Shown piece after piece: positions 1-64,000 of a stretch of 64,000 nt of DNA. A program made the position numbers and the translations under genes. The notes beneath the pieces were generated by a model that did not search any database, was not told where the DNA came from, and was given only the letters and a program-made list of their open reading frames with translations. The DNA lies in assembly GCA_016887505.1 (NCBI GenBank), contig CP069393.1, positions 496,001-560,000 on the forward strand, written 5' to 3'. Numbering within the stretch: the first letter of the stretch is position 1; every line of letters starts with the position of its first letter. The stretch comes from Clostridia bacterium. Lineage in GTDB: Bacteria > Bacillota > TC1 > UBA5767.

Positions 1-558
1 TTATGCACCCCCTTGGTGGGAGCCCACCAAGCTGTCAATGGTACGACGGTGATGATGGCAATCAAGATGCTGGAAAAGCAGGGGATGTTTTTTTCAGATA
101 AAAAAATTCAAGAAGGCTTTAAAAATACATATTGGCCAGCTAGGTTGGAGTTGATTGGAGAAAAACCGAAGATTCTTTTGGATTCAGCACATAACTATGA
201 TGGTGCCGTCAAACTTCGGCATAGTTTGAACACAATTTATAAGTATAAAAAGCTGATTTATGTGATTGGTATGCTTGCCGACAAACAACGTAGTAAAGTG
301 CTGGCTAAACTTGGTCCACTAGCGGATAGTATTGTGGTGACCAAGCCCAACAGCCCACGAGCAGGTGATTGGCAAGCGATGTATAAGAAAGCAAAAAACT
401 ATACCCACGATGTGTATATGGATGAATCAATTGAAAAAGCAGTGGACAAGGCTTTGTCCTTGGCAGGTGAAGACGATCTCGTTTGTATTGCAGGTTCAAT
501 TTATATGGTTGCATATGCTAGAGAATACATTTTGAATCTTTCGAAAAAATGTATATAA
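1..558 (+). CDS. folC: Folylpolyglutamate synthase / dihydrofolate synthase, C-terminal part
   Basis: This is the 3' part of an ATP-dependent ligase that adds glutamate to folates. The frame is open from base 1, so the gene begins upstream of the window. The visible start of the frame reads LVGAHQAVNG, the typical FolC 'G.HQ..N' segment that ends the ATPase (Mur-ligase-like) domain. What follows is the glutamate-ligase C-terminal domain, with ILLDSAHNYDGAVKL (the conserved 'D.AHN' motif) and IYVIGMLADK. About 185 residues are present out of the usual 420-440. A promoter for rex overlaps its last codons, so folC and rex are probably separate units. Identity is confident; full length cannot be judged. 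Confidence 0.93.
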   Translation, partial: LCTPLVGAHQAVNGTTVMMAIKMLEKQGMFFSDKKIQEGFKNTYWPARLELIGEKPKILLDSAHNYDGAVKLRHSLNTIYKYKKLIYVIGMLADKQRSKVLAKLGPLADSIVVTKPNSPRAGDWQAMYKKAKNYTHDVYMDESIEKAVDKALSLAGEDDLVCIAGSIYMVAYAREYILNLSKKCI

Positions 559-559
559 T
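532..559 (+). promoter_or_regulatory. Probable sigma-A promoter for rex
   Basis: TTGAAT (532-537) and TATAAT (554-559) are separated by 16 bases and overlap the end of folC, 55 bases ahead of the rex start. This is a pattern-based call. Confidence 0.55.
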
Positions 560-613
560 AAAGTAGAGTAACTTTGGATTGTATCACTTTATGAAGAGAC
601 AGGAGCGTGAACA

Positions 614-1249
614 ATGAAGAGCTTTAAAATACCAGAGGCGACCATTATTCGATTATCCATTTATTCAAGATATCTGAATCGCCTTATTGAACAGGGAATC
701 ACGACCATATCCTCAAGTGATATTGCGGAAAAGACAGGTGCGACATCTGCTCAAGTACGCAAGGATTTGGCCTATTTCGGGGAATTCGGAACTAGAGGTG
801 TTGGATACGATGTTGAGAGTTTGTATGATAGTATTGCGGAAATTCTTGGAGTAGATAAAGAATGGAAGTTGATTATCATTGGAGCTGGTAAATTAGGTCT
901 AGCACTAAGCATGTATGAAGGTTTTCGTGCGAGAGGATTCAAAAATGTAGGAATCTTCGACGTTGATCCCATTAAGATTGGTAAGAAGGCACAGGGGATT
1001 AAAATAATGCATTTGGACCAATTGGAAGATATTTGTAAAGAGCAATCTCCAGATATTGCTGTAATTGCTGTACCGGGTGAACATGCTCAAGATATCGTTA
1101 ATAGAGTAGTGGATGCAGGTGTACGATCTATTCTTAATTTTGCACCTAGAGTGTTAACGACACCGTTAAATGTACAAATTCGAAATGTGGATTTTGCAAC
1201 CAACTTAGAACTATTGACTTACAATATGGCTTCAGAAGACCGCAAATAG
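614..1249 (+). CDS. rex: Redox-sensing transcriptional repressor Rex
   Basis: Rex is a dimeric DNA-binding protein that senses the NADH/NAD+ ratio. It represses fermentation and anaerobic energy genes when NADH is low. The protein is 211 residues, normal for the family. It has an N-terminal winged helix (about 1-75, including TGATSAQVRKDLAYFGEFG, the recognition helix region) and a Rossmann fold with GAGKLG at 90-95 for NAD(H). A swapped C-terminal helix is expected near NLELLTYNM. The ATG follows an AGGAGCG-type ribosome binding site. The gene appears monocistronic, with its own promoter and terminator. Two candidate Rex operators lie ahead of the channel gene at 31360. Confidence 0.97.
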   Translation: MKSFKIPEATIIRLSIYSRYLNRLIEQGITTISSSDIAEKTGATSAQVRKDLAYFGEFGTRGVGYDVESLYDSIAEILGVDKEWKLIIIGAGKLGLALSMYEGFRARGFKNVGIFDVDPIKIGKKAQGIKIMHLDQLEDICKEQSPDIAVIAVPGEHAQDIVNRVVDAGVRSILNFAPRVLTTPLNVQIRNVDFATNLELLTYNMASEDRK

Positions 1250-1256
1250 TATTGAG

Positions 1257-1280
1257 ACCCACCTTTGGTGGGTTTCATTG
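1257..1280 (+). terminator. Rho-independent terminator after rex
   Basis: ACCCACC (1257-1263), loop TTT, GGTGGGT (1267-1273), then a short T-rich run. It directly follows the rex stop codon. Confidence 0.75.
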
Positions 1281-1294
1281 TAATAGGAGTTTAG

Positions 1295-1867
1295 ATGAAA
1301 CTAATATTAGCTTCCGCTTCACCGCGTAGAAAAGAGATCCTATCTAGTATGGGATACCAATTCCAAGTGGAGCCATCCAACATCGAAGAACGGCAAAATC
1401 CTGAACTGCCACCAAAAGAAATTGCAGCAGATTTAGCCAGACAAAAAGCAGTGGATATTTCTAAGAAATATCCTAATGAAATTGTTTTAGGCGCAGATAC
1501 GATTGTCGTATTGGATGATAAGGTCCTCGGAAAGCCGAAGGACGAAGACGATGCATTTTGCATGTTACAATCCCTTCGTGGCAGAGAACATCAAGTTATT
1601 ACCGGCGTTGCGTTGGTAAAAAACGAAAAAATACATTGTTTCAGTGTTACGACGAAGGTATGGATGATGGATGCTTCCGATGAACAGTTGAAGGCGTATG
1701 TAAGGACCAAGGAACCCTTGGATAAGGCTGGTTCTTATGGCATACAAGGTAAGGGTGCTTTGCTTGTAGAAAAAATTGAGGGAGACTATTTTAATGTGGT
1801 TGGTCTGCCAATACAAAAAATTGCACATGTGCTATCGCAGAAATTTCAAATAGAGGTTATGGGATAA
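1295..1867 (+). CDS. maf: Maf-family nucleoside triphosphate pyrophosphatase
   Basis: Maf proteins hydrolyse non-canonical or excess nucleoside triphosphates (dTTP/UTP type in the YhdE/Maf subgroup) to monophosphate and pyrophosphate, and are linked to septum control in Bacillus. The 190-residue protein has the N-terminal phosphate-binding segment ASASPRRKEIL (7-17), the catalytic-region motif LGADTIV with D68, LGKPKD (78-83) and the C-terminal GDYFNVVGLP. The stop codon directly abuts the ATG of the next gene, so the two are translationally linked. In many Firmicutes maf lies directly next to radC-mreB; here one small membrane-protein gene and a terminator intervene. Confidence 0.95.
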   Translation: MKLILASASPRRKEILSSMGYQFQVEPSNIEERQNPELPPKEIAADLARQKAVDISKKYPNEIVLGADTIVVLDDKVLGKPKDEDDAFCMLQSLRGREHQVITGVALVKNEKIHCFSVTTKVWMMDASDEQLKAYVRTKEPLDKAGSYGIQGKGALLVEKIEGDYFNVVGLPIQKIAHVLSQKFQIEVMG

Positions 1868-2449
1868 ATGAATGCATTGACGCTTCTATCCATTGACTGG
1901 ATGGGGCTGTTGGAAAAACTGCAAAATATGAGTCCTCTAGTCGGGTTTATAGCGGCTGGATTAGAGTCATTCCTTCCAGTTTTACCACTTACTGGTATCG
2001 TGGCGATGAATGTTTACGCATACGGATTTTGGTCGGGCTATGTTCTATCTTATTTGGGGACCATTGTGGGCTCAACAATGCTTTATTTCGCAATTCGGCA
2101 CTTATTTAGGGCTTCAGTACATAGAAGAGCTCAGAAAAACCAACGTTGGCGTTCAATTATAGAAAAGGTTCAAAAGAAGGGATTTACACCCATCTTTTTA
2201 TTATATTGCCTACCATTTACTCCCAGCTTTTTTGTTTCAGCTGGAGCAGCCTTAGCAGAAGTGGATACCTATAAATTTCTTGCTGCCCTTATAACCGGAA
2301 AACTGGTGATGATCTACATACTTAGCAGCATAGGATTTCATATTGAAGATATGCTAGATAGACCCCTAAAATCTATTTTGATGCTTGTGGCCATTGCGAT
2401 TATTTGGCTGGTATTGGAAAAGGTAATTAAGATTGATGAGCGATTATAG
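1868..2449 (+). CDS. VTT-domain (DedA/TVP38-like) membrane protein
   Basis: This is a 193-residue polytopic membrane protein of the SNARE-associated/VTT (DedA-TVP38) superfamily. Members are implicated in lipid scrambling or flipping and membrane homeostasis. Visible features are the acidic hydrophobic segment AGLESFLPVLPLTG (about 32-45) and the second re-entrant-like segment LPFTPSFFVSAGAALA. Three to four further hydrophobic helices can be seen. The two proline-rich amphipathic segments are the family hallmark. Its ATG starts immediately after the maf stop. The substrate is unknown. Confidence 0.75.
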   Translation: MNALTLLSIDWMGLLEKLQNMSPLVGFIAAGLESFLPVLPLTGIVAMNVYAYGFWSGYVLSYLGTIVGSTMLYFAIRHLFRASVHRRAQKNQRWRSIIEKVQKKGFTPIFLLYCLPFTPSFFVSAGAALAEVDTYKFLAALITGKLVMIYILSSIGFHIEDMLDRPLKSILMLVAIAIIWLVLEKVIKIDERL

Positions 2450-2550
2450 GTATTTTGTTTGTAAATAGTTTGAACATCTAGCATTGTGTTTACTCTTTGA
2501 TTTAGGTTAGGAAGCAGTAATCTAAAGCCAACGATTCATGAACGATAAAG

Positions 2551-2595
2551 AAAGAGATAAAGAACCCATGGAAGAGGGTTCTTTATCTCTTTTTA
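2551..2595 (+). terminator. Long perfect terminator between the VTT gene and radC
   Basis: A 17-bp perfect stem (2551-2567 with 2576-2592) and 8-base loop end in a T run. The A-rich 5' side could let it work in both directions. It separates the maf transcript from radC. Confidence 0.9.
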
Positions 2596-2620
2596 GAAAC
2601 CAATCTTTGAAACGGAGGTT

Positions 2621-3304
2621 ATGATGAAAAAAACAATGAAACAATTCCCCAAAGAACTGCAACCTAGAGAACGAGGTTATACTCATGGCATCAGTAGTTT
2701 AACCAACACAGAACTATTGGCCATTATTTTGCGCAGTGGAACTAGAGAGCTAAGTGCGATGGAACTTGCACACCGCATCCTGTTGAAAGAAGGAACACTC
2801 AGTAATATTATGGAATTGGGCGTAGAGGAACTGATACAGTATGAAGGCGTGGGACAGGTAAAGGCCATCAGCATATTGGCTTCCTTGGAGTTGGGCAAAC
2901 GTATGTTAGACGAAAAAAAACCAGAGCGTCCGATTATTCACAGTCCCAATGATGCAGCAATGATTGTGATGGAAGAAATGAAGAGACTGAAGAAAGAAAA
3001 TTTCCGAATCATGGCCTTAAATACTAAAAATCATGTGGTGGCTGTAGAGACAATTTCCATCGGAAATTTAAATAGTTCCATAGTTCATCCAAGAGAACTA
3101 TTTCGTCAAGCCATTCGACATGCAGCAGCAGGAATTATCCTAGTTCATAATCATCCTAGTGGCGATTCTACCCCCAGCAGAGAGGATCTTTTGATTACAG
3201 AGCGTATTGTGGAAGCAGGAAAAATTATGGGTATTGAGGTATTGGACCATATAATTGTGGCAGGTGATGGATATCTAAGCTTTAGAGAGGAAGATATCCT
3301 TTAA
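2621..3304 (+). CDS. radC: RadC family protein (JAB/MPN domain)
   Basis: This 227-residue protein has an N-terminal helix-hairpin-helix-like region (about 25-95, with YEGVGQVKAISILASLELG) and a JAB1/MPN metalloprotease-fold domain. The zinc site HNHPSGDSTPS (H176, H178, D182 region) is intact. The historical link to DNA repair is weak, and the biochemical role is unsettled. Adjacency to mreB is conserved across Firmicutes and many other bacteria. The start codon could be either of the two adjacent ATGs after GGAGG; the first is used here. Confidence 0.95.
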   Translation: MMKKTMKQFPKELQPRERGYTHGISSLTNTELLAIILRSGTRELSAMELAHRILLKEGTLSNIMELGVEELIQYEGVGQVKAISILASLELGKRMLDEKKPERPIIHSPNDAAMIVMEEMKRLKKENFRIMALNTKNHVVAVETISIGNLNSSIVHPRELFRQAIRHAAAGIILVHNHPSGDSTPSREDLLITERIVEAGKIMGIEVLDHIIVAGDGYLSFREEDIL

Positions 3305-3312
3305 ATTGTGAC

Positions 3313-3340
3313 TTGTTATTCCCTTTCGCTAGAATATAAT
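3313..3340 (+). promoter_or_regulatory. Probable promoter of the mre operon
   Basis: TTGTTA (3313-3318) and TATAAT (3335-3340), with a 16-base spacer, lie 65 bases ahead of mreB. Confidence 0.5.
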
Positions 3341-3405
3341 ATAGAATAAAGTGATTGTATATTGAATAAATGACAAATAATCGAAATGACTATATGGGGG
3401 TATAA

Positions 3406-4440
3406 ATGTTTAAAGCAAAAGACTTAGGAATAGATTTAGGAACTGCGAACATTCTGGTTTATATTAGAGGGGAAGGCGTAGTAATGCAGGAGCCTTCTGT
3501 TGTAGCGATTCAGAAGAATACCAAGGAAATACTAGCTGTGGGTAGCGAGGCAAAACAAATGATTGGTCGCACACCAGAGAACATTGTTGCGATTCGTCCA
3601 ATGAAAGATGGTGTGATTGCAGACTTTGATGTAGCACAAGCCATGTTGCGTTATTTTATTAATAAGACCAAAGCCCGTTTCACACTGATTAAGCCAGCAG
3701 TAGTAATAGGGGTTCCTACCGGTATAACAGCTGTTGAAGAGCGTGCGGTAAAAGATGCTGCCTTGCAAGCAGGTGCCAAAGATGTAATGTTATTGGCAGA
3801 GCCCATGGCAGCAGCAATCGGTTCTGGTATGCCAGTTGGAGAACCTACCGGTAATATGATTGTGGATATTGGTGGTGGAACAACTGAAGTTGCGGTAATT
3901 TCTTTGGGTGGGATTGTGACAGATCGTTCCATCCGAGTAGGTGGTGATGAAATGGATGCTCATATTGTCAGCTACTTGAAGCGGAAATATAATTTATTGG
4001 TCGGTGAGAGGACTGCTGAGGACCTCAAAATGAAATATGGTAGTGCTTACTTTACTGATTCAGCAGAAGACCAAAAGAGAAAGAATATCAGATGTTCTAT
4101 CAGGGGTCGGGATTTGGTTGAAGGATTACCAAAGAATGTTGAACTGACTGGAGAAGAAATCTGCGAAGCCTTGAAGGAACCGGTAGGTCGTATCCTAGAA
4201 GGAATACGATACTGCTTGGAACATACTCCACCAGAACTTTCTTCGGATATTATGGATAAGGGTATCGTACTTGCAGGTGGTGGCTCATTATTGTATGGCT
4301 TGGATAAATTGGTACGTGATGAGACGCATATGCCAGTATACGTTGCAGAACAACCTCTTACTGCAGTAGCAGAAGGTACGGGTATCGTGGTTGAGAACTT
4401 AGATAAATGGAGGAAAATTCTTGCCAACGTAGCCAACTGA
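3406..4440 (+). CDS. mreB: Rod-shape-determining protein MreB
   Basis: MreB is a bacterial actin that forms membrane-associated filaments and guides lateral cell-wall synthesis. The 344-residue protein has the actin-fold motifs: phosphate 1 loop LGIDLGTANILVY at 7-19, phosphate 2 region NMIVDIGGGTTEVAVISLGG, and the adenosine segment IVLAGGGSLLYGLD. It heads a tight block mreB-mreC-mreD-PBP2-rodA, the full elongasome scaffold plus its transpeptidase and glycosyltransferase, so the organism is probably rod-shaped. Confidence 0.98.
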   Translation: MFKAKDLGIDLGTANILVYIRGEGVVMQEPSVVAIQKNTKEILAVGSEAKQMIGRTPENIVAIRPMKDGVIADFDVAQAMLRYFINKTKARFTLIKPAVVIGVPTGITAVEERAVKDAALQAGAKDVMLLAEPMAAAIGSGMPVGEPTGNMIVDIGGGTTEVAVISLGGIVTDRSIRVGGDEMDAHIVSYLKRKYNLLVGERTAEDLKMKYGSAYFTDSAEDQKRKNIRCSIRGRDLVEGLPKNVELTGEEICEALKEPVGRILEGIRYCLEHTPPELSSDIMDKGIVLAGGGSLLYGLDKLVRDETHMPVYVAEQPLTAVAEGTGIVVENLDKWRKILANVAN

Positions 4441-4456
4441 GCGAAGGGGTGATACT

Positions 4457-5275
4457 ATGGAAAATAGAAATAAGATTATCATATTATTTCTTCTGATTGC
4501 CTGTATCGTAACCGTTCGGCTCACCTCTAATGATCATGACATGACCCAAATGGAAAAAATATTAGCAGAAGGTTTTAGACCTATGCAGGAAGTATTAATG
4601 CAGGGAACGGAAAATCTCATTTTGTTTGCGGAAGGTGTCAGCAACCACCCCGCTGTAGCCCGAGAAAATGAACTGCTTAAGAGCGAGATCGCACAGATGA
4701 AAGTTGAAGCGAACATGGAGCGGGAATATTACTATGAGAATATCCGTCTACGTCGCTTGCTTGGTATGCGGGAGGTATCACAGCAACAATTTATTGCGGC
4801 TGATATCATAGCAAGAGGTATTAAATCGTGGGATGATACCATGACCATCAATATGGGTGAACTTGATGGTGTTGCCCTGTATGATGGTGTCATGACGTAT
4901 AATGGCTTGGTTGGGAAGGTATATCAAGTGAGCCCTCATACTGCAGAAGTAAGGCTTCTAAACAATAAGCTAGGTTCAGTTGCGGCTATGACGGAGCAGA
5001 CGCGCTTTCCAGGTGTGCTCGAGGGAATCGGTGATGGTTCCGGCCTTTTGCAGCTCATCTACTTGCCCCATGATGCTCCTGTGGAGTTAAATCAGACTAT
5101 AATCACATCAGGGTTAGGTGGATTGATACCGAAAGGAATCAAGATAGGGTATATCAGTTCCATTGAATATAATCCTGATGGCTTGCTGAAAAGTGCCATA
5201 GTTACTCCTTTTGAGGATTTTGATCGCCTAGAAGAAGTACTAGTTGTAAAGTTTGAAGGCGAGGTGTCGCCTTGA
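4457..5275 (+). CDS. mreC: Rod-shape-determining protein MreC
   Basis: MreC is a bitopic protein that links MreB to PBP2 outside the membrane. The 272-residue protein has one N-terminal transmembrane helix (about 8-21, IIILFLLIACIVTV), a charged helical, coiled-coil-like segment (about 65-105) and a beta-rich extracellular domain that ends with ITSGLGGLIPKGIKIG and EEVLVVKF. Its stop codon overlaps the TTG start of mreD in the sequence TTGA. Confidence 0.96.
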   Translation: MENRNKIIILFLLIACIVTVRLTSNDHDMTQMEKILAEGFRPMQEVLMQGTENLILFAEGVSNHPAVARENELLKSEIAQMKVEANMEREYYYENIRLRRLLGMREVSQQQFIAADIIARGIKSWDDTMTINMGELDGVALYDGVMTYNGLVGKVYQVSPHTAEVRLLNNKLGSVAAMTEQTRFPGVLEGIGDGSGLLQLIYLPHDAPVELNQTIITSGLGGLIPKGIKIGYISSIEYNPDGLLKSAIVTPFEDFDRLEEVLVVKFEGEVSP

Positions 5276-5784
5276 AACTTAGAGAGTGGTTGATTTGGCT
5301 AATCATTACATATTTCTTTCTGCTATTGGAATCTAGTGTGTTGGTTCATTTCACCATATTTGGAGCAAAACCAGATCTTTTACTTATTAGTGTGGTCATG
5401 ATAGGCTTGATGCAGGGCAAAGAAGAGGCGCTAGCAAAAGGCTTTTTTATGGGCCTGGTAGAGGATCTCTTTATAGGAAGATTCGTGGGTAGCAATGCGA
5501 TTGTAAAAGCGTTAGTTGGTTTTTTCACCGGGCAAGTGGAGCGAGAAATTGTTAAGGAAAATGTTGTTATTGCAGTTGCAATGGTTTGGATACTTACCGT
5601 GGTGAACCACTTGCTTTATGGTGCCTTGATGATTATATTAGGAAATGCAAATTATTTAGGCTTGGATTACTTGAGAACGCTACTAACATCGGCCTTTTAT
5701 AACGGGATATTAACTGTTGCCTTATTTCCTTTTTTCTATTTTTTGCTAATTACAGGACCATTTAAGAAAACCAAGAGACAATAA
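5272..5784 (+). CDS. mreD: Rod-shape-determining protein MreD
   Basis: This small, very hydrophobic protein of 170 residues has about five transmembrane helices, as expected for MreD. It has FGAKPDLLLISVV and GFFMGLVEDLFIG, typical of the family. The TTG start overlaps the mreC stop by four bases and follows GAGGTG, indicating coupled translation. MreD is an integral membrane partner of MreC in the elongasome; its biochemical activity is unknown. Confidence 0.93.
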   Translation: MKLREWLIWLIITYFFLLLESSVLVHFTIFGAKPDLLLISVVMIGLMQGKEEALAKGFFMGLVEDLFIGRFVGSNAIVKALVGFFTGQVEREIVKENVVIAVAMVWILTVVNHLLYGALMIILGNANYLGLDYLRTLLTSAFYNGILTVALFPFFYFLLITGPFKKTKRQ

Positions 5785-5798
5785 CCGGGAGACTTTGG

Positions 5799-7880
5799 AT
5801 GAATAAAGAAACAACCAAAAATATGGTTAACCGAACGCGAGTAATCCTGACGGCCATTGTAGTGGTGTTTTCACTGCTTGGCGTCAGGCTTTTTTACCTA
5901 CAGATTCAAACCAATGAAATGTTTGCAGACCGAGCTGAAAGAAATACACTTCGTTTCGTAGAAGTGGAAGCCACACGAGGAGATATTGTTGGTAATGATG
6001 GGTATGTCTATGCGACTAGTAAACCTTCTTATGTGGTGACATTGGCTTATTTAGCAGACGATGATGAGCGTGAAGTTGCCATTACCAATTTAGCGGAATG
6101 TTTGGAAAAATATGGATATAGCGAAGAAGATATACGTGAAAAAGTTTCGGGAAACGCCAGAAAATTCGAACCGACAGAAATTGCTAGTATGCCATGGGGA
6201 TTAGAAGCTGTAGAAATGGTATCTGAACTATCGGAACGTCGCGAGTCTCTTCCCGGGGTTGTAATAAAAACGGTCCCCATCCGTTCCTATCCACTTGGCC
6301 CGGTAGCGGGTCATATCATCGGACATACTGGTTCCATAAGCGAAGCAGAACTTGAAATAGTAGATCCTGAAATATATGACATGAATGATAAGATTGGAAA
6401 ATCAGGTGTAGAACGCACCTATGAGATATTTGATACAGCGGATGACTATTATGGTTTAAAGGGAAACAAAGGAATTCAGAAGTACCAAGTAGATGCAGCC
6501 AGCAGACCTATGCAGGAAATGGATTACAGTATTGAGCCCATACCAGGGGATACTGTGGTATTGACCATTGAACATGATATACAAGTGGCCATGGAAAATG
6601 CTATGGATACTGTTATTCAAGAAATATATGACAATGAGAATGAAAAAGCTGGCTCTGCTGCGGGTGTTTTGATTGAAGTAGATACAGGAAAAATATTGGC
6701 CATGGCTAGCCGTCCTACTTTTAATCCGGAGGATTTTGTCGATGGCTTGACCCAAGAAGAAGTGGACTATTATTACCGCAATGAAATGCGTCCAGAAATA
6801 AACAAAGCAGTGGCTTCGGCATATCCGCCCGGCTCTACATTCAAGATGCTCACGGGTATGGCCTATCTGGAAAATAGTAATTACAGCCCTAGCTATTCAA
6901 TTAACTGTACTGGTGCCTATTGGGAAAAACCATACATAAGTTGTTCGAAAGTTCATGGTAGAACCAACTACTATGAAGCCGTTGCTGAGTCATGTAATAC
7001 ATTTTTTCAGTTTGCAGGTCAAACGGCAGGCATCGAAAAGATTGCTGAATTGGCAACAGAGTTTGGTTTAGGTGTGGATCCAGGGTTAACGGATTTACCT
7101 TCCGTAAGTGAAGGGTTTCAAGCAAATCCAGAAAACAAGTTTGAACTCCAAGAGTCATATCTAAATATGCGACTCAAACGATACCAAAACCAATATGAAG
7201 AAAAAGTAGAAGAAATTAATCAACAAGAAATCAGCCTAGAGGAAAAACAAGATTTGCTTGACCAGGCGCTGAAAGAAAAGGAAGCCAGTGATAAATGGGC
7301 AGAGGGAAACTTTGCTTTTGAGAAAAACTGGCAAGCGTATGATACCTTCAATACGTCTATCGGACAGGGTATGAATAACTTTACAATGCTGCAGCTAGCC
7401 AACTATACAGCGACTTTGGCGAACGGGGGCACTCGCTACCGACCATATCTCGTGGAACGTATCGAATCTCCTGAAGGTGGCTTGGTATGGCAATCAGAGC
7501 CCGAAGTATTGCAAAAAGTAACTGTATCCGAAGAGAATATGGAAATCACACGCAAAGGCATGCTTGCAGTTACACAACCAGGTGGTACATCATATTACCT
7601 TTATCGCGATTTTCCAATTGAAGTAGCTGGAAAAACGGGAACTGCCCAGACCGGCCGAACTGGTGACGATAAAAATTCAGAATTCCATGGTGTATTCGTA
7701 GCCTTTGCACCCTATGATGACCCTCAAGTGGCTTTTGCGGGTATAGTGGAATATGGGCAACATGGTGGTAGCTCTGCCGGGATGGTGGCTAGAGCCGTAT
7801 TCGCTGAATACTTTGGAGAAGAAGACTATAAGGATGTTGATATAGCGACCTACCTGAGTAGTCCTTTGGGCGAGGAGTAA
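5799..7880 (+). CDS. mrdA: Penicillin-binding protein 2 (class B transpeptidase of the elongasome)
   Basis: This 693-residue class B PBP cross-links peptidoglycan during elongation together with RodA. It has an N-terminal transmembrane helix (about 15-35), a pedestal/dimerisation domain, and a transpeptidase domain with the acyl-serine motif S346-T-F-K349, SCN at 398-400 and KTGT at 612-615. All catalytic motifs are intact. It carries an extra stretch of roughly 55 residues (about 448-505), very rich in Glu, Lys and Gln and predicted helical, where other PBP2 proteins go almost directly from the LP.E..G region to the SIGQG motif. It lies two bases ahead of rodA, its usual partner. Confidence 0.96.
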   Translation: MNKETTKNMVNRTRVILTAIVVVFSLLGVRLFYLQIQTNEMFADRAERNTLRFVEVEATRGDIVGNDGYVYATSKPSYVVTLAYLADDDEREVAITNLAECLEKYGYSEEDIREKVSGNARKFEPTEIASMPWGLEAVEMVSELSERRESLPGVVIKTVPIRSYPLGPVAGHIIGHTGSISEAELEIVDPEIYDMNDKIGKSGVERTYEIFDTADDYYGLKGNKGIQKYQVDAASRPMQEMDYSIEPIPGDTVVLTIEHDIQVAMENAMDTVIQEIYDNENEKAGSAAGVLIEVDTGKILAMASRPTFNPEDFVDGLTQEEVDYYYRNEMRPEINKAVASAYPPGSTFKMLTGMAYLENSNYSPSYSINCTGAYWEKPYISCSKVHGRTNYYEAVAESCNTFFQFAGQTAGIEKIAELATEFGLGVDPGLTDLPSVSEGFQANPENKFELQESYLNMRLKRYQNQYEEKVEEINQQEISLEEKQDLLDQALKEKEASDKWAEGNFAFEKNWQAYDTFNTSIGQGMNNFTMLQLANYTATLANGGTRYRPYLVERIESPEGGLVWQSEPEVLQKVTVSEENMEITRKGMLAVTQPGGTSYYLYRDFPIEVAGKTGTAQTGRTGDDKNSEFHGVFVAFAPYDDPQVAFAGIVEYGQHGGSSAGMVARAVFAEYFGEEDYKDVDIATYLSSPLGEE

Positions 7881-7882
7881 TT

Positions 7883-9028
7883 ATGGCAGAAAAGAAGCAA
7901 TTTAAAGATTTAGATATTTTATACTTGGTTATGCTATTATTGATCCTGGTTATTAGTGGTGTGATACAGGCTACAGCATCTTTTGGTGTAAAGCCTAGCG
8001 AACCATACTACTATTTACAACGCCATTTGTTTTCAATTGGGACAGGGTTAATACTGTTTGCCATAATAGCGATAATAAATTATCGAGAATATCGAACCTA
8101 CAGCCGATTGATTTATGCTGGTATGTTGTTGATACTAATTTTGGTCTTGATACCAGGTATCGGTGCGATTAGAAACAACGCAAGAAGTTGGTTTATTCTA
8201 GGGCCACTCTCATTACAACCAGCAGAGGTAGCCAAGGTGTTGTTTATCATACTTTTTGCTGATTTCTTGGATAAGCGTAAGAATCATTTGGAAACACTAG
8301 TGCAACTCATTCCTTGTTTCCTATATCTAGCAGTTCCGGTAGGGCTGATTCTGATGCAACCAGATATGGGTACATCGCTTGTATTTTTTGCGATTACTTT
8401 TTTCATGTTGTTTGCAGCAGGAGCGAATCCGAAAATACTGTTTGGACTCTTGGGACTGGGTATTGGTTCAGTAGTCTTACTTTTGGTCATGCATTACCAG
8501 ATGGGTATGCCGCTTCCCTTAGAGGACTACCAGTTGATGCGATTCACAGTTTTCCTGAATCCCTACAATGATGGGAAGGGAGGACTCGGTGCAGGCTATA
8601 ATATTATCCAGTCTCTGATTGCCATTGGTTCAGGAGGATTATTTGGCAAAGGATTTATGCAGGGAACCCAAAGCCAGAGTAACTTTTTGCCATTTCATCA
8701 TACCGATTTTGTTTTTGCTGTAATCGGAGAAGAATTTGGATTTATAGGTAGTATCGTAGTCTTAGGATGTTTCTTATTTCTTATGTATAGGGCCCTGATG
8801 ATTGCTAGAAAATCATTAGATCTTTATGGCGCATTGATTATCTCCGGGGTGGTTGGTATGATGTTTTTCCATATCGTAGAGAGTGCTGGCATGGCCATAG
8901 GGGTTATGCCTATAACTGGTATTCCCTTCCCTATTTTGAGTTCAGGTGGATCCTCGATGTGGGCCAATATGGCAGCACTAGGCTTAATCGTATCAGTAGA
9001 TTTGCATAAGAAAACAATTCGTTTTTAA
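7883..9028 (+). CDS. rodA: Peptidoglycan glycosyltransferase RodA
   Basis: RodA is a SEDS-family polytopic glycosyltransferase that polymerises lipid II into glycan strands with PBP2. The 381-residue protein has about ten transmembrane helices. Family segments include SWFILGPLSLQPAEVAKV, MQPDMGTSLVF and the C-terminal PITGIPFPILSSGGSS. It is the last gene of the mre operon block; the next gene follows after nine bases, so transcription may continue. Confidence 0.97.
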   Translation: MAEKKQFKDLDILYLVMLLLILVISGVIQATASFGVKPSEPYYYLQRHLFSIGTGLILFAIIAIINYREYRTYSRLIYAGMLLILILVLIPGIGAIRNNARSWFILGPLSLQPAEVAKVLFIILFADFLDKRKNHLETLVQLIPCFLYLAVPVGLILMQPDMGTSLVFFAITFFMLFAAGANPKILFGLLGLGIGSVVLLLVMHYQMGMPLPLEDYQLMRFTVFLNPYNDGKGGLGAGYNIIQSLIAIGSGGLFGKGFMQGTQSQSNFLPFHHTDFVFAVIGEEFGFIGSIVVLGCFLFLMYRALMIARKSLDLYGALIISGVVGMMFFHIVESAGMAIGVMPITGIPFPILSSGGSSMWANMAALGLIVSVDLHKKTIRF

Positions 9029-9037
9029 GGAGTAAAT

Positions 9038-10927
9038 ATGTCTAAATGTGTAGATAAAAATTGGCTAGAGGAAGCAATACTTCCTTTGGTGGAAAAACCC
9101 ATCCGATATACAGGTGGGGAATTGAACAGTATTGTTAAAGATCATGAAGAGTGCTCGGTTCGTTTTGCTTTTGGTTTTCCGGATGTTTATGAGGTTGCCA
9201 TGAGTCATTTGGGAACCCAAATTCTCTATAAGGTTGTCAATGACCATGAGGATTTTTGCATGGAGCGAGTTTTTTGCCCCTGGGTGGATATGCAGGAAAA
9301 AATGAAGGAAAATGATATTCCACTTTACACACTGGAAACGTTTACCGAGGTGAAGGATTTCGACTTCCTTGGTTTTACATTGCAGTATGAGATGAGCTAT
9401 ACCAATATACTATCCATGCTAGAACTTGCAAAAATTCCTTTTTACCGAGAAGAACGTATGGAAGGGAATTATCCACTAGTGCTAGGGGGAGGGCCTTGTG
9501 CCTTTAATCCTGAGCCCATCGCAGATTTCTTTGATTTATTTTTAATTGGTGATGCTGAGGAAACCATTCTTGAACTATTCTCGTTATATGCAAAAGTGCA
9601 AGCAGAAGGTGGAGACAGGGTCACTTTTCTTAAGAAAGCGTGTAAATTACCAGGCATATATGTTCCTGAATTCTATGATGTTTCCTATTCACCTGATGGT
9701 GTGGTGGAAAAATTTGAGCCATTGATACCGGAAGCGCCGGCTAAAGTAGTAAAAAGCCTTCTGAAAGATTTAGAATTGGCTACTTTTCCTGATAAGCCAA
9801 TTGTTCCATACATGGACATTATTCATGATCGAATCATGCTTGAAGTTCTTAGGGGCTGCACACATGGTTGTAGGTTTTGTCAGGCCGGTGTTTTATATCG
9901 TCCGGTTCGCGAAAGAAGCAAGGAATTATTGCTGAAACAAGCGAAAGATCTTATGAAGAATACTGGACATGAGGATATTTCGCTTACTTCACTGTCAACG
10001 GCAGACCATACTCAACTAAATCAACTGGTTGATGAATTGCAACAGGTATGTGCAGGTACAGGGGTTGGGATTAGTCTTCCATCTCTACGGGTAGATACAT
10101 TTTCTATGGGGATGGCAAAAAAAATTGCTTCTGTTCGCAAAACAGGTTTGACATTTGCACCTGAGGCTGGTACTCAGCGCATGAGAGATATTATTAATAA
10201 AGGTGTGACGGAAGAAAATTTGATGAAGGTTTCAGAGGATGCTTTTAGGGCTGGTTGGGAAAGACTGAAACTTTACTTTATGATTGGACTGCCTTTTGAG
10301 CGAGATGAGGATTTAGAAGGTATTGTGCATCTGGGCAATAAGGTAATCTATTTGGGAAAACGAGTTGCATCTGAAATTGGTTCTAAACGTAAGATTAGCG
10401 TCACGCTTAGTGCTTCTAGCTTTGTACCTAAACCATTTACACCGTTCCAGTGGATTGCCCAAGACCCTCTATCTGAATTAGAACGCAAGCAGAGGCTTAT
10501 TAAAGAAAAAGTGAGAACTAAGAATCTTGTATTCAACTACCATAATGCCAAGGTATCCCATATGGAGGCTGCCTTTGCTAAAGGAGACAGGCGCTTAAGC
10601 AAGGCGCTTGTGGCAGCGCATAAAAAAGGATGCCGCTATGACGGCTGGGATGAATTCTTTAATTTTAAGTGGTGGCAAGAAGCGTTTGAGGAGTGCGGGC
10701 TTACATCGTCAGATTTTGCGCAGCGTGAATTTAAAGAAAATGATATTCTTCCATGGGATTTTATCGATACGGGCGTGCGAAAAAGTTTCTTGTATGCTGA
10801 ACTTTTAAAAGCGAAGTCAGAGGAATTGACACCGGACTGTCGAGATGAGGGATGCAACACTTGTGGTGTGTGCATGGATATGGATTGTGATATGTTGCTA
10901 CAAGAGGAGGTATCCAATGAAATATAG
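9038..10927 (+). CDS. TIGR03960-type radical SAM protein with B12-binding-like N-terminus
   Basis: This 629-residue protein belongs to the TIGR03960 group of radical SAM enzymes, whose function is unknown. The radical SAM cluster motif is C274-x3-C278-x2-C281 in RGCTHGCRFCQAG. A Rossmann-like cobalamin-binding-type region lies before it (about 25-180, including FDLFLIGDAEETI). The extreme C-terminus holds a dense cysteine motif, C601-x4-C606-x2-C609-x2-C612-x4-C617, which could hold another Fe-S cluster or metal. The stop overlaps the ATG of the DUF2344 gene, with the ribosome binding site inside this coding region. This pair followed by RNase G/E and L21 recurs in Clostridia. It probably modifies an RNA or protein of the translation machinery, but that is inference. 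Confidence 0.88.
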   Translation: MSKCVDKNWLEEAILPLVEKPIRYTGGELNSIVKDHEECSVRFAFGFPDVYEVAMSHLGTQILYKVVNDHEDFCMERVFCPWVDMQEKMKENDIPLYTLETFTEVKDFDFLGFTLQYEMSYTNILSMLELAKIPFYREERMEGNYPLVLGGGPCAFNPEPIADFFDLFLIGDAEETILELFSLYAKVQAEGGDRVTFLKKACKLPGIYVPEFYDVSYSPDGVVEKFEPLIPEAPAKVVKSLLKDLELATFPDKPIVPYMDIIHDRIMLEVLRGCTHGCRFCQAGVLYRPVRERSKELLLKQAKDLMKNTGHEDISLTSLSTADHTQLNQLVDELQQVCAGTGVGISLPSLRVDTFSMGMAKKIASVRKTGLTFAPEAGTQRMRDIINKGVTEENLMKVSEDAFRAGWERLKLYFMIGLPFERDEDLEGIVHLGNKVIYLGKRVASEIGSKRKISVTLSASSFVPKPFTPFQWIAQDPLSELERKQRLIKEKVRTKNLVFNYHNAKVSHMEAAFAKGDRRLSKALVAAHKKGCRYDGWDEFFNFKWWQEAFEECGLTSSDFAQREFKENDILPWDFIDTGVRKSFLYAELLKAKSEELTPDCRDEGCNTCGVCMDMDCDMLLQEEVSNEI

Positions 10928-11606
10928 GATAGAGTTTGCGAAAAAGAATTCTGTTGCTTTTGTATCGCATCTGGAATTGATGAAAGTATTTTCGCAAGCA
11001 ATTCGCCGTGCAGGCCTGCCAATTGCGTGTACGGAGGGGTTTAATCCAAGACCCAAAATCAATTTTTCTTCAGCAATCGCAACAGGCATGACTAGTCTTG
11101 CCGAATGCGCCGAAATGGAGCTTACGAAGGAAATGGATGCAGATAGTGTTATGGATGCGTTGAATAAAACATTGCCCGAAGGGTTTTCTGTGGGGGCAAT
11201 TCGTCAGTTGGAGGGAAAACATAAGTCATTAATGGCCCTATTATCCCATTCCGATTATACGCTCCATGTGAGATTGGCGAAACCATATACTGAAGAAGAT
11301 AGATTGGTTGAAGCTGTGAACTCTTTTTTGGCGAAAGAGAGCATTGTGATAATAGCGAAACGTAAGAATAAGGTTAAGGAAAAAGATATACGAGCTGGCA
11401 TTTTAAGTTTAGAAGCGAATTTATCTGAACCTTTTTTAATTCTAAATATGCAATTGGTGGCTGGTAGTAATGGTAATATTCGCCCAGAACACGTTGCAGA
11501 AGCATTTTTGGAACAGCTTTCAATTCAGTACCTTACCATGCGCATAGAAAAGACTATGACCTATGGAATTAAGAATGATCAGAAAACCCGCCTTTTCTTA
11601 GTATAG
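10917..11606 (+). CDS. DUF2344 / TIGR03936 radical SAM-associated protein
   Basis: A 229-residue protein of unknown function that nearly always accompanies the upstream radical SAM enzyme, and in some species is fused to it. The N-terminus YRIEFAKKNSVAFVSHLELM and the segment GFNPRPKINFSSAIATGMTS are typical. I chose the ATG at 10917 because it follows AGAGGAGG at a good distance and gives the family N-terminus. It overlaps the upstream stop by 11 bases. It is probably a substrate-recruiting or RNA-binding partner, but there is no direct evidence in the sequence. Confidence 0.85.
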   Translation: MKYRIEFAKKNSVAFVSHLELMKVFSQAIRRAGLPIACTEGFNPRPKINFSSAIATGMTSLAECAEMELTKEMDADSVMDALNKTLPEGFSVGAIRQLEGKHKSLMALLSHSDYTLHVRLAKPYTEEDRLVEAVNSFLAKESIVIIAKRKNKVKEKDIRAGILSLEANLSEPFLILNMQLVAGSNGNIRPEHVAEAFLEQLSIQYLTMRIEKTMTYGIKNDQKTRLFLV

Positions 11607-11615
11607 GAGCTAACA

Positions 11616-13076
11616 ATGAAATGTATCGTAGTGCATCGCACCTTAAAAGAAACATTCATATCTGTGGTAGAAAATGACCGCCTGGTTGAAGTATTCATTG
11701 AGCCAGTTGACAATCAAAGCATCGTGGGCAATGTCTATGCAGGAGTCGTTGAAAATGTACTCCCAGGGATGCAGGCTGCTTTTGTTGATATTGGGTTGGA
11801 AAAGAATGCCTACCTTTATATTGAAGATATCGTATCCAAGGCAGTACTTTCTGAAGTTCGTGAAAAGGATACAAAGCTGAACATTCAAGACTATATCAAA
11901 CAAGGTCAGCCATTGATGGTTCAAATCAAGAAGGCACCAGTAGATAAAAAAGGCGCAAGAGTGACATTGGATATCACCTTACCTGGACGTTATTTGGTGG
12001 TGATGCCTCACAATGAATATATTGGCATTTCCAAACGCATTACCAACCCGGAAGAAAGAGAACGCCTAAGAAGATTGGCAGAGGAAATGTTGCATGACGG
12101 CAGAGGGATTGTTATTCGAACAGTAGCGGAAAACATCGAAGAAGAAAAACTTCGGAAAGACTATGATAAGCTAAATGATGTTTGGGAAGAAATTCAAGCA
12201 GGTTACCAAAAAAATAAAGGACAGAAAAGTTTAATCCGTGGCGATGTGGATTTTGCAACCAGAGTTTTCAGGGATGTAATTAAGCAAGATGTAGATCGCA
12301 TCACGGTTATGCATAAGGAAACTTTCCATGTCTTAAAGGATTATATAGAACGTTTTATACCAGAAGCCAGAGGAAAGATATTCTATATGGAGCCAGGGAC
12401 TTTCCATGAATTTGATGTATTGGAAATGCTTCGAAAAGCATTGAAGCGCAAAGCATGGTTAGACAATGGCGGTTATCTGATTATCGATAAAACAGAGGCC
12501 TTGACCGTAATCGATGTTAATACTGGAAAATATACGGGTAAGAAAGATTTAGAGGAGACGGCATATAATACGAATTTGTTGGCAGCCAAGGAAGTGGCAA
12601 GACAAATTCGCTTGCGGAATATGGGTGGCATTATTGTGGTGGATTTCATTGATATGAAAAAAGAAGAACACCGCTTTAATCTGGTTAAGCTACTAGAAGA
12701 GGAGACTGCCAAGGATTCTATGAAGGTTCAGGTTATGGGAATCACCAAACTGGGACTGGTGGAATTGACTCGCAAAAAGGCGAAACGCTCTTTATCTAGT
12801 TTGCTCGAAAAGACTTGCCCTATTTGTCAGGGCAAGGGCAAGGTACTTGCTGAGGAGAATATTCTTAGGTTAATTGCCTATCGTGCAATCGAGGTAGCTA
12901 GCACTTTGGCTAGTAGTACGATATACATCAGAATGAGTCCTTCTGTGTATGAATATCTTATGCATCACGAACCGGACTATTTTGATTTGCTTGAAAAACA
13001 GTATGATAAGAAAATAGTTATACAGAAAGATAAAACGCTTGCTTACGATGAATTTTACGTAGATGGAGAAAAATAG
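11616..13076 (+). CDS. rng: Ribonuclease G/E
   Basis: This is a single-strand-specific endoribonuclease of the RNase E/G family, acting in rRNA maturation and mRNA decay. The 486-residue protein has RNase G layout: an S1 domain (about 35-125), an RNase H-like middle, and the DNase I-like catalytic domain with D300 (TVIDVNTG) and D343 (VVDFIDM) for Mg2+. A zinc-link C401-P-I-C404 follows for dimerisation. It lacks the long C-terminal degradosome scaffold of RNase E. RNase J is also present at the window end, so this organism has both decay systems. Confidence 0.95.
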   Translation: MKCIVVHRTLKETFISVVENDRLVEVFIEPVDNQSIVGNVYAGVVENVLPGMQAAFVDIGLEKNAYLYIEDIVSKAVLSEVREKDTKLNIQDYIKQGQPLMVQIKKAPVDKKGARVTLDITLPGRYLVVMPHNEYIGISKRITNPEERERLRRLAEEMLHDGRGIVIRTVAENIEEEKLRKDYDKLNDVWEEIQAGYQKNKGQKSLIRGDVDFATRVFRDVIKQDVDRITVMHKETFHVLKDYIERFIPEARGKIFYMEPGTFHEFDVLEMLRKALKRKAWLDNGGYLIIDKTEALTVIDVNTGKYTGKKDLEETAYNTNLLAAKEVARQIRLRNMGGIIVVDFIDMKKEEHRFNLVKLLEEETAKDSMKVQVMGITKLGLVELTRKKAKRSLSSLLEKTCPICQGKGKVLAEENILRLIAYRAIEVASTLASSTIYIRMSPSVYEYLMHHEPDYFDLLEKQYDKKIVIQKDKTLAYDEFYVDGEK

Positions 13077-13086
13077 GCTTAGAAGA

Positions 13087-13116
13087 TTGACATCAAAGGC
13101 GTGATTATGCTATTAT
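13087..13116 (+). promoter_or_regulatory. Probable promoter for rplU
   Basis: Consensus TTGACA (13087-13092) and TATTAT (13111-13116) with an 18-base spacer lie just after rng and drive the L21 leader. Confidence 0.65.
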
Positions 13117-13117
13117 G

Positions 13118-13205
13118 CTATGACGGATAAACCGTTTGTAACCCCATGGAGCAGGTTGAAACTCTTATAGAGTACCTTAACAGGGAGTCTGAAGCGAGGA
13201 GGTGC
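13118..13205 (+). ncRNA. Ribosomal protein L21 leader (cis-regulatory RNA)
   Basis: About 85 bases of structured untranslated sequence lie between the promoter and rplU. They include ACCGTTTGTAACCCCATGG and a hairpin-forming ACTCTTATAGAGT. Position and sequence resemble the Firmicute L21 leader, thought to give feedback control by L21. The assignment rests on context and partial motif recall; a covariance-model search would settle it. Confidence 0.55.
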
Positions 13206-13209
13206 TTAA

Positions 13210-13521
13210 ATGTACGCAGTAATTCAAAATGGTGGAAAACAGTTCAAAGTTTCTGAAGGCGATGTAGTGAGAATGGAAAGAATTGATGCCGATGTCGATA
13301 GTGTTATCGAAGCGGAGCAAGTTCTCATGATTGCTGATGGCAGTGATTTAAAGGTTGGTAAACCGGTTGTAGAAGGCGCTAAAGTTACTCTTAAAGTAAC
13401 AGGCCACGGCAAAGGTGTTAAAGTTAAGATTTTTAAATACAAACCGAAGACAGGCTATCGTAAGAGACAAGGCCATCGTCAACCTTACACTGAAGTAGTA
13501 GTAGAAAAAATCGAGGCCTAA
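13210..13521 (+). CDS. rplU: 50S ribosomal protein L21
   Basis: A 103-residue protein of the large subunit that binds 23S rRNA. It has the conserved start [18 protein letters not shown] and the C-terminal signature [17 protein letters not shown]. Its ATG follows GAGGAGGTG. It overlaps the prp start by one base (TAATG) and heads the L21-Prp-L27 operon found across Firmicutes. Confidence 0.99.
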
Positions 13522-13865
13522 TGATTCATATCGTTTTTATAAGACAAGACCAGCGTTATAGCCTTATCGAAGTATCCGGACATGCTGGATATGAAGATAG
13601 TGGCAAAGATATAGTATGTGCCGGAATTTCTGCATTGCTTGGCGGAATGCTGAACGGCTTGGAGTTTTTCCTGGGGGATGAATTTGTCTATCAAGTTGAC
13701 CCAGAGGGACATGCGAAAGTTGTTTTAGCTGGTACAATGTCAGATAAGCTTTATGAAAAAGCCTACACGATTATTAAGACATTTGAATTAGGGGTAAGAA
13801 TGGTTCATCAAGATTATCCCGATTATGTGATAATCCACAAAGAGGAGGTGGACAGAGATGATTAG
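13521..13865 (+). CDS. prp: Ribosomal-processing cysteine protease Prp
   Basis: Prp removes the N-terminal extension of L27 in Firmicutes, a step needed for ribosome assembly. The 114-residue protein has the catalytic pair H21 and C33 in [20 protein letters not shown]. It lies between rplU and rpmA, overlapping both. Its target site is visible in the next gene, which makes the assignment firm. Confidence 0.95.
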
Positions 13866-14142
13866 AATAGATCTTCAATTATTTGCCCACAAAAAAGGGC
13901 AAGGAAGCTCGAGAAACGGAAGAGATTCTGAATCGAAACGTTTGGGACTTAAAAAACACGACGGCATGGTTGTGAAAGCTGGAAACATTATTACACGTCA
14001 GAGAGGAACTAAGATTCATCCTGGCAACAATGTTGGAATCGGCAAAGATGACACTTTGTTTGCATTAATCGACGGTACTTTACGATTCGAGAGAAAAGGC
14101 AAAACAAGAAAGCAAGCTAGTGTATATGCCGTAGAAGCGTAG
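13858..14142 (+). CDS. rpmA: 50S ribosomal protein L27 with cleavable N-terminal extension
   Basis: A 94-residue L27 whose mature N-terminus reaches the peptidyl-transferase centre. The first nine residues, MIRIDLQLF, are the Firmicute leader, and Prp should cut after F9 to expose [15 protein letters not shown]. The rest ([27 protein letters not shown]) is standard. The ATG overlaps the prp stop by eight bases. A terminator follows. Confidence 0.98.
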
Positions 14143-14150
14143 TTAATAAA

Positions 14151-14176
14151 TCCCCTGTTTTCAGGGGGTTTTTTTG
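14151..14176 (+). terminator. Terminator after rpmA
   Basis: TCCCCTG, loop TTT, CAGGGGG-type stem, then a run of seven T's. Confidence 0.9.
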
Positions 14177-14237
14177 ATTTTTAGGATAGAATCCTGAAAA
14201 TAGGGTATAATATGATTTGATATCAGGGAGTGATACC

Positions 14238-15515
14238 ATGTTTTTTGACCGAGTGAAAATTAATGTTAAGGCGGGGAATGGCGGCGATGGCTGCATCTCT
14301 TTCCGTCGTGAAAAATATGTAGATATGGGTGGACCCAATGGTGGAGACGGCGGGGATGGAGGCAGCATCTACCTGGAGGTGGATGAGTCGCTGAGAACCT
14401 TGGTGGACTTTAAGTATAAACGCCATGTTAAGGGTGCACGCGGTGTACACGGCAGAGGCTCTAACATGCACGGAAAAAACTCCGAACCCATTGTTCTTAA
14501 GGTACCACCAGGTACTTTGGTGAAGGACGAAGAAAGTGGCGTTGTTTTAGCTGATTTAACCCAACATGGTCAAAGAATTCTAGTGGCTAAGGGTGGACGT
14601 GGCGGTCGTGGTAATGCACGCTTCATGACCAATAAGAACAAGGCACCAAGAGTTGTGGAAAACGGAGAGCCTGGTGAAGAAAAATGGATTGAACTAGAGC
14701 TTAAACTACTGGCGGATGTCGGTCTAGCAGGTTACCCTAATGCAGGGAAGTCGACCCTTATTTCATCCATATCCGGTGCAAAGCCAAAAATAGCAGATTA
14801 TCCATTTACAACGCTGACCCCCAACCTAGGTGTGATAGAATTAGGGGAACAAAGTTTTGTTATGGCTGACATTCCGGGACTCATACAAGGTGCGCACCTA
14901 GGAGCAGGTCTGGGCCATGATTTTCTAAAACATCTTGAGCGAACCAGATTGATTGTTCACGTTGTAGATGTGGGTACCGAAGTAGAGGGCTTAATCCGTG
15001 ATCCATATGAAGAATGGGTGCAGATTAATGATGAACTAAGAAAATATAGTGAGAACTTTTTGGGTAAGTATCACGTCGTGGTGGCTAGCAAGATGGATCT
15101 GCCTGGGGCTGAGGATAGACTAGAAATATTCCGCAATAAGCTACCAAATGAGGTTGAGGTATTCCCGATTTCCGCTGTAACGAAACAAGGAACAAAAGAA
15201 CTTTGTTATCGACTAGCAGAATTGCTAGAAGAAATAGAAGAACCGATTTTGCAAGAGCTAACCGATTACAAGTTGACTGTTGCCAAAGAAGATGAAAAAT
15301 TCCAGATCCACCGTGATAGTGCAGGAACCTATGTTGTGGAGGGTAAGGAAATTACTAAGAAATTCATCATGAACCGGATGGATAGTGACGAAGCTCTGAT
15401 GCATTTCCATAGAATTCTAGTTGCTATGGGTGTTATTAAAGCACTGAAAAAGAAAGGCATTCAGCCTGGAGATACAGTAAGAATCATGGATATGGAATTC
15501 GATTTTGTCGAATAG
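14238..15515 (+). CDS. obg: GTPase Obg
   Basis: Obg is an essential GTPase that acts in late 50S assembly and stress signalling. The protein is 425 residues from the ATG at 14238, chosen because MFFDRVKINVKAGNGGDG is the family N-terminus and GGGAG lies just upstream. It has the glycine-rich Obg domain (about 1-158, with GGPNGGDGGDGG and GGRGGRGN), the G domain with P-loop GYPNAGKST and switch DIPGLIQGAHLGAGLG, and a C-terminal OCT domain. A TATAAT at 14206-14211 is a possible -10 element. Confidence 0.98.
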   Translation: MFFDRVKINVKAGNGGDGCISFRREKYVDMGGPNGGDGGDGGSIYLEVDESLRTLVDFKYKRHVKGARGVHGRGSNMHGKNSEPIVLKVPPGTLVKDEESGVVLADLTQHGQRILVAKGGRGGRGNARFMTNKNKAPRVVENGEPGEEKWIELELKLLADVGLAGYPNAGKSTLISSISGAKPKIADYPFTTLTPNLGVIELGEQSFVMADIPGLIQGAHLGAGLGHDFLKHLERTRLIVHVVDVGTEVEGLIRDPYEEWVQINDELRKYSENFLGKYHVVVASKMDLPGAEDRLEIFRNKLPNEVEVFPISAVTKQGTKELCYRLAELLEEIEEPILQELTDYKLTVAKEDEKFQIHRDSAGTYVVEGKEITKKFIMNRMDSDEALMHFHRILVAMGVIKALKKKGIQPGDTVRIMDMEFDFVE

Positions 15516-15523
15516 GAGGTAAT

Positions 15524-15814
15524 ATGTTAACAGGAAAACAAAAAAGATATTTGCGTTCTCAGGGAAGCCTACTAAAACCAACAGTTTCAATTGGAAAAGA
15601 AGGTTTAACACAACAGGTGATTAGTGAATGCAATCGGCAGCTTATCGCAAATGAGCTAGTGAAGGTACGCGTACAAAAGAATTATTTTGGTGAAATTAAA
15701 GAGGCAGCAGCTGAATTGGAAAAACAGACAGGTAGTTTTTTGGCAGGTGCTGCTGGACGAAATTTCCTTCTCTATTTAGAAAACAAAGACAAGAAGCTTT
15801 ACGACTTACCATAA
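15524..15814 (+). CDS. yhbY: YhbY-type RNA-binding protein (CRM domain)
   Basis: A 96-residue single CRM-domain protein that associates with pre-50S ribosomal particles in bacteria. It starts MLTGKQKRYLRSQGSLLKPT and has the GKEGLTQQVI motif, with the basic RNA-binding loop expected here. It follows obg by eight bases, so both genes are probably co-transcribed ribosome-assembly factors. Confidence 0.93.
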   Translation: MLTGKQKRYLRSQGSLLKPTVSIGKEGLTQQVISECNRQLIANELVKVRVQKNYFGEIKEAAAELEKQTGSFLAGAAGRNFLLYLENKDKKLYDLP

Positions 15815-15824
15815 GAGGTGTGAA

Positions 15825-16946
15825 ATGACTAGAAGTGAGCAATGTCAAAGGGTAGAGCGTGTGGTGGTCAAGGTAGGAACTTCGACGCTGACTCATCCGA
15901 CCGGGGAGATGAACTTGTTTCGATTGGAAACACTGGTTCGCGAACTGGCTGATTTGAAAAACCGTGGTGTGGAAGTAATACTGGTGACATCTGGAGCTGT
16001 GGGAGCTGGTATAGGCAAGCTTGGTGGTGCCAAGCCATCTACTATGCCAGAAAAGCAGGCCATGGCAGCAATTGGCCAAGGCGCCCTACTACACATGTAT
16101 GAGAAATTTTTTGCAGAATATGGAAAAACTGTAGGACAAATTCTTTTGACCAAAGAAGACTTAGCAGATCGAGGAAGGTATTTAAATGCCCGGAATACTC
16201 TTTTTGCTTTGTTGTCGTATGGGGCCATTCCTATCATTAATGAGAATGATACCGTTACAGTGGATGAGATTAAGTTCGGAGATAACGATACCTTGGCGGC
16301 CTTGGTTGCAACCTTAATTGATGCAGACCTTCTGATTTTATTATCAGATATAGAAGGACTATATTCCGAAAATCCTAAAAAGAATCCTGCTGCTACCTTG
16401 ATTAAGGAAGTTACTGAAATTGATGAAGGTATTTTTTCCTTAGCAGACGGCGCTGGTTCAGAATTTGCAAGTGGTGGCATGCAAACCAAAATTAGTGCGG
16501 CTAAAATAGCCACACTTGCGGGAATACCTATGATTATTGCTAGTGGAGAACATACTGGTGAGATCAAACGTATTTTGGATGGCGAGGAATGTGGTACATT
16601 TTTCAGAAGTAGCCACTTGAAGGTTAAGACGCGTAAGTGTTGGTTGGCATGGAGCGCCATGGCCAAAGGGATTATTTTTGTGGATGAAGGTGCTTTTAAT
16701 GCCATTTCAAAATCAGGAAAAAGCTTACTTCCCATTGGGATAACTGCAGTTTCGGGTAGATTTGATGTTGGAAGTGTAGTATCACTCAAGAACCATCTGG
16801 GCAAAGAATTTGCGAAGGGGATTGTCAATTATTCTTCTATGGATTTAGAAAAGATAAAAGGCAAACGTACCTACGAAATAAAAAACATACTAGGTGATAA
16901 GGATTATGATGCCGTGGTACATAGAGATAATCTATCACTAAACTAG
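15825..16946 (+). CDS. proB: Glutamate 5-kinase
   Basis: ProB phosphorylates glutamate in the first step of proline synthesis and is normally feedback-inhibited by proline. The 373-residue protein has the amino-acid-kinase domain (VVVKVGTSTLT, VTSGAVGAGIGKLG, INENDTV, FGDNDTLAALVA) and a C-terminal PUA domain (about 275-360). It is ten bases upstream of proA, forming a two-gene proline operon section. Confidence 0.97.
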   Translation: MTRSEQCQRVERVVVKVGTSTLTHPTGEMNLFRLETLVRELADLKNRGVEVILVTSGAVGAGIGKLGGAKPSTMPEKQAMAAIGQGALLHMYEKFFAEYGKTVGQILLTKEDLADRGRYLNARNTLFALLSYGAIPIINENDTVTVDEIKFGDNDTLAALVATLIDADLLILLSDIEGLYSENPKKNPAATLIKEVTEIDEGIFSLADGAGSEFASGGMQTKISAAKIATLAGIPMIIASGEHTGEIKRILDGEECGTFFRSSHLKVKTRKCWLAWSAMAKGIIFVDEGAFNAISKSGKSLLPIGITAVSGRFDVGSVVSLKNHLGKEFAKGIVNYSSMDLEKIKGKRTYEIKNILGDKDYDAVVHRDNLSLN

Positions 16947-16956
16947 GAGGATAGTC

Positions 16957-18210
16957 ATGCTAAAAGAAGAAATCTACGCACAAGGGAAACAAGCCAAACA
17001 GGCAGCTAGAATTTTGGCTGGACTCTCAGTTACTAAGAAAGATCAGGCATTGCTGGCGATGGCGGATGCATTGATTGTCAACCAAGATAGAATTATTACT
17101 GAAAATCAGAAGGACCTAGATGCTGGTGATAAAAGTGGCCTTAGTAAGGCTTTAATGGATCGTTTGATGCTAAGCCCGGCCCGCATAGAAGCCATGGCAG
17201 AAGGACTAAGAAAACTGGTCATGTTGGATGATCCAGTGGGAAAAACGGAGATGATGTTCAAACGGCCCAATGGACTCGAGATTGGAAAGATTCGTGTTCC
17301 TTTAGGTACGGTCGGTATGATTTATGAAGCAAGACCCAATGTTACTGTAGATGCGGCAGGATTGTGTATTAAAAGCGGAAATGCGGTTATACTGCGAGGT
17401 GGTTCTACAGCCTTTCATTCAAATGTCGTTTTGAGTAATATCATTGCAACTGCTGCCGTGAATGCTGGCCTGCCGGAAAATTCGATTCAACTGATTCAGA
17501 CAATAGACCGTGAAGCGGTGAATATCCTTTGCACCATGAATGAATATCTGGATGTGCTAATTCCAAGGGGTGGTGCTGGTTTAATTCAAAATATTGTGAA
17601 TAATTCAACAGTACCAGTCATTGAAACGGGTACAGGCATTTGCCATGCCTATGTTGATGCAGAAGCAGACCTGCAGATGGCAGTAGATATAGTGAATAAT
17701 GGCAAAAGCCAACGACCTGGTGTTTGCAATGCATTGGAAACTGTTTTGGTTCATAAAGATGTAGCAGAGCAATTTTATCCAATGCTGGAAAAGGCTTTTA
17801 AGGAAAATAATGTTTTAATTCGAGCCTGCAAAGAATCCCAAAAATATTTAAAAAATAGCGAAGTTGCTACCGAAGAAGACTATGCAACTGAGTATCTAGA
17901 TTACATTATTACCGCAAAGGTAGTTAATGACCTTGATGAAGCGATGGATCATATTACCCAATACGGGACACACCATTCAGATGTGATTATTACTAAATCT
18001 TACGACCAAGCGAGGCGATTTCTGGCTGGAATCGATTCTGCAGCGGTGTATGTCAATGCCAGCACCCGTTTTACAGACGGGGAAATGTTTGGATTTGGAG
18101 CTGAAATTGGCATCAGTACACAAAAATTGCATGCTCGCGGACCGATGGGCCTAAATGAACTAACCACTTATAAGTATGTTATCTATGGGAACGGTCAGAT
18201 ACGGGGATAG
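16957..18210 (+). CDS. proA: Gamma-glutamyl phosphate reductase
   Basis: ProA reduces glutamyl-5-phosphate to glutamate semialdehyde with NADPH, the second step of proline synthesis. The 417-residue protein has the ALDH-superfamily fold, with PLGTVGMIYEARPNVT, the catalytic cysteine region RPGVCNALET and the C-terminal ARGPMGLNELTTYKY. Its stop is directly followed by nadD. Confidence 0.98.
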   Translation: MLKEEIYAQGKQAKQAARILAGLSVTKKDQALLAMADALIVNQDRIITENQKDLDAGDKSGLSKALMDRLMLSPARIEAMAEGLRKLVMLDDPVGKTEMMFKRPNGLEIGKIRVPLGTVGMIYEARPNVTVDAAGLCIKSGNAVILRGGSTAFHSNVVLSNIIATAAVNAGLPENSIQLIQTIDREAVNILCTMNEYLDVLIPRGGAGLIQNIVNNSTVPVIETGTGICHAYVDAEADLQMAVDIVNNGKSQRPGVCNALETVLVHKDVAEQFYPMLEKAFKENNVLIRACKESQKYLKNSEVATEEDYATEYLDYIITAKVVNDLDEAMDHITQYGTHHSDVIITKSYDQARRFLAGIDSAAVYVNASTRFTDGEMFGFGAEIGISTQKLHARGPMGLNELTTYKYVIYGNGQIRG

Positions 18211-18212
18211 TT

Positions 18213-18851
18213 ATGGACAATGAGAAGCTACAACGCATCGGCATTATGGGTGGAACGTTTGATCCAATACACTTTGGACACTTGGTGCTTGCTGAAACGG
18301 TGCGTGAAACGATGAAATTGGATAAAATCCTATTTATACCAACGGGAGATCCACCACACAAGAAAGACCAGAATGTTACGTCTGCTAAACAACGTCTTGA
18401 GATGGTTGAACTAGCGATTAGTGATAACCCAGACTTCTATTGTTCAAATATGGAAGTAGACCGAGAAGGTTTCAGCTATACGGTAGATACCTTGGAACGC
18501 TTACGTGAAACTTGTGGGGAAAACTGTAAGCTATTCTTTATAACAGGAGCAGATGCTATTATTGAAATCTTATCTTGGAAGAATGTGGAACGCATTTCTA
18601 ATTTATGCACATTTGTTGCAGCGGCTAGGCCAGGTACCGGGAGAAAAAAACTGTCTGATTTTTTAGAAGATCTTCCTGGATATCTACAGAACAAGATACA
18701 TGTAACCCAAGTACCAGCTCTTCAAATATCTTCAACTGATATTCGTAAAAAGGTGGCTTCCGGTTTAACGATACGCTACCTACTCCCTGCTGCGGTGGAA
18801 CAATATATAAAGGATAATAGGTTATACATTCAAGGAAACCATCATGAATAA
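18213..18851 (+). CDS. nadD: Nicotinate-nucleotide adenylyltransferase
   Basis: NadD joins nicotinate mononucleotide to AMP in NAD synthesis. The 212-residue protein has the nucleotidyltransferase motif GGTFDPIHFGH and the C-terminal ISSTDIRKKV motif. It starts the conserved Firmicute run nadD-yqeK-rsfS and overlaps yqeK by eight bases. Confidence 0.97.
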   Translation: MDNEKLQRIGIMGGTFDPIHFGHLVLAETVRETMKLDKILFIPTGDPPHKKDQNVTSAKQRLEMVELAISDNPDFYCSNMEVDREGFSYTVDTLERLRETCGENCKLFFITGADAIIEILSWKNVERISNLCTFVAAARPGTGRKKLSDFLEDLPGYLQNKIHVTQVPALQISSTDIRKKVASGLTIRYLLPAAVEQYIKDNRLYIQGNHHE

Positions 18852-19440
18852 TTTAGGCAAAGAACTAGACCATATGTTACAATCTAAACTTAGTTCTGCC
18901 CGCTATAAGCATACAAAAGGGGTAGCTACTACATCTGCCAAAATGGCTAAACTATTTGGAATTGATCAGGAGGCAGCTTATTTAGCTGGAATATATCATG
19001 ATGCTATGCGGGAAGAAAGTGAAGATACGCTTCTTGCAATGGCAAAACGTTACCTAATTGAAATAGGAAAAATGGAAAAGGAATATCCTGTACTATTGCA
19101 TGGTCCCGTTGCAGCGAAATCTTTGGAAAATGAATACGGTGTTACGGATAAAAATATATTGGAAGCCATTACTTGGCATACTACTGGTACGGCCAATATG
19201 TGTGATTTATCCAAGATTGTATATCTTGCAGATATGATCGAACCTACTAGAGTATATCCTGGGGTGGAAGGCCTGCGAGAATTAGCATATAATGATTTAG
19301 AAAAAGCCTTTTATGCTTGTGTGAAACATAGTATATTGCACGTCATCAATCAGAATAAGAAAATGCATGAGAATACGGTGGCTTGTTGGAATGATTTTAT
19401 TGAATTAGGAGGACCCATTGGAATCAAAGGAAAAAGCTAA
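18844..19440 (+). CDS. yqeK: YqeK-type HD-domain hydrolase
   Basis: A 198-residue HD-domain phosphohydrolase. Members cleave diadenosine tetraphosphate symmetrically into two ADP. The metal-binding residues are seen in RYKHTKGVATTSAKMA, IYHDAMRE and the ITWHTTG segment. It overlaps nadD at its start and rsfS at its end. Confidence 0.93.
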   Translation: MNNLGKELDHMLQSKLSSARYKHTKGVATTSAKMAKLFGIDQEAAYLAGIYHDAMREESEDTLLAMAKRYLIEIGKMEKEYPVLLHGPVAAKSLENEYGVTDKNILEAITWHTTGTANMCDLSKIVYLADMIEPTRVYPGVEGLRELAYNDLEKAFYACVKHSILHVINQNKKMHENTVACWNDFIELGGPIGIKGKS

Positions 19441-19759
19441 GAAAATTGCATCATTATTGGATAATAAGTTGGCATCAAATATTGTGGTGCTAGATATGGA
19501 AGGCGTTTCCCCATTGGCAGATTATTTTATCCTTGCAACTGGGAAGAGTACAAGACAGAATAAGGCATTACAAGGATACGTTGAAGAGGATATGACGAAA
19601 GAAGGTATGGAACCTTTACAAATTGAAGGCCATACTAGTGGAGATTGGATTTTACTTGATTATGGGGATGTAATTATACATCTATTTACAGAAGAGCAGC
19701 GCAGCTACTATGATCTAGAAAGATTATGGAAAGATGCAATTAAGATTGAATTGTCATAA
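19418..19759 (+). CDS. rsfS: Ribosomal silencing factor RsfS
   Basis: RsfS binds L14 and blocks joining of the ribosomal subunits when nutrients are scarce. The 113-residue protein has DYFILATGKSTRQNKAL and DWILLDYGDVIIHLFTEEQRSYYDLERLW, the family signature. It uses a TTG start at 19418 just after AGGAGG and lies 22 bases inside yqeK, so translation is probably coupled. Confidence 0.95.
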   Translation: MESKEKAKKIASLLDNKLASNIVVLDMEGVSPLADYFILATGKSTRQNKALQGYVEEDMTKEGMEPLQIEGHTSGDWILLDYGDVIIHLFTEEQRSYYDLERLWKDAIKIELS

Positions 19760-19787
19760 AGAAATTTAAGGAACGGAGTGAATAACA

Positions 19788-22262
19788 GTGCAAGAACGCT
19801 ATAATTTTGATGAGATTGAAAGCAAATGGCAGGAGATATGGGAGTCTGAAGGACAGTATACAGCGACAGAAGATGCTGATAAAGAAAAGTACTATGTGTT
19901 GGAGATGTTTCCCTATCCCTCCGGAAATTTGCACATGGGTCATGTGCGCAACTATTCCATCGGTGATGTGGTGGCTCGTTACAAGAAGATGGCAGGTTAC
20001 AATGTACTGCACCCCATGGGCTGGGATTCATTCGGTTTACCTGCAGAAAACGCAGCTATTCAAAGAGGCATTCACCCAGCAAAATGGACACTTGCCAATA
20101 TTGAAAATATGCGTAATCAGTTAAAAAGTTTGGGATTGGCTTATGATTGGGATCGTGAAGTAGCGACTTGTTTGCCAGATTACTACAAGGAAACACAGCG
20201 CATCTTTATTGAGTTCTATAAAAAAGGGCTTGTTTACAAGAAAAAAGCTGCTGTAAACTGGTGTCCAAGCTGTGCGACTGTACTTGCGAATGAGCAGGTA
20301 GTGGACGGACGTTGCGAACGATGTGAATCGCTTGTGGAAAAGAAAGCACTTTCGCAGTGGTTCTTCAAAATAACCGATTATGCAGATCGTTTGTTGGACG
20401 ATTTAGAACTCTTACCTGGCTGGCCAGAAAAAGTCAAAACGATGCAGAAAAACTGGATTGGGCGTAGTGAAGGAGCTGAGGTGGTATTTTATAGTGAGTC
20501 TGGCCTTGAAATGCCAGTCTTCACCACCAGACCCGACACCCTTTTTGGTGTGACCTATATGGTAATAGCACCGGAACATCCCATGGTTCCCGATTTAACA
20601 AGCGAAGAACAAAGGGAGGAAGTGGAGGCGTTCGTCCGCAAAATTTCCTTGCAGAGCACCATCGATCGTGTCGCTACTGATACCGAAAAGATGGGTGTTT
20701 TTACCGGCTCCTATGCCATTAATCCCTTAACAAATGAGAAAGTACCGATCTATCTAGCCAACTATGTCTTGATGGACTATGGTACTGGTATTGTCATGGC
20801 GGTACCAGCTCATGACCAAAGAGACTTTGAATTTGCAAGAAAATATGATATCGAGGTTAAAGTTGTTATCCAGCCTGAAGGGGAGACCATTGACGGTGCA
20901 ACCATGAAGGAAAGTTTTCCAGCTGTAGGCTATATGGTCAATTCCGATAGGTTCAATGGCATGAAATCTGATGAGGCTTTAGGTGAGATTATTGCTTACC
21001 TGAAGGAAAAAGAGCTGGGAGAACCCATGGTTAATTTCCGATTGCGCGACTGGTTAATATCCAGGCAGCGGTATTGGGGTTGTCCTATTCCATTTGTCAC
21101 TTGTCCAACTTGTGGAACGGTACCAGTCGATGAGAGTTCCTTGCCTGTCTTATTGCCGACCGATGTAGAGTTTAAATCTGGTGGAGACTCACCACTTGCC
21201 ACATCGGAAACCTTTAAGGAAACAATTTGTCCCAAATGTGGTGGAAAAGCGGTACGTGAAATTGATACGATGGATACCTTTGTGGATTCTTCATGGTACT
21301 TTTTGCGCTATACTGATCCGAAAAACCAAGACCGTCCTTGGGATAAGGAAAAATCAGATTACTGGATGAATGTGGATCAATATATTGGTGGTGTAGAACA
21401 TGCGATACTACATCTTATGTATGCCCGATTCTTTAACAAGGTATTTTACGACATGGGATGGACGAAAGAGAATGAGCCATTCAAAAATTTATTGACACAG
21501 GGTATGGTGTTGATGGATGGCACTAAAATGTCTAAGTCCAAAGGCAATGTGGTTAGCCCGGAAGAAATCATTGAAAAGTATGGAGCAGATACTGCAAGAT
21601 TGTTTATCCTATTTGCAGCTCCACCAGAACGTGACTTGGAATGGAACGACAAAGGTGTGGAAGGTTGCTATCGCTTCTTAAATCGTGCATGGAGACTCTT
21701 CTATCAATTGCATGACGATTTTGCGAACGTAGAGCCTAAGGATGAAGCAGTAACATCAGAAGAAAAGAAACTTCGTGCATTGCTCCACAGCACTATTAAA
21801 AAGGTGACTTCCGATGCAGGTGGACGATTTAATTTCAATACGGCAGTTAGTGCTCTAATGGAATTGGTGAATGGTCTCTACCATTACATTGAGCAAACAG
21901 AAAAATCGGACTTGAATAAACCTCTTTTGGTCTATTCCTTAACACAACTGAATCTTATGCTTGCACCATTCACACCACATTTCTCAGAAGAAATTTGGCA
22001 TTTGATGGGGCATGACGGATCTGTGCACAGTCAAGCATGGCCGAGCTATGATGAGTCAGGTATGATACTTGATGAAATAGAAATCCCTATTCAAATAAAT
22101 GGAAAATTAAGAGACAAGGTCATAGTATCTAGAAATATCAAGGAAGAAGCTTTGAAGGAACTCGTCTTAGAGCGAAGACTGGTAAAAGTAAACACCGAGG
22201 GCAAAGAGATTAAGAAGTTTATCAATATTAAGGGAAAACTGATTAATATTGTGGTCAAGTAA
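19788..22262 (+). CDS. leuS: Leucyl-tRNA synthetase
   Basis: A class Ia synthetase that charges tRNA-Leu. The 824-residue protein has the HIGH motif in [14 protein letters not shown], a CP1 editing domain (about 225-420, with [14 protein letters not shown]), a zinc-binding segment, the KMSKS motif [15 protein letters not shown] and an anticodon-binding C-terminus. It starts with GTG. No T-box leader is seen in the 28-base gap to rsfS. Its terminator has been split by a mobile element. Confidence 0.98.
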
Positions 22263-22273
22263 ACTAATATATT

Positions 22274-22294
22274 CGTGAGCGCTTATGCGCTCAC
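22274..22294 (+). terminator. leuS terminator stem cut off from its T tract
   Basis: GTGAGCGCTTATGCGCTCAC is a strong hairpin 12 bases after leuS, but AT-mixed sequence follows instead of T's. The matching T tract is at 25579-25586, after the repeated TGCGCTCAC. An insertion sequence therefore separated the stem from the T run. Confidence 0.85.
22286..22294 (+). repeat. 9-bp target site duplication, left copy
   Basis: TGCGCTCAC occurs here and again at 25570-25578, bracketing the insertion sequence. Nine bases fits the 8-9 bp duplications made by IS256-family elements. Confidence 0.9.
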
Positions 22295-22317
22295 GATTAA
22301 GTACATATAATGGTGTA
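22295..22317 (+). repeat. Left inverted repeat of the first IS256-family element, split by the intron
   Basis: AAGTACATATAATGGTGTA runs up to 22317, where the intron begins. The rest of the repeat (AAAAC) resumes at about 24234, after the intron. Confidence 0.8.
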
Positions 22318-22815
22318 GTGCGGCCGGGCAAGGTTGCTTATTCTAGTAGGTGAGAGTCCTATTCAGGTAATGTCTAGCCAACAGCCTGGTAGTGAGATCT
22401 TGGAGATATATCGGTAACGATATGTTTTAAGCGTAGATCCGCAAGGTGACAGGCCGAAAGCGATAGTTGAAGTGATTGAGCTCCGAAATTATAGTAGTTG
22501 GGATAGGCAGATGCGCTTACACACGCAGAATGCAAAACTGGCAGACACGCTAAGGTGAGTCTCTGTCAGCGCCCCGGAGTCTTAGAACTTGGCATGTCAT
22601 ACGATTCGAATAAGTGGCAACCCGGGAGACCCTGATTCCTCCAGGAAACTGGTATATCCTACAAGTGATAATCAAGCAAGGAAGATAAATGGGAGTCAGG
22701 GAGTCGGATGATTGCATAGTACCAATGAAGCAGGGTAATTCCCGTGGAGGAAAGGCAATCACATCAGAAGGCTCTTGTAGAGGAAACAATAATCACACAC
22801 AGAGGTGAATAAATA

Positions 22816-24114
22816 TTGGAAACAAAACTTACAAGAATAGCCTGTATTGCAAAAGCAAAGCCCAAAGAACGCTTTACTAGTCTAGTACACCTGATTGATG
22901 AAGAACTGTTAAAACAGTGCCATCAGGAACTTAATGGTAAGAAGAGTGTTGGTGTCGATGAAGTTACCAAAGAGAAATATCAACAGAATTTGGAAGATAA
23001 CATCAGAGTGTTGCATCAAAAACTACGTCAGATGAGCTACAAACCCCAGGAAGTAAAACGAGTTTATATTCCCAAAGCGGGAAGTCATAAGAAGCGAGCA
23101 CTGGGTATACCAACCCATGAGGATAAAATTGTTCAGTTGGCGGTCAATAAGATTTTGACAGTTATCTATGAACAGGATTTCTTAGATTTCTCCTATGGGT
23201 TTCGTCCAGGCAAGAATTGTCATGACGCAATACGGGGACTCAATACCATCTTGGTTACTAAGAAGACCAACTGGGTAGTGGATGCAGATATTCGAGGATT
23301 CTTTGACAATGTTGACCATCAATGGATGAGGAAAGCTTTGGAAGTAAGAATTGCGGATAAACAACTCATTAGACTTATCATGCGCATGCTGAAAAGCGGC
23401 ATCATGGAGCAGGGCGTAAGACAAAGTACTTTGGTTGGCACCCCGCAAGGCGGGGTTATTTCACCACTATTAGCGAATATTTATCTTCATTACATCTTGG
23501 ATTTGTGGTTTGAGAAAAGTATCAAGAAGCATAATAGAGGTGAAACGGAGATGGTTCGGTACGCAGATGACTTTGTGTGTTGTTTTCAATATGAAAATGA
23601 AGCGAAGCAATTCTATCAGCAACTACAAGAAAGATTGAGAAAATTCGGTCTTGAGGTAGCGCATAATAAAACGAGCATCATCGAGTTTGGTAGATATGCC
23701 CATGCAAACAGACAAAAGAAAGGATTAGGTAAGCCTGCTACATTCAATTTTCTAGGGTTTACCCATTACTGTGGTAGAAGTCGTAACGGTAAGTTCCGAG
23801 TAAAACGTAAAACAGAGAAGAAAAAGTTCTGGGGAGCTATTGCAAGAATGAAGGATTGGCTTAAGCAGCATCGAAACTTGCCAATTCGTGATATCTTGCA
23901 AGGCGTCAGGATAAGACTCTTAGGACACTACCGTTATTATGGCATCACAGACAACAGTCCAATGCTTTCGAAATATCAGTATTGGGTTACATGGCTCATG
24001 TTTAAGTGGATTAATCGGCGAAGTCAACGCAACAGTTATACGTGGGAGAATTTTGAAATGTTTTTAAGAACAAATCCTTTGCCAGGACCGAAGGTATACA
24101 TCAGTATCATTTAA
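22816..24114 (+). CDS. ltrA: Group II intron reverse transcriptase/maturase
   Basis: A 432-residue intron-encoded protein that helps splicing and copies intron RNA into DNA. It has reverse transcriptase domains 1-7, with the catalytic MVRYADDFVCCF, the upstream GTPQGGVISPLLANIYLH, and KPATFNFLGFTHYCGR. A maturase domain X follows (to about 400). The end lacks an obvious HNH endonuclease domain. The start is a TTG after AGAGGTG. The frame is open throughout, so the protein may be active. Confidence 0.95.
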   Translation: METKLTRIACIAKAKPKERFTSLVHLIDEELLKQCHQELNGKKSVGVDEVTKEKYQQNLEDNIRVLHQKLRQMSYKPQEVKRVYIPKAGSHKKRALGIPTHEDKIVQLAVNKILTVIYEQDFLDFSYGFRPGKNCHDAIRGLNTILVTKKTNWVVDADIRGFFDNVDHQWMRKALEVRIADKQLIRLIMRMLKSGIMEQGVRQSTLVGTPQGGVISPLLANIYLHYILDLWFEKSIKKHNRGETEMVRYADDFVCCFQYENEAKQFYQQLQERLRKFGLEVAHNKTSIIEFGRYAHANRQKKGLGKPATFNFLGFTHYCGRSRNGKFRVKRKTEKKKFWGAIARMKDWLKQHRNLPIRDILQGVRIRLLGHYRYYGITDNSPMLSKYQYWVTWLMFKWINRRSQRNSYTWENFEMFLRTNPLPGPKVYISII

Positions 24115-24148
24115 TAGCTTTTGCAAACAAGGTCAATCTTATGATGAG

Positions 24149-24181
24149 GAGCCGTGTGCGTAAATAGCGCAAGCACGGTTC
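24149..24181 (+). ncRNA. Group II intron domain V
   Basis: A short hairpin with GAGCCGTG / CACGGTTC outer stem, a two-base AG bulge and a TGCG / CGCA inner stem. The terminal loop reads about AAAT rather than a GNRA tetraloop, which is unusual. Confidence 0.75.
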
Positions 24182-24310
24182 TGGGAGGGGTGTAGGTTCA
24201 ACTGAGTTATCAGGAGGCCTGCATCTACTCGACAAAACAAAATGAGCCAAAAACTCACAACTCGGTTACAATAAATGTGCTAGCAAATACTAAACCGAGG
24301 AGTGTGAATC

Positions 24311-25528
24311 ATGGCTCAGTACAATATTACCCTAACCGAAGAACTCTTGCACGGTCTTTTCGTCTCAGATGGAAAAGATGAAGCTTTTTCTAACCTATTG
24401 GAAGAGATATTCAACCAAGTATTGGTTGCTCAATCTAATGACCAAATTGGTGCTGCCCCATACGAACGCACCGACGAAAGGAAGGCTTACCGTAACGGAT
24501 ACAGGGACCGACAGTTGACCACCAGGGTGGGAACACTGACGCTGCACGTCCCAAGACATCGTAACGGCGACTTCAGCACTGAACTTTTTGAGCGTTACCA
24601 ACGCAGCGAGCAAGCCCTGCTTCTGGCCATGATGCAAATGGTCGTGAGCGGTGTATCCTCCAGGAAGGTGGAAGACATCACCTATGAACTCTGTGGCAGG
24701 AAGTTCTCCAAGTCTATGGTTTCTAAACTGTGCGAAAAGTTGGATCCCATCGTAAAGAATTTTCAGAACCGTCCGCTCGAAAAGCATTATCCCTTCCTGG
24801 TGGTGGATGCCCTTTACCTCAAGGTACGCGAAGATAACCGAGTCCGTTCCAAAGGACTACTTGTAGCTGTGGCTGTTAACCAAGAAGGTTACCGTGAAAT
24901 CATCGGTTTCAGGGTGGCAGACACAGAGTCCGAAACAAGCTGGAGAGAGTTCTTCTCATCCTTGAAGGACCGAGGTCTTAAAGATGTACATCTGGTCACT
25001 TCGGACAGCCACAGAGGACTTGTGAACGCCATCAGGAAACATTTCCAGGGCGCTACCTGGCAGAGATGCCAAACACACTTTTCAAGGAACGTGCTGGACT
25101 TGACACCAAAGTCACTGCAGCCAGAACTGAAAGAACATCTACGTAGGCTCTATGAAGCTGTTGATCTAGAAAGTGCCACCAAAGTTCGTGATGAGATTAT
25201 AGACAAGTACGAAACCAAAGCATCACGTGCAATGAATCTTCTAGATGAAGCCTTTGCCGATGTCACAGCTGTTCTCAGCGTTCCCTTAAAATACAGGAAA
25301 CGGCTCCGAACCAGCAACGGCATTGAGCGACTAAACCAGGAGATTCGCCGTAGAGAGCGAGTCATACGGATCTTCCCGAATGAGGCTTCGGTTATCCGTC
25401 TCATTGGCGCCCTACTCATGGAACAGGACGAGAAATGGCAGACTGGCCGCAAGTATTTTGAGATGGATCTTTACTACCAGACGTTTTCTGAATCTAAGAA
25501 TTCTGCAAAGGCTGCTGCAGTCGCCTAA
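24311..25528 (+). CDS. IS256-family transposase (first element)
   Basis: A 405-residue DDE transposase of the IS256/MULE-type fold. The catalytic residues are D166 (VVDALY), D232 (VTSDSHRGL) and E339 (TSNGIERLNQEIRRR). The C/H motif WQRCQTHFSRN is present. Base composition looks richer in G and C than the neighbours, which suggests recent transfer. The gene is intact, but the intron separates it from the outer end of the left inverted repeat, where the promoter of such elements often lies. It clearly differs from the second transposase in this window. Confidence 0.95.
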   Translation: MAQYNITLTEELLHGLFVSDGKDEAFSNLLEEIFNQVLVAQSNDQIGAAPYERTDERKAYRNGYRDRQLTTRVGTLTLHVPRHRNGDFSTELFERYQRSEQALLLAMMQMVVSGVSSRKVEDITYELCGRKFSKSMVSKLCEKLDPIVKNFQNRPLEKHYPFLVVDALYLKVREDNRVRSKGLLVAVAVNQEGYREIIGFRVADTESETSWREFFSSLKDRGLKDVHLVTSDSHRGLVNAIRKHFQGATWQRCQTHFSRNVLDLTPKSLQPELKEHLRRLYEAVDLESATKVRDEIIDKYETKASRAMNLLDEAFADVTAVLSVPLKYRKRLRTSNGIERLNQEIRRRERVIRIFPNEASVIRLIGALLMEQDEKWQTGRKYFEMDLYYQTFSESKNSAKAAAVA

Positions 25529-25569
25529 TCTAAACTACCGAGGAATTTACACACAAATGTGGACTTGAC

Positions 25570-25586
25570 TGCGCTCACTTTTTTTT
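25570..25586 (+). repeat. Right target duplication and displaced T tract of the leuS terminator
   Basis: TGCGCTCAC (25570-25578) repeats the left flank and is followed by TTTTTTTT, the original tail of the leuS terminator. Confidence 0.88.
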
Positions 25587-25594
25587 GGTTAAAA

Positions 25595-25623
25595 TTGCGA
25601 TTAGTATTCGAACCAACTAGGAT
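25595..25623 (+). promoter_or_regulatory. Possible promoter of comEA
   Basis: TTGCGA (25595-25600), a 17-base spacer and TAGGAT (25618-25623) lie 45 bases ahead of comEA, outside the insertion sequence. The match is moderate. Confidence 0.35.
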
Positions 25624-25667
25624 TTTTCTTTTCGTTTATGAATCTATGACAGAAAGGAGAAATTCAT

Positions 25668-26240
25668 ATGTTATCACAGCTTGATTGGAAGGTGAAGAAA
25701 GTCGTAGTCGTCGTTGTAGGTATTACCCTGCTAGGTCTAGGCTCACTGAGTGTGAAACTTGTGAAGGGGAGTGAACAAGCCATTGTCTATGAAGGTGAGA
25801 CAGAAAGTGGATCAATTGCTTATAGCGAGGGTATTGAAAAAGAAGAAGTCCTACTGGCGGTACATGTTGGAGGAGAAGTATCAATTCCTGGTGTTTACTA
25901 TTTGGCCGAGGGCAGTCGGGTAGATGATGCCATCAAATTGGCGGAACCCTTAGACACAGCATACTTGGATGGATTGAATTTGGCTATGTATGTAACAGAT
26001 GGACAAAAGATTTTTGTTCCCACTAGGGGAAACCAACACTTAGATGGTAGGGTTAATCTAAACACAGCAAGCCAAGGAGAATTGGAGACACTTCCTGGCA
26101 TTGGTGAGGTTACTGCCCGAAAGATAATTCGATACCGTGAAGATGTGAGTCCATTTTATGCGATAGAAGACTTGTTGCGAATCGATGGATTTGGTGAAGG
26201 TAAATTGGCAGAATTGAAAGATTTGGTCTGTGTCTACTGA
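25668..26240 (+). CDS. comEA: Competence protein ComEA, helix-hairpin-helix DNA receptor
   Basis: ComEA binds double-stranded DNA outside the membrane and passes it to ComEC. The 190-residue protein has an N-terminal membrane anchor (about 10-28), a SLBB-type domain (about 60-120, VHVGGEVSIPGVYYL) and a C-terminal helix-hairpin-helix domain (VNLNTASQGELETLPGIGEVTA on). The stop and the comEC ATG overlap in TGATG. The ATG follows AAAGGAG. Confidence 0.95.
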   Translation: MLSQLDWKVKKVVVVVVGITLLGLGSLSVKLVKGSEQAIVYEGETESGSIAYSEGIEKEEVLLAVHVGGEVSIPGVYYLAEGSRVDDAIKLAEPLDTAYLDGLNLAMYVTDGQKIFVPTRGNQHLDGRVNLNTASQGELETLPGIGEVTARKIIRYREDVSPFYAIEDLLRIDGFGEGKLAELKDLVCVY

Positions 26241-28579
26241 TGTCACTTTTTGAGATCGTATTTTTTTCAATGTTGATTGGCATTGGGGCAGCATTAAAAT
26301 ATGGAATTCGCATGCCAGTCGTATTATTAATCCTAGTGCTAACAATAGGTTTGAGTGTACTATTAACAACATATAAAAAATGGGATACAAACGAAAAAGG
26401 ATTCAACAAAAAATGTATCGGCTTGCTCTTTGTACTATTGGTAAGCATGATTGTTGCTTTGGTTTCAGGAAAATATGCAGAGTACTATAGCAATAATAGA
26501 ATGAGCCAATTATCTAAGATAGCTAAAGAAGAGTATATATTGCTGTATTTAACCCAACCTATGCAAGAAAAAACTAGAAATAGTTTTCAAGGGAGTTCGC
26601 AATACTATAGTGGTATCTTTAAAACCGAAGATTGTGAGCATAACTTCAAGGTATCGCTTAATTTGCCTGAATCATTGAATTTAGGACAACAGATTGCCGT
26701 TGATCCTCAAAAACTGGAAATACCTGAACCTAGCGCGGGTGCAGGACAAATTGACTTTAGGGGCTATAATTTTAGTAAACATATTTTGCTCCAAGGAAAT
26801 CTGGCTCAAAACGAGTACCTAAGGGTAGAACAGGTTAAAAAGCCACTAGCCATCCGAATCGAACAACATAAACAACGTTTTTACAGAAAGCTAGATTCAT
26901 ATTTTGGTGAGCAAGCAGGATTATTGAAGGGGATGGTATTTGGCGATACTGAAAATATCACGGATGAGGATTTAGCACTACTGACCTCGTTAGGCTTAAG
27001 ACATTTGTTTGCAGTATCCGGGTTTCACGTTGGCATATACTATTGCCTACTTCTGATGCTCTGTGCACTCATAGGCTGTAAAGGTTGGCCTAGAACAATA
27101 GTAATTACGACAGGCTTGGTGTATTTTTGTCTACTAACGGGTTATAGTGCTTCAACTTTGCGGGCAAGCCTAGTTCTTTTTATATACCTTGCTATGGAAA
27201 ATTTGGAATGGGAGAAACGCTTTGCGACTTCTCTAGCCATGGCGGGCATGGTACTATTAGTATGGAATCCATATCTGATATATAGTGTGGGTTACAAGTT
27301 ATCCTTTGCTGCCGCCTTTGGCATTCAGTATCTGTATCCATTTTTTAAGAAGATGTTTGGGATGAGAATACTGGGGGTCGGATTAAGTGCATGGCTCGGC
27401 TCTTTACCATTTCAATCTGTTTTTTATGGTGTTTCTTGGATCGGAATCATATTCACACCAGTTTTTTCACTGTTTTTAAGCCTATTTCTACCATGTGTTT
27501 TTTGTGCCTATATATTGGACTTTTGTTTCTTAGCAAATGTAATTCTAATTGGTCTAAAACCAGTCTTGAAGTTGCTTGGATTTCTACTTCATGTCTTTGA
27601 ACACGTAGATATTCTTTCTTGGTTTTTGGAAAATACAATTCTTTGCTTTCCGTTAACATCCTTACCCAGAATGGTCTTCTATTATGCTTGCTTGGCTATT
27701 TTATTATGGCTGGGCACACAGATGCTAGAAAAGTATACGAGAAAAAAACAAATACTCACTAGCTGCATTATCCTTTTACTGGTTCTTTTTTTGAGCCTTC
27801 CGGTACCGGCAAGAGGCTTGGAAATTGTGTTTATCAATGTAGGACAAGGTGATGCTTCTTTGATACGGTACCGAAATTTCAGTATGCTGGTGGATACTGG
27901 AACAAGACAAGCTGGTCAATATGCTGTTGTTCCCTTTTTAAGGAGTAAAAAGTTAGAACATATAAATCTATTAGTACTGACGCATCCAGATCAAGATCAC
28001 ATTGGTGGTGCACTTAGGCTTCTAGATAGTGTTGAAGTGGATTATGTTGCTTTTAGTTTTGCTTCTAAAAATGAACTTATGTTAGATGAGACGGAGCTGT
28101 TAGAGAAACTAGAAGAGAAGCGCATTCCCTACGGTTACCATGCAAGTGGCGACAGGTGGAGAATTAAGGAGCTGTTGATTCAAACTATTTCACCAAATAG
28201 AAAAAGTTGTCAAAAGGAATTGGGGTCTAATGAAGGGTCTTTGGTATTAGCCGTTCGGTTTGAAAATATGTATATTCAAATGACAGGAGATATGGAAGGC
28301 ACTATGCTTGAAAATTTGCTGGAACCAATTCAAGATGAAAATATATTTCTTATGAAAGCACCGCATCATGGTTCGAGAGGATCATTCGATGAAACGATTT
28401 TTAATCAGTTAGATGTGGATTTGGTTGTCGTTTCCTGTGGGAAAAACAATCGATATGGTCATCCACATAAAGAAGTAATAGAGTATTGGCAGCAACGAGC
28501 AGTACCAGTTTACCGAACGGATGAGCAAGGTGAACTTTTCTTTCGCTATGTTGATAATGCATTATTCTTAGAAAACTGA
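26240..28579 (+). CDS. comEC: DNA internalisation protein ComEC/Rec2
   Basis: ComEC is the channel that brings single-stranded DNA into the cell. The 779-residue protein has an N-terminal membrane and OB-like region, a central competence domain with many helices (LRHLFAVSGFHVGIYY, GYSASTLRASLVL), and a C-terminal metallo-beta-lactamase-like domain (about 525-779) with HPDQDHIGG and APHHGSRGS. All parts look complete, so DNA uptake is possible, though no pilus genes lie in this window. Confidence 0.95.
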   Translation: MSLFEIVFFSMLIGIGAALKYGIRMPVVLLILVLTIGLSVLLTTYKKWDTNEKGFNKKCIGLLFVLLVSMIVALVSGKYAEYYSNNRMSQLSKIAKEEYILLYLTQPMQEKTRNSFQGSSQYYSGIFKTEDCEHNFKVSLNLPESLNLGQQIAVDPQKLEIPEPSAGAGQIDFRGYNFSKHILLQGNLAQNEYLRVEQVKKPLAIRIEQHKQRFYRKLDSYFGEQAGLLKGMVFGDTENITDEDLALLTSLGLRHLFAVSGFHVGIYYCLLLMLCALIGCKGWPRTIVITTGLVYFCLLTGYSASTLRASLVLFIYLAMENLEWEKRFATSLAMAGMVLLVWNPYLIYSVGYKLSFAAAFGIQYLYPFFKKMFGMRILGVGLSAWLGSLPFQSVFYGVSWIGIIFTPVFSLFLSLFLPCVFCAYILDFCFLANVILIGLKPVLKLLGFLLHVFEHVDILSWFLENTILCFPLTSLPRMVFYYACLAILLWLGTQMLEKYTRKKQILTSCIILLLVLFLSLPVPARGLEIVFINVGQGDASLIRYRNFSMLVDTGTRQAGQYAVVPFLRSKKLEHINLLVLTHPDQDHIGGALRLLDSVEVDYVAFSFASKNELMLDETELLEKLEEKRIPYGYHASGDRWRIKELLIQTISPNRKSCQKELGSNEGSLVLAVRFENMYIQMTGDMEGTMLENLLEPIQDENIFLMKAPHHGSRGSFDETIFNQLDVDLVVVSCGKNNRYGHPHKEVIEYWQQRAVPVYRTDEQGELFFRYVDNALFLEN

Positions 28580-28624
28580 TTTGTATGTGGTAAACTATTC
28601 AGAGAATGAAGATGAGGTAATGAA

Positions 28625-29608
28625 ATGGATAAAATTGAAGATTGGTTGAGTAAAAATGGTTCTAAGCCGTTATATGTTATTGCAGGTGAAAATGGATTTT
28701 TACGTAATGAAAATGAACGCGAGCTTTTAGACTGTATCCGGTTAGACCGGGAAGTAGAAAAGTTGGCTGAGAATGAACCGTTAGAGGTCTTGGTTGAAAG
28801 TGCTAATATGCTTTCTCTTTTTGGCACCGGAAAGGTAATAATACAGCGTAATCCAGTTTGGCTGAAGAAAGCGGAAGAATTGGATGAATTAATGCAGTGG
28901 GTTGAGAATCCCGTACCCGGTATAACGGTCGTAATCGTTTGGGAATTTAAAGCTGATAAACGAAAGAAATCTTTCAAGTGGTTTACAAAAAAGGGAAGCA
29001 TGATTTTTTGTGATAATTTGAAACCATGGGAGTTACCTGCTTGGATAAAAAAACGGTTTGCTATTCGAAAAAAACGCATAGATCCAACAGCGGCAGAAGC
29101 TCTTTTGGCTTTAGTAGGAGATTCTCAGGCACTTCTTGATAATGAGATTGAAAAGATTTGTCTTTATGCTGGAACCCAAAAGGATATCCCCTTGTCTATG
29201 GTAGAAGAACTATCTTCTGCAAGTGCAGAAGCAGGCATCTTTGATTTTATAGATACTTTATGCGCCAAACAAGGAGTAGCATGTCTAAATAAGTTGGATA
29301 ATCTATTGAAAATGAAAGAACCTGAAGTAAAAATCAATTTCATGATTGCTAGGCAATTCCGCATTCTCTTACAAGGAAAGCAACTAAAAAGAAGTGGTGT
29401 GCTACGTCAAGATATTGCGTCAAAAATGAAAGTGAACCCATACGTTTGGAAAAAGGCGGAGCCCTTTGTGGATCGTTATTCAGAATCTATTTTAGAAGAG
29501 TACTTTTTTAAATCCCAAAAGCTAGATTGGGATATGAAAAGTGGAAAAGGCGAGCCTAGGGTTTTACTAGAACAACTGATTTTAGATTTTTGCTCTAACG
29601 AATCCTAA
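28625..29608 (+). CDS. holA: DNA polymerase III subunit delta
   Basis: HolA is the wrench subunit of the clamp loader that opens the beta clamp. The 327-residue protein shows the family layout without a Walker A motif: PLYVIAGENGFLRNENE at the start, and a C-terminal collar domain with INFMIARQFRILLQGKQLK. It follows comEC, as in many Firmicutes. A terminator lies downstream at 29708. Confidence 0.9.
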   Translation: MDKIEDWLSKNGSKPLYVIAGENGFLRNENERELLDCIRLDREVEKLAENEPLEVLVESANMLSLFGTGKVIIQRNPVWLKKAEELDELMQWVENPVPGITVVIVWEFKADKRKKSFKWFTKKGSMIFCDNLKPWELPAWIKKRFAIRKKRIDPTAAEALLALVGDSQALLDNEIEKICLYAGTQKDIPLSMVEELSSASAEAGIFDFIDTLCAKQGVACLNKLDNLLKMKEPEVKINFMIARQFRILLQGKQLKRSGVLRQDIASKMKVNPYVWKKAEPFVDRYSESILEEYFFKSQKLDWDMKSGKGEPRVLLEQLILDFCSNES

Positions 29609-29707
29609 TTCAGCTAGAGGGTTAGAACAATTGCGAAAAAGACGTGATTTGCAGCCCAAATCGTAGGAAAATATGACCAGTGTTATAGGGTATTATATGG
29701 TATTTCT

Positions 29708-29737
29708 AAAGCTGATGTAATATCAGCTTTTTTTGTT
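29708..29737 (+). terminator. Terminator downstream of holA
   Basis: AAAGCTGAT, loop GTAAT, ATCAGCTTT and a T run. It lies 100 bases after holA; no gene is seen in between. Confidence 0.85.
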
Positions 29738-29766
29738 TTTCTTGACAATATTAAACAGCTATAATT

Positions 29767-29774
29767 GCTATACA
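29767..29774 (+). repeat. 8-bp target site duplication of the second insertion sequence, left copy
   Basis: GCTATACA here is repeated at 31129-31136 on the other side of the element. A ninth base (G) also matches, so the duplication may be 9 bp. Confidence 0.85.
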
Positions 29775-31128
29775 GTTAGTGTCAAGTTAAGTGCGCAATT
29801 TCATCAGTATTGAATTAGGCATTGTGCCGGTCAAGCTGCTTGTTGTCGTTCGGAAGCAGTCAGCTCAAGAGTTTCTGGTTTAACATAAGAGCGGCCAGTA
29901 GACCAGTCCTCACTGTACTCAATAAGGTAACTGGTAACTAGACGGACATAGGAATCAGTGGTAGGAAAAACACCTACAACACCGGAGCGACGTCGGATCT
30001 CTCGGTTGAGTCTCTCAATCATGTTTGTAGATGAAATCTTTCGAGAGTCAATGCGAGGGAATTCGTAGAATCTAATTGAGTCTTCAAGCCCTTCTTCCAG
30101 TGTTTTAATCGCTTTAGGAAATCGGGATTCGTACTCGTCCATAACCAGGTTCGCATAAGACCGTGCAGCTTGTTCATCCGGCTGAAGCCATATGTTTTTA
30201 AGTTTCGCAGCAAAGGATTTCTTTTCCTTTGCTGGTATATATGCCAAGATGTTTCTCATAAAGTGAACCTTGCATCGCTGCCAGGTGGTACCGATGAACG
30301 ATTCTTTTACAGAAGCTACAAGCCCTTTGTGAGCATCACTGACAACCAACCAGACCTTCTCCAGACCACGTTCCTTCAGAGAGTCAAACATGTGATTGTA
30401 GCTGGCCTTGGACTCTTCATACATGGGTTCAACAGCCAGAATATCCCTGGTACCATCGGTTCTAAGACCACAAACAACATGGACTGCCATATTGGCAACA
30501 TGCCCATCAACGCGAATTTTTTCGTAAAGGGCATCAACCCAAAGTACGGGATATTCCTTATCCAGTTCTCGGTTCAGAAATGCATCTACCTGAGACTGTA
30601 ATTCCTTGGTGATGTTACTGACCTGGCTCCTTGAAATAGATTCAATACCCAGGCTCTTGGCAAGCTTCTCGATTTTTCTAGTGGAAACTCCGTTGATGAA
30701 TGCCTCTTGTATAACATTGATCAGAGCCACTTCGGATCGTTTCCGTTCAGTCACGAAGAAGGGGATATAGCCTCCCTTACGTGGTTTGGGTACCATCAAG
30801 TACATGCTGCCCATTCTGGTGTCAAAACGTCTTGGGCGGTATCCTGCGCGATACTTTTTACGAGTCTCGGTGCGCTCAGATTTGCCAGCACCGATTTCTT
30901 CTGCAAACTCAACTTGCATGAGTTGATCGCAAAGCCAAGTAAGCATCGCGAGCATAGGATCTTCAGTAGTCATGAATTTGAGTAGCATTTTTTCGAAGGG
31001 TAGATTAGAATTAAGATGAGTCATCAGTCGATCTCCTTTTCGGATAGTTTCGTCACTTACCTAATTCGGAGTTTACTGATGGCTTTCCTTTTTATTAATC
31101 ACTTTTGCGCATTTAATTGTATACGATC
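29775..31128 (-). mobile_element. Second IS256-family insertion sequence
   Basis: A 1354-bp element with imperfect inverted ends. The left end reads GTTAGTGTCAAGTTAAGTGC; the right end read on the minus strand starts GATCGTATACAATTAAATGC. Both share the core TTAARTGCGCAA. GCTATACA flanks both sides. It carries one intact transposase on the minus strand. Its ends and protein differ from the first element, so the two came from separate invasions. Confidence 0.88.
29831..31024 (-). CDS. IS256-family transposase (second element)
   Basis: A 397-residue DDE transposase with D164 (LWVDALYEK), D230 (VVSDAHKGL) and E337 (STNMIERLNREIRRR), plus WQRCKVHFMRN. It is complete. Only the general family motifs are shared with the transposase at 24311; most residues differ, so this is another subgroup. 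It points against the surrounding genes. The ATG follows AGGAGATCGACTG on the minus strand. Confidence 0.95.
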   Translation of the reverse strand: MTHLNSNLPFEKMLLKFMTTEDPMLAMLTWLCDQLMQVEFAEEIGAGKSERTETRKKYRAGYRPRRFDTRMGSMYLMVPKPRKGGYIPFFVTERKRSEVALINVIQEAFINGVSTRKIEKLAKSLGIESISRSQVSNITKELQSQVDAFLNRELDKEYPVLWVDALYEKIRVDGHVANMAVHVVCGLRTDGTRDILAVEPMYEESKASYNHMFDSLKERGLEKVWLVVSDAHKGLVASVKESFIGTTWQRCKVHFMRNILAYIPAKEKKSFAAKLKNIWLQPDEQAARSYANLVMDEYESRFPKAIKTLEEGLEDSIRFYEFPRIDSRKISSTNMIERLNREIRRRSGVVGVFPTTDSYVRLVTSYLIEYSEDWSTGRSYVKPETLELTASERQQAA

Positions 31129-31193
31129 GCTATACAGGTATAGAGAAAGTAAAAAAAGGGGCGATAATAAGTGAGTATCAGCATCTATGAAGA

Positions 31194-31243
31194 TTGCTAT
31201 TTATTTCACAAGATGATAGAATAATATATGAAAAATTTCACAA
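31194..31243 (+). promoter_or_regulatory. Candidate Rex-controlled promoter with two operators
   Basis: TTGCTA (31194-31199), 17 bases, and TAGAAT (31217-31222) form a possible promoter. Site 1, TTGCTATTTATTTCACAA (31194-31211), matches the staphylococcal-type Rex consensus TTGTGAAWWWWTTCACAA at 15 of 18 positions. Site 2, ATATGAAAAATTTCACAA (31226-31243), matches at 16 of 18. Site 1 covers the -35 box and spacer; site 2 covers the expected start of transcription. Such placement fits repression. rex itself is at 614. Confidence 0.55.
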
Positions 31244-31359
31244 TCAGGCAAAGCCAAAACAAATGGGTCTGTGATAGAAGAATGACCTATACCTAATATT
31301 ATTATTTTTGATTTCAATATACTTGTATGTTAATAAATTATTGGGAGGAAATGTAAAAT

Positions 31360-32235
31360 ATGGCGATTAAACGTGGATTTGACTTATTGTCACCTTGTGA
31401 AATAACCCAAATGGCAGCTTCTGTGGGCGTAAGTAAGGGTAAGGAAAAAGGCATAGTTCTGTTGGTCTTGGGGATTATGGCGGGAATATTCATTGGTTTG
31501 GCATCCGAGTTTAACATTATTGCGACTTTTGATACTGGTCTCAATGATAGCTTGACAAAACTACTTGGTGGTCTTGTTTTTTCACTAGGACTGATTTTAG
31601 TGCTAATAGCAGGTGCGGAACTTTTTACTGGAAATACCCTGTTAATCATTTCTTTTTTAAGTAGAAAAATTAGTCTAAAGGAGCTTTTGCGTAACTGGGG
31701 CATAGTATATTTAGGAAATTTCCTTGGTTCGTTAATCTTGGTAGCCCTAATCGTTTATGCGCGTCCTTGGATTGGAGGAAAGGAACAATTTGCTTACCAT
31801 GCGATTAATATTGCAGCTTCAAAAGTGAACCTTGACTTTTCTACGATATTTGTGAGAGGCATTTTGGCTAATATGTTAGTAGTACTAGCCGTTTGGCTGA
31901 GTTTCAGCGGTCGAACTTTGATTGATAAAGTTGTTGCTGTGATTTTTCCCATCACAGCTTTTGTGGCTTCTGGATTTGAACACTGTATAGCCAATATGTT
32001 TTATATTCCGTTCGGAATTGTACTAAAAAATTCACCCCAAATAATTACCAAGTATAGCGTGCTATACCCGGAGGTTGATCTGACCAATCTGCATGCATTA
32101 GGCTTCGTAAGGTTTAATCTAATCGCTTCTACATTGGGAAATATTGTTGGCGGTGTGTGCTTTGTCGGAGCTTTATACTGGTATGTGCATATAGTGTGCC
32201 CCAGAACGAATGGAAAGAGCAAAGTGAATAGTTGA
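31360..32235 (+). CDS. Formate/nitrite transporter family channel
   Basis: A 291-residue FNT-family pentameric channel for small monovalent anions (formate, nitrite, hydrosulfide or similar). It has six transmembrane segments and the family motifs GAELFTGNTLLI and GFEHCIANMFYIPFGI, with the conserved pore histidine in the latter. The ATG follows GGGAGG at 11 bases. Substrate cannot be read from sequence; the candidate Rex operators upstream favour a fermentation product such as formate. It is flanked by an insertion sequence and a riboswitch, and looks monocistronic. Confidence 0.9.
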   Translation: MAIKRGFDLLSPCEITQMAASVGVSKGKEKGIVLLVLGIMAGIFIGLASEFNIIATFDTGLNDSLTKLLGGLVFSLGLILVLIAGAELFTGNTLLIISFLSRKISLKELLRNWGIVYLGNFLGSLILVALIVYARPWIGGKEQFAYHAINIAASKVNLDFSTIFVRGILANMLVVLAVWLSFSGRTLIDKVVAVIFPITAFVASGFEHCIANMFYIPFGIVLKNSPQIITKYSVLYPEVDLTNLHALGFVRFNLIASTLGNIVGGVCFVGALYWYVHIVCPRTNGKSKVNS

Positions 32236-32390
32236 TATTTCTGGCTAAATCTTGATTTGAACTAGTCCCGTTATGAAGATGAGGTAGATTTATCTGGTAT
32301 TTTGTATAGATAATAAACCAGGAATAAAGATTTTCTTTCAGTACTATGCTACCCAACGGATTAAACCTGATGTATAATAAAAATAATAGA

Positions 32391-32516
32391 AGAGGCACTT
32401 CCGGAAAAAGGGTGTGATTCCCTTACAGTCCTAGCTACCGTTATAGTCGGAAAACGCAAGTTGCTCATATTTATCTCTAGGGTTAGACTTCGGGCTACCC
32501 TAGGTGGCCTTTTTAT
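32391..32516 (+). ncRNA. Probable cobalamin riboswitch
   Basis: The core reads GGTGTGATTCCCTTACAGTC (32411 on), then CTAGCTACCGTTATAGTCGG. This follows the order of the B12-box region (GGTGAAAATCC, ACAG.CC..GC.ACTGT). AGGCAC near the start can pair with GTGGCCT near the end, and a hairpin with CTAGGGT / ACCCTAG followed by a T run sits at 32476-32515. The usual CCCGC segment is degenerate, so this may be a variant. The downstream genes fit vitamin B12 uptake. Confidence 0.6.
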
Positions 32517-32670
32517 TTTGGCTAATCGGTTAAATAAGCTTTGTTGCGGTTGATGTTTTATGCATTTCTTCTTGAGATAGATAGGCAAAGAGTTCTGAGC
32601 ATAATGGCGTATACAATAAAATGACACAGGTAATTTCTAATCTGGATTGGTAAGTATTAGGAGGTGTAGT

Positions 32671-33153
32671 ATGGAAGCGAAAGAAGTAGCTTTTGCAGCA
32701 TTATTTGCTTCTTTGTTTACTTTGGGTGATTTTATATCTGTTTATAACTTCCAAGTTGTAACCGCATTTATGGTAGTTTGCTTTGTATATTGTGGGTATA
32801 GGGTACTTTTGTCAGCCACTTTAATATATAGCCTAATCGATGTTATCTTTGGTTTGGGCATGTATTGGACGTTGGTTCTGAATTGGGAAGTAGCAGCGTT
32901 GAGTGTTATTTTGGTCCTACACTACAGACCCAAATCGTATGGATTAGCAGCTGGCTTAGCCTTTCTAACGTTCAGCTTAGTAGATGCTGTGGTAGCATCG
33001 TTGATTTTAAGAGTATCACTATGGGCCTATTTAATTGCAGGTAGTTTTTTCGTAGTACGTGGTGTGGTGTCTGGCCTAATCATTGGTACTTTACTCGTGA
33101 AAATTCTAGAGAGAAGGACGAATCTACATGAAGCATATAGGAAAATTAGCTAA
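32671..33153 (+). CDS. ECF transporter S component-like membrane protein
   Basis: A 160-residue very hydrophobic protein with five or six transmembrane helices, in the size range and style of substrate-capture (S) components of energy-coupling-factor transporters. I chose ATG 32671 after AGGAGGTG. The N-terminal MEAKEVAFAALFASLFTLGDF resembles the S-component first helix. No ATPase or T component is nearby, so it would share a common ECF module encoded elsewhere. The upstream riboswitch and the overlapping DUF4430 gene suggest a corrinoid as substrate; this is inference. Confidence 0.7.
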   Translation: MEAKEVAFAALFASLFTLGDFISVYNFQVVTAFMVVCFVYCGYRVLLSATLIYSLIDVIFGLGMYWTLVLNWEVAALSVILVLHYRPKSYGLAAGLAFLTFSLVDAVVASLILRVSLWAYLIAGSFFVVRGVVSGLIIGTLLVKILERRTNLHEAYRKIS

Positions 33154-33508
33154 AGTATTGCTTGTTGTTGCACTTTCTGTAACGATGGTAGCTTGTGCAA
33201 AAGAAGCCCCTGCCCAAGCAGAAAAAAGTATTAGTATTGAGATTAGAAATTTACAGGGTGAGGAGCTTGCCTTGGTTGAATGTAAGACGCAAGCGGAAGT
33301 ATTATCGGACGTTCTAATTGAGCAAGACCTGTTTGAATACGAAGTTACGGGACTAGGCAAATTTATCACAGCTATGAATGGACTTGAAGCAGATCCCGCA
33401 TCTGAGTATTGGGCAATTTATGTAAATGGAGAATACGGACTCTATGGTGTAGATAACCAAAAAATTCAAGACGGGGATACCTACCTTTTTGAGTTGGAAG
33501 AATTTTAA
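33128..33508 (+). CDS. DUF4430 lipoprotein, possible corrinoid binder
   Basis: A 126-residue secreted lipoprotein. The signal peptide ends in the lipobox MVAC, with the lipidated C23. The rest matches DUF4430, which resembles the C-terminal beta domain of the B12-binding proteins intrinsic factor and transcobalamin: YWAIYVNGEYGLYGVDNQKI and DGDTYLFELE. It overlaps the S-component gene by 26 bases, so the two are probably made together. It may present a substrate to the transporter on the outer face of the membrane. Binding itself is not shown by sequence. Confidence 0.75.
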   Translation: MKHIGKLAKVLLVVALSVTMVACAKEAPAQAEKSISIEIRNLQGEELALVECKTQAEVLSDVLIEQDLFEYEVTGLGKFITAMNGLEADPASEYWAIYVNGEYGLYGVDNQKIQDGDTYLFELEEF

Positions 33509-33514
33509 AATGAA

Positions 33515-33546
33515 AAACTATTTCCAGATGGAGATAGTTTTTTTGT
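33515..33546 (+). terminator. Terminator after the DUF4430 gene
   Basis: AAACTATTTCC, loop AGAT, GGAGATAGTTT and a T run. Confidence 0.85.
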
Positions 33547-33674
33547 TATTACAATACGGAACATCTGATGAGACTACAAAGGTAGCTTAGCCCATACAGG
33601 ACTTGTTCCTAGCTATTCTAAATTAGTGCGCTTGTGTGGTATTATTATATATATCTTAAGTTGAGGAGAAATCA

Positions 33675-34655
33675 ATGGGAACGGTGACGAATGCACTAAA
33701 TATGTTGTTCATCTTGAGTAATGGAAAGACCTACAAAATTAGAGAATTGGCGGAGATGCTTGAGGTAAGCTCTAAATCGATTCGAATTTATAGAGATGCC
33801 CTAGATGGAGCTGGTATTTATGTATTGGAAAAGCGTGGCAAGTATGGAGGCTATTATTTGCCCAGAGACTTTCAAAATAGCTTGTTGGGTTTGAATCTTA
33901 ATGATGAAGAAAAGTTAGCTCTGGAATTGGTGGAAGGAGAACTTAGAAGTAGCCACCATGTGGAGTCTAAAAACATAAGTTCCTTATTGCGAAAACTTCA
34001 ACTTGTTGAGGAAAAAAGACGACATGCAGAAAGTGAACCCATAGTTCAAAGCAGTCATATTGTAAGTGGAGCTAGGCCAAATATCAATCCGGATAAGGAA
34101 AGAGAAAAGTTGGTTTGTGTTATTAAGGCGAAACGTGAAAAGCGGAAGATCGCACTTAACTATAAGTCTCTAAGTGGAACCACAAATCGTAGGATCCTTC
34201 ATGTTTACAGTACGTATACCTATCGAGGTGAAATCTATCTAGTTGCATACTGTGAATTGAGAAAGGATATTCGGGATTTTAAATTAAGACGGGCTAACCA
34301 TATTGAATTACTAGATGAAACCTTTACGCCAAAGGATGGTTTCTCAGTGTCAGATTATATGAAGAATTGTATAGGGATATTCAAAGGGGAAGAAATAAAG
34401 TTGATACTTAAAATTTGGGGTCCTATGGCACAAATAGTAAGGGAGACGATTTATTCTGATACTCAGATTATTGAGGAAGTAGCGGATGAAGGAGCAATCT
34501 TGTTTAAGGCAACCATGAGAGGTCAACAGGAAATAGTAGCATGGATACTCAGTATGGGTTCAACAGTGCAGGTTTTAGAACCGGAAGGACTCCGAAAAGC
34601 CATAGCTAAAGAAAGTAAGAAAATAGGGAATTTATACAAAGAGCCATCAAAATGA
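33675..34655 (+). CDS. HTH and WYL domain transcriptional regulator
   Basis: A 326-residue protein with an N-terminal helix-turn-helix of the HTH_11/DeoR kind (about 10-60, KTYKIRELAEMLEVSSKSIRIY), a middle linker, a WYL domain (about 150-225, YRGEIYLVAYCELRKDIRDF) and a WCX-like C-terminal domain. WYL domains sense nucleic acid or nucleotide ligands. Its targets are unknown. It stands alone, with its own terminator overlapping the stop codon. The neighbour on the other side is a convergent membrane-protein gene. Confidence 0.88.
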   Translation: MGTVTNALNMLFILSNGKTYKIRELAEMLEVSSKSIRIYRDALDGAGIYVLEKRGKYGGYYLPRDFQNSLLGLNLNDEEKLALELVEGELRSSHHVESKNISSLLRKLQLVEEKRRHAESEPIVQSSHIVSGARPNINPDKEREKLVCVIKAKREKRKIALNYKSLSGTTNRRILHVYSTYTYRGEIYLVAYCELRKDIRDFKLRRANHIELLDETFTPKDGFSVSDYMKNCIGIFKGEEIKLILKIWGPMAQIVRETIYSDTQIIEEVADEGAILFKATMRGQQEIVAWILSMGSTVQVLEPEGLRKAIAKESKKIGNLYKEPSK

Positions 34656-34665
34656 TGGCTCTTTT
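34638..34665 (+). terminator. Terminator overlapping the WYL gene stop
   Basis: AAAGAGCCATCA, loop AAA, TGATGGCTCTTTT. The stop codon TGA lies inside the 3' arm. Confidence 0.9.
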
Positions 34666-34670
34666 GACGT

Positions 34671-34746
34671 ATTGATTGAGAAGTCTCCCTTAACTTAGCT
34701 TTCTCAACTTATAAATGAGAAGCAAAAGGGGAGTAAATCAATTTTT
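34671..34746. other. Large imperfect stem-loop in a convergent intergenic region
   Basis: Three pairing blocks in order, ATTGATT with AATCAAT, CTCCCTT with AGGGGAG, and GCTTTCTCA with TGAGAAGC, can form one long interrupted hairpin of about 72 bases that ends in TTTTT. It lies between two converging genes. It may be a terminator for the minus-strand gene or a small RNA; function unknown. Confidence 0.5.
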
Positions 34747-34802
34747 ACATTACCGATATTACTCAAGAAGCCACCACTTCTTTAAGTGGGGAGTAATGCC
34801 CC

Positions 34803-35435
34803 TTAATAGGTATAAACATAGATGGTTATATAGTGTAAAATACTTCCCAGAAGTATGAATAAATGAAATATCTCATGAAAACCAAACCCAGCGATTTGGA
34901 TTCGCTTATTTTTGCGGGCATAGATTATGGCTCCAATAGAATAGGAGATTCCACCTGCTAATAAGAATACTACGGCTGCAAGTTGAAGTTTCTGGTATAG
35001 AGGACGGACGAGAATGACGGCTGACCAACCAAGGACTAAATAGATTCCAGTGTATAACCAACGTGGAACTGAGAAATAGGTCAATTTAAGGATGATACCT
35101 GCCAATGCACTAACCCAAATGAAGGCAAGTAGAATGTAACCCATCGTACTTCTTATACCGACTAAACAAAGAGGAGTATAGCTAGCTGCTATAAGTACAT
35201 AAATCATACTATGGTCTAAGATGCGAAGCTTCTCTAGGTTTTCCTTTTTACCTGTATAGGCATGATATAAACTAGACGCACCATAAAGGAGCAACAAACC
35301 TAAGCTATATACTATGGCAGAAGTTACGGAAAAAGGAATAGTACTTTTAGATGCCTTTATTAAAAGCAGAATTGCACCTAGAAGAGATAAAAATACTCCG
35401 GCTAGATGGGTTAGGCTGTTGATTGGTTCTCTCAA
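34803..35435 (-). CDS. Hemolysin III family (PAQR-like) membrane protein
   Basis: A 210-residue protein with seven transmembrane helices of the hemolysin III/YqfA/PAQR superfamily. The putative metal-binding residues are visible in SLTHLAGVF, LYGASSLYHAY, LDHSMIYVLIAASYTP and HEIFHLFILLGSILHY. The usual cellular role is poorly known; hemolytic activity is not typical of most members, and some relate to membrane-lipid homeostasis. It is on the minus strand, opposite most genes here. Confidence 0.9.
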   Translation of the reverse strand: MREPINSLTHLAGVFLSLLGAILLLIKASKSTIPFSVTSAIVYSLGLLLLYGASSLYHAYTGKKENLEKLRILDHSMIYVLIAASYTPLCLVGIRSTMGYILLAFIWVSALAGIILKLTYFSVPRWLYTGIYLVLGWSAVILVRPLYQKLQLAAVVFLLAGGISYSIGAIIYARKNKRIQIAGFGFHEIFHLFILLGSILHYITIYVYTY

Positions 35436-35585
35436 TTTATTATACTCCCTTCGTATAACTAGTAATTAAAACTAGATGTAATCATATGAATATAATGGTA
35501 TAAAGAAACCAATAAGTCAATAGATAGAATAAAATTCCATGTTATTGAAAATTTATAGTATAATGATGTTTGAAAGAGAGGTAGT

Positions 35586-36086
35586 ATGGAGAAACAAGAA
35601 AAGAAAGAAAGAATGCTCACCGTAGAAATAAACGAATTGCCAGATATTGATTTATATATGGATCAGGTAACAGGATTATTGAATGACAAGTTGGGACATC
35701 TAGCTGGTGAGGATAAGGATTCTGTACTTACTAAGACTATGATTAACAATTATGTGAAATCAGGGGTAGTCGAAAAACCACATAAAAAACGGTATGGTAA
35801 GAATCAGATGATGCAGATGATACTTCTCTATAGCTTGAAAAATGTTATGTCGCTGTATCAGATTAAGGATTTCATGGAATTACTGAAGCAGGAAACTGGG
35901 CAAGAGGATTTTGAACAGGTTTATGCTTTGTTTTGCAAAGTGCAAAAGGAAGTTTCTGATACTTGGCAGCAGGAATGGGACAATTCTGATGAGGCATCAT
36001 TGGACCAGATTCTAAATTGGGCAGTGAGAGCAGATTTGTATAAAAGGATGACGATTCAAGCTTTGAATAAAAGACAAAAAAAATAG
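35586..36086 (+). CDS. DUF1836 domain protein
   Basis: A 166-residue soluble protein with a DUF1836 domain, of unknown function, common in Clostridia and Bacilli. The domain starts near ELPDIDLYMDQVTGLL and has a helix-turn-helix-like stretch, KTMINNYVKSGVVEKPHKKRYGKNQ, reminiscent of MerR-type DNA-binding regions, so a regulatory role is possible. The end is acidic and helical. It converges on rpsT with a shared terminator. Confidence 0.8.
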   Translation: MEKQEKKERMLTVEINELPDIDLYMDQVTGLLNDKLGHLAGEDKDSVLTKTMINNYVKSGVVEKPHKKRYGKNQMMQMILLYSLKNVMSLYQIKDFMELLKQETGQEDFEQVYALFCKVQKEVSDTWQQEWDNSDEASLDQILNWAVRADLYKRMTIQALNKRQKK

Positions 36087-36108
36087 CACCAATAGGTGCT
36101 ATTTTTGT
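36080..36108. terminator. Bidirectional terminator between DUF1836 gene and rpsT
   Basis: AAAATAGCACC, loop AATA, GGTGCTATTTTT, with A's on one side and T's on the other. It can end transcription from both directions. Confidence 0.88.
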
Positions 36109-36109
36109 T

Positions 36110-36364
36110 CTAAGCATTTAATGCTTTTTCTAGTCTTGATTTTTTGCGGTCAGCAGTTCTTTTATGAATCAATTTGTTTTTGGCTGCTTTATCGATAGAG
36201 CTGATAGCGCTCACCAATAGCTCCTGTTTGTTGTCTGCATCATTAGCTACTGCATCGCGATATGCCTGAATACGGTTACGCATATTAGCTTTCGCAGATG
36301 CATTTTTCAGTTGTTTTTCGTTTGCAAGAGAAGCTCTCTTCTTCGCTGATTTAATGTTCGGCAC
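36110..36364 (-). CDS. rpsT: 30S ribosomal protein S20
   Basis: An 84-residue small-subunit protein that binds 16S rRNA. The start is GTG at 36364, which gives the family N-terminus MPNIKSAKKRASLANEKQ; the minus-strand GGAGG lies eight bases ahead. A longer reading from an upstream ATG would add three residues and place the start next to the ribosome binding site, so it is rejected. The C-terminus KRTADRKKSRLEKALNA is typical. In Firmicutes rpsT often lies near holA and lepA; here insertions and accessory genes lie between. Confidence 0.97.
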   Translation of the reverse strand: MPNIKSAKKRASLANEKQLKNASAKANMRNRIQAYRDAVANDADNKQELLVSAISSIDKAAKNKLIHKRTADRKKSRLEKALNA

Positions 36365-36405
36365 GCCTCTCACCTCCTATTTACATTTATTGTTCAACAA
36401 AAGGT

Positions 36406-36434
36406 ATTTTATCACTATGTGTAGTATAATGCAA
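36406..36434 (-). promoter_or_regulatory. Probable rpsT promoter
   Basis: On the minus strand TTGCAT (36434-36429), 17 bases and TAAAAT (36411-36406), about 40 bases ahead of the rpsT start. Confidence 0.5.
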
Positions 36435-36858
36435 GAAGAACAAATGAATCTTTTTACTTCAATCTAGATAAATGGTAGCATCAAGCAAAATTTATCCCCC
36501 GTGCGGAACGAATAATGAGAATTTCATAAGACGCAATCTATTGAGAGCTTCTATCATTGGCTCCTAAGATATGTGGTGGAGTTGTTATAATTTAGATATT
36601 GGACATCAGGGTTTTAATTAGATAAAGAAGCACCACATTCCCCCAATAACCAAGTCGCAATGGTGCTTGGGAATAGAAGGAATAGATGAGTGGCTTCTTT
36701 TCTTATGTAGTGCGAATTAACTATCTATTGTGGAGAATTTTTTGATATAATTTTGATTAACCGCGTTTATACTTAATGATAGAACGTGGATAAAAGGTAT
36801 TTCTTGTAGAAGAGATACCGTATGGATATAATGATTAGGAGAAAGTGGGGGGGATCAT
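36435..36858. other. Non-coding stretch upstream of murJ
   Basis: No convincing gene is seen in these 424 bases. There is a stem from AAGCACCA (about 36627) to TGGTGCTT (about 36659), without a T tail, and a second hairpin (GGTATTTCTT with AAGAGATACC) about 40 bases ahead of murJ in its likely leader. Promoter-like AT-rich sequence lies at about 36735-36780, with no strong consensus. Confidence 0.5.
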
Positions 36859-38421
36859 TTGACGAAAGAAAAACAAGTTGCTAAAACCGCTGGATTCCTA
36901 ATGATTATCATGGTTTTGTCAAGGATTCTAGGGTATTTACGGGACATTATTATCTACTCATATTTTGGCCAAAACCGTATAACAGATGCTTATAATGCGG
37001 CCTTTTCCATTCCGGATTTTTTATATATGCTTCTGGTTGGTGGGGCTCTTTCTTCTGCCTTTATTCCTGTGTTTTCAGGCTATATCGCAAGAAAAGAAGA
37101 GGAGGAAGCCTGGGAAGTTGCCAGCATTTTATTTAACTTTATTCTTTTGCTACTAATGATTGGTGTTGGTATTGGATATTTGTTAGCACCTCAATTGGTT
37201 GCATTAATAGTTCCAGGATTTGAACCAGAGTATATGGAACTAACAATACGAATGACCAGAATTATGTTTTTGCAAGTAATATTTATGTCCATGGCTGGCA
37301 TGGCACAAGGAATACTGCATTCATTCAAGCATTTCAAGATGCCGGCACTCGGTAGCTTGTTATACAATGTGGCAATTATTTTGGTTGGTGCCTTACTGGT
37401 GCGTAAGCTGGGTATAATAGGTTTTAGTATAGGCGTAGTTGCTGGCTCTTTAGTCAATTTATTGGTTCAAATACCTGTTCTTAAAAAGAAAGGTGTACGT
37501 TATATACGAAGCTTGAACTTGAGCCATCCCGGGGTCAAGAAAATTTTAGCCTTGATTGTTCCCATTTTGTTAGGACAATCAGTGATCTATTTAAATCTTT
37601 TCGTGACGCAGAATCTAGCAAGTGGTTTAGATGGTGGTATGATTGCAGCCTTAAAATTGGCTGAGCGTCTTATGAAATTGCCAATTGCTGTGGTAGGAAT
37701 ATCCATGGCCGTTGCCTTATTTCCCAATTTAACGGAATATGTAGCTATCGGGAATATGAAAAGATACCACAGTAGCCTAACTAAAACGCTGAACAACGTG
37801 ATATTTCTCGCCTTGCCTTCTGCTGTAGGTTTGGCTATTATGGGTAAGCCACTAATTCGCATGATGTATCAACAAGGTGCTTTTGATGCCGCTGCAACAA
37901 AGGCCACGACGATCGCGTTGGTTTTTTATTCAGCAGGGATTTTGGCTTATAGTGCTATTCACGTATTGTCTAGAGCCTTCTATGCTTTAGAAGACACCAA
38001 AACGCCTGTGATTATTTCTTCCTTCTCTATGCTGGTAAATCTAGGGTTTAGTTTATTATTAATTGGACCCATGGGACACGGAGGTCTAGCGCTTGCTTAT
38101 TCGATGACTGGGACTTTGCATATGTGCGTAATGTTGCTTTTCTTGCGACGCAAATCGGGGCCGCTAGGTGGTCGAGTGATGCTAAAAACTCTAAAGAACA
38201 CAGCTATCGCAAGTGCTGGGATGGCCCTTGTAATTTGGACTAGCAATAGCATCTTGGAAACATGGTTAGATATAAGTAATAAATCATCTCAGGCACTCGT
38301 TGCCGTTGTTGGAGTAACAGCAGGTTTTATGGTATTTATGCTGCTAGCACGATTGCTCAAGATGGAAGAAGAAATCCAAGTAAGACAAATAGTGACCAAT
38401 CGATTTAAAAGGAATAAATAG
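36859..38421 (+). CDS. murJ: Lipid II flippase MurJ
   Basis: MurJ moves lipid II across the membrane for peptidoglycan synthesis. The 520-residue MOP-superfamily protein has about 14 transmembrane helices, the N-terminal SRILGYLRDIIIYSYFGQNRITDAYNAAF segment of the family, and LPSAVGLAIMGKPLIRMMYQQGAFDA. It starts with TTG at 36859 after GGGGGGGAT. It lies 16 bases ahead of lepA. Confidence 0.94.
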   Translation: MTKEKQVAKTAGFLMIIMVLSRILGYLRDIIIYSYFGQNRITDAYNAAFSIPDFLYMLLVGGALSSAFIPVFSGYIARKEEEEAWEVASILFNFILLLLMIGVGIGYLLAPQLVALIVPGFEPEYMELTIRMTRIMFLQVIFMSMAGMAQGILHSFKHFKMPALGSLLYNVAIILVGALLVRKLGIIGFSIGVVAGSLVNLLVQIPVLKKKGVRYIRSLNLSHPGVKKILALIVPILLGQSVIYLNLFVTQNLASGLDGGMIAALKLAERLMKLPIAVVGISMAVALFPNLTEYVAIGNMKRYHSSLTKTLNNVIFLALPSAVGLAIMGKPLIRMMYQQGAFDAAATKATTIALVFYSAGILAYSAIHVLSRAFYALEDTKTPVIISSFSMLVNLGFSLLLIGPMGHGGLALAYSMTGTLHMCVMLLFLRRKSGPLGGRVMLKTLKNTAIASAGMALVIWTSNSILETWLDISNKSSQALVAVVGVTAGFMVFMLLARLLKMEEEIQVRQIVTNRFKRNK

Positions 38422-38437
38422 TTAAGAGAGGATTACC

Positions 38438-40240
38438 ATGCAAAAAAACATTAGAAATTTCTGCATTATAGCCCATATTGACCACGGTAAATCTACGATT
38501 GCTGACCGACTTTTAGAATATGCAGGAACCGTTGAATCAAGAGATATGACATCTCAGTTGTTGGATTCCATGGATTTGGAACGGGAACGGGGAATCACTA
38601 TAAAATTGCAGGCTGTAAAAATGCTTTACAACCGAGATTCTGGGGAAACGTTTGAACTGAATCTGATTGACACCCCGGGACATGTGGACTTTACGTATGA
38701 GGTCAGCCGTAGTTTAGCGGCGTGTGAAGGTGCCTTGCTGGTGGTAGATGCTGCTCAAGGTATCGAGGCTCAAACCTTAGCGAATGTCTATCTGGCGCTT
38801 GAACATGACCTAGAGATCATTCCGGTCATCAACAAGATTGACTTGCCTTCTGCTGAGCCGGAGAGGGTCAAAAAAGAGATAGAAGAAGTAATCGGATTGG
38901 ATTGCAGCAATGCAATCATGGCTTCAGCCAAAACAGGCCAAGGTACCAAGGAAATACTCGATGCCATCTGTGATTTCGTACCAGCACCTAAAGGAGATGC
39001 GAATGCTCCATTGAAGGGCTTGATATTTGACTCATATTTTGATGCCTATCGTGGTGCAATACCATTCATAAGAGTATTTGAAGGTTCCGTCAAAAAAGGT
39101 GATCGGATCACCATGATGAAAAACAAGGGTGTTTTTGATGTGACTGAGGTGGGCATTTTTGCCCCAGCCATGAAGCCGATAGGTAAGCTTTCTGCAGGGG
39201 AAGTAGGATATATCTGTGCTTCTATTAAGGATGTAAAACATACCAAGGTAGGCGACACCGTTACCTTGTTAGATAATCCAGCTCAGGAAGCTTTGTCAGG
39301 GTACCGTGAAGCAACTTCTATGGTGTTCTGTGGATTGTATCCAGTGGAAAACAACCAGTACGAGAATTTGAAAGAGTCTCTTGAAAAGCTTCAATTAAAT
39401 GATGCTTCTTTGGTTTTTGAAGCCGAGACTTCACAAGCTTTGGGATTTGGTTTTCGTTGTGGATTTTTAGGACTTCTTCATATGGAGATTATCCAAGAAA
39501 GACTTGAACGAGAATATGGAATCAACCTAATTGTTACAGCCCCTAGTGTAGGATATTTGATTACACTTACCGATGGCACCGTGACTGAAATTGATAACCC
39601 TTCTCTGATGCCGGATGTTACAAAGCTCGAAAAAATTGAAGAACCAATGATTAAGGCTAGTATCATGGTACCGAGTGAGTATGTAGGAGCAGTGATGGAA
39701 TTATGCCAGGATAAACGCGGCAATTTTCTCAACATGGACTACATCACCACTGAAAGGGTAAACATACATTATTCCATACCACTCGCAGAAATTGTATATG
39801 ACTTTTTTGATCAATTAAAGTCCAGAACCAAAGGATATGCTTCTTTGGACTATGAACTGGCTGGCTATCAAGAATCGAAATTGATTAAGTTGGATGTGTT
39901 GTTGGCAGGTGAAGTAGTGGATGCTTTGTCTTGCATTGTACATAAAGAACATGCCTACCAACGAGGCCGCGTATTGGTTCGAAAACTTAGAAAAATCATA
40001 CCTAGGCAGATGTTTGAAGTAGCCATACAAGCTGCCATTGGCAATAAGATTATTGCTCGTGAGAGTGTTAAAGCAATGCGCAAAGATGTTTTGGCAAAAT
40101 GCTATGGTGGCGATATTTCTAGAAAACGGAAATTGTTGGAAAAACAGAAAAAGGGTAAAAAAAGGATGAAGCAAGTAGGACGAATAGATGTGCCCCAAGA
40201 AGCATTCATGTCCGTTTTATCCATTGGAGACGAGGATTAG
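38438..40240 (+). CDS. lepA: Elongation factor 4 (LepA)
   Basis: A ribosome-bound GTPase involved in back-translocation and in 30S assembly. The 600-residue protein has the G domain ([38 protein letters not shown]), EF-G-like domains II, III and V, and the family-specific C-terminal domain ([20 protein letters not shown]). It is three bases ahead of hemW, the conserved lepA-hemW pair. Confidence 0.98.
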
Positions 40241-40243
40241 ATT

Positions 40244-41380
40244 TTGAAAGAGCAAGCAAGATCGTTATATGTACATATTCCGTTTTGCCAAAAAAAATGT
40301 CTCTACTGTGATTTTGTTTCATTCGCAGGATGCGAATTGCAAAATCAAGAAGCTTATTTAAGTGCACTCCTTAGAGAACTTGATGAACGGCACAAGTTTC
40401 TTGAAGAACCTCTCCAAACGCTCTATATCGGAGGAGGAACCCCGACTGCCCTATACAAAGGCGGTTTGGAATGGTTGGTTCAAGAACTGCAGGAACGTCT
40501 TACCTTGTGCGAAAATGCGGAAATAACCATTGAGGCCAATCCTGGAACGTTAAGTCTAGAACGCATGAATAATCTGAAATCACTGGGCGTAAACCGTATT
40601 TCATTGGGGGTCCAATCTCTAAACGATATAGAGCTTCAGGAGATGGGACGTATTCACAGCGCAAATGAGGCAATCAAGACTTTACACGCATTGCTTGAAT
40701 TGGATTTTTCTGTTTCGGCAGATTTGATGTGTAATACACCTAAACAGACGGCAAAAAGCTTTGAATCGTCGTTGCGTCAGTTGCTGGTCTTACCCATAAA
40801 CCATATGTCCATATATGATTTGAAAGTTGAAAAGAATACACCCTTCTATAGTATGAATGAGGAAGGAAGACTTTTGCTACCAAAAGAACCGGAAATGGAA
40901 AGTATCGATAATATTAAACGTCAATTAATTGAGGAAAGCCACCTAGAGCGCTATGAAATAAGCAATTATGCTCGAAGAGGTTATCATTCTAGACACAATA
41001 CGGTCTATTGGAAGAATCAGCCATATTTAGGAATTGGTGTAGCAGCTACTTCAAGATATGATGGTATTCGGTCCACCAATGGAACTTCATTGGCAGACTA
41101 TTTACAAGCAGATTTCAGACAATATCATTTCAACGTGACAAATGAAAAAATTAGTGAGAAAATGGAGCGCGAGGAAACAGTATTTTTAGCATTGCGCCTA
41201 ACTGCAGGACTAGATCTTTTGGAATTCAAAAATAGACATGGTGCTGCTTTCCAATTTTATTATAGTGAGCAAGCATCTCAAATTTTAGAAATGGGCTTAG
41301 GACTATATGAAGAAGGGCATTTTCGTTTAACAAATAAAGGACTGGATTATAGCAATCATGTTCTTTCGTTGTTCGTTTGA
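40244..41380 (+). CDS. hemW: HemW, radical SAM heme chaperone
   Basis: HemW resembles oxygen-independent coproporphyrinogen III oxidase but acts as a heme-binding chaperone in tested species. The 378-residue protein has the radical SAM motif C-x3-C-x2-C in HIPFCQKKCLYCDF and a HemN-type C-terminal domain (YLGIGVAATSRYDGIR). It lacks the N-terminal extension of HemN, supporting HemW. The start is TTG. It overlaps the open frame of the next gene by four bases, but the next start used here is further on. Confidence 0.9.
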   Translation: MKEQARSLYVHIPFCQKKCLYCDFVSFAGCELQNQEAYLSALLRELDERHKFLEEPLQTLYIGGGTPTALYKGGLEWLVQELQERLTLCENAEITIEANPGTLSLERMNNLKSLGVNRISLGVQSLNDIELQEMGRIHSANEAIKTLHALLELDFSVSADLMCNTPKQTAKSFESSLRQLLVLPINHMSIYDLKVEKNTPFYSMNEEGRLLLPKEPEMESIDNIKRQLIEESHLERYEISNYARRGYHSRHNTVYWKNQPYLGIGVAATSRYDGIRSTNGTSLADYLQADFRQYHFNVTNEKISEKMEREETVFLALRLTAGLDLLEFKNRHGAAFQFYYSEQASQILEMGLGLYEEGHFRLTNKGLDYSNHVLSLFV

Positions 41381-41403
41381 TGAAAGAGGATGGAGGAATA
41401 TAC

Positions 41404-44400
41404 ATGAAAAAGATTCACGGAGGAATCGACGTAGGTTCTACTACCGTCAAGATTGTTTTACTAGATGAAACAGGTAGAACACTATACAAAGAATATAGAA
41501 GGCATTTTGCCAATGTTCGTGAGACCGTAGTTACGCTACTGCACGATACATATAAAGATAACACAGAACTTCTAGAAGGAAATAAGTTGACCTTGATGAT
41601 GACTGGTTCGGGAGGACTGTCCATTGCAGAGAGATTGAATATTCCATTTGTTCAAGAAGTCATTGCTTGCTCAAAAGCAGTTGAAGAACTGATACCTAGA
41701 ACTGATGTAGCCATTGAATTGGGTGGTGAGGATGCCAAGATCACATATTTTGGAACCAACATGGAACAAAGGATGAATGGAACCTGTGCCGGAGGTACAG
41801 GAGCATTTATTGACCAAATGGCAATCCTTTTAAAGACAGATGTGAATGGATTAAATGAATTGTCTGCTGATGCCAAACAAATTTATCCCATTGCATCGAG
41901 ATGTGGTGTATTTGCGAAGACCGATATTCAACCCCTCTTAAATGAAGGGGCAGCAAAGGAAGATATAGCTCGTTCTATTTTTCAAGCTGTGGTCAACCAG
42001 ACCATCTCTGGGCTAGCGTGCGGAAGGCCAATCAAAGGCAATGTAGCATTTCTAGGTGGACCATTGTACTTTTTAAGTGAACTAAGGGCACGTTTTATTG
42101 AAACCTTAAAGTTGACAGAAGAACAAGTGGTCTTTCCACAGGATTCACAGTATTTTGTGGCCATTGGTACGGCCTTAACTTCAAGAAAGGAAGTTGAAGT
42201 AAACTTCAAAGACCTACTGCCTAAGCTTGAAGAACTGATGAATCAAGATTCTAATGAAAACCTAGTCTTAAGACCTTTGTTCAAAGACGAAGCAGAATAT
42301 GAAGAATTTGTAGCTAGACATGAAAAAACGAAGGTTATCAAAGTACGTCCAGAGGAAGCGGAAGGATATTGCTTTCTAGGAATCGATGCGGGTAGCACGA
42401 CTAGCAAGATTGCTTTGGTGGATGAATTAGGTCAGCTGCTTTATTCCAATTATGGAAACAATGAGGGTACTCCACTTCTTTATACGGTGCGTATCTTAAA
42501 GGATATGTTTTCAAAACTACCGGAAAATGTCAAAATTGCGAAGACGGCAGTAACTGGTTATGGTGAAGGACTCATCAAGGCGGCTTTGCATATGGATATT
42601 GGTGAGATTGAAACAGTTGCTCATCAAAAGGCTGCAAGCTTTTTTCTAAAAGGTGTGGACTTTATTTTAGATATTGGCGGCCAAGATATGAAGTGCATGA
42701 TGATCCGCGATGGTGTGATTGATTCCATTAAATTGAATGAAGCTTGTTCTTCAGGATGCGGTTCCTTTATTGAAACCTTTGCCAAGTCATTAAATATGGA
42801 TGTTAAGGAATTTGGTAAAGCAGGGATTACCAGTAAAAGGCCGGTAGATTTGGGTACACGTTGTACCGTTTTTATGAATTCCAAAATCAAGCAGGTTCAA
42901 AAAGAAGGCGCTTCTATGCAGGATATTTCTGCTGGAATTTCCTATTCAGTAATCAAGAATGCACTATATAAGGTAATCAAGGTGCGTAGCCCAGAAGATT
43001 TTGGAGATAAGATTGTAGTTCAAGGCGGAACCTTCTACAATGATTCAGTTCTAAGAGCATTTGAATTGATTACAGGCCGTGAAGCAGTACGCCCCGATAT
43101 ATCTGGCATCATGGGCGCTTTTGGTGCAGCCCTTATTGCTAAAGAACGTTGGATAGAGGGTGAAACGACCCAAATGCTATCTAAAGAAGACCTAGAACAA
43201 TTCACATATGAATCGAGTATGCGACGTTGTGGATTATGTGGTAATAACTGTCTATTAACAGTGAATAGTTTTAGCGATGGGTCAGAATATATCACGGGCA
43301 ACCGTTGTGAGCGCGGGGCGGGACAAGACAAGAGAAAAGATACATTACCCAACCTATATGAATACAAGTATAAAAGGCTATTTGCCTATCGATCTTTGTC
43401 TCCAGATGAGGCAAAAAAAGGTACTGTCGGTTTGCCAAGAGCACTAAACATGTATTCACATTATCCCTTTTGGCATACATTTTTCACAGAACTGGGATTC
43501 CGGGTGGTTCGGTCTAGAAGATCGTCAAAAGAAGTTTATGAAATGGGCATGGAAACCATTCCATCAGAATCACTTTGCTATCCGGCTAAATTGACCAATG
43601 GACATATTACAGATTTGGTACAAAAAGAGGTGGATTTCATTTTCTATCCATCCATACCATTCGACTTAAAAGAGGATATGCATGCAGATAACCGTTTCAG
43701 CTGTCCAATTGTTACTTCATACCCTGAACTTATTGACAACAATATGGACCTTTTGAGAGAAAAAAATGTTGATTTTATTCATCCATTCCTGCCAATCTTT
43801 CATCCGGAAAGAATGAAGAAACGATTGTTGGAAAGTTTGGGTGAACGATTTGCTTTAAGTGCTGAAGAAATAGATAAAGCTACGGATTTAGCCTATGCTG
43901 AATTAGAAAACTATAACCAAGATGTACGCCTTGAAGGAGACCGGGCTGTTGAGTTGATTGAGAAAAACCAATTGCCAGCGATTGTGTTGGCAGGACGTCC
44001 TTATCATATTGACCCTGAAGTAAACCATGGTATTCCTGAGATGATTAATACATTGGGTGTTGCTGTTCTAAGTGAAGATAGCGTTGCTCATAGAAGCAGG
44101 GTGGAACGGCCTTTGCGAATCGTTGATCAATGGATGTACCACACTAGGTTATACAACGCTGCTAGTTTCACACTAGATCATAAAAGTATAGAATTGGTGC
44201 AGTTAAACTCATTTGGTTGTGGACTGGATGCAGTTACTACGGATCAAGTACAAGAAATTTTAGAAGAATTTGGGAAAATATATACGGTTGTGAAGATTGA
44301 TGAAATCAATAACTTGGGTGCAGCAAGGATCCGGATTCGTTCACTCATCGCAGCTATGAAGGAAAGGAAAAAGATTGATTTTGTCCCTCACCGGGTTAAA

Positions 44401-45648
44401 CCGAAGGTAGAGTATGCAGCGTTTACCAAAGAAATGAAGGATACACATACGATTTTGGTTCCAGAAATGTCCCCGATTCACTTTGGCCTATTGGAAGCAG
44501 CTTTGCAGGATTCAGGTTATCGAGCCAAAAGACTTCCTCCTGTTAATGCAGAAGCAGTGGAACTAGGTCTTAAGTATGTAAATAACGATGCATGTTATCC
44601 ATCTATTATGGTGACGGGTCAAATTATGGAAGGACTATTGTCTGGAGACTACGATTTAGATAAGACCAGCGTTATCATTTCACAGACAGGAGGCGGATGT
44701 AGGGCAACCAACTATATCGCTTTTATCCGAAAAGCATTACAGGATGCAGGATTAGGAAAAATACCGGTTATATCATTAAATGCATCTGGAAGTTTGGAAA
44801 AATCATCCGGTTTTAAGCTAACCTTGCCGATGGTACATCGCATGATTATTGCAGTAGTTTACGGAGATTTGTTGATGCGTGTATCGAATCGTATCCGCCC
44901 ATATGAAAAGAATAAGGGAGAAACAGATAAAGCGGTCATACGGTTTAGTAAAAAAGCAGAAAAGACTTTAAAAAAAGGGAATATTGCTAGGTTCACGCGT
45001 GATATAAAGGAAATTGTGAAATATTTTGATTCTATTCCAATTACCGATGAGAAAAAACCGAGAGTCGGTGTAGTCGGGGAAATATTGGTTAAGTTTCACC
45101 CTTACGCGAATAACCAGATTGTGCGAAGTATTGAAGATGAAGGCGCCGAAGCCATCGTGCCAGATTTATTAGATTTCTTTTTATACTCCCTACATGGCAA
45201 AGTGTATGATTATGAGGAACTAGCTGGGACGAAGAAAGATCGTAATCTAGCGATGATGGGTGTGGCTTTGATGGAATTGTATCGTAGGAGCATGCGCAAG
45301 GCTCTAGCGGCTAGTGAAAGATTTGATCCTCCTACAAATTTAGAGGAATTAACCAAAGGCGCTTCTCCAATATTATCCTTGGGAAATCGCACTGGTGAAG
45401 GATGGTTTTTAACAGCAGAGATGGTAGAATTGCTGAATCACGATGTAAACAATATAGTATGTATTCAACCTTTTGCCTGCCTACCGAATCATGTCACAGG
45501 TAAAGGTATGATCAAAGAACTTCGTCGTAGATATCCAATGTCAAACATAGCACCGATCGACTTCGATCCTGGTGCAAGCAAGGTCAATCAACTCAATCGT
45601 TTGAAACTGATGTTGTCCGTTGCGCGGAAAAACATGCAAAACGGTTGA
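41404..45648 (+). CDS. Giant 2-hydroxyacyl-CoA dehydratase activase-family protein
   Basis: A 1414-residue protein with two tandem BadF/BcrD-type ASKHA ATPase domains (about 1-290 and 320-590), a DUF2229 domain (about 650-880) and a C-terminal dehydratase D-component-like domain. The first ATPase has GGIDVGSTTVKIVLLD and NGTCAGGTGAFIDQM; the second has GIDAGSTTSKIAL and EACSSGCGSFIETF. The cysteines in these segments hold the bridging [4Fe-4S] cluster in true activators. Known activators drive ATP-coupled one-electron transfer to dehydratases. I use ATG 41404 because it follows TGGAGGAA. Its real partner is unknown. Confidence 0.88.
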   Translation: MKKIHGGIDVGSTTVKIVLLDETGRTLYKEYRRHFANVRETVVTLLHDTYKDNTELLEGNKLTLMMTGSGGLSIAERLNIPFVQEVIACSKAVEELIPRTDVAIELGGEDAKITYFGTNMEQRMNGTCAGGTGAFIDQMAILLKTDVNGLNELSADAKQIYPIASRCGVFAKTDIQPLLNEGAAKEDIARSIFQAVVNQTISGLACGRPIKGNVAFLGGPLYFLSELRARFIETLKLTEEQVVFPQDSQYFVAIGTALTSRKEVEVNFKDLLPKLEELMNQDSNENLVLRPLFKDEAEYEEFVARHEKTKVIKVRPEEAEGYCFLGIDAGSTTSKIALVDELGQLLYSNYGNNEGTPLLYTVRILKDMFSKLPENVKIAKTAVTGYGEGLIKAALHMDIGEIETVAHQKAASFFLKGVDFILDIGGQDMKCMMIRDGVIDSIKLNEACSSGCGSFIETFAKSLNMDVKEFGKAGITSKRPVDLGTRCTVFMNSKIKQVQKEGASMQDISAGISYSVIKNALYKVIKVRSPEDFGDKIVVQGGTFYNDSVLRAFELITGREAVRPDISGIMGAFGAALIAKERWIEGETTQMLSKEDLEQFTYESSMRRCGLCGNNCLLTVNSFSDGSEYITGNRCERGAGQDKRKDTLPNLYEYKYKRLFAYRSLSPDEAKKGTVGLPRALNMYSHYPFWHTFFTELGFRVVRSRRSSKEVYEMGMETIPSESLCYPAKLTNGHITDLVQKEVDFIFYPSIPFDLKEDMHADNRFSCPIVTSYPELIDNNMDLLREKNVDFIHPFLPIFHPERMKKRLLESLGERFALSAEEIDKATDLAYAELENYNQDVRLEGDRAVELIEKNQLPAIVLAGRPYHIDPEVNHGIPEMINTLGVAVLSEDSVAHRSRVERPLRIVDQWMYHTRLYNAASFTLDHKSIELVQLNSFGCGLDAVTTDQVQEILEEFGKIYTVVKIDEINNLGAARIRIRSLIAAMKERKKIDFVPHRVKPKVEYAAFTKEMKDTHTILVPEMSPIHFGLLEAALQDSGYRAKRLPPVNAEAVELGLKYVNNDACYPSIMVTGQIMEGLLSGDYDLDKTSVIISQTGGGCRATNYIAFIRKALQDAGLGKIPVISLNASGSLEKSSGFKLTLPMVHRMIIAVVYGDLLMRVSNRIRPYEKNKGETDKAVIRFSKKAEKTLKKGNIARFTRDIKEIVKYFDSIPITDEKKPRVGVVGEILVKFHPYANNQIVRSIEDEGAEAIVPDLLDFFLYSLHGKVYDYEELAGTKKDRNLAMMGVALMELYRRSMRKALAASERFDPPTNLEELTKGASPILSLGNRTGEGWFLTAEMVELLNHDVNNIVCIQPFACLPNHVTGKGMIKELRRRYPMSNIAPIDFDPGASKVNQLNRLKLMLSVARKNMQNG

Positions 45649-45673
45649 ATTTAAGATGAAAGAATAGTAATAT
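45645..45673 (+). promoter_or_regulatory. Possible promoter of the L25 gene
   Basis: TTGAAT (45645-45650), 17 bases and TAATAT (45668-45673). It overlaps the end of the activase gene, 70 bases ahead of the next start. Confidence 0.4.
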
Positions 45674-45741
45674 AGAGTGCAGACCGCCATTCAATTTATA
45701 CCGCGGCTTAGCAGGAGCTAACCACAAAGGAGGAAATACAT

Positions 45742-46368
45742 ATGGCAGTACCAAAGATTGATGTAGAATTAAGAGAAAAATCCGGAACAACTGGTTCCAG
45801 ACAACTTAGAAGGGAAGGCATAGTGCCTGCCGTTCTTTACGGACGTGGAGAAGTAACAAGAAGCATAAAAATGCCACGCAAGAATATCGATAAGGTGATT
45901 GAGGCATATGGCCCTAATTCCATGGTGACTATGTCATTGGGAGATGAAACAGTACCTACCTATATTCAAGATGTGCAAAGAGATCCTTTGACACAGAAAA
46001 TTACACATGTGGACTTCCATCACCTGATTGCTGGTGAGAAAGTTAAAATCCGCATTCCTATCAACATCACCAACGTGGAAGCTTTGACGAAAGATGGAAT
46101 TCTTTTGGGTCAGAACATCAACGAACTTGAAGTGAGTTGCTTGCCCAAAGATATCATTCAAAGTATTGATATCGATGCAGCTACCTTAGAAGTGCACGTA
46201 CCACTTCTAGTTAGCGATTTGAAATTACCAGATACCATCGAATCCTTAATTGATGGAGAAGAGACTGTAGTACAAGCTTACTACAACAAGGTTTCAGCTG
46301 AAGAAGAAACTGATGTGGAAGAAGCAGTACAGCCTGTATTTGATACTGGTGTTGCAGAAGAAGCATAA
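45742..46368 (+). CDS. rplY: 50S ribosomal protein L25 / general stress protein Ctc
   Basis: A 208-residue two-domain Ctc-type L25 that binds 5S rRNA. It has the N-terminal L25 beta barrel (LREKSGTTGSRQLRREGIVPAVLYG) and the C-terminal TL5 domain (about 95-190), with an acidic tail rich in Glu and Val. The ATG follows AAGGAGG. A terminator follows. In Bacillus the Ctc gene is stress-induced; no sigma-B promoter is visible here. Confidence 0.95.
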   Translation: MAVPKIDVELREKSGTTGSRQLRREGIVPAVLYGRGEVTRSIKMPRKNIDKVIEAYGPNSMVTMSLGDETVPTYIQDVQRDPLTQKITHVDFHHLIAGEKVKIRIPINITNVEALTKDGILLGQNINELEVSCLPKDIIQSIDIDAATLEVHVPLLVSDLKLPDTIESLIDGEETVVQAYYNKVSAEEETDVEEAVQPVFDTGVAEEA

Positions 46369-46373
46369 GAATG

Positions 46374-46400
46374 AAAGCGAACCGTTGGTTCGCTTTTCCT
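46374..46400 (+). terminator. Terminator after the L25 gene
   Basis: AAAGCGAACC, loop GTT, GGTTCGCTTT, then TTCCTTT. Confidence 0.85.
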
Positions 46401-46464
46401 TTATTGTGAATGAATTGAACAACCCTGATAAACAGATACGGTTGAAATTTGAAGAGATGAATAA

Positions 46465-46500
46465 CGAAGCCTATATCCGAAAGGATATAGGCTTCGTTTT
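46465..46500. terminator. Second strong hairpin, probably bidirectional terminator
   Basis: CGAAGCCTATATCC, loop GAAA, GGATATAGGCTTCG and TTTT. It lies 20 bases after the end of the minus-strand tautomerase gene and can serve both strands. It stands about 70 bases after the first terminator. Confidence 0.75.
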
Positions 46501-46520
46501 AAACTAATTATTCTGAGTCA

Positions 46521-46718
46521 TTAGCCTTGCTTTTTAAGGATTTCATCCAACATCTCACCACCGCTAGATACATAGTCAGGGTTTGCTGTTTTAAAAAGTA
46601 CAGTAACGGCATGAGCCGGGTGGTTGGTTTCCTCCACAATAACATCCGTAATCCGTTTCGCAATCGCTTTTCTAGTCTCGTAGGATTGTTCTCTGATATT
46701 TACTTCAATAATCGGCAT
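46521..46718 (-). CDS. 4-oxalocrotonate tautomerase family protein
   Basis: A 65-residue tautomerase-superfamily subunit. The family catalytic base is Pro1, exposed after removal of Met; MPIIEVNIREQSYETRK shows it. I chose ATG 46718 because minus-strand AAGGAG lies ahead and it puts Pro directly after Met. Only longer open reading is available upstream, and it has no support. The substrate is unknown, and no aromatic degradation genes are close. Confidence 0.88.
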   Translation of the reverse strand: MPIIEVNIREQSYETRKAIAKRITDVIVEETNHPAHAVTVLFKTANPDYVSSGGEMLDEILKKQG

Positions 46719-46853
46719 AATCTTTCTCCTTCTTCTTTTGTTGACTACCAATTATTGTATCGTATGAACTATACTGTAGCAAGTACAACTATGCTAGAAA
46801 AGATGTAGGCTTCGTGCTAAGATGAAAACAATGAATAGAATGTGAGGAAATAC

Positions 46854-48122
46854 ATGATAAGACTATATGAAAGTGATTGCGGATTACGCATCGGACTGGA
46901 AAAAGTGGAAACAGCGAAGACTGTTTCTGTTGGAATATGGGTAAAAACAGGTTCTCGTTGGGAACGGCCAGAAGAAAATGGGATTGCTCATTTAATTGAG
47001 CACATGCTTTTTAAGGGGACGATGCGACGTTCTGCAATGGGAATTATGGAAGAAATTGAAGAGAAGGGAGGGTCACTCAACGCATTTACATCTAGAGAAT
47101 ATACTTGCTTTTATGGAAAGGTCTTACTGGAAGATCTAGATTTGCTATTGGATATTCTTAGTGATATGACCTATCATTCTACAATCACACAAGAAAATTT
47201 GGATAGAGAAAAGAAAGTGGTTTTAGAAGAAATTGCGATGTATGAGGATACGCCAGACGACTCAGTGCACGATTTGCTTTTGGCTGAAATATTCCCCCGT
47301 CATCCACTGGGTCGAAGTATTTTGGGTACAGTTGAAAGCGTTGAACGCTTGAGCCAAGAACAGGTGAGAGGGTATTACGACCGCTATTATTGTTCCGATA
47401 ATATCGTAGTATCGGTAGCAGGAAATGTAGATGAGAAAAAAATCATCCAATTAATTGAAGCCTTATTTGGAGACAAACGTGGTGAATACAAAAGAAGTTT
47501 TGAACCACTTTCCCAAGTGCGCGATGGGTTAATCTATCAGACTAAAAAAATTGAACAAACCAACATGTGCATGGGTGTCTTAAGTGCTAAAAAGGAAGAT
47601 CCGGAATATTATCCTTTGATTATTCTAAATAGTATATTGGGCGGAAGTGGCTCTTCTAGATTATTTCAAGAAATTAGAGAAAAAAGAGGCATGGTTTATT
47701 CAATTTATTCATATAATCAATCCTTTCAAGATGCAGGTGTGTTGAGTATCTATGCTGGCACTTCGCATAAGAATGCTATGGAAGTACTTCAACTGATGTA
47801 TGGTATGTTACGGGATATGATGGAAAATGGTATTGAAAGAAGTGAGTATGACCGTACCAAGAGCCAAATACGGGCCCATATCATCATGGGCAATGAATCC
47901 GTTGCCTCAAAGATGAAACGGATTGGAAGTAATCTTGTGGAGCAAGGACGTATCATTGAGGAAGATGAGATTATTAGCAATTTAGAAAAAGTGAGTTTCG
48001 ATGATGTTCAAAGTATGGCGACAAAGCTATTAGACCCTGCTAAATACGCACTTGCTGTTATTGGCTCTAATGAGAATAAAAAAATGATAGAACGCTGGTT
48101 TGCCGAGCAGAAGGGGAAATGA
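46854..48122 (+). CDS. M16-family zinc peptidase
   Basis: A 422-residue peptidase of the pitrilysin/MPP-like family (YmxG/MlpA type in Firmicutes). It has the inverted zinc motif H46-x2-E49-H50 in AHLIEHMLFKGT, with the further Glu in KKVVLEEIAMYED. The second half is the inactive M16 repeat (IILNSILGGSGSSRLFQEIREKRGMVYS). The ATG at 46854 follows TGAGG. It is two codons from the dUTPase gene, a common pairing in Clostridia near guaB or dapG. Confidence 0.92.
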   Translation: MIRLYESDCGLRIGLEKVETAKTVSVGIWVKTGSRWERPEENGIAHLIEHMLFKGTMRRSAMGIMEEIEEKGGSLNAFTSREYTCFYGKVLLEDLDLLLDILSDMTYHSTITQENLDREKKVVLEEIAMYEDTPDDSVHDLLLAEIFPRHPLGRSILGTVESVERLSQEQVRGYYDRYYCSDNIVVSVAGNVDEKKIIQLIEALFGDKRGEYKRSFEPLSQVRDGLIYQTKKIEQTNMCMGVLSAKKEDPEYYPLIILNSILGGSGSSRLFQEIREKRGMVYSIYSYNQSFQDAGVLSIYAGTSHKNAMEVLQLMYGMLRDMMENGIERSEYDRTKSQIRAHIIMGNESVASKMKRIGSNLVEQGRIIEEDEIISNLEKVSFDDVQSMATKLLDPAKYALAVIGSNENKKMIERWFAEQKGK

Positions 48123-48123
48123 A

Positions 48124-48591
48124 ATGAGAAGATTTAGCAAAATAAGTCCGGAGTCTTGGGAAAAGCAGGTACCGGGTACATCTTATGGTAAAATTCAACT
48201 TCCAAAACGTGCCACAAGTAAATCTGCAGGCTATGATTTGTATTCTCCAATAGATGTATATATTGAACCAGGTGAAAAGGTGGTTGTTCCTACTGGGATA
48301 AAGGTATATATGGAAGATGATGAGGTTTTACTGGTTAATTCTAGAAGCGGACACGGTTTTAAACATGGAATCAGGCTTAGAAATATCCAAGGATGGATTG
48401 ATGCCGATTATGTCGACAACCCTAGCAATGAGGGACATATTCTGGTATCGATGGTTAACAATGGGGAGGAATCTTTCTTTCTGCCCGAGGGCAAGGCAAT
48501 CGCACAGTCCATGTTTATTAAGTACCTCGTAACGGAGGATGACGAGCCATTGCAATATGAACGTGAAGGTGGAATCGGTTCAACGAGTTAA
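48124..48591 (+). CDS. dut: dUTP diphosphatase
   Basis: Breaks dUTP into dUMP and pyrophosphate, keeping uracil out of DNA. The 155-residue trimeric-type enzyme shows all motifs: SAGYDLYS (34-41), NSRSGHG, GWIDADY (90-96, with the catalytic Asp), GKAIAQS and EREGGIGSTS at the C-terminus. I chose the ATG at 48124, one base after the M16 stop. The family-normal length is about 145-155. Confidence 0.92.
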   Translation: MRRFSKISPESWEKQVPGTSYGKIQLPKRATSKSAGYDLYSPIDVYIEPGEKVVVPTGIKVYMEDDEVLLVNSRSGHGFKHGIRLRNIQGWIDADYVDNPSNEGHILVSMVNNGEESFFLPEGKAIAQSMFIKYLVTEDDEPLQYEREGGIGSTS

Positions 48592-48598
48592 ATACTCC

Positions 48599-50117
<1,519 letters not shown>

Positions 50118-50160
50118 CATATTACGTTGTAGATGGGATTCGTCTTATTTTCAAATATTC

Positions 50161-50191
50161 GGCACAGTCGTTATACGACTGTGCCTTTTTT
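50161..50191 (+). terminator. guaB terminator
   Basis: GGCACAGTCGT, loop TAT, ACGACTGTGCC and TTTTTT: a perfect 11-bp stem. Confidence 0.93.
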
Positions 50192-50388
50192 AGTTAAGTG
50201 GTCGTAGCAACAAAGGCCATAGTACATGCCTTGCTATTACTATTTATAGGAGCAAGAATCATGATTTGGTAGTAGAAAAGTCAACTACTGAATAATGGGT
50301 GAAGAAACATTGTGGTTTAGACTTTAGAACTAGACTTACTTATTATATAATCGTAGGAAGAGACTAAGGAAGCTAAGGGGAAAATACA

Positions 50389-51708
50389 GTGCTATATAAC
50401 ATAGAAGTTTGGGGATGCCAGATGAGTGAGCATGATGCGGAAACACTGGCTGGAATGATTGAAGCGATGGGATACGAACGGACACATGAGTCAGAAAAAG
50501 CCGATTTGGTGGTATTGCATACGTGTTGTGTGCGAGAAAAGGCAGAAGCCAAGGTGCTCACTAGAATAGGGGTTCTCAAAAGAATAAAAGAGGATAATCC
50601 TAATTTTATATTGGCTGTCGGCGGTTGTATGACTCAACAAAAATCTGTCGCGAAATATATTAAACAGCATTTTAAGGGAGTGGATATTATTTTTGGTACT
50701 CATAATATTCACCGCTTTCCAGAATTGGTAGAAAAAGCAAAGCGCTCTAGATACTCCATCATGGAAGTTTGGGATGAATACGATGGGATTAAGGAGACCA
50801 TGCCTGCAGCACGTGAAGACAAAATTAAGGCTTATGTAAATATTATCTATGGATGTAATAATTTTTGTACATACTGTATTGTTCCCTATGTTCGTGGCCG
50901 AGAGAGAAGCCGGAGTATAGAGAATATCAGTAAGGAAGTGAAAGGCCTTTTAGATCAAGGCTACAAGGATATTATGCTATTGGGGCAAAATGTAAACTCG
51001 TTTGGTAAAACACTAGAAGACAAGCCAGACTTTAGCGATTTGCTAAATCACTTGGATACCTTGGGAGATTATCGCCTGCGGTATATGACCTCTCATCCTA
51101 GGGACTTTTCTAAAAAATTAATTGAGACTATTGCAAATTCACGAAATGTTTGCGAACAGTTTCATCTTCCTCTTCAATCTGGCAGCAACCAAATAATAAA
51201 AAAAATGCATCGCGGATATACGAAGGAAAGTTACTTGGCTACAGTAGAAGAAATATACAAGCGGTTTGATGAACCGGTAATTACCACCGATATCATTGTA
51301 GGATTTCCTGGAGAGACTGAAAAAGACTTTGAAGATACTATGGACGTGGTGAGAAAAGCTAGATATGACCTAGCGTATACCTTCTTATATTCACCAAGGG
51401 AAGGTACACCGGCGGCTAGCATGGAAAATCAGGTACCGCATGATATACAGATGGCGCGTTTTAATCGTTTGCTGGCCTTACAAAACCAAATTTCTCTTGA
51501 AAAAAACACTGCAATGTTGGGTAAGGTATATGAAGTGTTAGTTGAGGGAACTAGTAAGACCAGCGAAAAAATTCTAACTGGTCGAACAAGAGGTGGCAAG
51601 GTAGTCAATTTTGCTGGTGAGCCATCCGATATTCATCAACTACGAATGGTAGAAATTACTGGAGCTAAGACCTGGAGCTTGCGTGGAAAAATCAGACAGG
51701 GAGAGTAG
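50389..51708 (+). CDS. miaB: tRNA-2-methylthio-N6-dimethylallyladenosine synthase MiaB
   Basis: A radical SAM methylthiotransferase acting at A37 of tRNAs that read codons starting with U. The 439-residue protein has the N-terminal UPF0004 domain with cluster cysteines (including WGCQMSEHD and HTCCVREKA), the radical SAM motif C-x3-C-x2-C in YGCNNFCTYCIVP, and a TRAM domain. It starts with GTG after GGGGAAA. It is followed by mutS and mutL, then miaA, its upstream partner in the same modification. Confidence 0.96.
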   Translation: MLYNIEVWGCQMSEHDAETLAGMIEAMGYERTHESEKADLVVLHTCCVREKAEAKVLTRIGVLKRIKEDNPNFILAVGGCMTQQKSVAKYIKQHFKGVDIIFGTHNIHRFPELVEKAKRSRYSIMEVWDEYDGIKETMPAAREDKIKAYVNIIYGCNNFCTYCIVPYVRGRERSRSIENISKEVKGLLDQGYKDIMLLGQNVNSFGKTLEDKPDFSDLLNHLDTLGDYRLRYMTSHPRDFSKKLIETIANSRNVCEQFHLPLQSGSNQIIKKMHRGYTKESYLATVEEIYKRFDEPVITTDIIVGFPGETEKDFEDTMDVVRKARYDLAYTFLYSPREGTPAASMENQVPHDIQMARFNRLLALQNQISLEKNTAMLGKVYEVLVEGTSKTSEKILTGRTRGGKVVNFAGEPSDIHQLRMVEITGAKTWSLRGKIRQGE

Positions 51709-51709
51709 A

Positions 51710-54259
51710 ATGGCAAAACTTACACCCATGTTTAAACAATATAAGGAAATCAAAGAGAAATTCAAGGATGAGTTTCTCTTTTTCCGCATGGGGGATTTTT
51801 ATGAGATGTTTTTTGATGATGCGATTCAAGCATCGGAAATACTACAAATTGCTCTTACTGCTAGAAGTGGCGGTGAAGGCCTAAAAGTCCCAATGTGCGG
51901 TGTGCCCTATCATAGTGCTAATAATTATATACATAAAATTATCCAGTCTGGTCATAAGGTAGCAATATGTGAACAAGTGGAAGACCCCAAAACCGCGAAA
52001 GGCCTTGTGAAACGCGAGGTAATTCGGATTATCACACCGGGTACTGTCCTAGAGGAAAATGCTCTGATAGGAAAGGAAAACAACCATCTTGCTTGTTTGT
52101 CGGCCAAAGAAAATCGGCTGGGAATTGCTTATTGCGACGTAAGTACGGGTAGCTTTTATGCCACTGAGGTTAATCTCTTATCTCAATGGAACGAAGTGCG
52201 GGATGAATTAGCAAGAATAGCGCCATCTGAGATTATTTTGGATGCAGATAGTCTTACCAAAGACAGGATGCAGGAAATAAAGACAATGGGATATTACTGT
52301 ACCGAATTAAGAGGTGCCTTTCACGAATCACTGCATCGACAAATTGAAAAAATCAGCAATGCAGAACAGAGCTTGTGGGATCATTTGGGTGCACATAAGG
52401 CGGCTGCTGTACTCTTGTTTTATTTGAACGATACACAAAAAATGGGTATGGGGAGCATGAATACACTCCATGTATACACGCTTGCAGAGGCCATGCAGAT
52501 GGATGTGGGCACCAGAAGAAACTTGGAAATAGTCCGTAGCCTAAGAACAGCCGATCAAAAAACCTCATTGGTTAGCGTATTGGATAAAACCAAAACAGCC
52601 ATGGGAGGACGTAAACTAAAAGAAGTCATTCAACGTCCACTCCTATCTTTAGAGGCCATTCATAGAAGGCAGGAATACGTGAGCCAATTGGTGGATGATG
52701 TGTTTTTAAGAAAAGATTTGGCCAGAGTATTAAAAGAAGTGTACGATCTAGAACGGATTTTAACACGAGTGGCGTATGAACGAGCGAATGCCCGTGATCT
52801 TCTAGCTATGCAGATTAGTTTAAAAGCAGCGTTGAATGTAAAAAATAGACTCATTGAAGCGGGACAACCATTCCAAGCGTATGCAGAAGCGATGGAAGTC
52901 CTTGAAGACTTGTGTGCGCTATTGGCAGAAAGTATTTCCATAGATCCACCAATATCTTTAAAAGAAGGTGGCATTATTGCTGAAGGTTACAATGCCGATG
53001 TTGATGAACTACGAACGATATCGACCCAAACAACGAATATTTTGGCTTCTTTGGAAAAAAGGGAAAAAGAAGAAACCGGGATTAAGTCTTTGAAGATTGG
53101 ATACAATCGGGTATTTGGGTATTACATTGATGTAACCAAGTCACATATTGATAAGGTGCCGGACCGCTATATACGCAAACAAACACTGACCAATTCAGAA
53201 CGCTATATCACGGAAGAATTGAAGGAACTAGAAGACAAGATTTTACATGCTAAGGATAAACTGTATTGGTTGGAGTATACGCTATTTACAGAAATTAGAG
53301 AAAAAGTCCGTTCTCATTGTGCAACAATTCAGAAACTAGCGGAAGAATTGGCTATGCTTGATGTTTTCCTATCTTTTTCCGAGGTAGCAGTTGCTGGGGA
53401 TTATGTAAGACCGACACTAGTTGAGGAATCAGTCCTTACGATAGTGGAAGGACGACATCCAGTAGTGGAACAACTGCTAGCAGAAGGACGGTTTATACCC
53501 AATGATTGTAGCCTTGCACCCAATCAGGAAATGATGGGGATTATTACAGGTCCTAATATGGCCGGCAAGTCCACCTATATTCGTATGATTGCCATCCTAT
53601 GCATCATGGCTCAGGCTGGTAGCTTTGTACCTGCAAAGGCTATGGAACTAGGACTGGTAGATAGGGTTTTTGCTCGCGTGGGTGCAAGTGATGATCTGGC
53701 ACGTGGTGACTCCACCTTTATGGTTGAGATGAAAGAAGTATCCAATATTTTGAAGAATGCTACAAACAAAAGCTTGATTATCTTAGATGAAGTGGGAAGA
53801 GGTACTTCAACCATTGATGGTCTGGCTATTGCCTGGTCAATTAGTGAGTACATCCACAGCCAAATTGGTTCTAGAACCCTGTTTGCTACTCACTATCACG
53901 AGTTGGTTGCCTTAGAGGAAATTTACCAAGGTATAGTCAATTTGTCGATGTCGGTGGAGGAAAAGGACGATGACGTGCTGTTTCTTAGAAAAGTAGTACG
54001 AGGCGGGACAGATCGGTCCTATGGAATTCACGTGGCACGCATGGCTGGTTTACCTTCTGCAGTGATAAATAGGGCTAGTGAGAAGCTGATACAATTGGAG
54101 CAGGGCGAGATTAAAAGTATGCATGTAAATGGTGAACAACTTGAATGGAAAGAGGAAAACCCAGCTATAGAACTTCTGAAAGAAATTAATCCTGAAGCTT
54201 TAAGCCCTAGACAAGCATTGGATGTTTTGTATGAACTAAAAGAACGCAGTGAAGGGTGA
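51710..54259 (+). CDS. mutS: DNA mismatch repair protein MutS
   Basis: MutS finds base mismatches. The 849-residue protein has the mismatch-binding domain with the Phe-x-Glu motif (FFRMGDFYEMF), core and clamp domains, and the ABC-type ATPase with GPNMAGKST, DEVGRGTSTIDG and FATHYHEL. The ATG at 51710 follows GGGAGAG and leaves one base after the miaB stop. A longer frame that starts inside miaB is rejected. Confidence 0.98.
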   Translation: MAKLTPMFKQYKEIKEKFKDEFLFFRMGDFYEMFFDDAIQASEILQIALTARSGGEGLKVPMCGVPYHSANNYIHKIIQSGHKVAICEQVEDPKTAKGLVKREVIRIITPGTVLEENALIGKENNHLACLSAKENRLGIAYCDVSTGSFYATEVNLLSQWNEVRDELARIAPSEIILDADSLTKDRMQEIKTMGYYCTELRGAFHESLHRQIEKISNAEQSLWDHLGAHKAAAVLLFYLNDTQKMGMGSMNTLHVYTLAEAMQMDVGTRRNLEIVRSLRTADQKTSLVSVLDKTKTAMGGRKLKEVIQRPLLSLEAIHRRQEYVSQLVDDVFLRKDLARVLKEVYDLERILTRVAYERANARDLLAMQISLKAALNVKNRLIEAGQPFQAYAEAMEVLEDLCALLAESISIDPPISLKEGGIIAEGYNADVDELRTISTQTTNILASLEKREKEETGIKSLKIGYNRVFGYYIDVTKSHIDKVPDRYIRKQTLTNSERYITEELKELEDKILHAKDKLYWLEYTLFTEIREKVRSHCATIQKLAEELAMLDVFLSFSEVAVAGDYVRPTLVEESVLTIVEGRHPVVEQLLAEGRFIPNDCSLAPNQEMMGIITGPNMAGKSTYIRMIAILCIMAQAGSFVPAKAMELGLVDRVFARVGASDDLARGDSTFMVEMKEVSNILKNATNKSLIILDEVGRGTSTIDGLAIAWSISEYIHSQIGSRTLFATHYHELVALEEIYQGIVNLSMSVEEKDDDVLFLRKVVRGGTDRSYGIHVARMAGLPSAVINRASEKLIQLEQGEIKSMHVNGEQLEWKEENPAIELLKEINPEALSPRQALDVLYELKERSEG

Positions 54260-54269
54260 GTGAGCCGGC

Positions 54270-56069
54270 ATGGGTAAGATATATATATTAGGAGAAGAAA
54301 TTGCGAACCAGATTGCGGCAGGTGAAGTGGTAGAAAAACCGGCCTCTGTTGTGAAAGAACTCGTGGAAAATGCAATGGATGCAGGTGCTCAAAGTATCCG
54401 TGTTGAAATCGAGGAAGGTGGTTTGTCCAAAATTGAAGTGGAAGATGACGGGATAGGTATGGAAAAAGAGGACATATCACTCGCTTTTAAGCGACATGCT
54501 ACTAGTAAAATACGCCAGGCCCAGGACCTCTTTGAACTTACAACGATGGGATTTAGGGGAGAAGCTCTTCCAAGTATTGCTTCCGTTTCTAAGATATGCT
54601 TATGTTCTCAAGTGCAAGGGGAAGCCAAGGGAAACTGTATTGAGCTACATGGTGGTAAGAGTATTAAAACGAAGCCGATTGCCATGTCGCATGGAACCTG
54701 TATAACCGTAAGTGACCTTTTCTTTAATACACCTGCCAGAAAAAAATTTATGAAGTCACCCCACCTTGAAAAAGGTGCAATAGTAGATTTGGTTCAGAAA
54801 TTGGCTATGTCCCATACCGACATTGCTTTTACGCTTGTATCTGATGGAAAAACCTTATTCAAAACGAGAGGATCGGGTGACTTGCGAGATACTCTAGCGT
54901 ATTTAATTCCGGGAGAATTATCTCGTAAATTGATTGAGGTAAAAGAAGATAGTGATTATTTTAGTGTTCGAGGCCTAATTGCTCCATCCTATTTGTATAG
55001 AGCAACCAGGGATATGGAAATCTTTTTTGTAAACGGACGATATGTGCGTTCCAAGGTACTGCAGAATGCACTTGAGGAGGCTTATAGACATCGTATACCA
55101 ATACGAAAGTACCCTATAGGGATATTATCTATAAATATGAATCCTGCAGCCTTAGACGTGAATATTCACCCCTCCAAGATGGAAGTTAAATTCTCTATGG
55201 AACAAGCTCTAAAAAAAGAGCTATCTCTTTGTGTTCAAAAAACGTTGACACATGAAAGTGAAATACGAGGTTTAGGTCAAAACAGCTCTCTCATACAGGC
55301 TAATGAAGAGATCATGCCAACCACGACCGATTTGAATGAACTAGCAAAAAAAGATTTTTCAAAAGAGCCTGCAAAAGAATTTAGATTGGTGCCGGAAAAG
55401 CCTAAAGTACAAGAAGAAATGGTATTTGAAAAAGCACTCCCAAACCCCTATGTTAGAGTAGCAAATTCTGGAACGCAGAGTATAGACTTGCCTTTGCATG
55501 ATGAATTTTTAGGCATGAGGGTTCTTAGTGTGATAGCTAAAACCTATGTGGTGCTGACGAAGAATGATCAGTTATATCTATTAGACCAGCATGCTGCTCA
55601 CGAGAGGGTGCGTTACGAGTCTCTAAAAAAGGCTTATTGTGCTGAAAAACTTACTGCTCAGTTTCTACTGGAACCAGTGGTGTTGATTCTTGGTTACGAT
55701 CAAAAAGAGCGGATGTTGGAACAAATTAATAGACTCTCTGATTTAGGAGTCGTGGTGGAGCTGTTTGGAGAGGATGAATTCCTCCTACGAGGGGTTCCAG
55801 CAGGTCTTAAGGGGATGGACTACCAATTGCTATTTGAAGAGCTTCTAGATGCCTTAGAAAACGACCAGGAAAGCATTAAAGAGAGAATGCTGGAGATGGC
55901 TTCGTGCAGGGGAGCTATCAAAGCTGGTGATTCCATTCGTTTGGATGAGGTATCGGTCTTGCTTAAAGAGATGAGTAAACTTGAAGATCCATACACCTGT
56001 CCTCATGGTAGACCGACTGTGATAAAGTTAGGTAAAGAGGAATTGGCGAAGCTATTCCTGAGGGATTGA
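54270..56069 (+). CDS. mutL: DNA mismatch repair protein MutL with endonuclease motif
   Basis: MutL couples mismatch recognition to strand cutting. The 599-residue protein has the GHKL ATPase domain (ELVENAMDAGA, DDGIGM, GFRGEALPSIASV), a variable linker (about 335-400), and a C-terminal dimerisation domain with DQHAAHERVRYE, the metal-binding endonuclease motif. It also has ASCRGAIKAGD and CPHGRPT. It therefore should nick DNA itself, as in species lacking MutH. Confidence 0.97.
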   Translation: MGKIYILGEEIANQIAAGEVVEKPASVVKELVENAMDAGAQSIRVEIEEGGLSKIEVEDDGIGMEKEDISLAFKRHATSKIRQAQDLFELTTMGFRGEALPSIASVSKICLCSQVQGEAKGNCIELHGGKSIKTKPIAMSHGTCITVSDLFFNTPARKKFMKSPHLEKGAIVDLVQKLAMSHTDIAFTLVSDGKTLFKTRGSGDLRDTLAYLIPGELSRKLIEVKEDSDYFSVRGLIAPSYLYRATRDMEIFFVNGRYVRSKVLQNALEEAYRHRIPIRKYPIGILSINMNPAALDVNIHPSKMEVKFSMEQALKKELSLCVQKTLTHESEIRGLGQNSSLIQANEEIMPTTTDLNELAKKDFSKEPAKEFRLVPEKPKVQEEMVFEKALPNPYVRVANSGTQSIDLPLHDEFLGMRVLSVIAKTYVVLTKNDQLYLLDQHAAHERVRYESLKKAYCAEKLTAQFLLEPVVLILGYDQKERMLEQINRLSDLGVVVELFGEDEFLLRGVPAGLKGMDYQLLFEELLDALENDQESIKERMLEMASCRGAIKAGDSIRLDEVSVLLKEMSKLEDPYTCPHGRPTVIKLGKEELAKLFLRD

Positions 56070-56073
56070 TGAG

Positions 56074-57015
56074 ATGAAGAATAAAGTTGTTGCAATTCTG
56101 GGGCCAACAGCCTCAGGAAAAAGTGATTTGGCAGTTGAATTGGCAGATCGAGTGGGCGGAGAAATTATTTCTTGTGATTCCGTGCAGCTATATCGTGGCT
56201 TGGATATTGGTTCTGGAAAAGTCACGGAGAGAGAAAAAATTGCTTCAAGTGGTCGAAAGATTGTCCATCATATGTTGGATGTTTGTGACCCAGTTGACGA
56301 ATTCACGGCCTATGATTACCAGAAGTCTGCGAGAAGAGCAGTTGAGGCTGTGATTGCAAGCGAAAAAATCCCCATTCTTTGTGGGGGGACTGGACTCTAT
56401 TTCAAGAGTGTTGTAGATGATTATCATTATGAAAATGAGCCAGATGAGAAGCAAATTGAGATACAAAATAAATATTTGAAATTATTGGATGAACAGGGTA
56501 AGGAAGCAATGCATCGCCTTTTGGCGGCAAAAGACCCTGAGGCTGCTAAAACCTATCACCAAAACAATGTAAGAAGGGTAATCCGGGCTTTAGTGCGTTT
56601 AGAGATGGATTATGCTACAGTGGATGAAATAAAGTCTGAGCCATACTATCATGTTCTAGGGTATGGCCTACAAGTTGATAGAACGGTACTCTACAAACGC
56701 ATTGATGCGAGAGTAGAGGAAATGTTAGCACAAGGAATTTTAGAAGAAACGAAAGGGCTTTTGATGCGAGGTGTGCCCAGAGAACATAAGATTATGAATA
56801 CTTTAGGATATCGACATATGCTACAGTTTATGGATGGAATAATTGATTGGGATGAGGCTGTAAGGCTGATGAAACGGGATACTAGGCGGTATGCTAAGCG
56901 ACAGTATACCTGGTTTAAAAGAGATGCCAGGATACAATGGTTGCCCTATGATTCTAAGGAAGACCGAGAGGTGAATCTATCAATAATGGAGAGCGGAATT
57001 AGCAATTTTTTCTAA
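56074..57015 (+). CDS. miaA: tRNA dimethylallyltransferase MiaA
   Basis: Adds the dimethylallyl group to A37 of tRNAs, the step before MiaB. The 313-residue protein has the P-loop GPTASGKSDLAVELA, DSVQLYRGLDIGSGK and the C-terminal KRQYTWFKRD segment. It begins four bases after mutL. It ends the miaB-mutS-mutL-miaA operon; no hfq gene follows, and the tRNA genes come next. Confidence 0.97.
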   Translation: MKNKVVAILGPTASGKSDLAVELADRVGGEIISCDSVQLYRGLDIGSGKVTEREKIASSGRKIVHHMLDVCDPVDEFTAYDYQKSARRAVEAVIASEKIPILCGGTGLYFKSVVDDYHYENEPDEKQIEIQNKYLKLLDEQGKEAMHRLLAAKDPEAAKTYHQNNVRRVIRALVRLEMDYATVDEIKSEPYYHVLGYGLQVDRTVLYKRIDARVEEMLAQGILEETKGLLMRGVPREHKIMNTLGYRHMLQFMDGIIDWDEAVRLMKRDTRRYAKRQYTWFKRDARIQWLPYDSKEDREVNLSIMESGISNFF

Positions 57016-57030
57016 AAGTGAAAATTGATA

Positions 57031-57059
57031 TTGACATTGCTTAGTTATGCCCATATAAT
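57031..57059 (+). promoter_or_regulatory. Promoter of the first tRNA operon
   Basis: Full-consensus TTGACA (57031-57036), 17 bases, TATAAT (57054-57059), 12 bases before the first tRNA. Confidence 0.85.
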
Positions 57060-57071
57060 AAGTCTTGTCGT

Positions 57072-57148
57072 CGGGGCATAGCGCAGTTTGGTAGCGCACC
57101 TGGTTTGGGACCAGGGGGTCGGGGGTTCGAATCCCTCTGCCCCGACCA
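57072..57148 (+). tRNA. tRNA-Pro (anticodon TGG)
   Basis: Acceptor CGGGGCA pairs with TGCCCCG, then A and encoded CCA. The anticodon loop reads TTTGGGA between CCTGG and CCAGG. First gene of the first tRNA operon; nearly a copy of the tRNA at 57628. Confidence 0.96.
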
Positions 57149-57159
57149 CATTATAATAT

Positions 57160-57234
57160 GGCCCGTTGGTCAAGCGGTTAAGACACCGCCCTTTCACGGC
57201 GGTATCAGGGGTTCAATTCCCCTACGGGTCACCA
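57160..57234 (+). tRNA. tRNA-Glu (anticodon TTC)
   Basis: Acceptor GGCCCGT pairs with ACGGGTC, then ACCA. The anticodon loop has CTTTCAC between CCGCC and GGCGG. CCA is encoded. Confidence 0.95.
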
Positions 57235-57241
57235 AAATCGC

Positions 57242-57317
57242 GGCCCCGTGGTGTAGTGGTTAACACGTCGGCCTGTCACGCCGAAGATCGTCGGTTCAAA
57301 TCCGATCGGGGTCGCCA
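57242..57317 (+). tRNA. tRNA-Asp (anticodon GTC)
   Basis: Acceptor GGCCCCG pairs with CGGGGTC, followed by GCCA. The anticodon arm is TCGGC CTGTCAC GCCGA. Confidence 0.95.
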
Positions 57318-57366
57318 TTTTTTAAAATAAAATATAATAAAGTTTCCGATTATCGGAGCTGCACGT

Positions 57367-57452
57367 GGAGGAATTCCCGAGCTGGCCAAAGGGGGCAGAC
57401 TGTAAATCTGCTGGCAACGCCTTCGCAGGTTCGAATCCTGCTTCCTCCACCA
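57367..57452 (+). tRNA. tRNA-Tyr (anticodon GTA), copy 1
   Basis: 86 bases with a long variable arm (class II). Acceptor GGAGGAA pairs with TTCCTCC, then ACCA. The anticodon loop has CTGTAAA. Identical to the copy at 57811. Confidence 0.96.
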
Positions 57453-57457
57453 ACCAT

Positions 57458-57532
57458 TGGGCTGTCGCCAAGCGGTAAGGCACCGGGTTTTGGTCTCGGC
57501 ATTCGTTGGTTCGAATCCAGCCAGCCCAGCCA
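57458..57532 (+). tRNA. tRNA-Gln (anticodon TTG), copy 1
   Basis: Acceptor TGGGCTG pairs with CAGCCCA, then GCCA. The anticodon loop has TTTTGGT. Identical to the copy at 57902. Confidence 0.95.
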
Positions 57533-57554
57533 AAACACCCTAGGGTGTTTTTTT
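57533..57554 (+). terminator. Terminator of the first tRNA operon
   Basis: AAACACCCT directly joined to AGGGTGTTT, then more T's, right after the Gln tRNA. Confidence 0.85.
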
Positions 57555-57585
57555 GTAACAGAGTTCAAATTTTCAATAAAAGTTA

Positions 57586-57615
57586 TTGACTTTAGCTAAG
57601 CAAACTCCTTATAAT
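57586..57615 (+). promoter_or_regulatory. Promoter of the second tRNA operon
   Basis: TTGACT (57586-57591), 18 bases, TATAAT (57610-57615), 12 bases before the second Pro tRNA. Confidence 0.8.
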
Positions 57616-57627
57616 GTATCTTGTCGT

Positions 57628-57704
57628 CGGGGCATAGCGCAGCTTGGTAGCGCACCTGGTTCGGGATCAGGGGGTCGGGGGTTCAAATCCCTTTGCCCCG
57701 ACCA
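57628..57704 (+). tRNA. tRNA-Pro (anticodon CGG)
   Basis: Same acceptor and arms as the tRNA at 57072, but the loop reads TTCGGGA, so the anticodon is CGG. The 5' flank TCTTGTCGT is also shared, showing a duplication followed by an anticodon change. Confidence 0.95.
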
Positions 57705-57728
57705 AAGTAACAAAAACTTAATATCTTT

Positions 57729-57804
57729 GCCGACGTAGCTCAACTGGAAGAGCAGCTGATTTGTAATCAGCAGGTTGCGGGTTCGAGTCCCATCGTCGGC
57801 TCCA
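57729..57804 (+). tRNA. tRNA-Thr (anticodon TGT)
   Basis: Acceptor GCCGACG pairs with CGTCGGC, then TCCA. The anticodon arm is CTGAT TTGTA ATCAG in outline, giving TGT. Confidence 0.94.
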
Positions 57805-57810
57805 TAATGT

Positions 57811-57896
57811 GGAGGAATTCCCGAGCTGGCCAAAGGGGGCAGACTGTAAATCTGCTGGCAACGCCTTCGCAGGTTCGAATCCTGCTTCCTCCACCA
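57811..57896 (+). tRNA. tRNA-Tyr (anticodon GTA), copy 2
   Basis: Identical to 57367-57452 over all 86 bases, including the variable arm and encoded CCA. Confidence 0.96.
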
Positions 57897-57901
57897 AGCA
57901 T

Positions 57902-57976
57902 TGGGCTGTCGCCAAGCGGTAAGGCACCGGGTTTTGGTCTCGGCATTCGTTGGTTCGAATCCAGCCAGCCCAGCCA
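57902..57976 (+). tRNA. tRNA-Gln (anticodon TTG), copy 2
   Basis: Identical to 57458-57532. The five-base spacer to the Tyr gene differs from copy 1 at one base only. Confidence 0.95.
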
Positions 57977-58004
57977 AGGTTTCTCTATGAGAAACCTTTT
58001 TTTT
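57976..58004 (+). terminator. Terminator of the second tRNA operon
   Basis: AAGGTTTCTC, loop TAT, GAGAAACCTT and a run of T's. Confidence 0.9.
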
Positions 58005-58054
58005 CGCCTTTTATGCAGTATTGAAATTCGTGTAGTTCACTCTTGAAAAAAGCG

Positions 58055-58063
58055 TGTTATAAT
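58055..58063 (+). promoter_or_regulatory. Extended -10 promoter for the dnaD-like gene
   Basis: TGTTATAAT (TGn followed by TATAAT) lies 21 bases before the start codon. No clear -35 box is seen. Confidence 0.5.
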
Positions 58064-58084
58064 ATGAAATAGGGAGTGATTAAG

Positions 58085-58867
58085 ATGAAAGATATCGTTT
58101 TCAACAGAGTGGTTAGACAAGGTACCATCGGCATTCCAAATGATCTAATTTGGAGTTATAAAAAAATTGGTCTTACCGAAGAAGAACTAGTCGTTCTTAT
58201 GCTTCTGTTTGCCTTTGGGCAAAAAAAGAATGATTTTTATCCGGATTTGGCAGATGTTGCCGATTTAATGGAAAAAGATATGCAGGAAGTACAGGGACTG
58301 ATTGCTTCTCTGATGGAAAAAGAATGTCTTTCAATAGAACGAGAGTATTCATTGGAAGAACAAACTTTTTTTCCGATATTTTCTTGTGACCCACTTTTCA
58401 AAAAATTGGGCAGACATATTTCTGCCGTAAATGAAAAAAAACGGGAAATCTATCAAGAAAGACTTCTTAAAGAGCTAGCAGAAAAAGAAATCAATAAAGA
58501 GCATCCTAGTCGAGAGCCCAAAGAAAAAGATATTTTCACAGTTTTTGAGGAAGAATTCGGTAGGCTTCTTACCAATACAGAACGAGCCTATATTGTTGAG
58601 TGGATCAAGGGAGATGCATTTACAGAAAATCTAGTCCTAGAAGCACTTAGAAGCTCTGTCTCTCGAGACAAGCTGAATTTTAAATATATTGATACTATTT
58701 TAAGAGATTGGGAGAGAAAAGGTATTCGAACTGCAAAGCAGGCTAGAATGGAAGATCAGAAAACTCGTGGTAGACAAAAGACAAAAAGTAACCGGGTTAG
58801 TAAGAACTTTACTGAGGAAAAAGCGAAGTCCAAATATGATCATTTGGTCGTTAACATGATGGAGTAG
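58085..58867 (+). CDS. DnaD-domain replication initiation protein
   Basis: A 260-residue protein with an N-terminal winged-helix region (about 20-85) and a C-terminal DnaD/DnaB2 domain (about 155-230, FEEEFGRLLTNTERAYIVEWI, FKYIDTILRDWERKGI). Such proteins remodel DNA and help load the replicative helicase in Firmicutes. It starts with ATG 58085 after AGGGAG; a GTG nine bases upstream is rejected because it overlaps the ribosome binding site. It is two bases ahead of the helicase-loader gene, as expected. Confidence 0.88.
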   Translation: MKDIVFNRVVRQGTIGIPNDLIWSYKKIGLTEEELVVLMLLFAFGQKKNDFYPDLADVADLMEKDMQEVQGLIASLMEKECLSIEREYSLEEQTFFPIFSCDPLFKKLGRHISAVNEKKREIYQERLLKELAEKEINKEHPSREPKEKDIFTVFEEEFGRLLTNTERAYIVEWIKGDAFTENLVLEALRSSVSRDKLNFKYIDTILRDWERKGIRTAKQARMEDQKTRGRQKTKSNRVSKNFTEEKAKSKYDHLVVNMME

Positions 58868-58869
58868 GC

Positions 58870-59676
58870 ATGAAAGATATTTTGCAAAAAAAAATTCAAG
58901 AATTGCGCGAAACCATAAAGAATAGCCCAAAAGAAAAAGAGGAAGTACAGTACGAATGTCCGATTTGCAAAGATAGGGGCTTGATTTATAAAGATGGGCA
59001 AGCCTATATATGCAATTGTGTAAATAAGAAACGCTTTGAAAACCAATTCAAACATGCTAGGTTGGCTGGTGAATACTTGCATAAGAGCTTTGATGATTTT
59101 CAAATAAAGTATTATAGTTCATATCGCATTGATACAAACAGCAATGTCACCTACCGCCAATTAGCAACCCAGTGTTTAACAGCGGCTAAACTTTTTACAG
59201 ATAGTGTCATTAATAAGAAAAAACATAAAGGAATGTATGTTTACGGCACTGTCGGAAGTGGGAAGACGCTTCTAACAAGTTGTATTGCTAATCGTTTGCT
59301 AGAACATAATATCGAACTGCTGTTCATATCTGTACCAGACTTTTTGGATGAAATTAAAGCTACCTTTAACCAAAAGGGAAATCAAGAAATGGACTTAATG
59401 AATCAAGTTAGAAATGTCCGAGTGTTAATTTTAGATGATTTGGGAGCGCATACATATACTGATTGGTCAGCAGGTAGAATTTATAATATAATCAATTATA
59501 GGGCAAGTAATAATTTATCTACCATAATTACATCCAATTTATCTGTTGATGGTTTAGCGGAGGCTTTGGATGAAAGGACTAGCTCACGCGTAATGCAACT
59601 CTGCACGCTCTACCGGCTAGAAACAGAGGAAGATATTCGATGCCAAGTCTATAAAGAAAACCTAAAAAGGGTTTGA
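58870..59676 (+). CDS. DnaC/DnaI-type helicase loader ATPase
   Basis: A 268-residue AAA+ protein of the DnaC/DnaI/IstB group. It has an N-terminal cysteine cluster for zinc (CPICKDRG and CNC, about 27-52), Walker A GTVGSGKTLL, and Walker B VLILDDLGAH. A DnaI-like role in putting the replicative helicase onto DNA is likely, given the DnaD-domain gene next door. IstB of IS21 elements is unlikely since no IstA is nearby. Confidence 0.9.
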   Translation: MKDILQKKIQELRETIKNSPKEKEEVQYECPICKDRGLIYKDGQAYICNCVNKKRFENQFKHARLAGEYLHKSFDDFQIKYYSSYRIDTNSNVTYRQLATQCLTAAKLFTDSVINKKKHKGMYVYGTVGSGKTLLTSCIANRLLEHNIELLFISVPDFLDEIKATFNQKGNQEMDLMNQVRNVRVLILDDLGAHTYTDWSAGRIYNIINYRASNNLSTIITSNLSVDGLAEALDERTSSRVMQLCTLYRLETEEDIRCQVYKENLKRV

Positions 59677-59721
59677 CAGTCTAAAGCATATTTGATACTT
59701 TTAAATGAATAACGAGTTCTC

Positions 59722-59880
59722 ATTTTTTGAGGAGCAAGGTCAATTAGTACGAAAGTGGAGCCGCAAGCGTTGATACTTTTAGAAAAGGTGACTTTGCCGA
59801 AGTGGATTGGTGCAAACAATCTGCTGGTTCTACATCGAATAGGTGTAGTGCTGTCACCTTAGGTGGAGTGCATTAGATGA
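59722..59880 (+). ncRNA. Lysine riboswitch (L box)
   Basis: The core has GAGGAGC (59729), AAAAGGTGACTTTGCCGAAG (59783 on; the AAGG..GCCGAAG hallmark), GCTGGTT, CTGTCACC and GGTGGAGTGC, in the order of the lysine aptamer. It precedes dapB-grx-asd-dapA, the lysine/diaminopimelate genes. The expected action is to stop transcription when lysine is plentiful. Confidence 0.92.
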
Positions 59881-59896
59881 GCATAAACTGTTGAGA

Positions 59897-59922
59897 ACGC
59901 AGGCTTATGCTTGTGTTTTTTT
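59897..59922 (+). terminator. Riboswitch-controlled terminator
   Basis: ACGCAGGC, loop TTAT, GCTTGTGT and a T run. GCATAA (59881-59886) can pair with TTATGC (59905-59910) instead, forming a possible anti-terminator. Confidence 0.85.
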
Positions 59923-59935
59923 ATTGGAGGAACGA

Positions 59936-60727
59936 ATGAAAGATATACGCGTGCTCGTATGTGGAGCAATGGGAAAAATGGGCCAGCAGGTTATTCAAGC
60001 GGTTACACTTGCGGAAGATATGTCCGTTGTAGCTGCAGTTGATACCCAGAATATTGGAAAAAGTTTGATTGATTTAACAGGAGATGATTCAGTTATCATC
60101 ACCGGGGACTTGGCGCAAGCAATCAAGGACACCAAGCCAGATGTTATGGTTGATTTTACCAATCCTAAAGTGGTTTACCAAAATGTTTCGACAGCCATCG
60201 ATTTGGGTGTTCACCCTGTGATTGGAGCTACAGGACTTAGTAAAGAACAGACAGAGGATCTTTCCAATCGCATGGAAGAAAAAAAATTAGGCGGCCTTTT
60301 GGCTTCGAATTTTGCGATTGGAGCAATTCTGATGGTGGAGTTTAGTAAAAAAGCAGCTGCCTATATGCAGGATGTGGAAATTATTGAATATCATCACGAC
60401 AAGAAGTTGGATGCACCCTCTGGAACATCTTTATCTACGGCAAAAGCCATTGCAGAAGTTCGAAAGAGTCATAAGCAAGGCCACCCAGAAGAAAAGGAAT
60501 TGTTAGAAGGAGCAAGAGGAGCTAACTATGATGGCATACCGATTCATTCGGTACGATTACCTGGCAGAGTTGCGCACCAGGAGGTTATTTTTGGCAGTTT
60601 AGGACAGATTCTTACCATACGGCATGACAGTATAAATAGAGAATCATTTATGCCAGGTGTTTTATTGGGCATTCGAGAAGTATGTAACAAAGAAGAATTG
60701 ATTGTAGGTTTAGAAAAACTATTATAG
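59936..60727 (+). CDS. dapB: 4-hydroxy-tetrahydrodipicolinate reductase
   Basis: Reduces the DapA product on the way to diaminopimelate and lysine. The 263-residue protein has the nucleotide loop GAMGKMGQQV, the E.HH motif IIEYHHDKKLDAPSGT and VDFTNP. The ATG at 59936 follows GGAGG; an upstream reading would run through the terminator and is rejected. First gene of the lysine operon. Confidence 0.97.
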   Translation: MKDIRVLVCGAMGKMGQQVIQAVTLAEDMSVVAAVDTQNIGKSLIDLTGDDSVIITGDLAQAIKDTKPDVMVDFTNPKVVYQNVSTAIDLGVHPVIGATGLSKEQTEDLSNRMEEKKLGGLLASNFAIGAILMVEFSKKAAAYMQDVEIIEYHHDKKLDAPSGTSLSTAKAIAEVRKSHKQGHPEEKELLEGARGANYDGIPIHSVRLPGRVAHQEVIFGSLGQILTIRHDSINRESFMPGVLLGIREVCNKEELIVGLEKLL

Positions 60728-60738
60728 GAGGAATTAGG

Positions 60739-60942
60739 ATGGTAGTAGTAGGTCTAAAAAATTGCTCAAAATGTGAAGCTCTAAAAGAACAGTTGACCAA
60801 GGATGGGACATCTTTTGATTATCGAGAGTTTAAAGATCTACCCCTGATTGCTCAAAGAAAAATCAGCAAGCGTTTTAGAGATGATACCGGCGGCATAGCC
60901 TTTCCGGTAGTCATCGAAGATGAATCAGAGTATAAATTATAG
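60739..60942 (+). CDS. Small glutaredoxin-like protein
   Basis: A 67-residue glutaredoxin/thioredoxin-fold protein with C9-S-K-C12 in GLKNCSKCEALKEQL and the conserved cis-Pro loop region IAFPVVIEDE. It is shorter than classic glutaredoxins (about 80-85). Its place between dapB and asd, with good ribosome binding site (AGGAGG), suggests co-expression with the lysine genes. A role in keeping the Asd active-site cysteine reduced is possible but unproven. Confidence 0.75.
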   Translation: MVVVGLKNCSKCEALKEQLTKDGTSFDYREFKDLPLIAQRKISKRFRDDTGGIAFPVVIEDESEYKL

Positions 60943-60966
60943 TAAAGATTAAGGAGATATAGAAAA

Positions 60967-61971
60967 ATGGGTTATAATGTTGCGGTTGTCGGAACAGGAG
61001 CAGTAGGTTCAACCATTTTACAAGTTATGGAGGAAAGAAATTTTCCTGTAGACAACCTGAAGTTGTTGGCAACCAGCCGTTCGGCGGGTAAGGTCATGAC
61101 TTTTAAAGGGAAAAATTATGTAATTGAAGAAACTACCCCAGATTCTTTTGAAAATATTGATTTGGCTCTTTTTGCAGGTGGCAAAGCGAGTACCATGTTT
61201 GCAAAAGAAGCAGTGAAAAGAGGAGCAGTAGTTATTGATAATGGAAGCTCTTTCCGTATGGATCCAGAAGTACCCTTAGTAGTACCTGAAGTGAATCCAG
61301 AGGATATCAAAAAGCATAAGGGAATAATTGCCAACCCCAACTGCTCTACCATACAGATGGTTGTTGGTTTAAAACCAATATATGATATTTCGCGAATCAA
61401 GAGTGTAGTAGTTTCTACTTACCAAGCCGTTTCAGGCGCGGGACAAGAAGCCATGGATGAGTTGGAGAATCAGACGCGTGACTTATTGGAAAATAGAGAA
61501 CCAAAGGTCCAGGTATTTCAGCACCAAATCGGCATGAATTTGATTCCTCATATTGATGTATTTTGGGATAATGGTTATACCAAAGAAGAGATGAAGATGG
61601 TCAATGAGACTAGAAAAATCCTTCACGACGAAGATATGCGTATTACTGCGACTACAGTACGAGTGCCAATTATGCGAAGCCATTCTGAATCAGTTTTGGC
61701 TATCACAGAGAAAAAAATTGGTGCACAAGAAGCAAAAGATGCATTTGATTCTTTTGAAGGAATTATTCTACAAGACGACCCAGAAAATAATGTTTATCCT
61801 ATGCCTTACTTTACATCAGATACAGATGAAGTCTACATAGGTCGCGTGCGAGAAGACTTGGCATTTGAAAATGGTTTATCCTTTTTTGTGGTCGCTGACC
61901 AGCTAAGAAAGGGTGCCGCTACCAACGCTGTGCAGATTGCTGAACAATTGATTGCATATAACATGCTATAA
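60967..61971 (+). CDS. asd: Aspartate-semialdehyde dehydrogenase
   Basis: Makes aspartate semialdehyde, the branch point to lysine, threonine and methionine. The 334-residue protein has the NADP-binding GTGAVGSTIL, the active-site cysteine in IANPNCSTIQM, and SHSESVLAITEK. It lies between the glutaredoxin-like gene and dapA. No aspartate kinase is in the window. Confidence 0.97.
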   Translation: MGYNVAVVGTGAVGSTILQVMEERNFPVDNLKLLATSRSAGKVMTFKGKNYVIEETTPDSFENIDLALFAGGKASTMFAKEAVKRGAVVIDNGSSFRMDPEVPLVVPEVNPEDIKKHKGIIANPNCSTIQMVVGLKPIYDISRIKSVVVSTYQAVSGAGQEAMDELENQTRDLLENREPKVQVFQHQIGMNLIPHIDVFWDNGYTKEEMKMVNETRKILHDEDMRITATTVRVPIMRSHSESVLAITEKKIGAQEAKDAFDSFEGIILQDDPENNVYPMPYFTSDTDEVYIGRVREDLAFENGLSFFVVADQLRKGAATNAVQIAEQLIAYNML

Positions 61972-61982
61972 GGAGAGGAATA

Positions 61983-62858
61983 ATGTTGGATTTCGGAAAT
62001 GTCGTCACCGCGATGGTGACGCCGTTTGACGCCCAAGGAAAGCTTGACGTTGAAGCGGTTAGAAAATTGGCAAAACACCTTGAAAATACAGGTACAGATA
62101 CAATTCTAGTGGCAGGAACTACGGGTGAAAGTCCTACTCTTAGCTGCGAGGAAAAAATTACATTGCTAAAGACTGTCAAGGATGTGGTTAAAATTCCGGT
62201 GATGATTGGTACAGGTTGTAATGATACTAGAGCTACCATAGAAATGAGCAAAATGGCAGAAGAAGCAGGTGCTGATGCCTTACTGTTGGTAGTACCTTAT
62301 TACAATAAACCCAATGCGAAAGGCTTATATGAGCATTTTAAGGCCATTGCTGAATCAACTAAATTGCCATGTATGCTTTATAATATACCGAGCAGAACTG
62401 GTATCAATATGGACGCAGAAACGACAATTGAATTGTCAAAAATTTCCAATATTATTGCCCTTAAAGCCGCTAGTGGCTGTCTAGATCATATTATTAGAAT
62501 CCGTATGGCAACAAGTGGAGACTTTTCCATCTATTCAGGTGACGATTCACTAACTCTGCCTATCCTATCTGTTGGGGGTAGGGGTGTAGTATCTGTTGCT
62601 TCGAATATTATCGGATCACCAATCCAAGAAATGGTCAGTCTCTACCGTAAGGGAGAGTCAGACAAAGCTAGGGCTAGATTCTTCAATCTATATCCAATGT
62701 TTAGAGGTTTGTTTATCGATACCAACCCGATACCTGTTAAATATGCCGCTAGTCTTTTGGGCTTGCTTGAGGATAATTACCGCTTGCCAATCGTAGGACC
62801 AGAGGAAGATACAAAGCAGTTTGTAAAACAACTTTTAGAAAAATATAAATTACTATAA
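61983..62858 (+). CDS. dapA: 4-hydroxy-tetrahydrodipicolinate synthase
   Basis: Condenses pyruvate with aspartate semialdehyde. The 291-residue TIM-barrel protein has AGTTGESPTLS, the Tyr region YNIPSRTGIN, and the Schiff-base lysine in NIIALKAASG. The ATG follows AAGGAGAGG. It closes the lysine operon and is followed by a terminator. Confidence 0.97.
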   Translation: MLDFGNVVTAMVTPFDAQGKLDVEAVRKLAKHLENTGTDTILVAGTTGESPTLSCEEKITLLKTVKDVVKIPVMIGTGCNDTRATIEMSKMAEEAGADALLLVVPYYNKPNAKGLYEHFKAIAESTKLPCMLYNIPSRTGINMDAETTIELSKISNIIALKAASGCLDHIIRIRMATSGDFSIYSGDDSLTLPILSVGGRGVVSVASNIIGSPIQEMVSLYRKGESDKARARFFNLYPMFRGLFIDTNPIPVKYAASLLGLLEDNYRLPIVGPEEDTKQFVKQLLEKYKLL

Positions 62859-62881
62859 ACAGGCTTAGGCCTGTTTTTTTC
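62857..62881 (+). terminator. Terminator after dapA
   Basis: ACAGGC, loop TTAG, GCCTGT and seven or more T's. It begins at the dapA stop codon. Confidence 0.9.
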
Positions 62882-62957
62882 TTGTGTTTATGACATCTAT
62901 CCTTTATAATCAGATGAAGATAACTGTTCGGATAAATAATGAATTAGGAGGATTAGA

Positions 62958-64000
62958 GTGTCAAAAAACGAAAATAAAGTTTCCATAATACCATTGGGTG
63001 GTCTGGGTGAAATCGGAAAGAACATGACAGTCATCAAATATGGTGAGGAAATGATCCTGATAGATGCTGGATTGACTTTTCCCGAGGACGACATGCTGGG
63101 AATCGATATTGTCATTCCAGACATAACCTATCTGGAGGAAAATAGGGACAAACTGTTGGGGATCTTCTTGACGCATGCACATGAAGATCACATTGGTGCG
63201 CTTCCGTACGTATTGGATAAGATTCAGGTGCCTGTCTATGGGACCCGTTTTACCTTGGGACTGGTTAAAGGAAAACTGAAGGAAAGAAGGATGCTGGAAC
63301 AAGCAAAACTTCATACCGTAAAACCTAGGGGCATGGTAAAAAAAGGACCATTTAAGATTGAATTTTTCCGCGTGAGTCATAGTATTCCAGATGCAGTTGG
63401 TATCGTGGTGCACACACCAGAAGGTATCATCGTTCATACTGGAGACTTCAAATTTGATCAGACGCCGGTAGATGGTCAACTGATGGATTTGCCCAAGTTG
63501 GCAAAACTAGGAGAGCAGGGTGTGCTTGCTCTTATGTCAGATAGCACCAATGCAGAGCGTAGCGGTAGTACTATGAGCGAAAAAGAGGTAGGTAGGAACC
63601 TACTTGAAGCGTTTCGGGAAGCAACTGGCCGGGTTATTGTTGCTAGTTTTGCAAGCAACGTGCATAGAGTGCAACAGATTGTGAATGCCGCAGCTGCTAC
63701 TGACCGAAAGGTTGCTGTAATCGGTCGTAGTATGGTCAATATTTTTGAAGTTGCAAGAGAGCTAGGGTATCTAAGGGTACCAAAGAAAACTTATGTTGAA
63801 GTAGAACAAGTGGCAAAATTGCCACCCAATAAAGTAACTATTATCACAACGGGAAGTCAAGGTGAACCGAAAAGTGCACTTTCAAGACTGGCCTTAAGTG
63901 ATCACAGGCAATTAGAAATCAACGAAAAGGATACGGTCATTATATCGGCGAATCCGATTCCTGGTAATGAGAAATATGTTTCGAGAACGATTGATCAACT
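62958..64000 (+). CDS. rnj: Ribonuclease J, N-terminal part
   Basis: A metallo-beta-lactamase/beta-CASP ribonuclease with endo- and 5' exonuclease activity in RNA decay. The GTG start at 62958 follows AGGAGG and gives SIIPLGGLGEIGKNMTVIKY, a typical RNase J start. The metal motif HAHEDHIGALPY is present, with the GDFKFD and SDSTNAERSG segments. The frame is open to the last base, with about 347 residues of the usual 550-600 visible. Confidence 0.96.
   Translation, partial: MSKNENKVSIIPLGGLGEIGKNMTVIKYGEEMILIDAGLTFPEDDMLGIDIVIPDITYLEENRDKLLGIFLTHAHEDHIGALPYVLDKIQVPVYGTRFTLGLVKGKLKERRMLEQAKLHTVKPRGMVKKGPFKIEFFRVSHSIPDAVGIVVHTPEGIIVHTGDFKFDQTPVDGQLMDLPKLAKLGEQGVLALMSDSTNAERSGSTMSEKEVGRNLLEAFREATGRVIVASFASNVHRVQQIVNAAAATDRKVAVIGRSMVNIFEVARELGYLRVPKKTYVEVEQVAKLPPNKVTIITTGSQGEPKSALSRLALSDHRQLEINEKDTVIISANPIPGNEKYVSRTIDQ

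Follow-up and report, generated by a model that had tools for sequence, protein, structure and literature searches.

Locus and gene layout

The window, a stretch of 64,000 nucleotides from a Clostridia bacterium, contains a radical SAM enzyme gene and a DUF2344 partner gene lying between RodA and RNase G (Table 1). The earlier note had described overlapping enzyme and DUF2344 genes followed by RNase G and then by L21-Prp-L27-Obg, and open reading frames and profile scores confirmed this layout. With 859.7 bits, the enzyme exceeded the TIGR03960 cut-off of 462.3; the partner reached 200.3 bits for TIGR03936, where the cut-off is 71.9, and 177.5 bits for PF10105/DUF2344 (cut-off 23.8); and the ribonuclease scored 449.8 bits against TIGR00757 (cut-off 325.95), which identifies it as RNase E/G. 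RodA, RNase G and Prp were identified by scoring against families; the genes that we take to be L21, L27 and Obg were named from their translations, and their order is repeated in relatives.

The enzyme and DUF2344 genes share 11 bp (10917-10927). For DUF2344, the ATG at 10917 was preferred over the start at 10845 in a mechanical list of open reading frames, because a GAGGAGG motif lies six bases upstream. Promoter-like sites were not in excess over the whole region (9 observed versus 10.7 expected). The L21 genes may form a separate transcription unit, since they have their own promoter-like site and a sub-threshold match to the L21 leader.

Table 1. Features of the locus, in window coordinates
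Feature	Position	Strand	Basis
RodA, upstream neighbor	7883..9028	+	Scored against families; 71-locus comparison
TIGR03960 B12-type radical SAM protein, 629 aa	9038..10927	+	Open reading frame and profile scores
N-terminal domain, residues 59-210, PF19864	9212..9667	+	Pfam; hhalign relation to B12-binding domain
Radical SAM core, residues 269-432, PF04055	9842..10333	+	Pfam; CxxxCxxC codons at 9857-9880
Putative four-cysteine auxiliary site, C601, C606, C609, C612	10838..10873	+	Tail comparison
C617 codon, dispensable for the conserved four-cysteine site	10886..10888	+	Tail comparison
GAGGAGG, ribosome-binding-site-like, 5' of the DUF2344 start	10904..10910	+	Sequence
TIGR03936/DUF2344 partner, 229 aa, TruA-like fold without catalytic Asp	10917..11606	+	Profiles, fold
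RNase G/E family ribonuclease, conserved neighbor	11616..13076	+	TIGR00757; 71-locus comparison
Promoter-like site TTGACA-18-TATTAT, between RNase G and L21	13087..13116	+	11/12 match
Possible L21 leader RNA (RF00559)	13130..13200	+	24.2 bits, gathering score 36: sub-threshold
L21 - Prp - L27 - Obg, adjacent ribosome genes	13210..15515	+	Prp by family score; rest by translation

Pairing of the two genes and conservation of the neighborhood

Among 199 genomes, 179 contained both proteins above the cut-offs and 19 contained neither, and the single genome with the enzyme alone (G109) is 81% complete. The enzyme was thus above the cut-off in 180 genomes, about nine in ten of those sampled from the window's phylum; one genome with a partial match below the cut-off (G073, 1.5e-59) was scored as lacking it. 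DUF2344 lay directly 3' of the enzyme in all 71 loci compared, one per taxonomic family, an adjacency beyond chance. Sixty of these loci were picked one per family among the 150 matches listed, and the other 11 were special picks (seven without RNase E/G, one fusion, two with divergent RNase G and one high-scoring copy). Single-chain fusions of the two proteins occurred in family f30 (L089 and L090) and family f24 (L091). On gene content, the pairing is obligate. Both protein families also have matches in Synechococcus elongatus and Thermotoga maritima. No substitute for the pair was found between RodA and RNase G in pair-less genomes, where this gap held SpoIVFA/SpoIVFB-like genes, as read from translations.

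RNase G was near the pair in 64 of the 64 loci from genomes that have RNase E/G, and the seven remaining loci are exactly those picked for its absence. Across the 199 genomes, the enzyme and RNase E/G occurred together in 161, the enzyme only in 19, RNase E/G only in 12 and neither in seven, when divergent or fragmentary RNase E/G (G026, G142, G168 and G197) was counted as positive and weak-only matches (G073, G099, G133, G139, G162 and G169) as negative; at the curated RNase E/G cut-off the corresponding counts were 157, 23, 12 and 7. The 19 pair-bearing genomes without RNase E/G and the 12 RNase E/G genomes without the pair rule out RNase G as the sole substrate. By this distribution, RNase G is a near-fixed neighbor of the pair and not a functional requirement.

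The pair preceded L21-L27-Obg even at loci without RNase G (L080, L081, L085 and L103 of Collinsella), and in Ruminococcus albus it preceded L19-lepB-YlqF-RNase HII. It sometimes lay away from ribosome genes, as in L087 and in L105 of Monoglobus, and just 47 of the 71 loci, some of which are cut by contig ends, had L21 at a distance of up to 6 kb. RNase G, L21 and L27 stayed in position at loci of pair-less genomes (L092-L096).

The radical SAM enzyme and its cysteine tail

The only Pfam matches of the enzyme at E <= 0.001 were PF19864 and PF04055, the latter with 72.4 bits against a cut-off of 29.5. The CxxxCxxC motif, formed by C274, C278 and C281, was invariant in 26 aligned enzyme proteins. 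By this motif and PF04055, the enzyme is a member of the radical SAM superfamily. The predicted structure of this subunit was unusable (pLDDT 40.5), as its alignment contained only three sequences.

The N-terminal domain was compared by hhalign with the B12 domain of B12-radical SAM proteins after the radical SAM motif had been trimmed off. With a template set of only five sequences, the probability was 90.9% and the score 48.3; the maximum score in 150 shuffles was 28.7. By this comparison, the N-terminus is a B12-binding-type domain, and the enzyme may use cobalamin. There was no Pfam match to PF02310 at E 0.001, and a DxHxxG motif, which is dispensable in some B12-radical SAM enzymes, was present in only one of 30 N-terminal regions, which speaks against cobalamin use.

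In the tail of the enzyme, the earlier note had pointed to cysteines at 601, 606, 609, 612 and 617, and we found all five at these positions. It had also judged them dense enough for an auxiliary Fe-S cluster and named poor conservation among relatives as a refutation. Conservation was strong: four cysteines were present in 46 of 46 distinct tails, with C601, C606 and C609 constant and the fourth shifting by up to ten residues. The fifth, C617, was not conserved, so that the conserved site in these tails comprises four cysteines, not five. A putative Fe-S cluster in this site is consistent with the frequency of auxiliary clusters in the Fe-S class to which the enzyme belongs. A structural zinc site instead of a cluster is a tentative but serious alternative, as the fourth ligand is movable and CxxCG also marks zinc knuckles. 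In the natural fusions, the region around the four cysteines lies at the junction between the enzyme and DUF2344 parts.

DUF2344 has a pseudouridine synthase fold without the catalytic aspartate

Alignment of 30 DUF2344 with 21 TruA sequences by hhalign gave a probability of 86.2% and a score of 46.4, compared with a mean of 14.4 (sd 2.6, maximum 23.3) in 300 column shuffles and a probability of 0.2% in each of two reversed controls; with random half-sets, the probability fell to 37-89%. A single-sequence search of DUF2344 against PDB sequences gave no credible match, and its profile found TruA (1vs3) at the top with E = 0.15, which alone is not significant. The best PDB matches of the AlphaFold model in Foldseek were TruA, Pus1 and Pus3 (1vs3, E = 6e-6). 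Nineteen of the 22 rows at E <= 0.001 were pseudouridine synthases, complexes thereof or a mitoribosomal chain, and the other three were ACT-type ferredoxin-like proteins. Model confidence was moderate (pLDDT 63.9, pTM 0.42), TM-scores were about 0.4, and the VIA Z of 7 to 8.7 lies in a range that unrelated models also reach. By hhalign, DUF2344 showed no similarity to TruB (0.4%), a failure that says little because TruA versus TruB also fails (0.7%). A published passage on Pfam clans (PMC7955657) names "PseudoU_synth_1+DUF2344" among the splits of the pseudouridine synthase domain. By profile, predicted fold and this published statement, DUF2344 has the TruA/Pus1 pseudouridine synthase fold.

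Column 55, which is aligned to the catalytic Asp of TruA, contained Asp in none of 76 DUF2344 sequences. Three other acidic columns were mixed (column 20, 62 D and 14 E; column 63, 73 E and 3 D; column 66, 62 D and 14 E), unlike a catalytic Asp, and Tyr114, which aligns near the TruA tyrosine pair, was present in 74 sequences. The fold and Tyr114 would fit an active pseudouridine synthase whose product is then worked on by the radical SAM protein, but the missing Asp and the mixed columns make this reading scarcely credible.

A probable two-subunit RNA-modifying enzyme

The earlier note had taken the gene context to indicate modification of rRNA, tRNA or a ribosomal protein. The TruA/Pus1-like fold of DUF2344 adds support for RNA beyond this context; as proteins of this fold class bind RNA, it also makes a ribosomal-protein substrate less likely. 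We consider it probable that the pair constitutes one two-subunit radical SAM enzyme, in which DUF2344 presents RNA, likeliest rRNA, and the radical SAM part modifies it. DUF2344, with its pseudouridine synthase fold minus the catalytic aspartate, would bind RNA and present a nucleotide without isomerization, and the radical SAM subunit would dock via the region around the four-cysteine tail. A 5'-deoxyadenosyl radical would be made at the C274/C278/C281 cluster, and the presented nucleotide would be modified, for example by C-methylation or through a more extensive radical addition, with the auxiliary metal site and the B12-type domain both contributing. The target would be acted upon at or near the stage of RNase processing and 50S assembly.

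The same two-subunit enzyme might act on tRNA, recognized by the TruA-like partner as TruA recognizes the anticodon arm; among solved structures, TruA and Pus1/Pus3 come nearest, and several of these are tRNA complexes. Folds related to TruA act on rRNA too, so the fold class is insufficient to fix the type of RNA, and RNase G and genes of the large ribosomal subunit next to the pair speak against tRNA. We regard tRNA as an unlikely, though reasonable, substrate. Modification of a protein (L21, L27, another ribosomal protein or RNase G) draws on the positional link to RNase G and L21/L27 and on RimO, which modifies a ribosomal protein and came first among the methylthiotransferases matched in PDB searches (E = 3e-4), and the lost catalytic residues of DUF2344 are compatible with a protein substrate too. 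The discordant RNase E/G genomes, the RNA-modification fold of the partner and the retention of RNase G, L21 and L27 in pair-less genomes argue against a protein and make it quite improbable.

As for the product, PMC2584109 reports N330, an uncharacterized cytidine derivative found at position 1404 of 16S rRNA (E. coli numbering), in Thermotoga maritima and gives Haloferax volcanii as the organism of its first description. T. maritima matches both protein families, but H. volcanii, included as a control genome, matches neither, which disfavors N330 and leaves it very improbable as the product. A map from Clostridium acetobutylicum reportedly also bears on N330. Dihydrouridine and methyl-dihydrouridine marks, said to occur in Clostridium sporogenes 23S rRNA, were also considered; the relevant part of a review (PMC9176250) gave no decision on such marks.

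It is possible, though we hold it only tentatively, that in a widespread enzyme a catalytically inactive pseudouridine synthase binds RNA and presents the base to a cobalamin-type radical SAM protein, which makes an unassigned rRNA hypermodification and would be the first of its kind to modify RNA. To our knowledge there is no earlier cobalamin-radical SAM RNA modifier, and none was found in the open-access literature searched. Roughly nine of every ten sampled genomes retain the pair, yet it has no known product. The model predicts an RNA product that is lost on deletion of either gene and offers a route to fill a gap in the maps of bacterial RNA modification; if it is true, a modification fold would have been reused as a substrate-presenting subunit.

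Comparison with known systems

By score, the window proteins are ordinary members of TIGR03960 (rSAM_fuse_unch) and TIGR03936/PF10105, with no difference from these families, in which a fused form is also present in relatives. NCBIfam and Pfam assign no function to them, and, in agreement with the earlier note, no established function for the pair appeared in the open-access literature searched. TruA/Pus1-type synthases resemble DUF2344 in profile, fold and Pfam clan, but DUF2344 lacks the catalytic Asp and is obligately paired with a radical SAM enzyme. TYW1, which acts in wybutosine synthesis, modifies RNA by radical SAM chemistry and carries an auxiliary Fe-S cluster; it differs in being a single chain with other partner domains, and no family match of the enzyme to TYW1 was seen.

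The radical SAM core is related to that of MiaB/MtaB/RimO (RimO 4jc0), translation-linked enzymes that combine auxiliary and radical SAM clusters, the auxiliary cluster of the TIGR03960 enzyme being putative. The enzyme contained no UPF0004 or TRAM domain in Pfam at E <= 0.001, scored far below the methylthiotransferase cut-offs (TIGR00089, 18.5 versus 251 bits; TIGR01579, 22.5 versus 357 bits) and carries its extra cysteines at the C-terminus. Its best secondary NCBIfam matches were the B12-radical SAM families TIGR04013 and TIGR04014 (McrA glutamine C-methyltransferase), to whose B12 domain its N-terminal domain is related; it differs from these proteins by an added C-terminal four-cysteine site and an RNA-type partner.

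Co-occurrence of the enzyme and its DUF2344 partner

The ORF-list start of the DUF2344 partner at position 10845 was too early; the ATG at its tabulated start is preceded by a GAGGAGG box and overlaps the stop of the TIGR03960 radical SAM protein (the enzyme) by 11 bp. Family profile scoring of 199 genomes from the phylum placed TIGR03960 above the cut-off in 180 and TIGR03936 in 179, with a single genome (G109, 81% complete) accounting for the difference between the two sets. Fisher's test gave p 1e-25 for this co-occurrence, a value that overstates independence because the genomes are related. In a set of 71 loci that each represent a different taxonomic family, the DUF2344 gene came immediately after that of the enzyme every time, with a spacing, measured by BLAST ends, of within 400 bp in 70 and 605 bp in one. 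Three genomes (L089 and L090 of family f30; L091 of f24) encoded both parts as a single-reading-frame fusion, with the cysteine motif located between them. Each family scored above cut-off in 2 of 14 named control genomes, and the only names common to both control match lists were Synechococcus elongatus and Thermotoga maritima.

The pair was also found on two contigs filed as viral (L034 and L104). One comes from IMG/VR and its remaining ORFs appeared phage-like; the other is an unverified entry from human faeces named 'Bacteriophage sp.'. These copies are perhaps prophage edges or bacterial DNA. In the record of Microcystis phage MaAM05 (L100), trpS, mqnC and ispG neighbour a radical SAM gene that shares 30% identity with the query; the DNA has a more bacterial than phage-like appearance.

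Features of the window
Feature	Position	Strand	Remarks
TIGR03960 enzyme ORF	9038-10927	+	629 residues; 859.7 bits against a cut-off of 462.3
DUF2344 partner	ATG at 10917	+	matches TIGR03936 and PF10105/DUF2344; next protein after enzyme
RNase E/G	11616-13076	+	family match
Promoter-like site and L21 leader (RF00559)	13087-13200		ahead of L21; leader sub-threshold, 24.2 of 36 bits
Group II intron ends (RF02005, RF00029) flanking 432-aa reverse-transcriptase-like ORF	22353-24233		just behind leuS
405-aa ORF	24311-25528		adjoins group II intron; resembles a transposase
AdoCbl-II riboswitch	32385-32465		precedes a membrane ORF (next row)
Region of this riboswitch and the 168-aa membrane ORF after it	32385-33153		ORF resembles an ECF transporter S component
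Nine-tRNA-gene cluster	57072-57973
Lysine riboswitch	59719-59881

Conserved motifs of the enzyme

The radical SAM motif was invariant in 26 aligned enzyme proteins, as were C601, C606 and C609. The earlier note had described a five-cysteine tail (C601, C606, C609, C612 and C617), and all five residues were confirmed at these positions in the translated protein, but the conserved set comprises four, C617 being an extra. The fourth cysteine lay 3 residues past the third in 29 of the 46 distinct tails (51 loci) and 5 to 13 residues past it in the other 17; three of the 29 were missed by the search pattern and scored by eye. With four cysteines in 46/46 tails, the tail is a conserved four-cysteine predicted metal site, the sequence fitting Fe-S and zinc alike.

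The best secondary NCBIfam matches of the enzyme were B12-radical SAM families. Its N-terminus, with the radical SAM motif trimmed, matched the B12 domain found in five of the phylum's B12-radical SAM proteins with 90.9% probability (score 48.3; maximum of 150 shuffles, 28.7). The AdoCbl-II riboswitch suggests, circumstantially, that the host organism handles cobalamin.

Relation of DUF2344 to TruA and Pus1

A profile of 25 DUF2344 sequences searched against PDB sequences gave TruA (1vs3) as the best match, at E 0.15. Profile-profile comparison with TruA gave a probability of 86.2% and a score of 46.4 over 140 columns, against a maximum of 23.3 in 300 column shuffles and 15.1 and 14.6 with reversed profiles; random half-sets gave 37-89%. 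A model predicted from three sequences (pLDDT 63.9, pTM 0.42) had TruA, Pus1 and Pus3 as top Foldseek matches (E 6e-6 to 1e-3, TM about 0.4), with middling VIA-align Z values. The relation is already known, since a passage in PMC7955657 treats DUF2344 as part of a Pfam clan's pseudouridine synthase domain.

Column 55, which aligns with the catalytic Asp of TruA, held no D among 76 DUF2344 sequences, the residues there being P, A, S, G or K; H18, L19, R31, G41, P44, G57, E63 and Y114 were invariant or nearly so. At E 0.001, TIGR00071 (TruA) had no match in one 98% complete genome of the window's order (G014), which has the pair.

Genomic neighbourhood

RNase E/G lay within 3 kb downstream in 64/64 loci from genomes possessing it, so its position beside the pair is very stable, but its co-presence with the pair is not: 19 of the 199 genomes had the enzyme without RNase E/G and 12 had RNase E/G without the pair. 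This tally takes four genomes with a divergent or fragmentary RNase E/G as positive and six with weak matches alone as negative; at the curated cut-off the number with the enzyme but no RNase E/G rises to 23. L21 was within 6 kb in 47/71 loci, several others being cut by contig ends. L21-Prp-L27-Obg directly followed the pair in L080, L081 and L085, and L21-L27-Obg followed it in Collinsella; the actinomycete Nonomuraea had the order RodA, pair, RNase G, L21, L27, Obg. In Ruminococcus albus 7, the pair preceded L19-lepB-YlqF-RNase HII on pRUMAL02, a 352-kb plasmid typed conjugative; YlqF there carries the annotation ribosome biogenesis GTPase. The pair was distant from ribosome genes in L087 and Monoglobus (L105). 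Pair-less genomes (L092-L096) carried SpoIVFA/FB-like genes, as read from translations, between RodA and RNase G. One locus (L083, 3696-5057), in a genome without RNase E/G, had an opposite-strand 454-aa transposase-like ORF between DUF2344 and L21. In the window, the promoter-like site and sub-threshold leader suggest that L21-Prp-L27-Obg may be transcribed apart from the pair and RNase G.

Predicted function of the pair

TIGR03960 and TIGR03936/DUF2344 are already known families that carry no functional assignment, and no functional paper on the pair was found in the open-access literature searched. We consider it fairly likely, from the sequence comparisons, that the two proteins form an RNA-modifying enzyme of two subunits, in which a dead pseudouridine synthase presents the RNA. 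DUF2344 would bind RNA and present a nucleotide, on which the pair would carry out its chemistry; rRNA is a more likely substrate than tRNA. The main conceptual rival, in which the pair modifies a protein substrate, is weakened. N330, a cytidine derivative at 16S position 1404 (E. coli numbering), is disfavoured as the product because Haloferax volcanii, where its presence is reported, lacks both families.

A Pfam scan of the enzyme found no UPF0004 or TRAM domain. Since a defining feature of pseudouridine synthases was absent from DUF2344 and those of methylthiotransferases were absent from the enzyme, the pair was classed as neither; judged on its likely working, it probably belongs among the radical SAM RNA-modifying enzymes.
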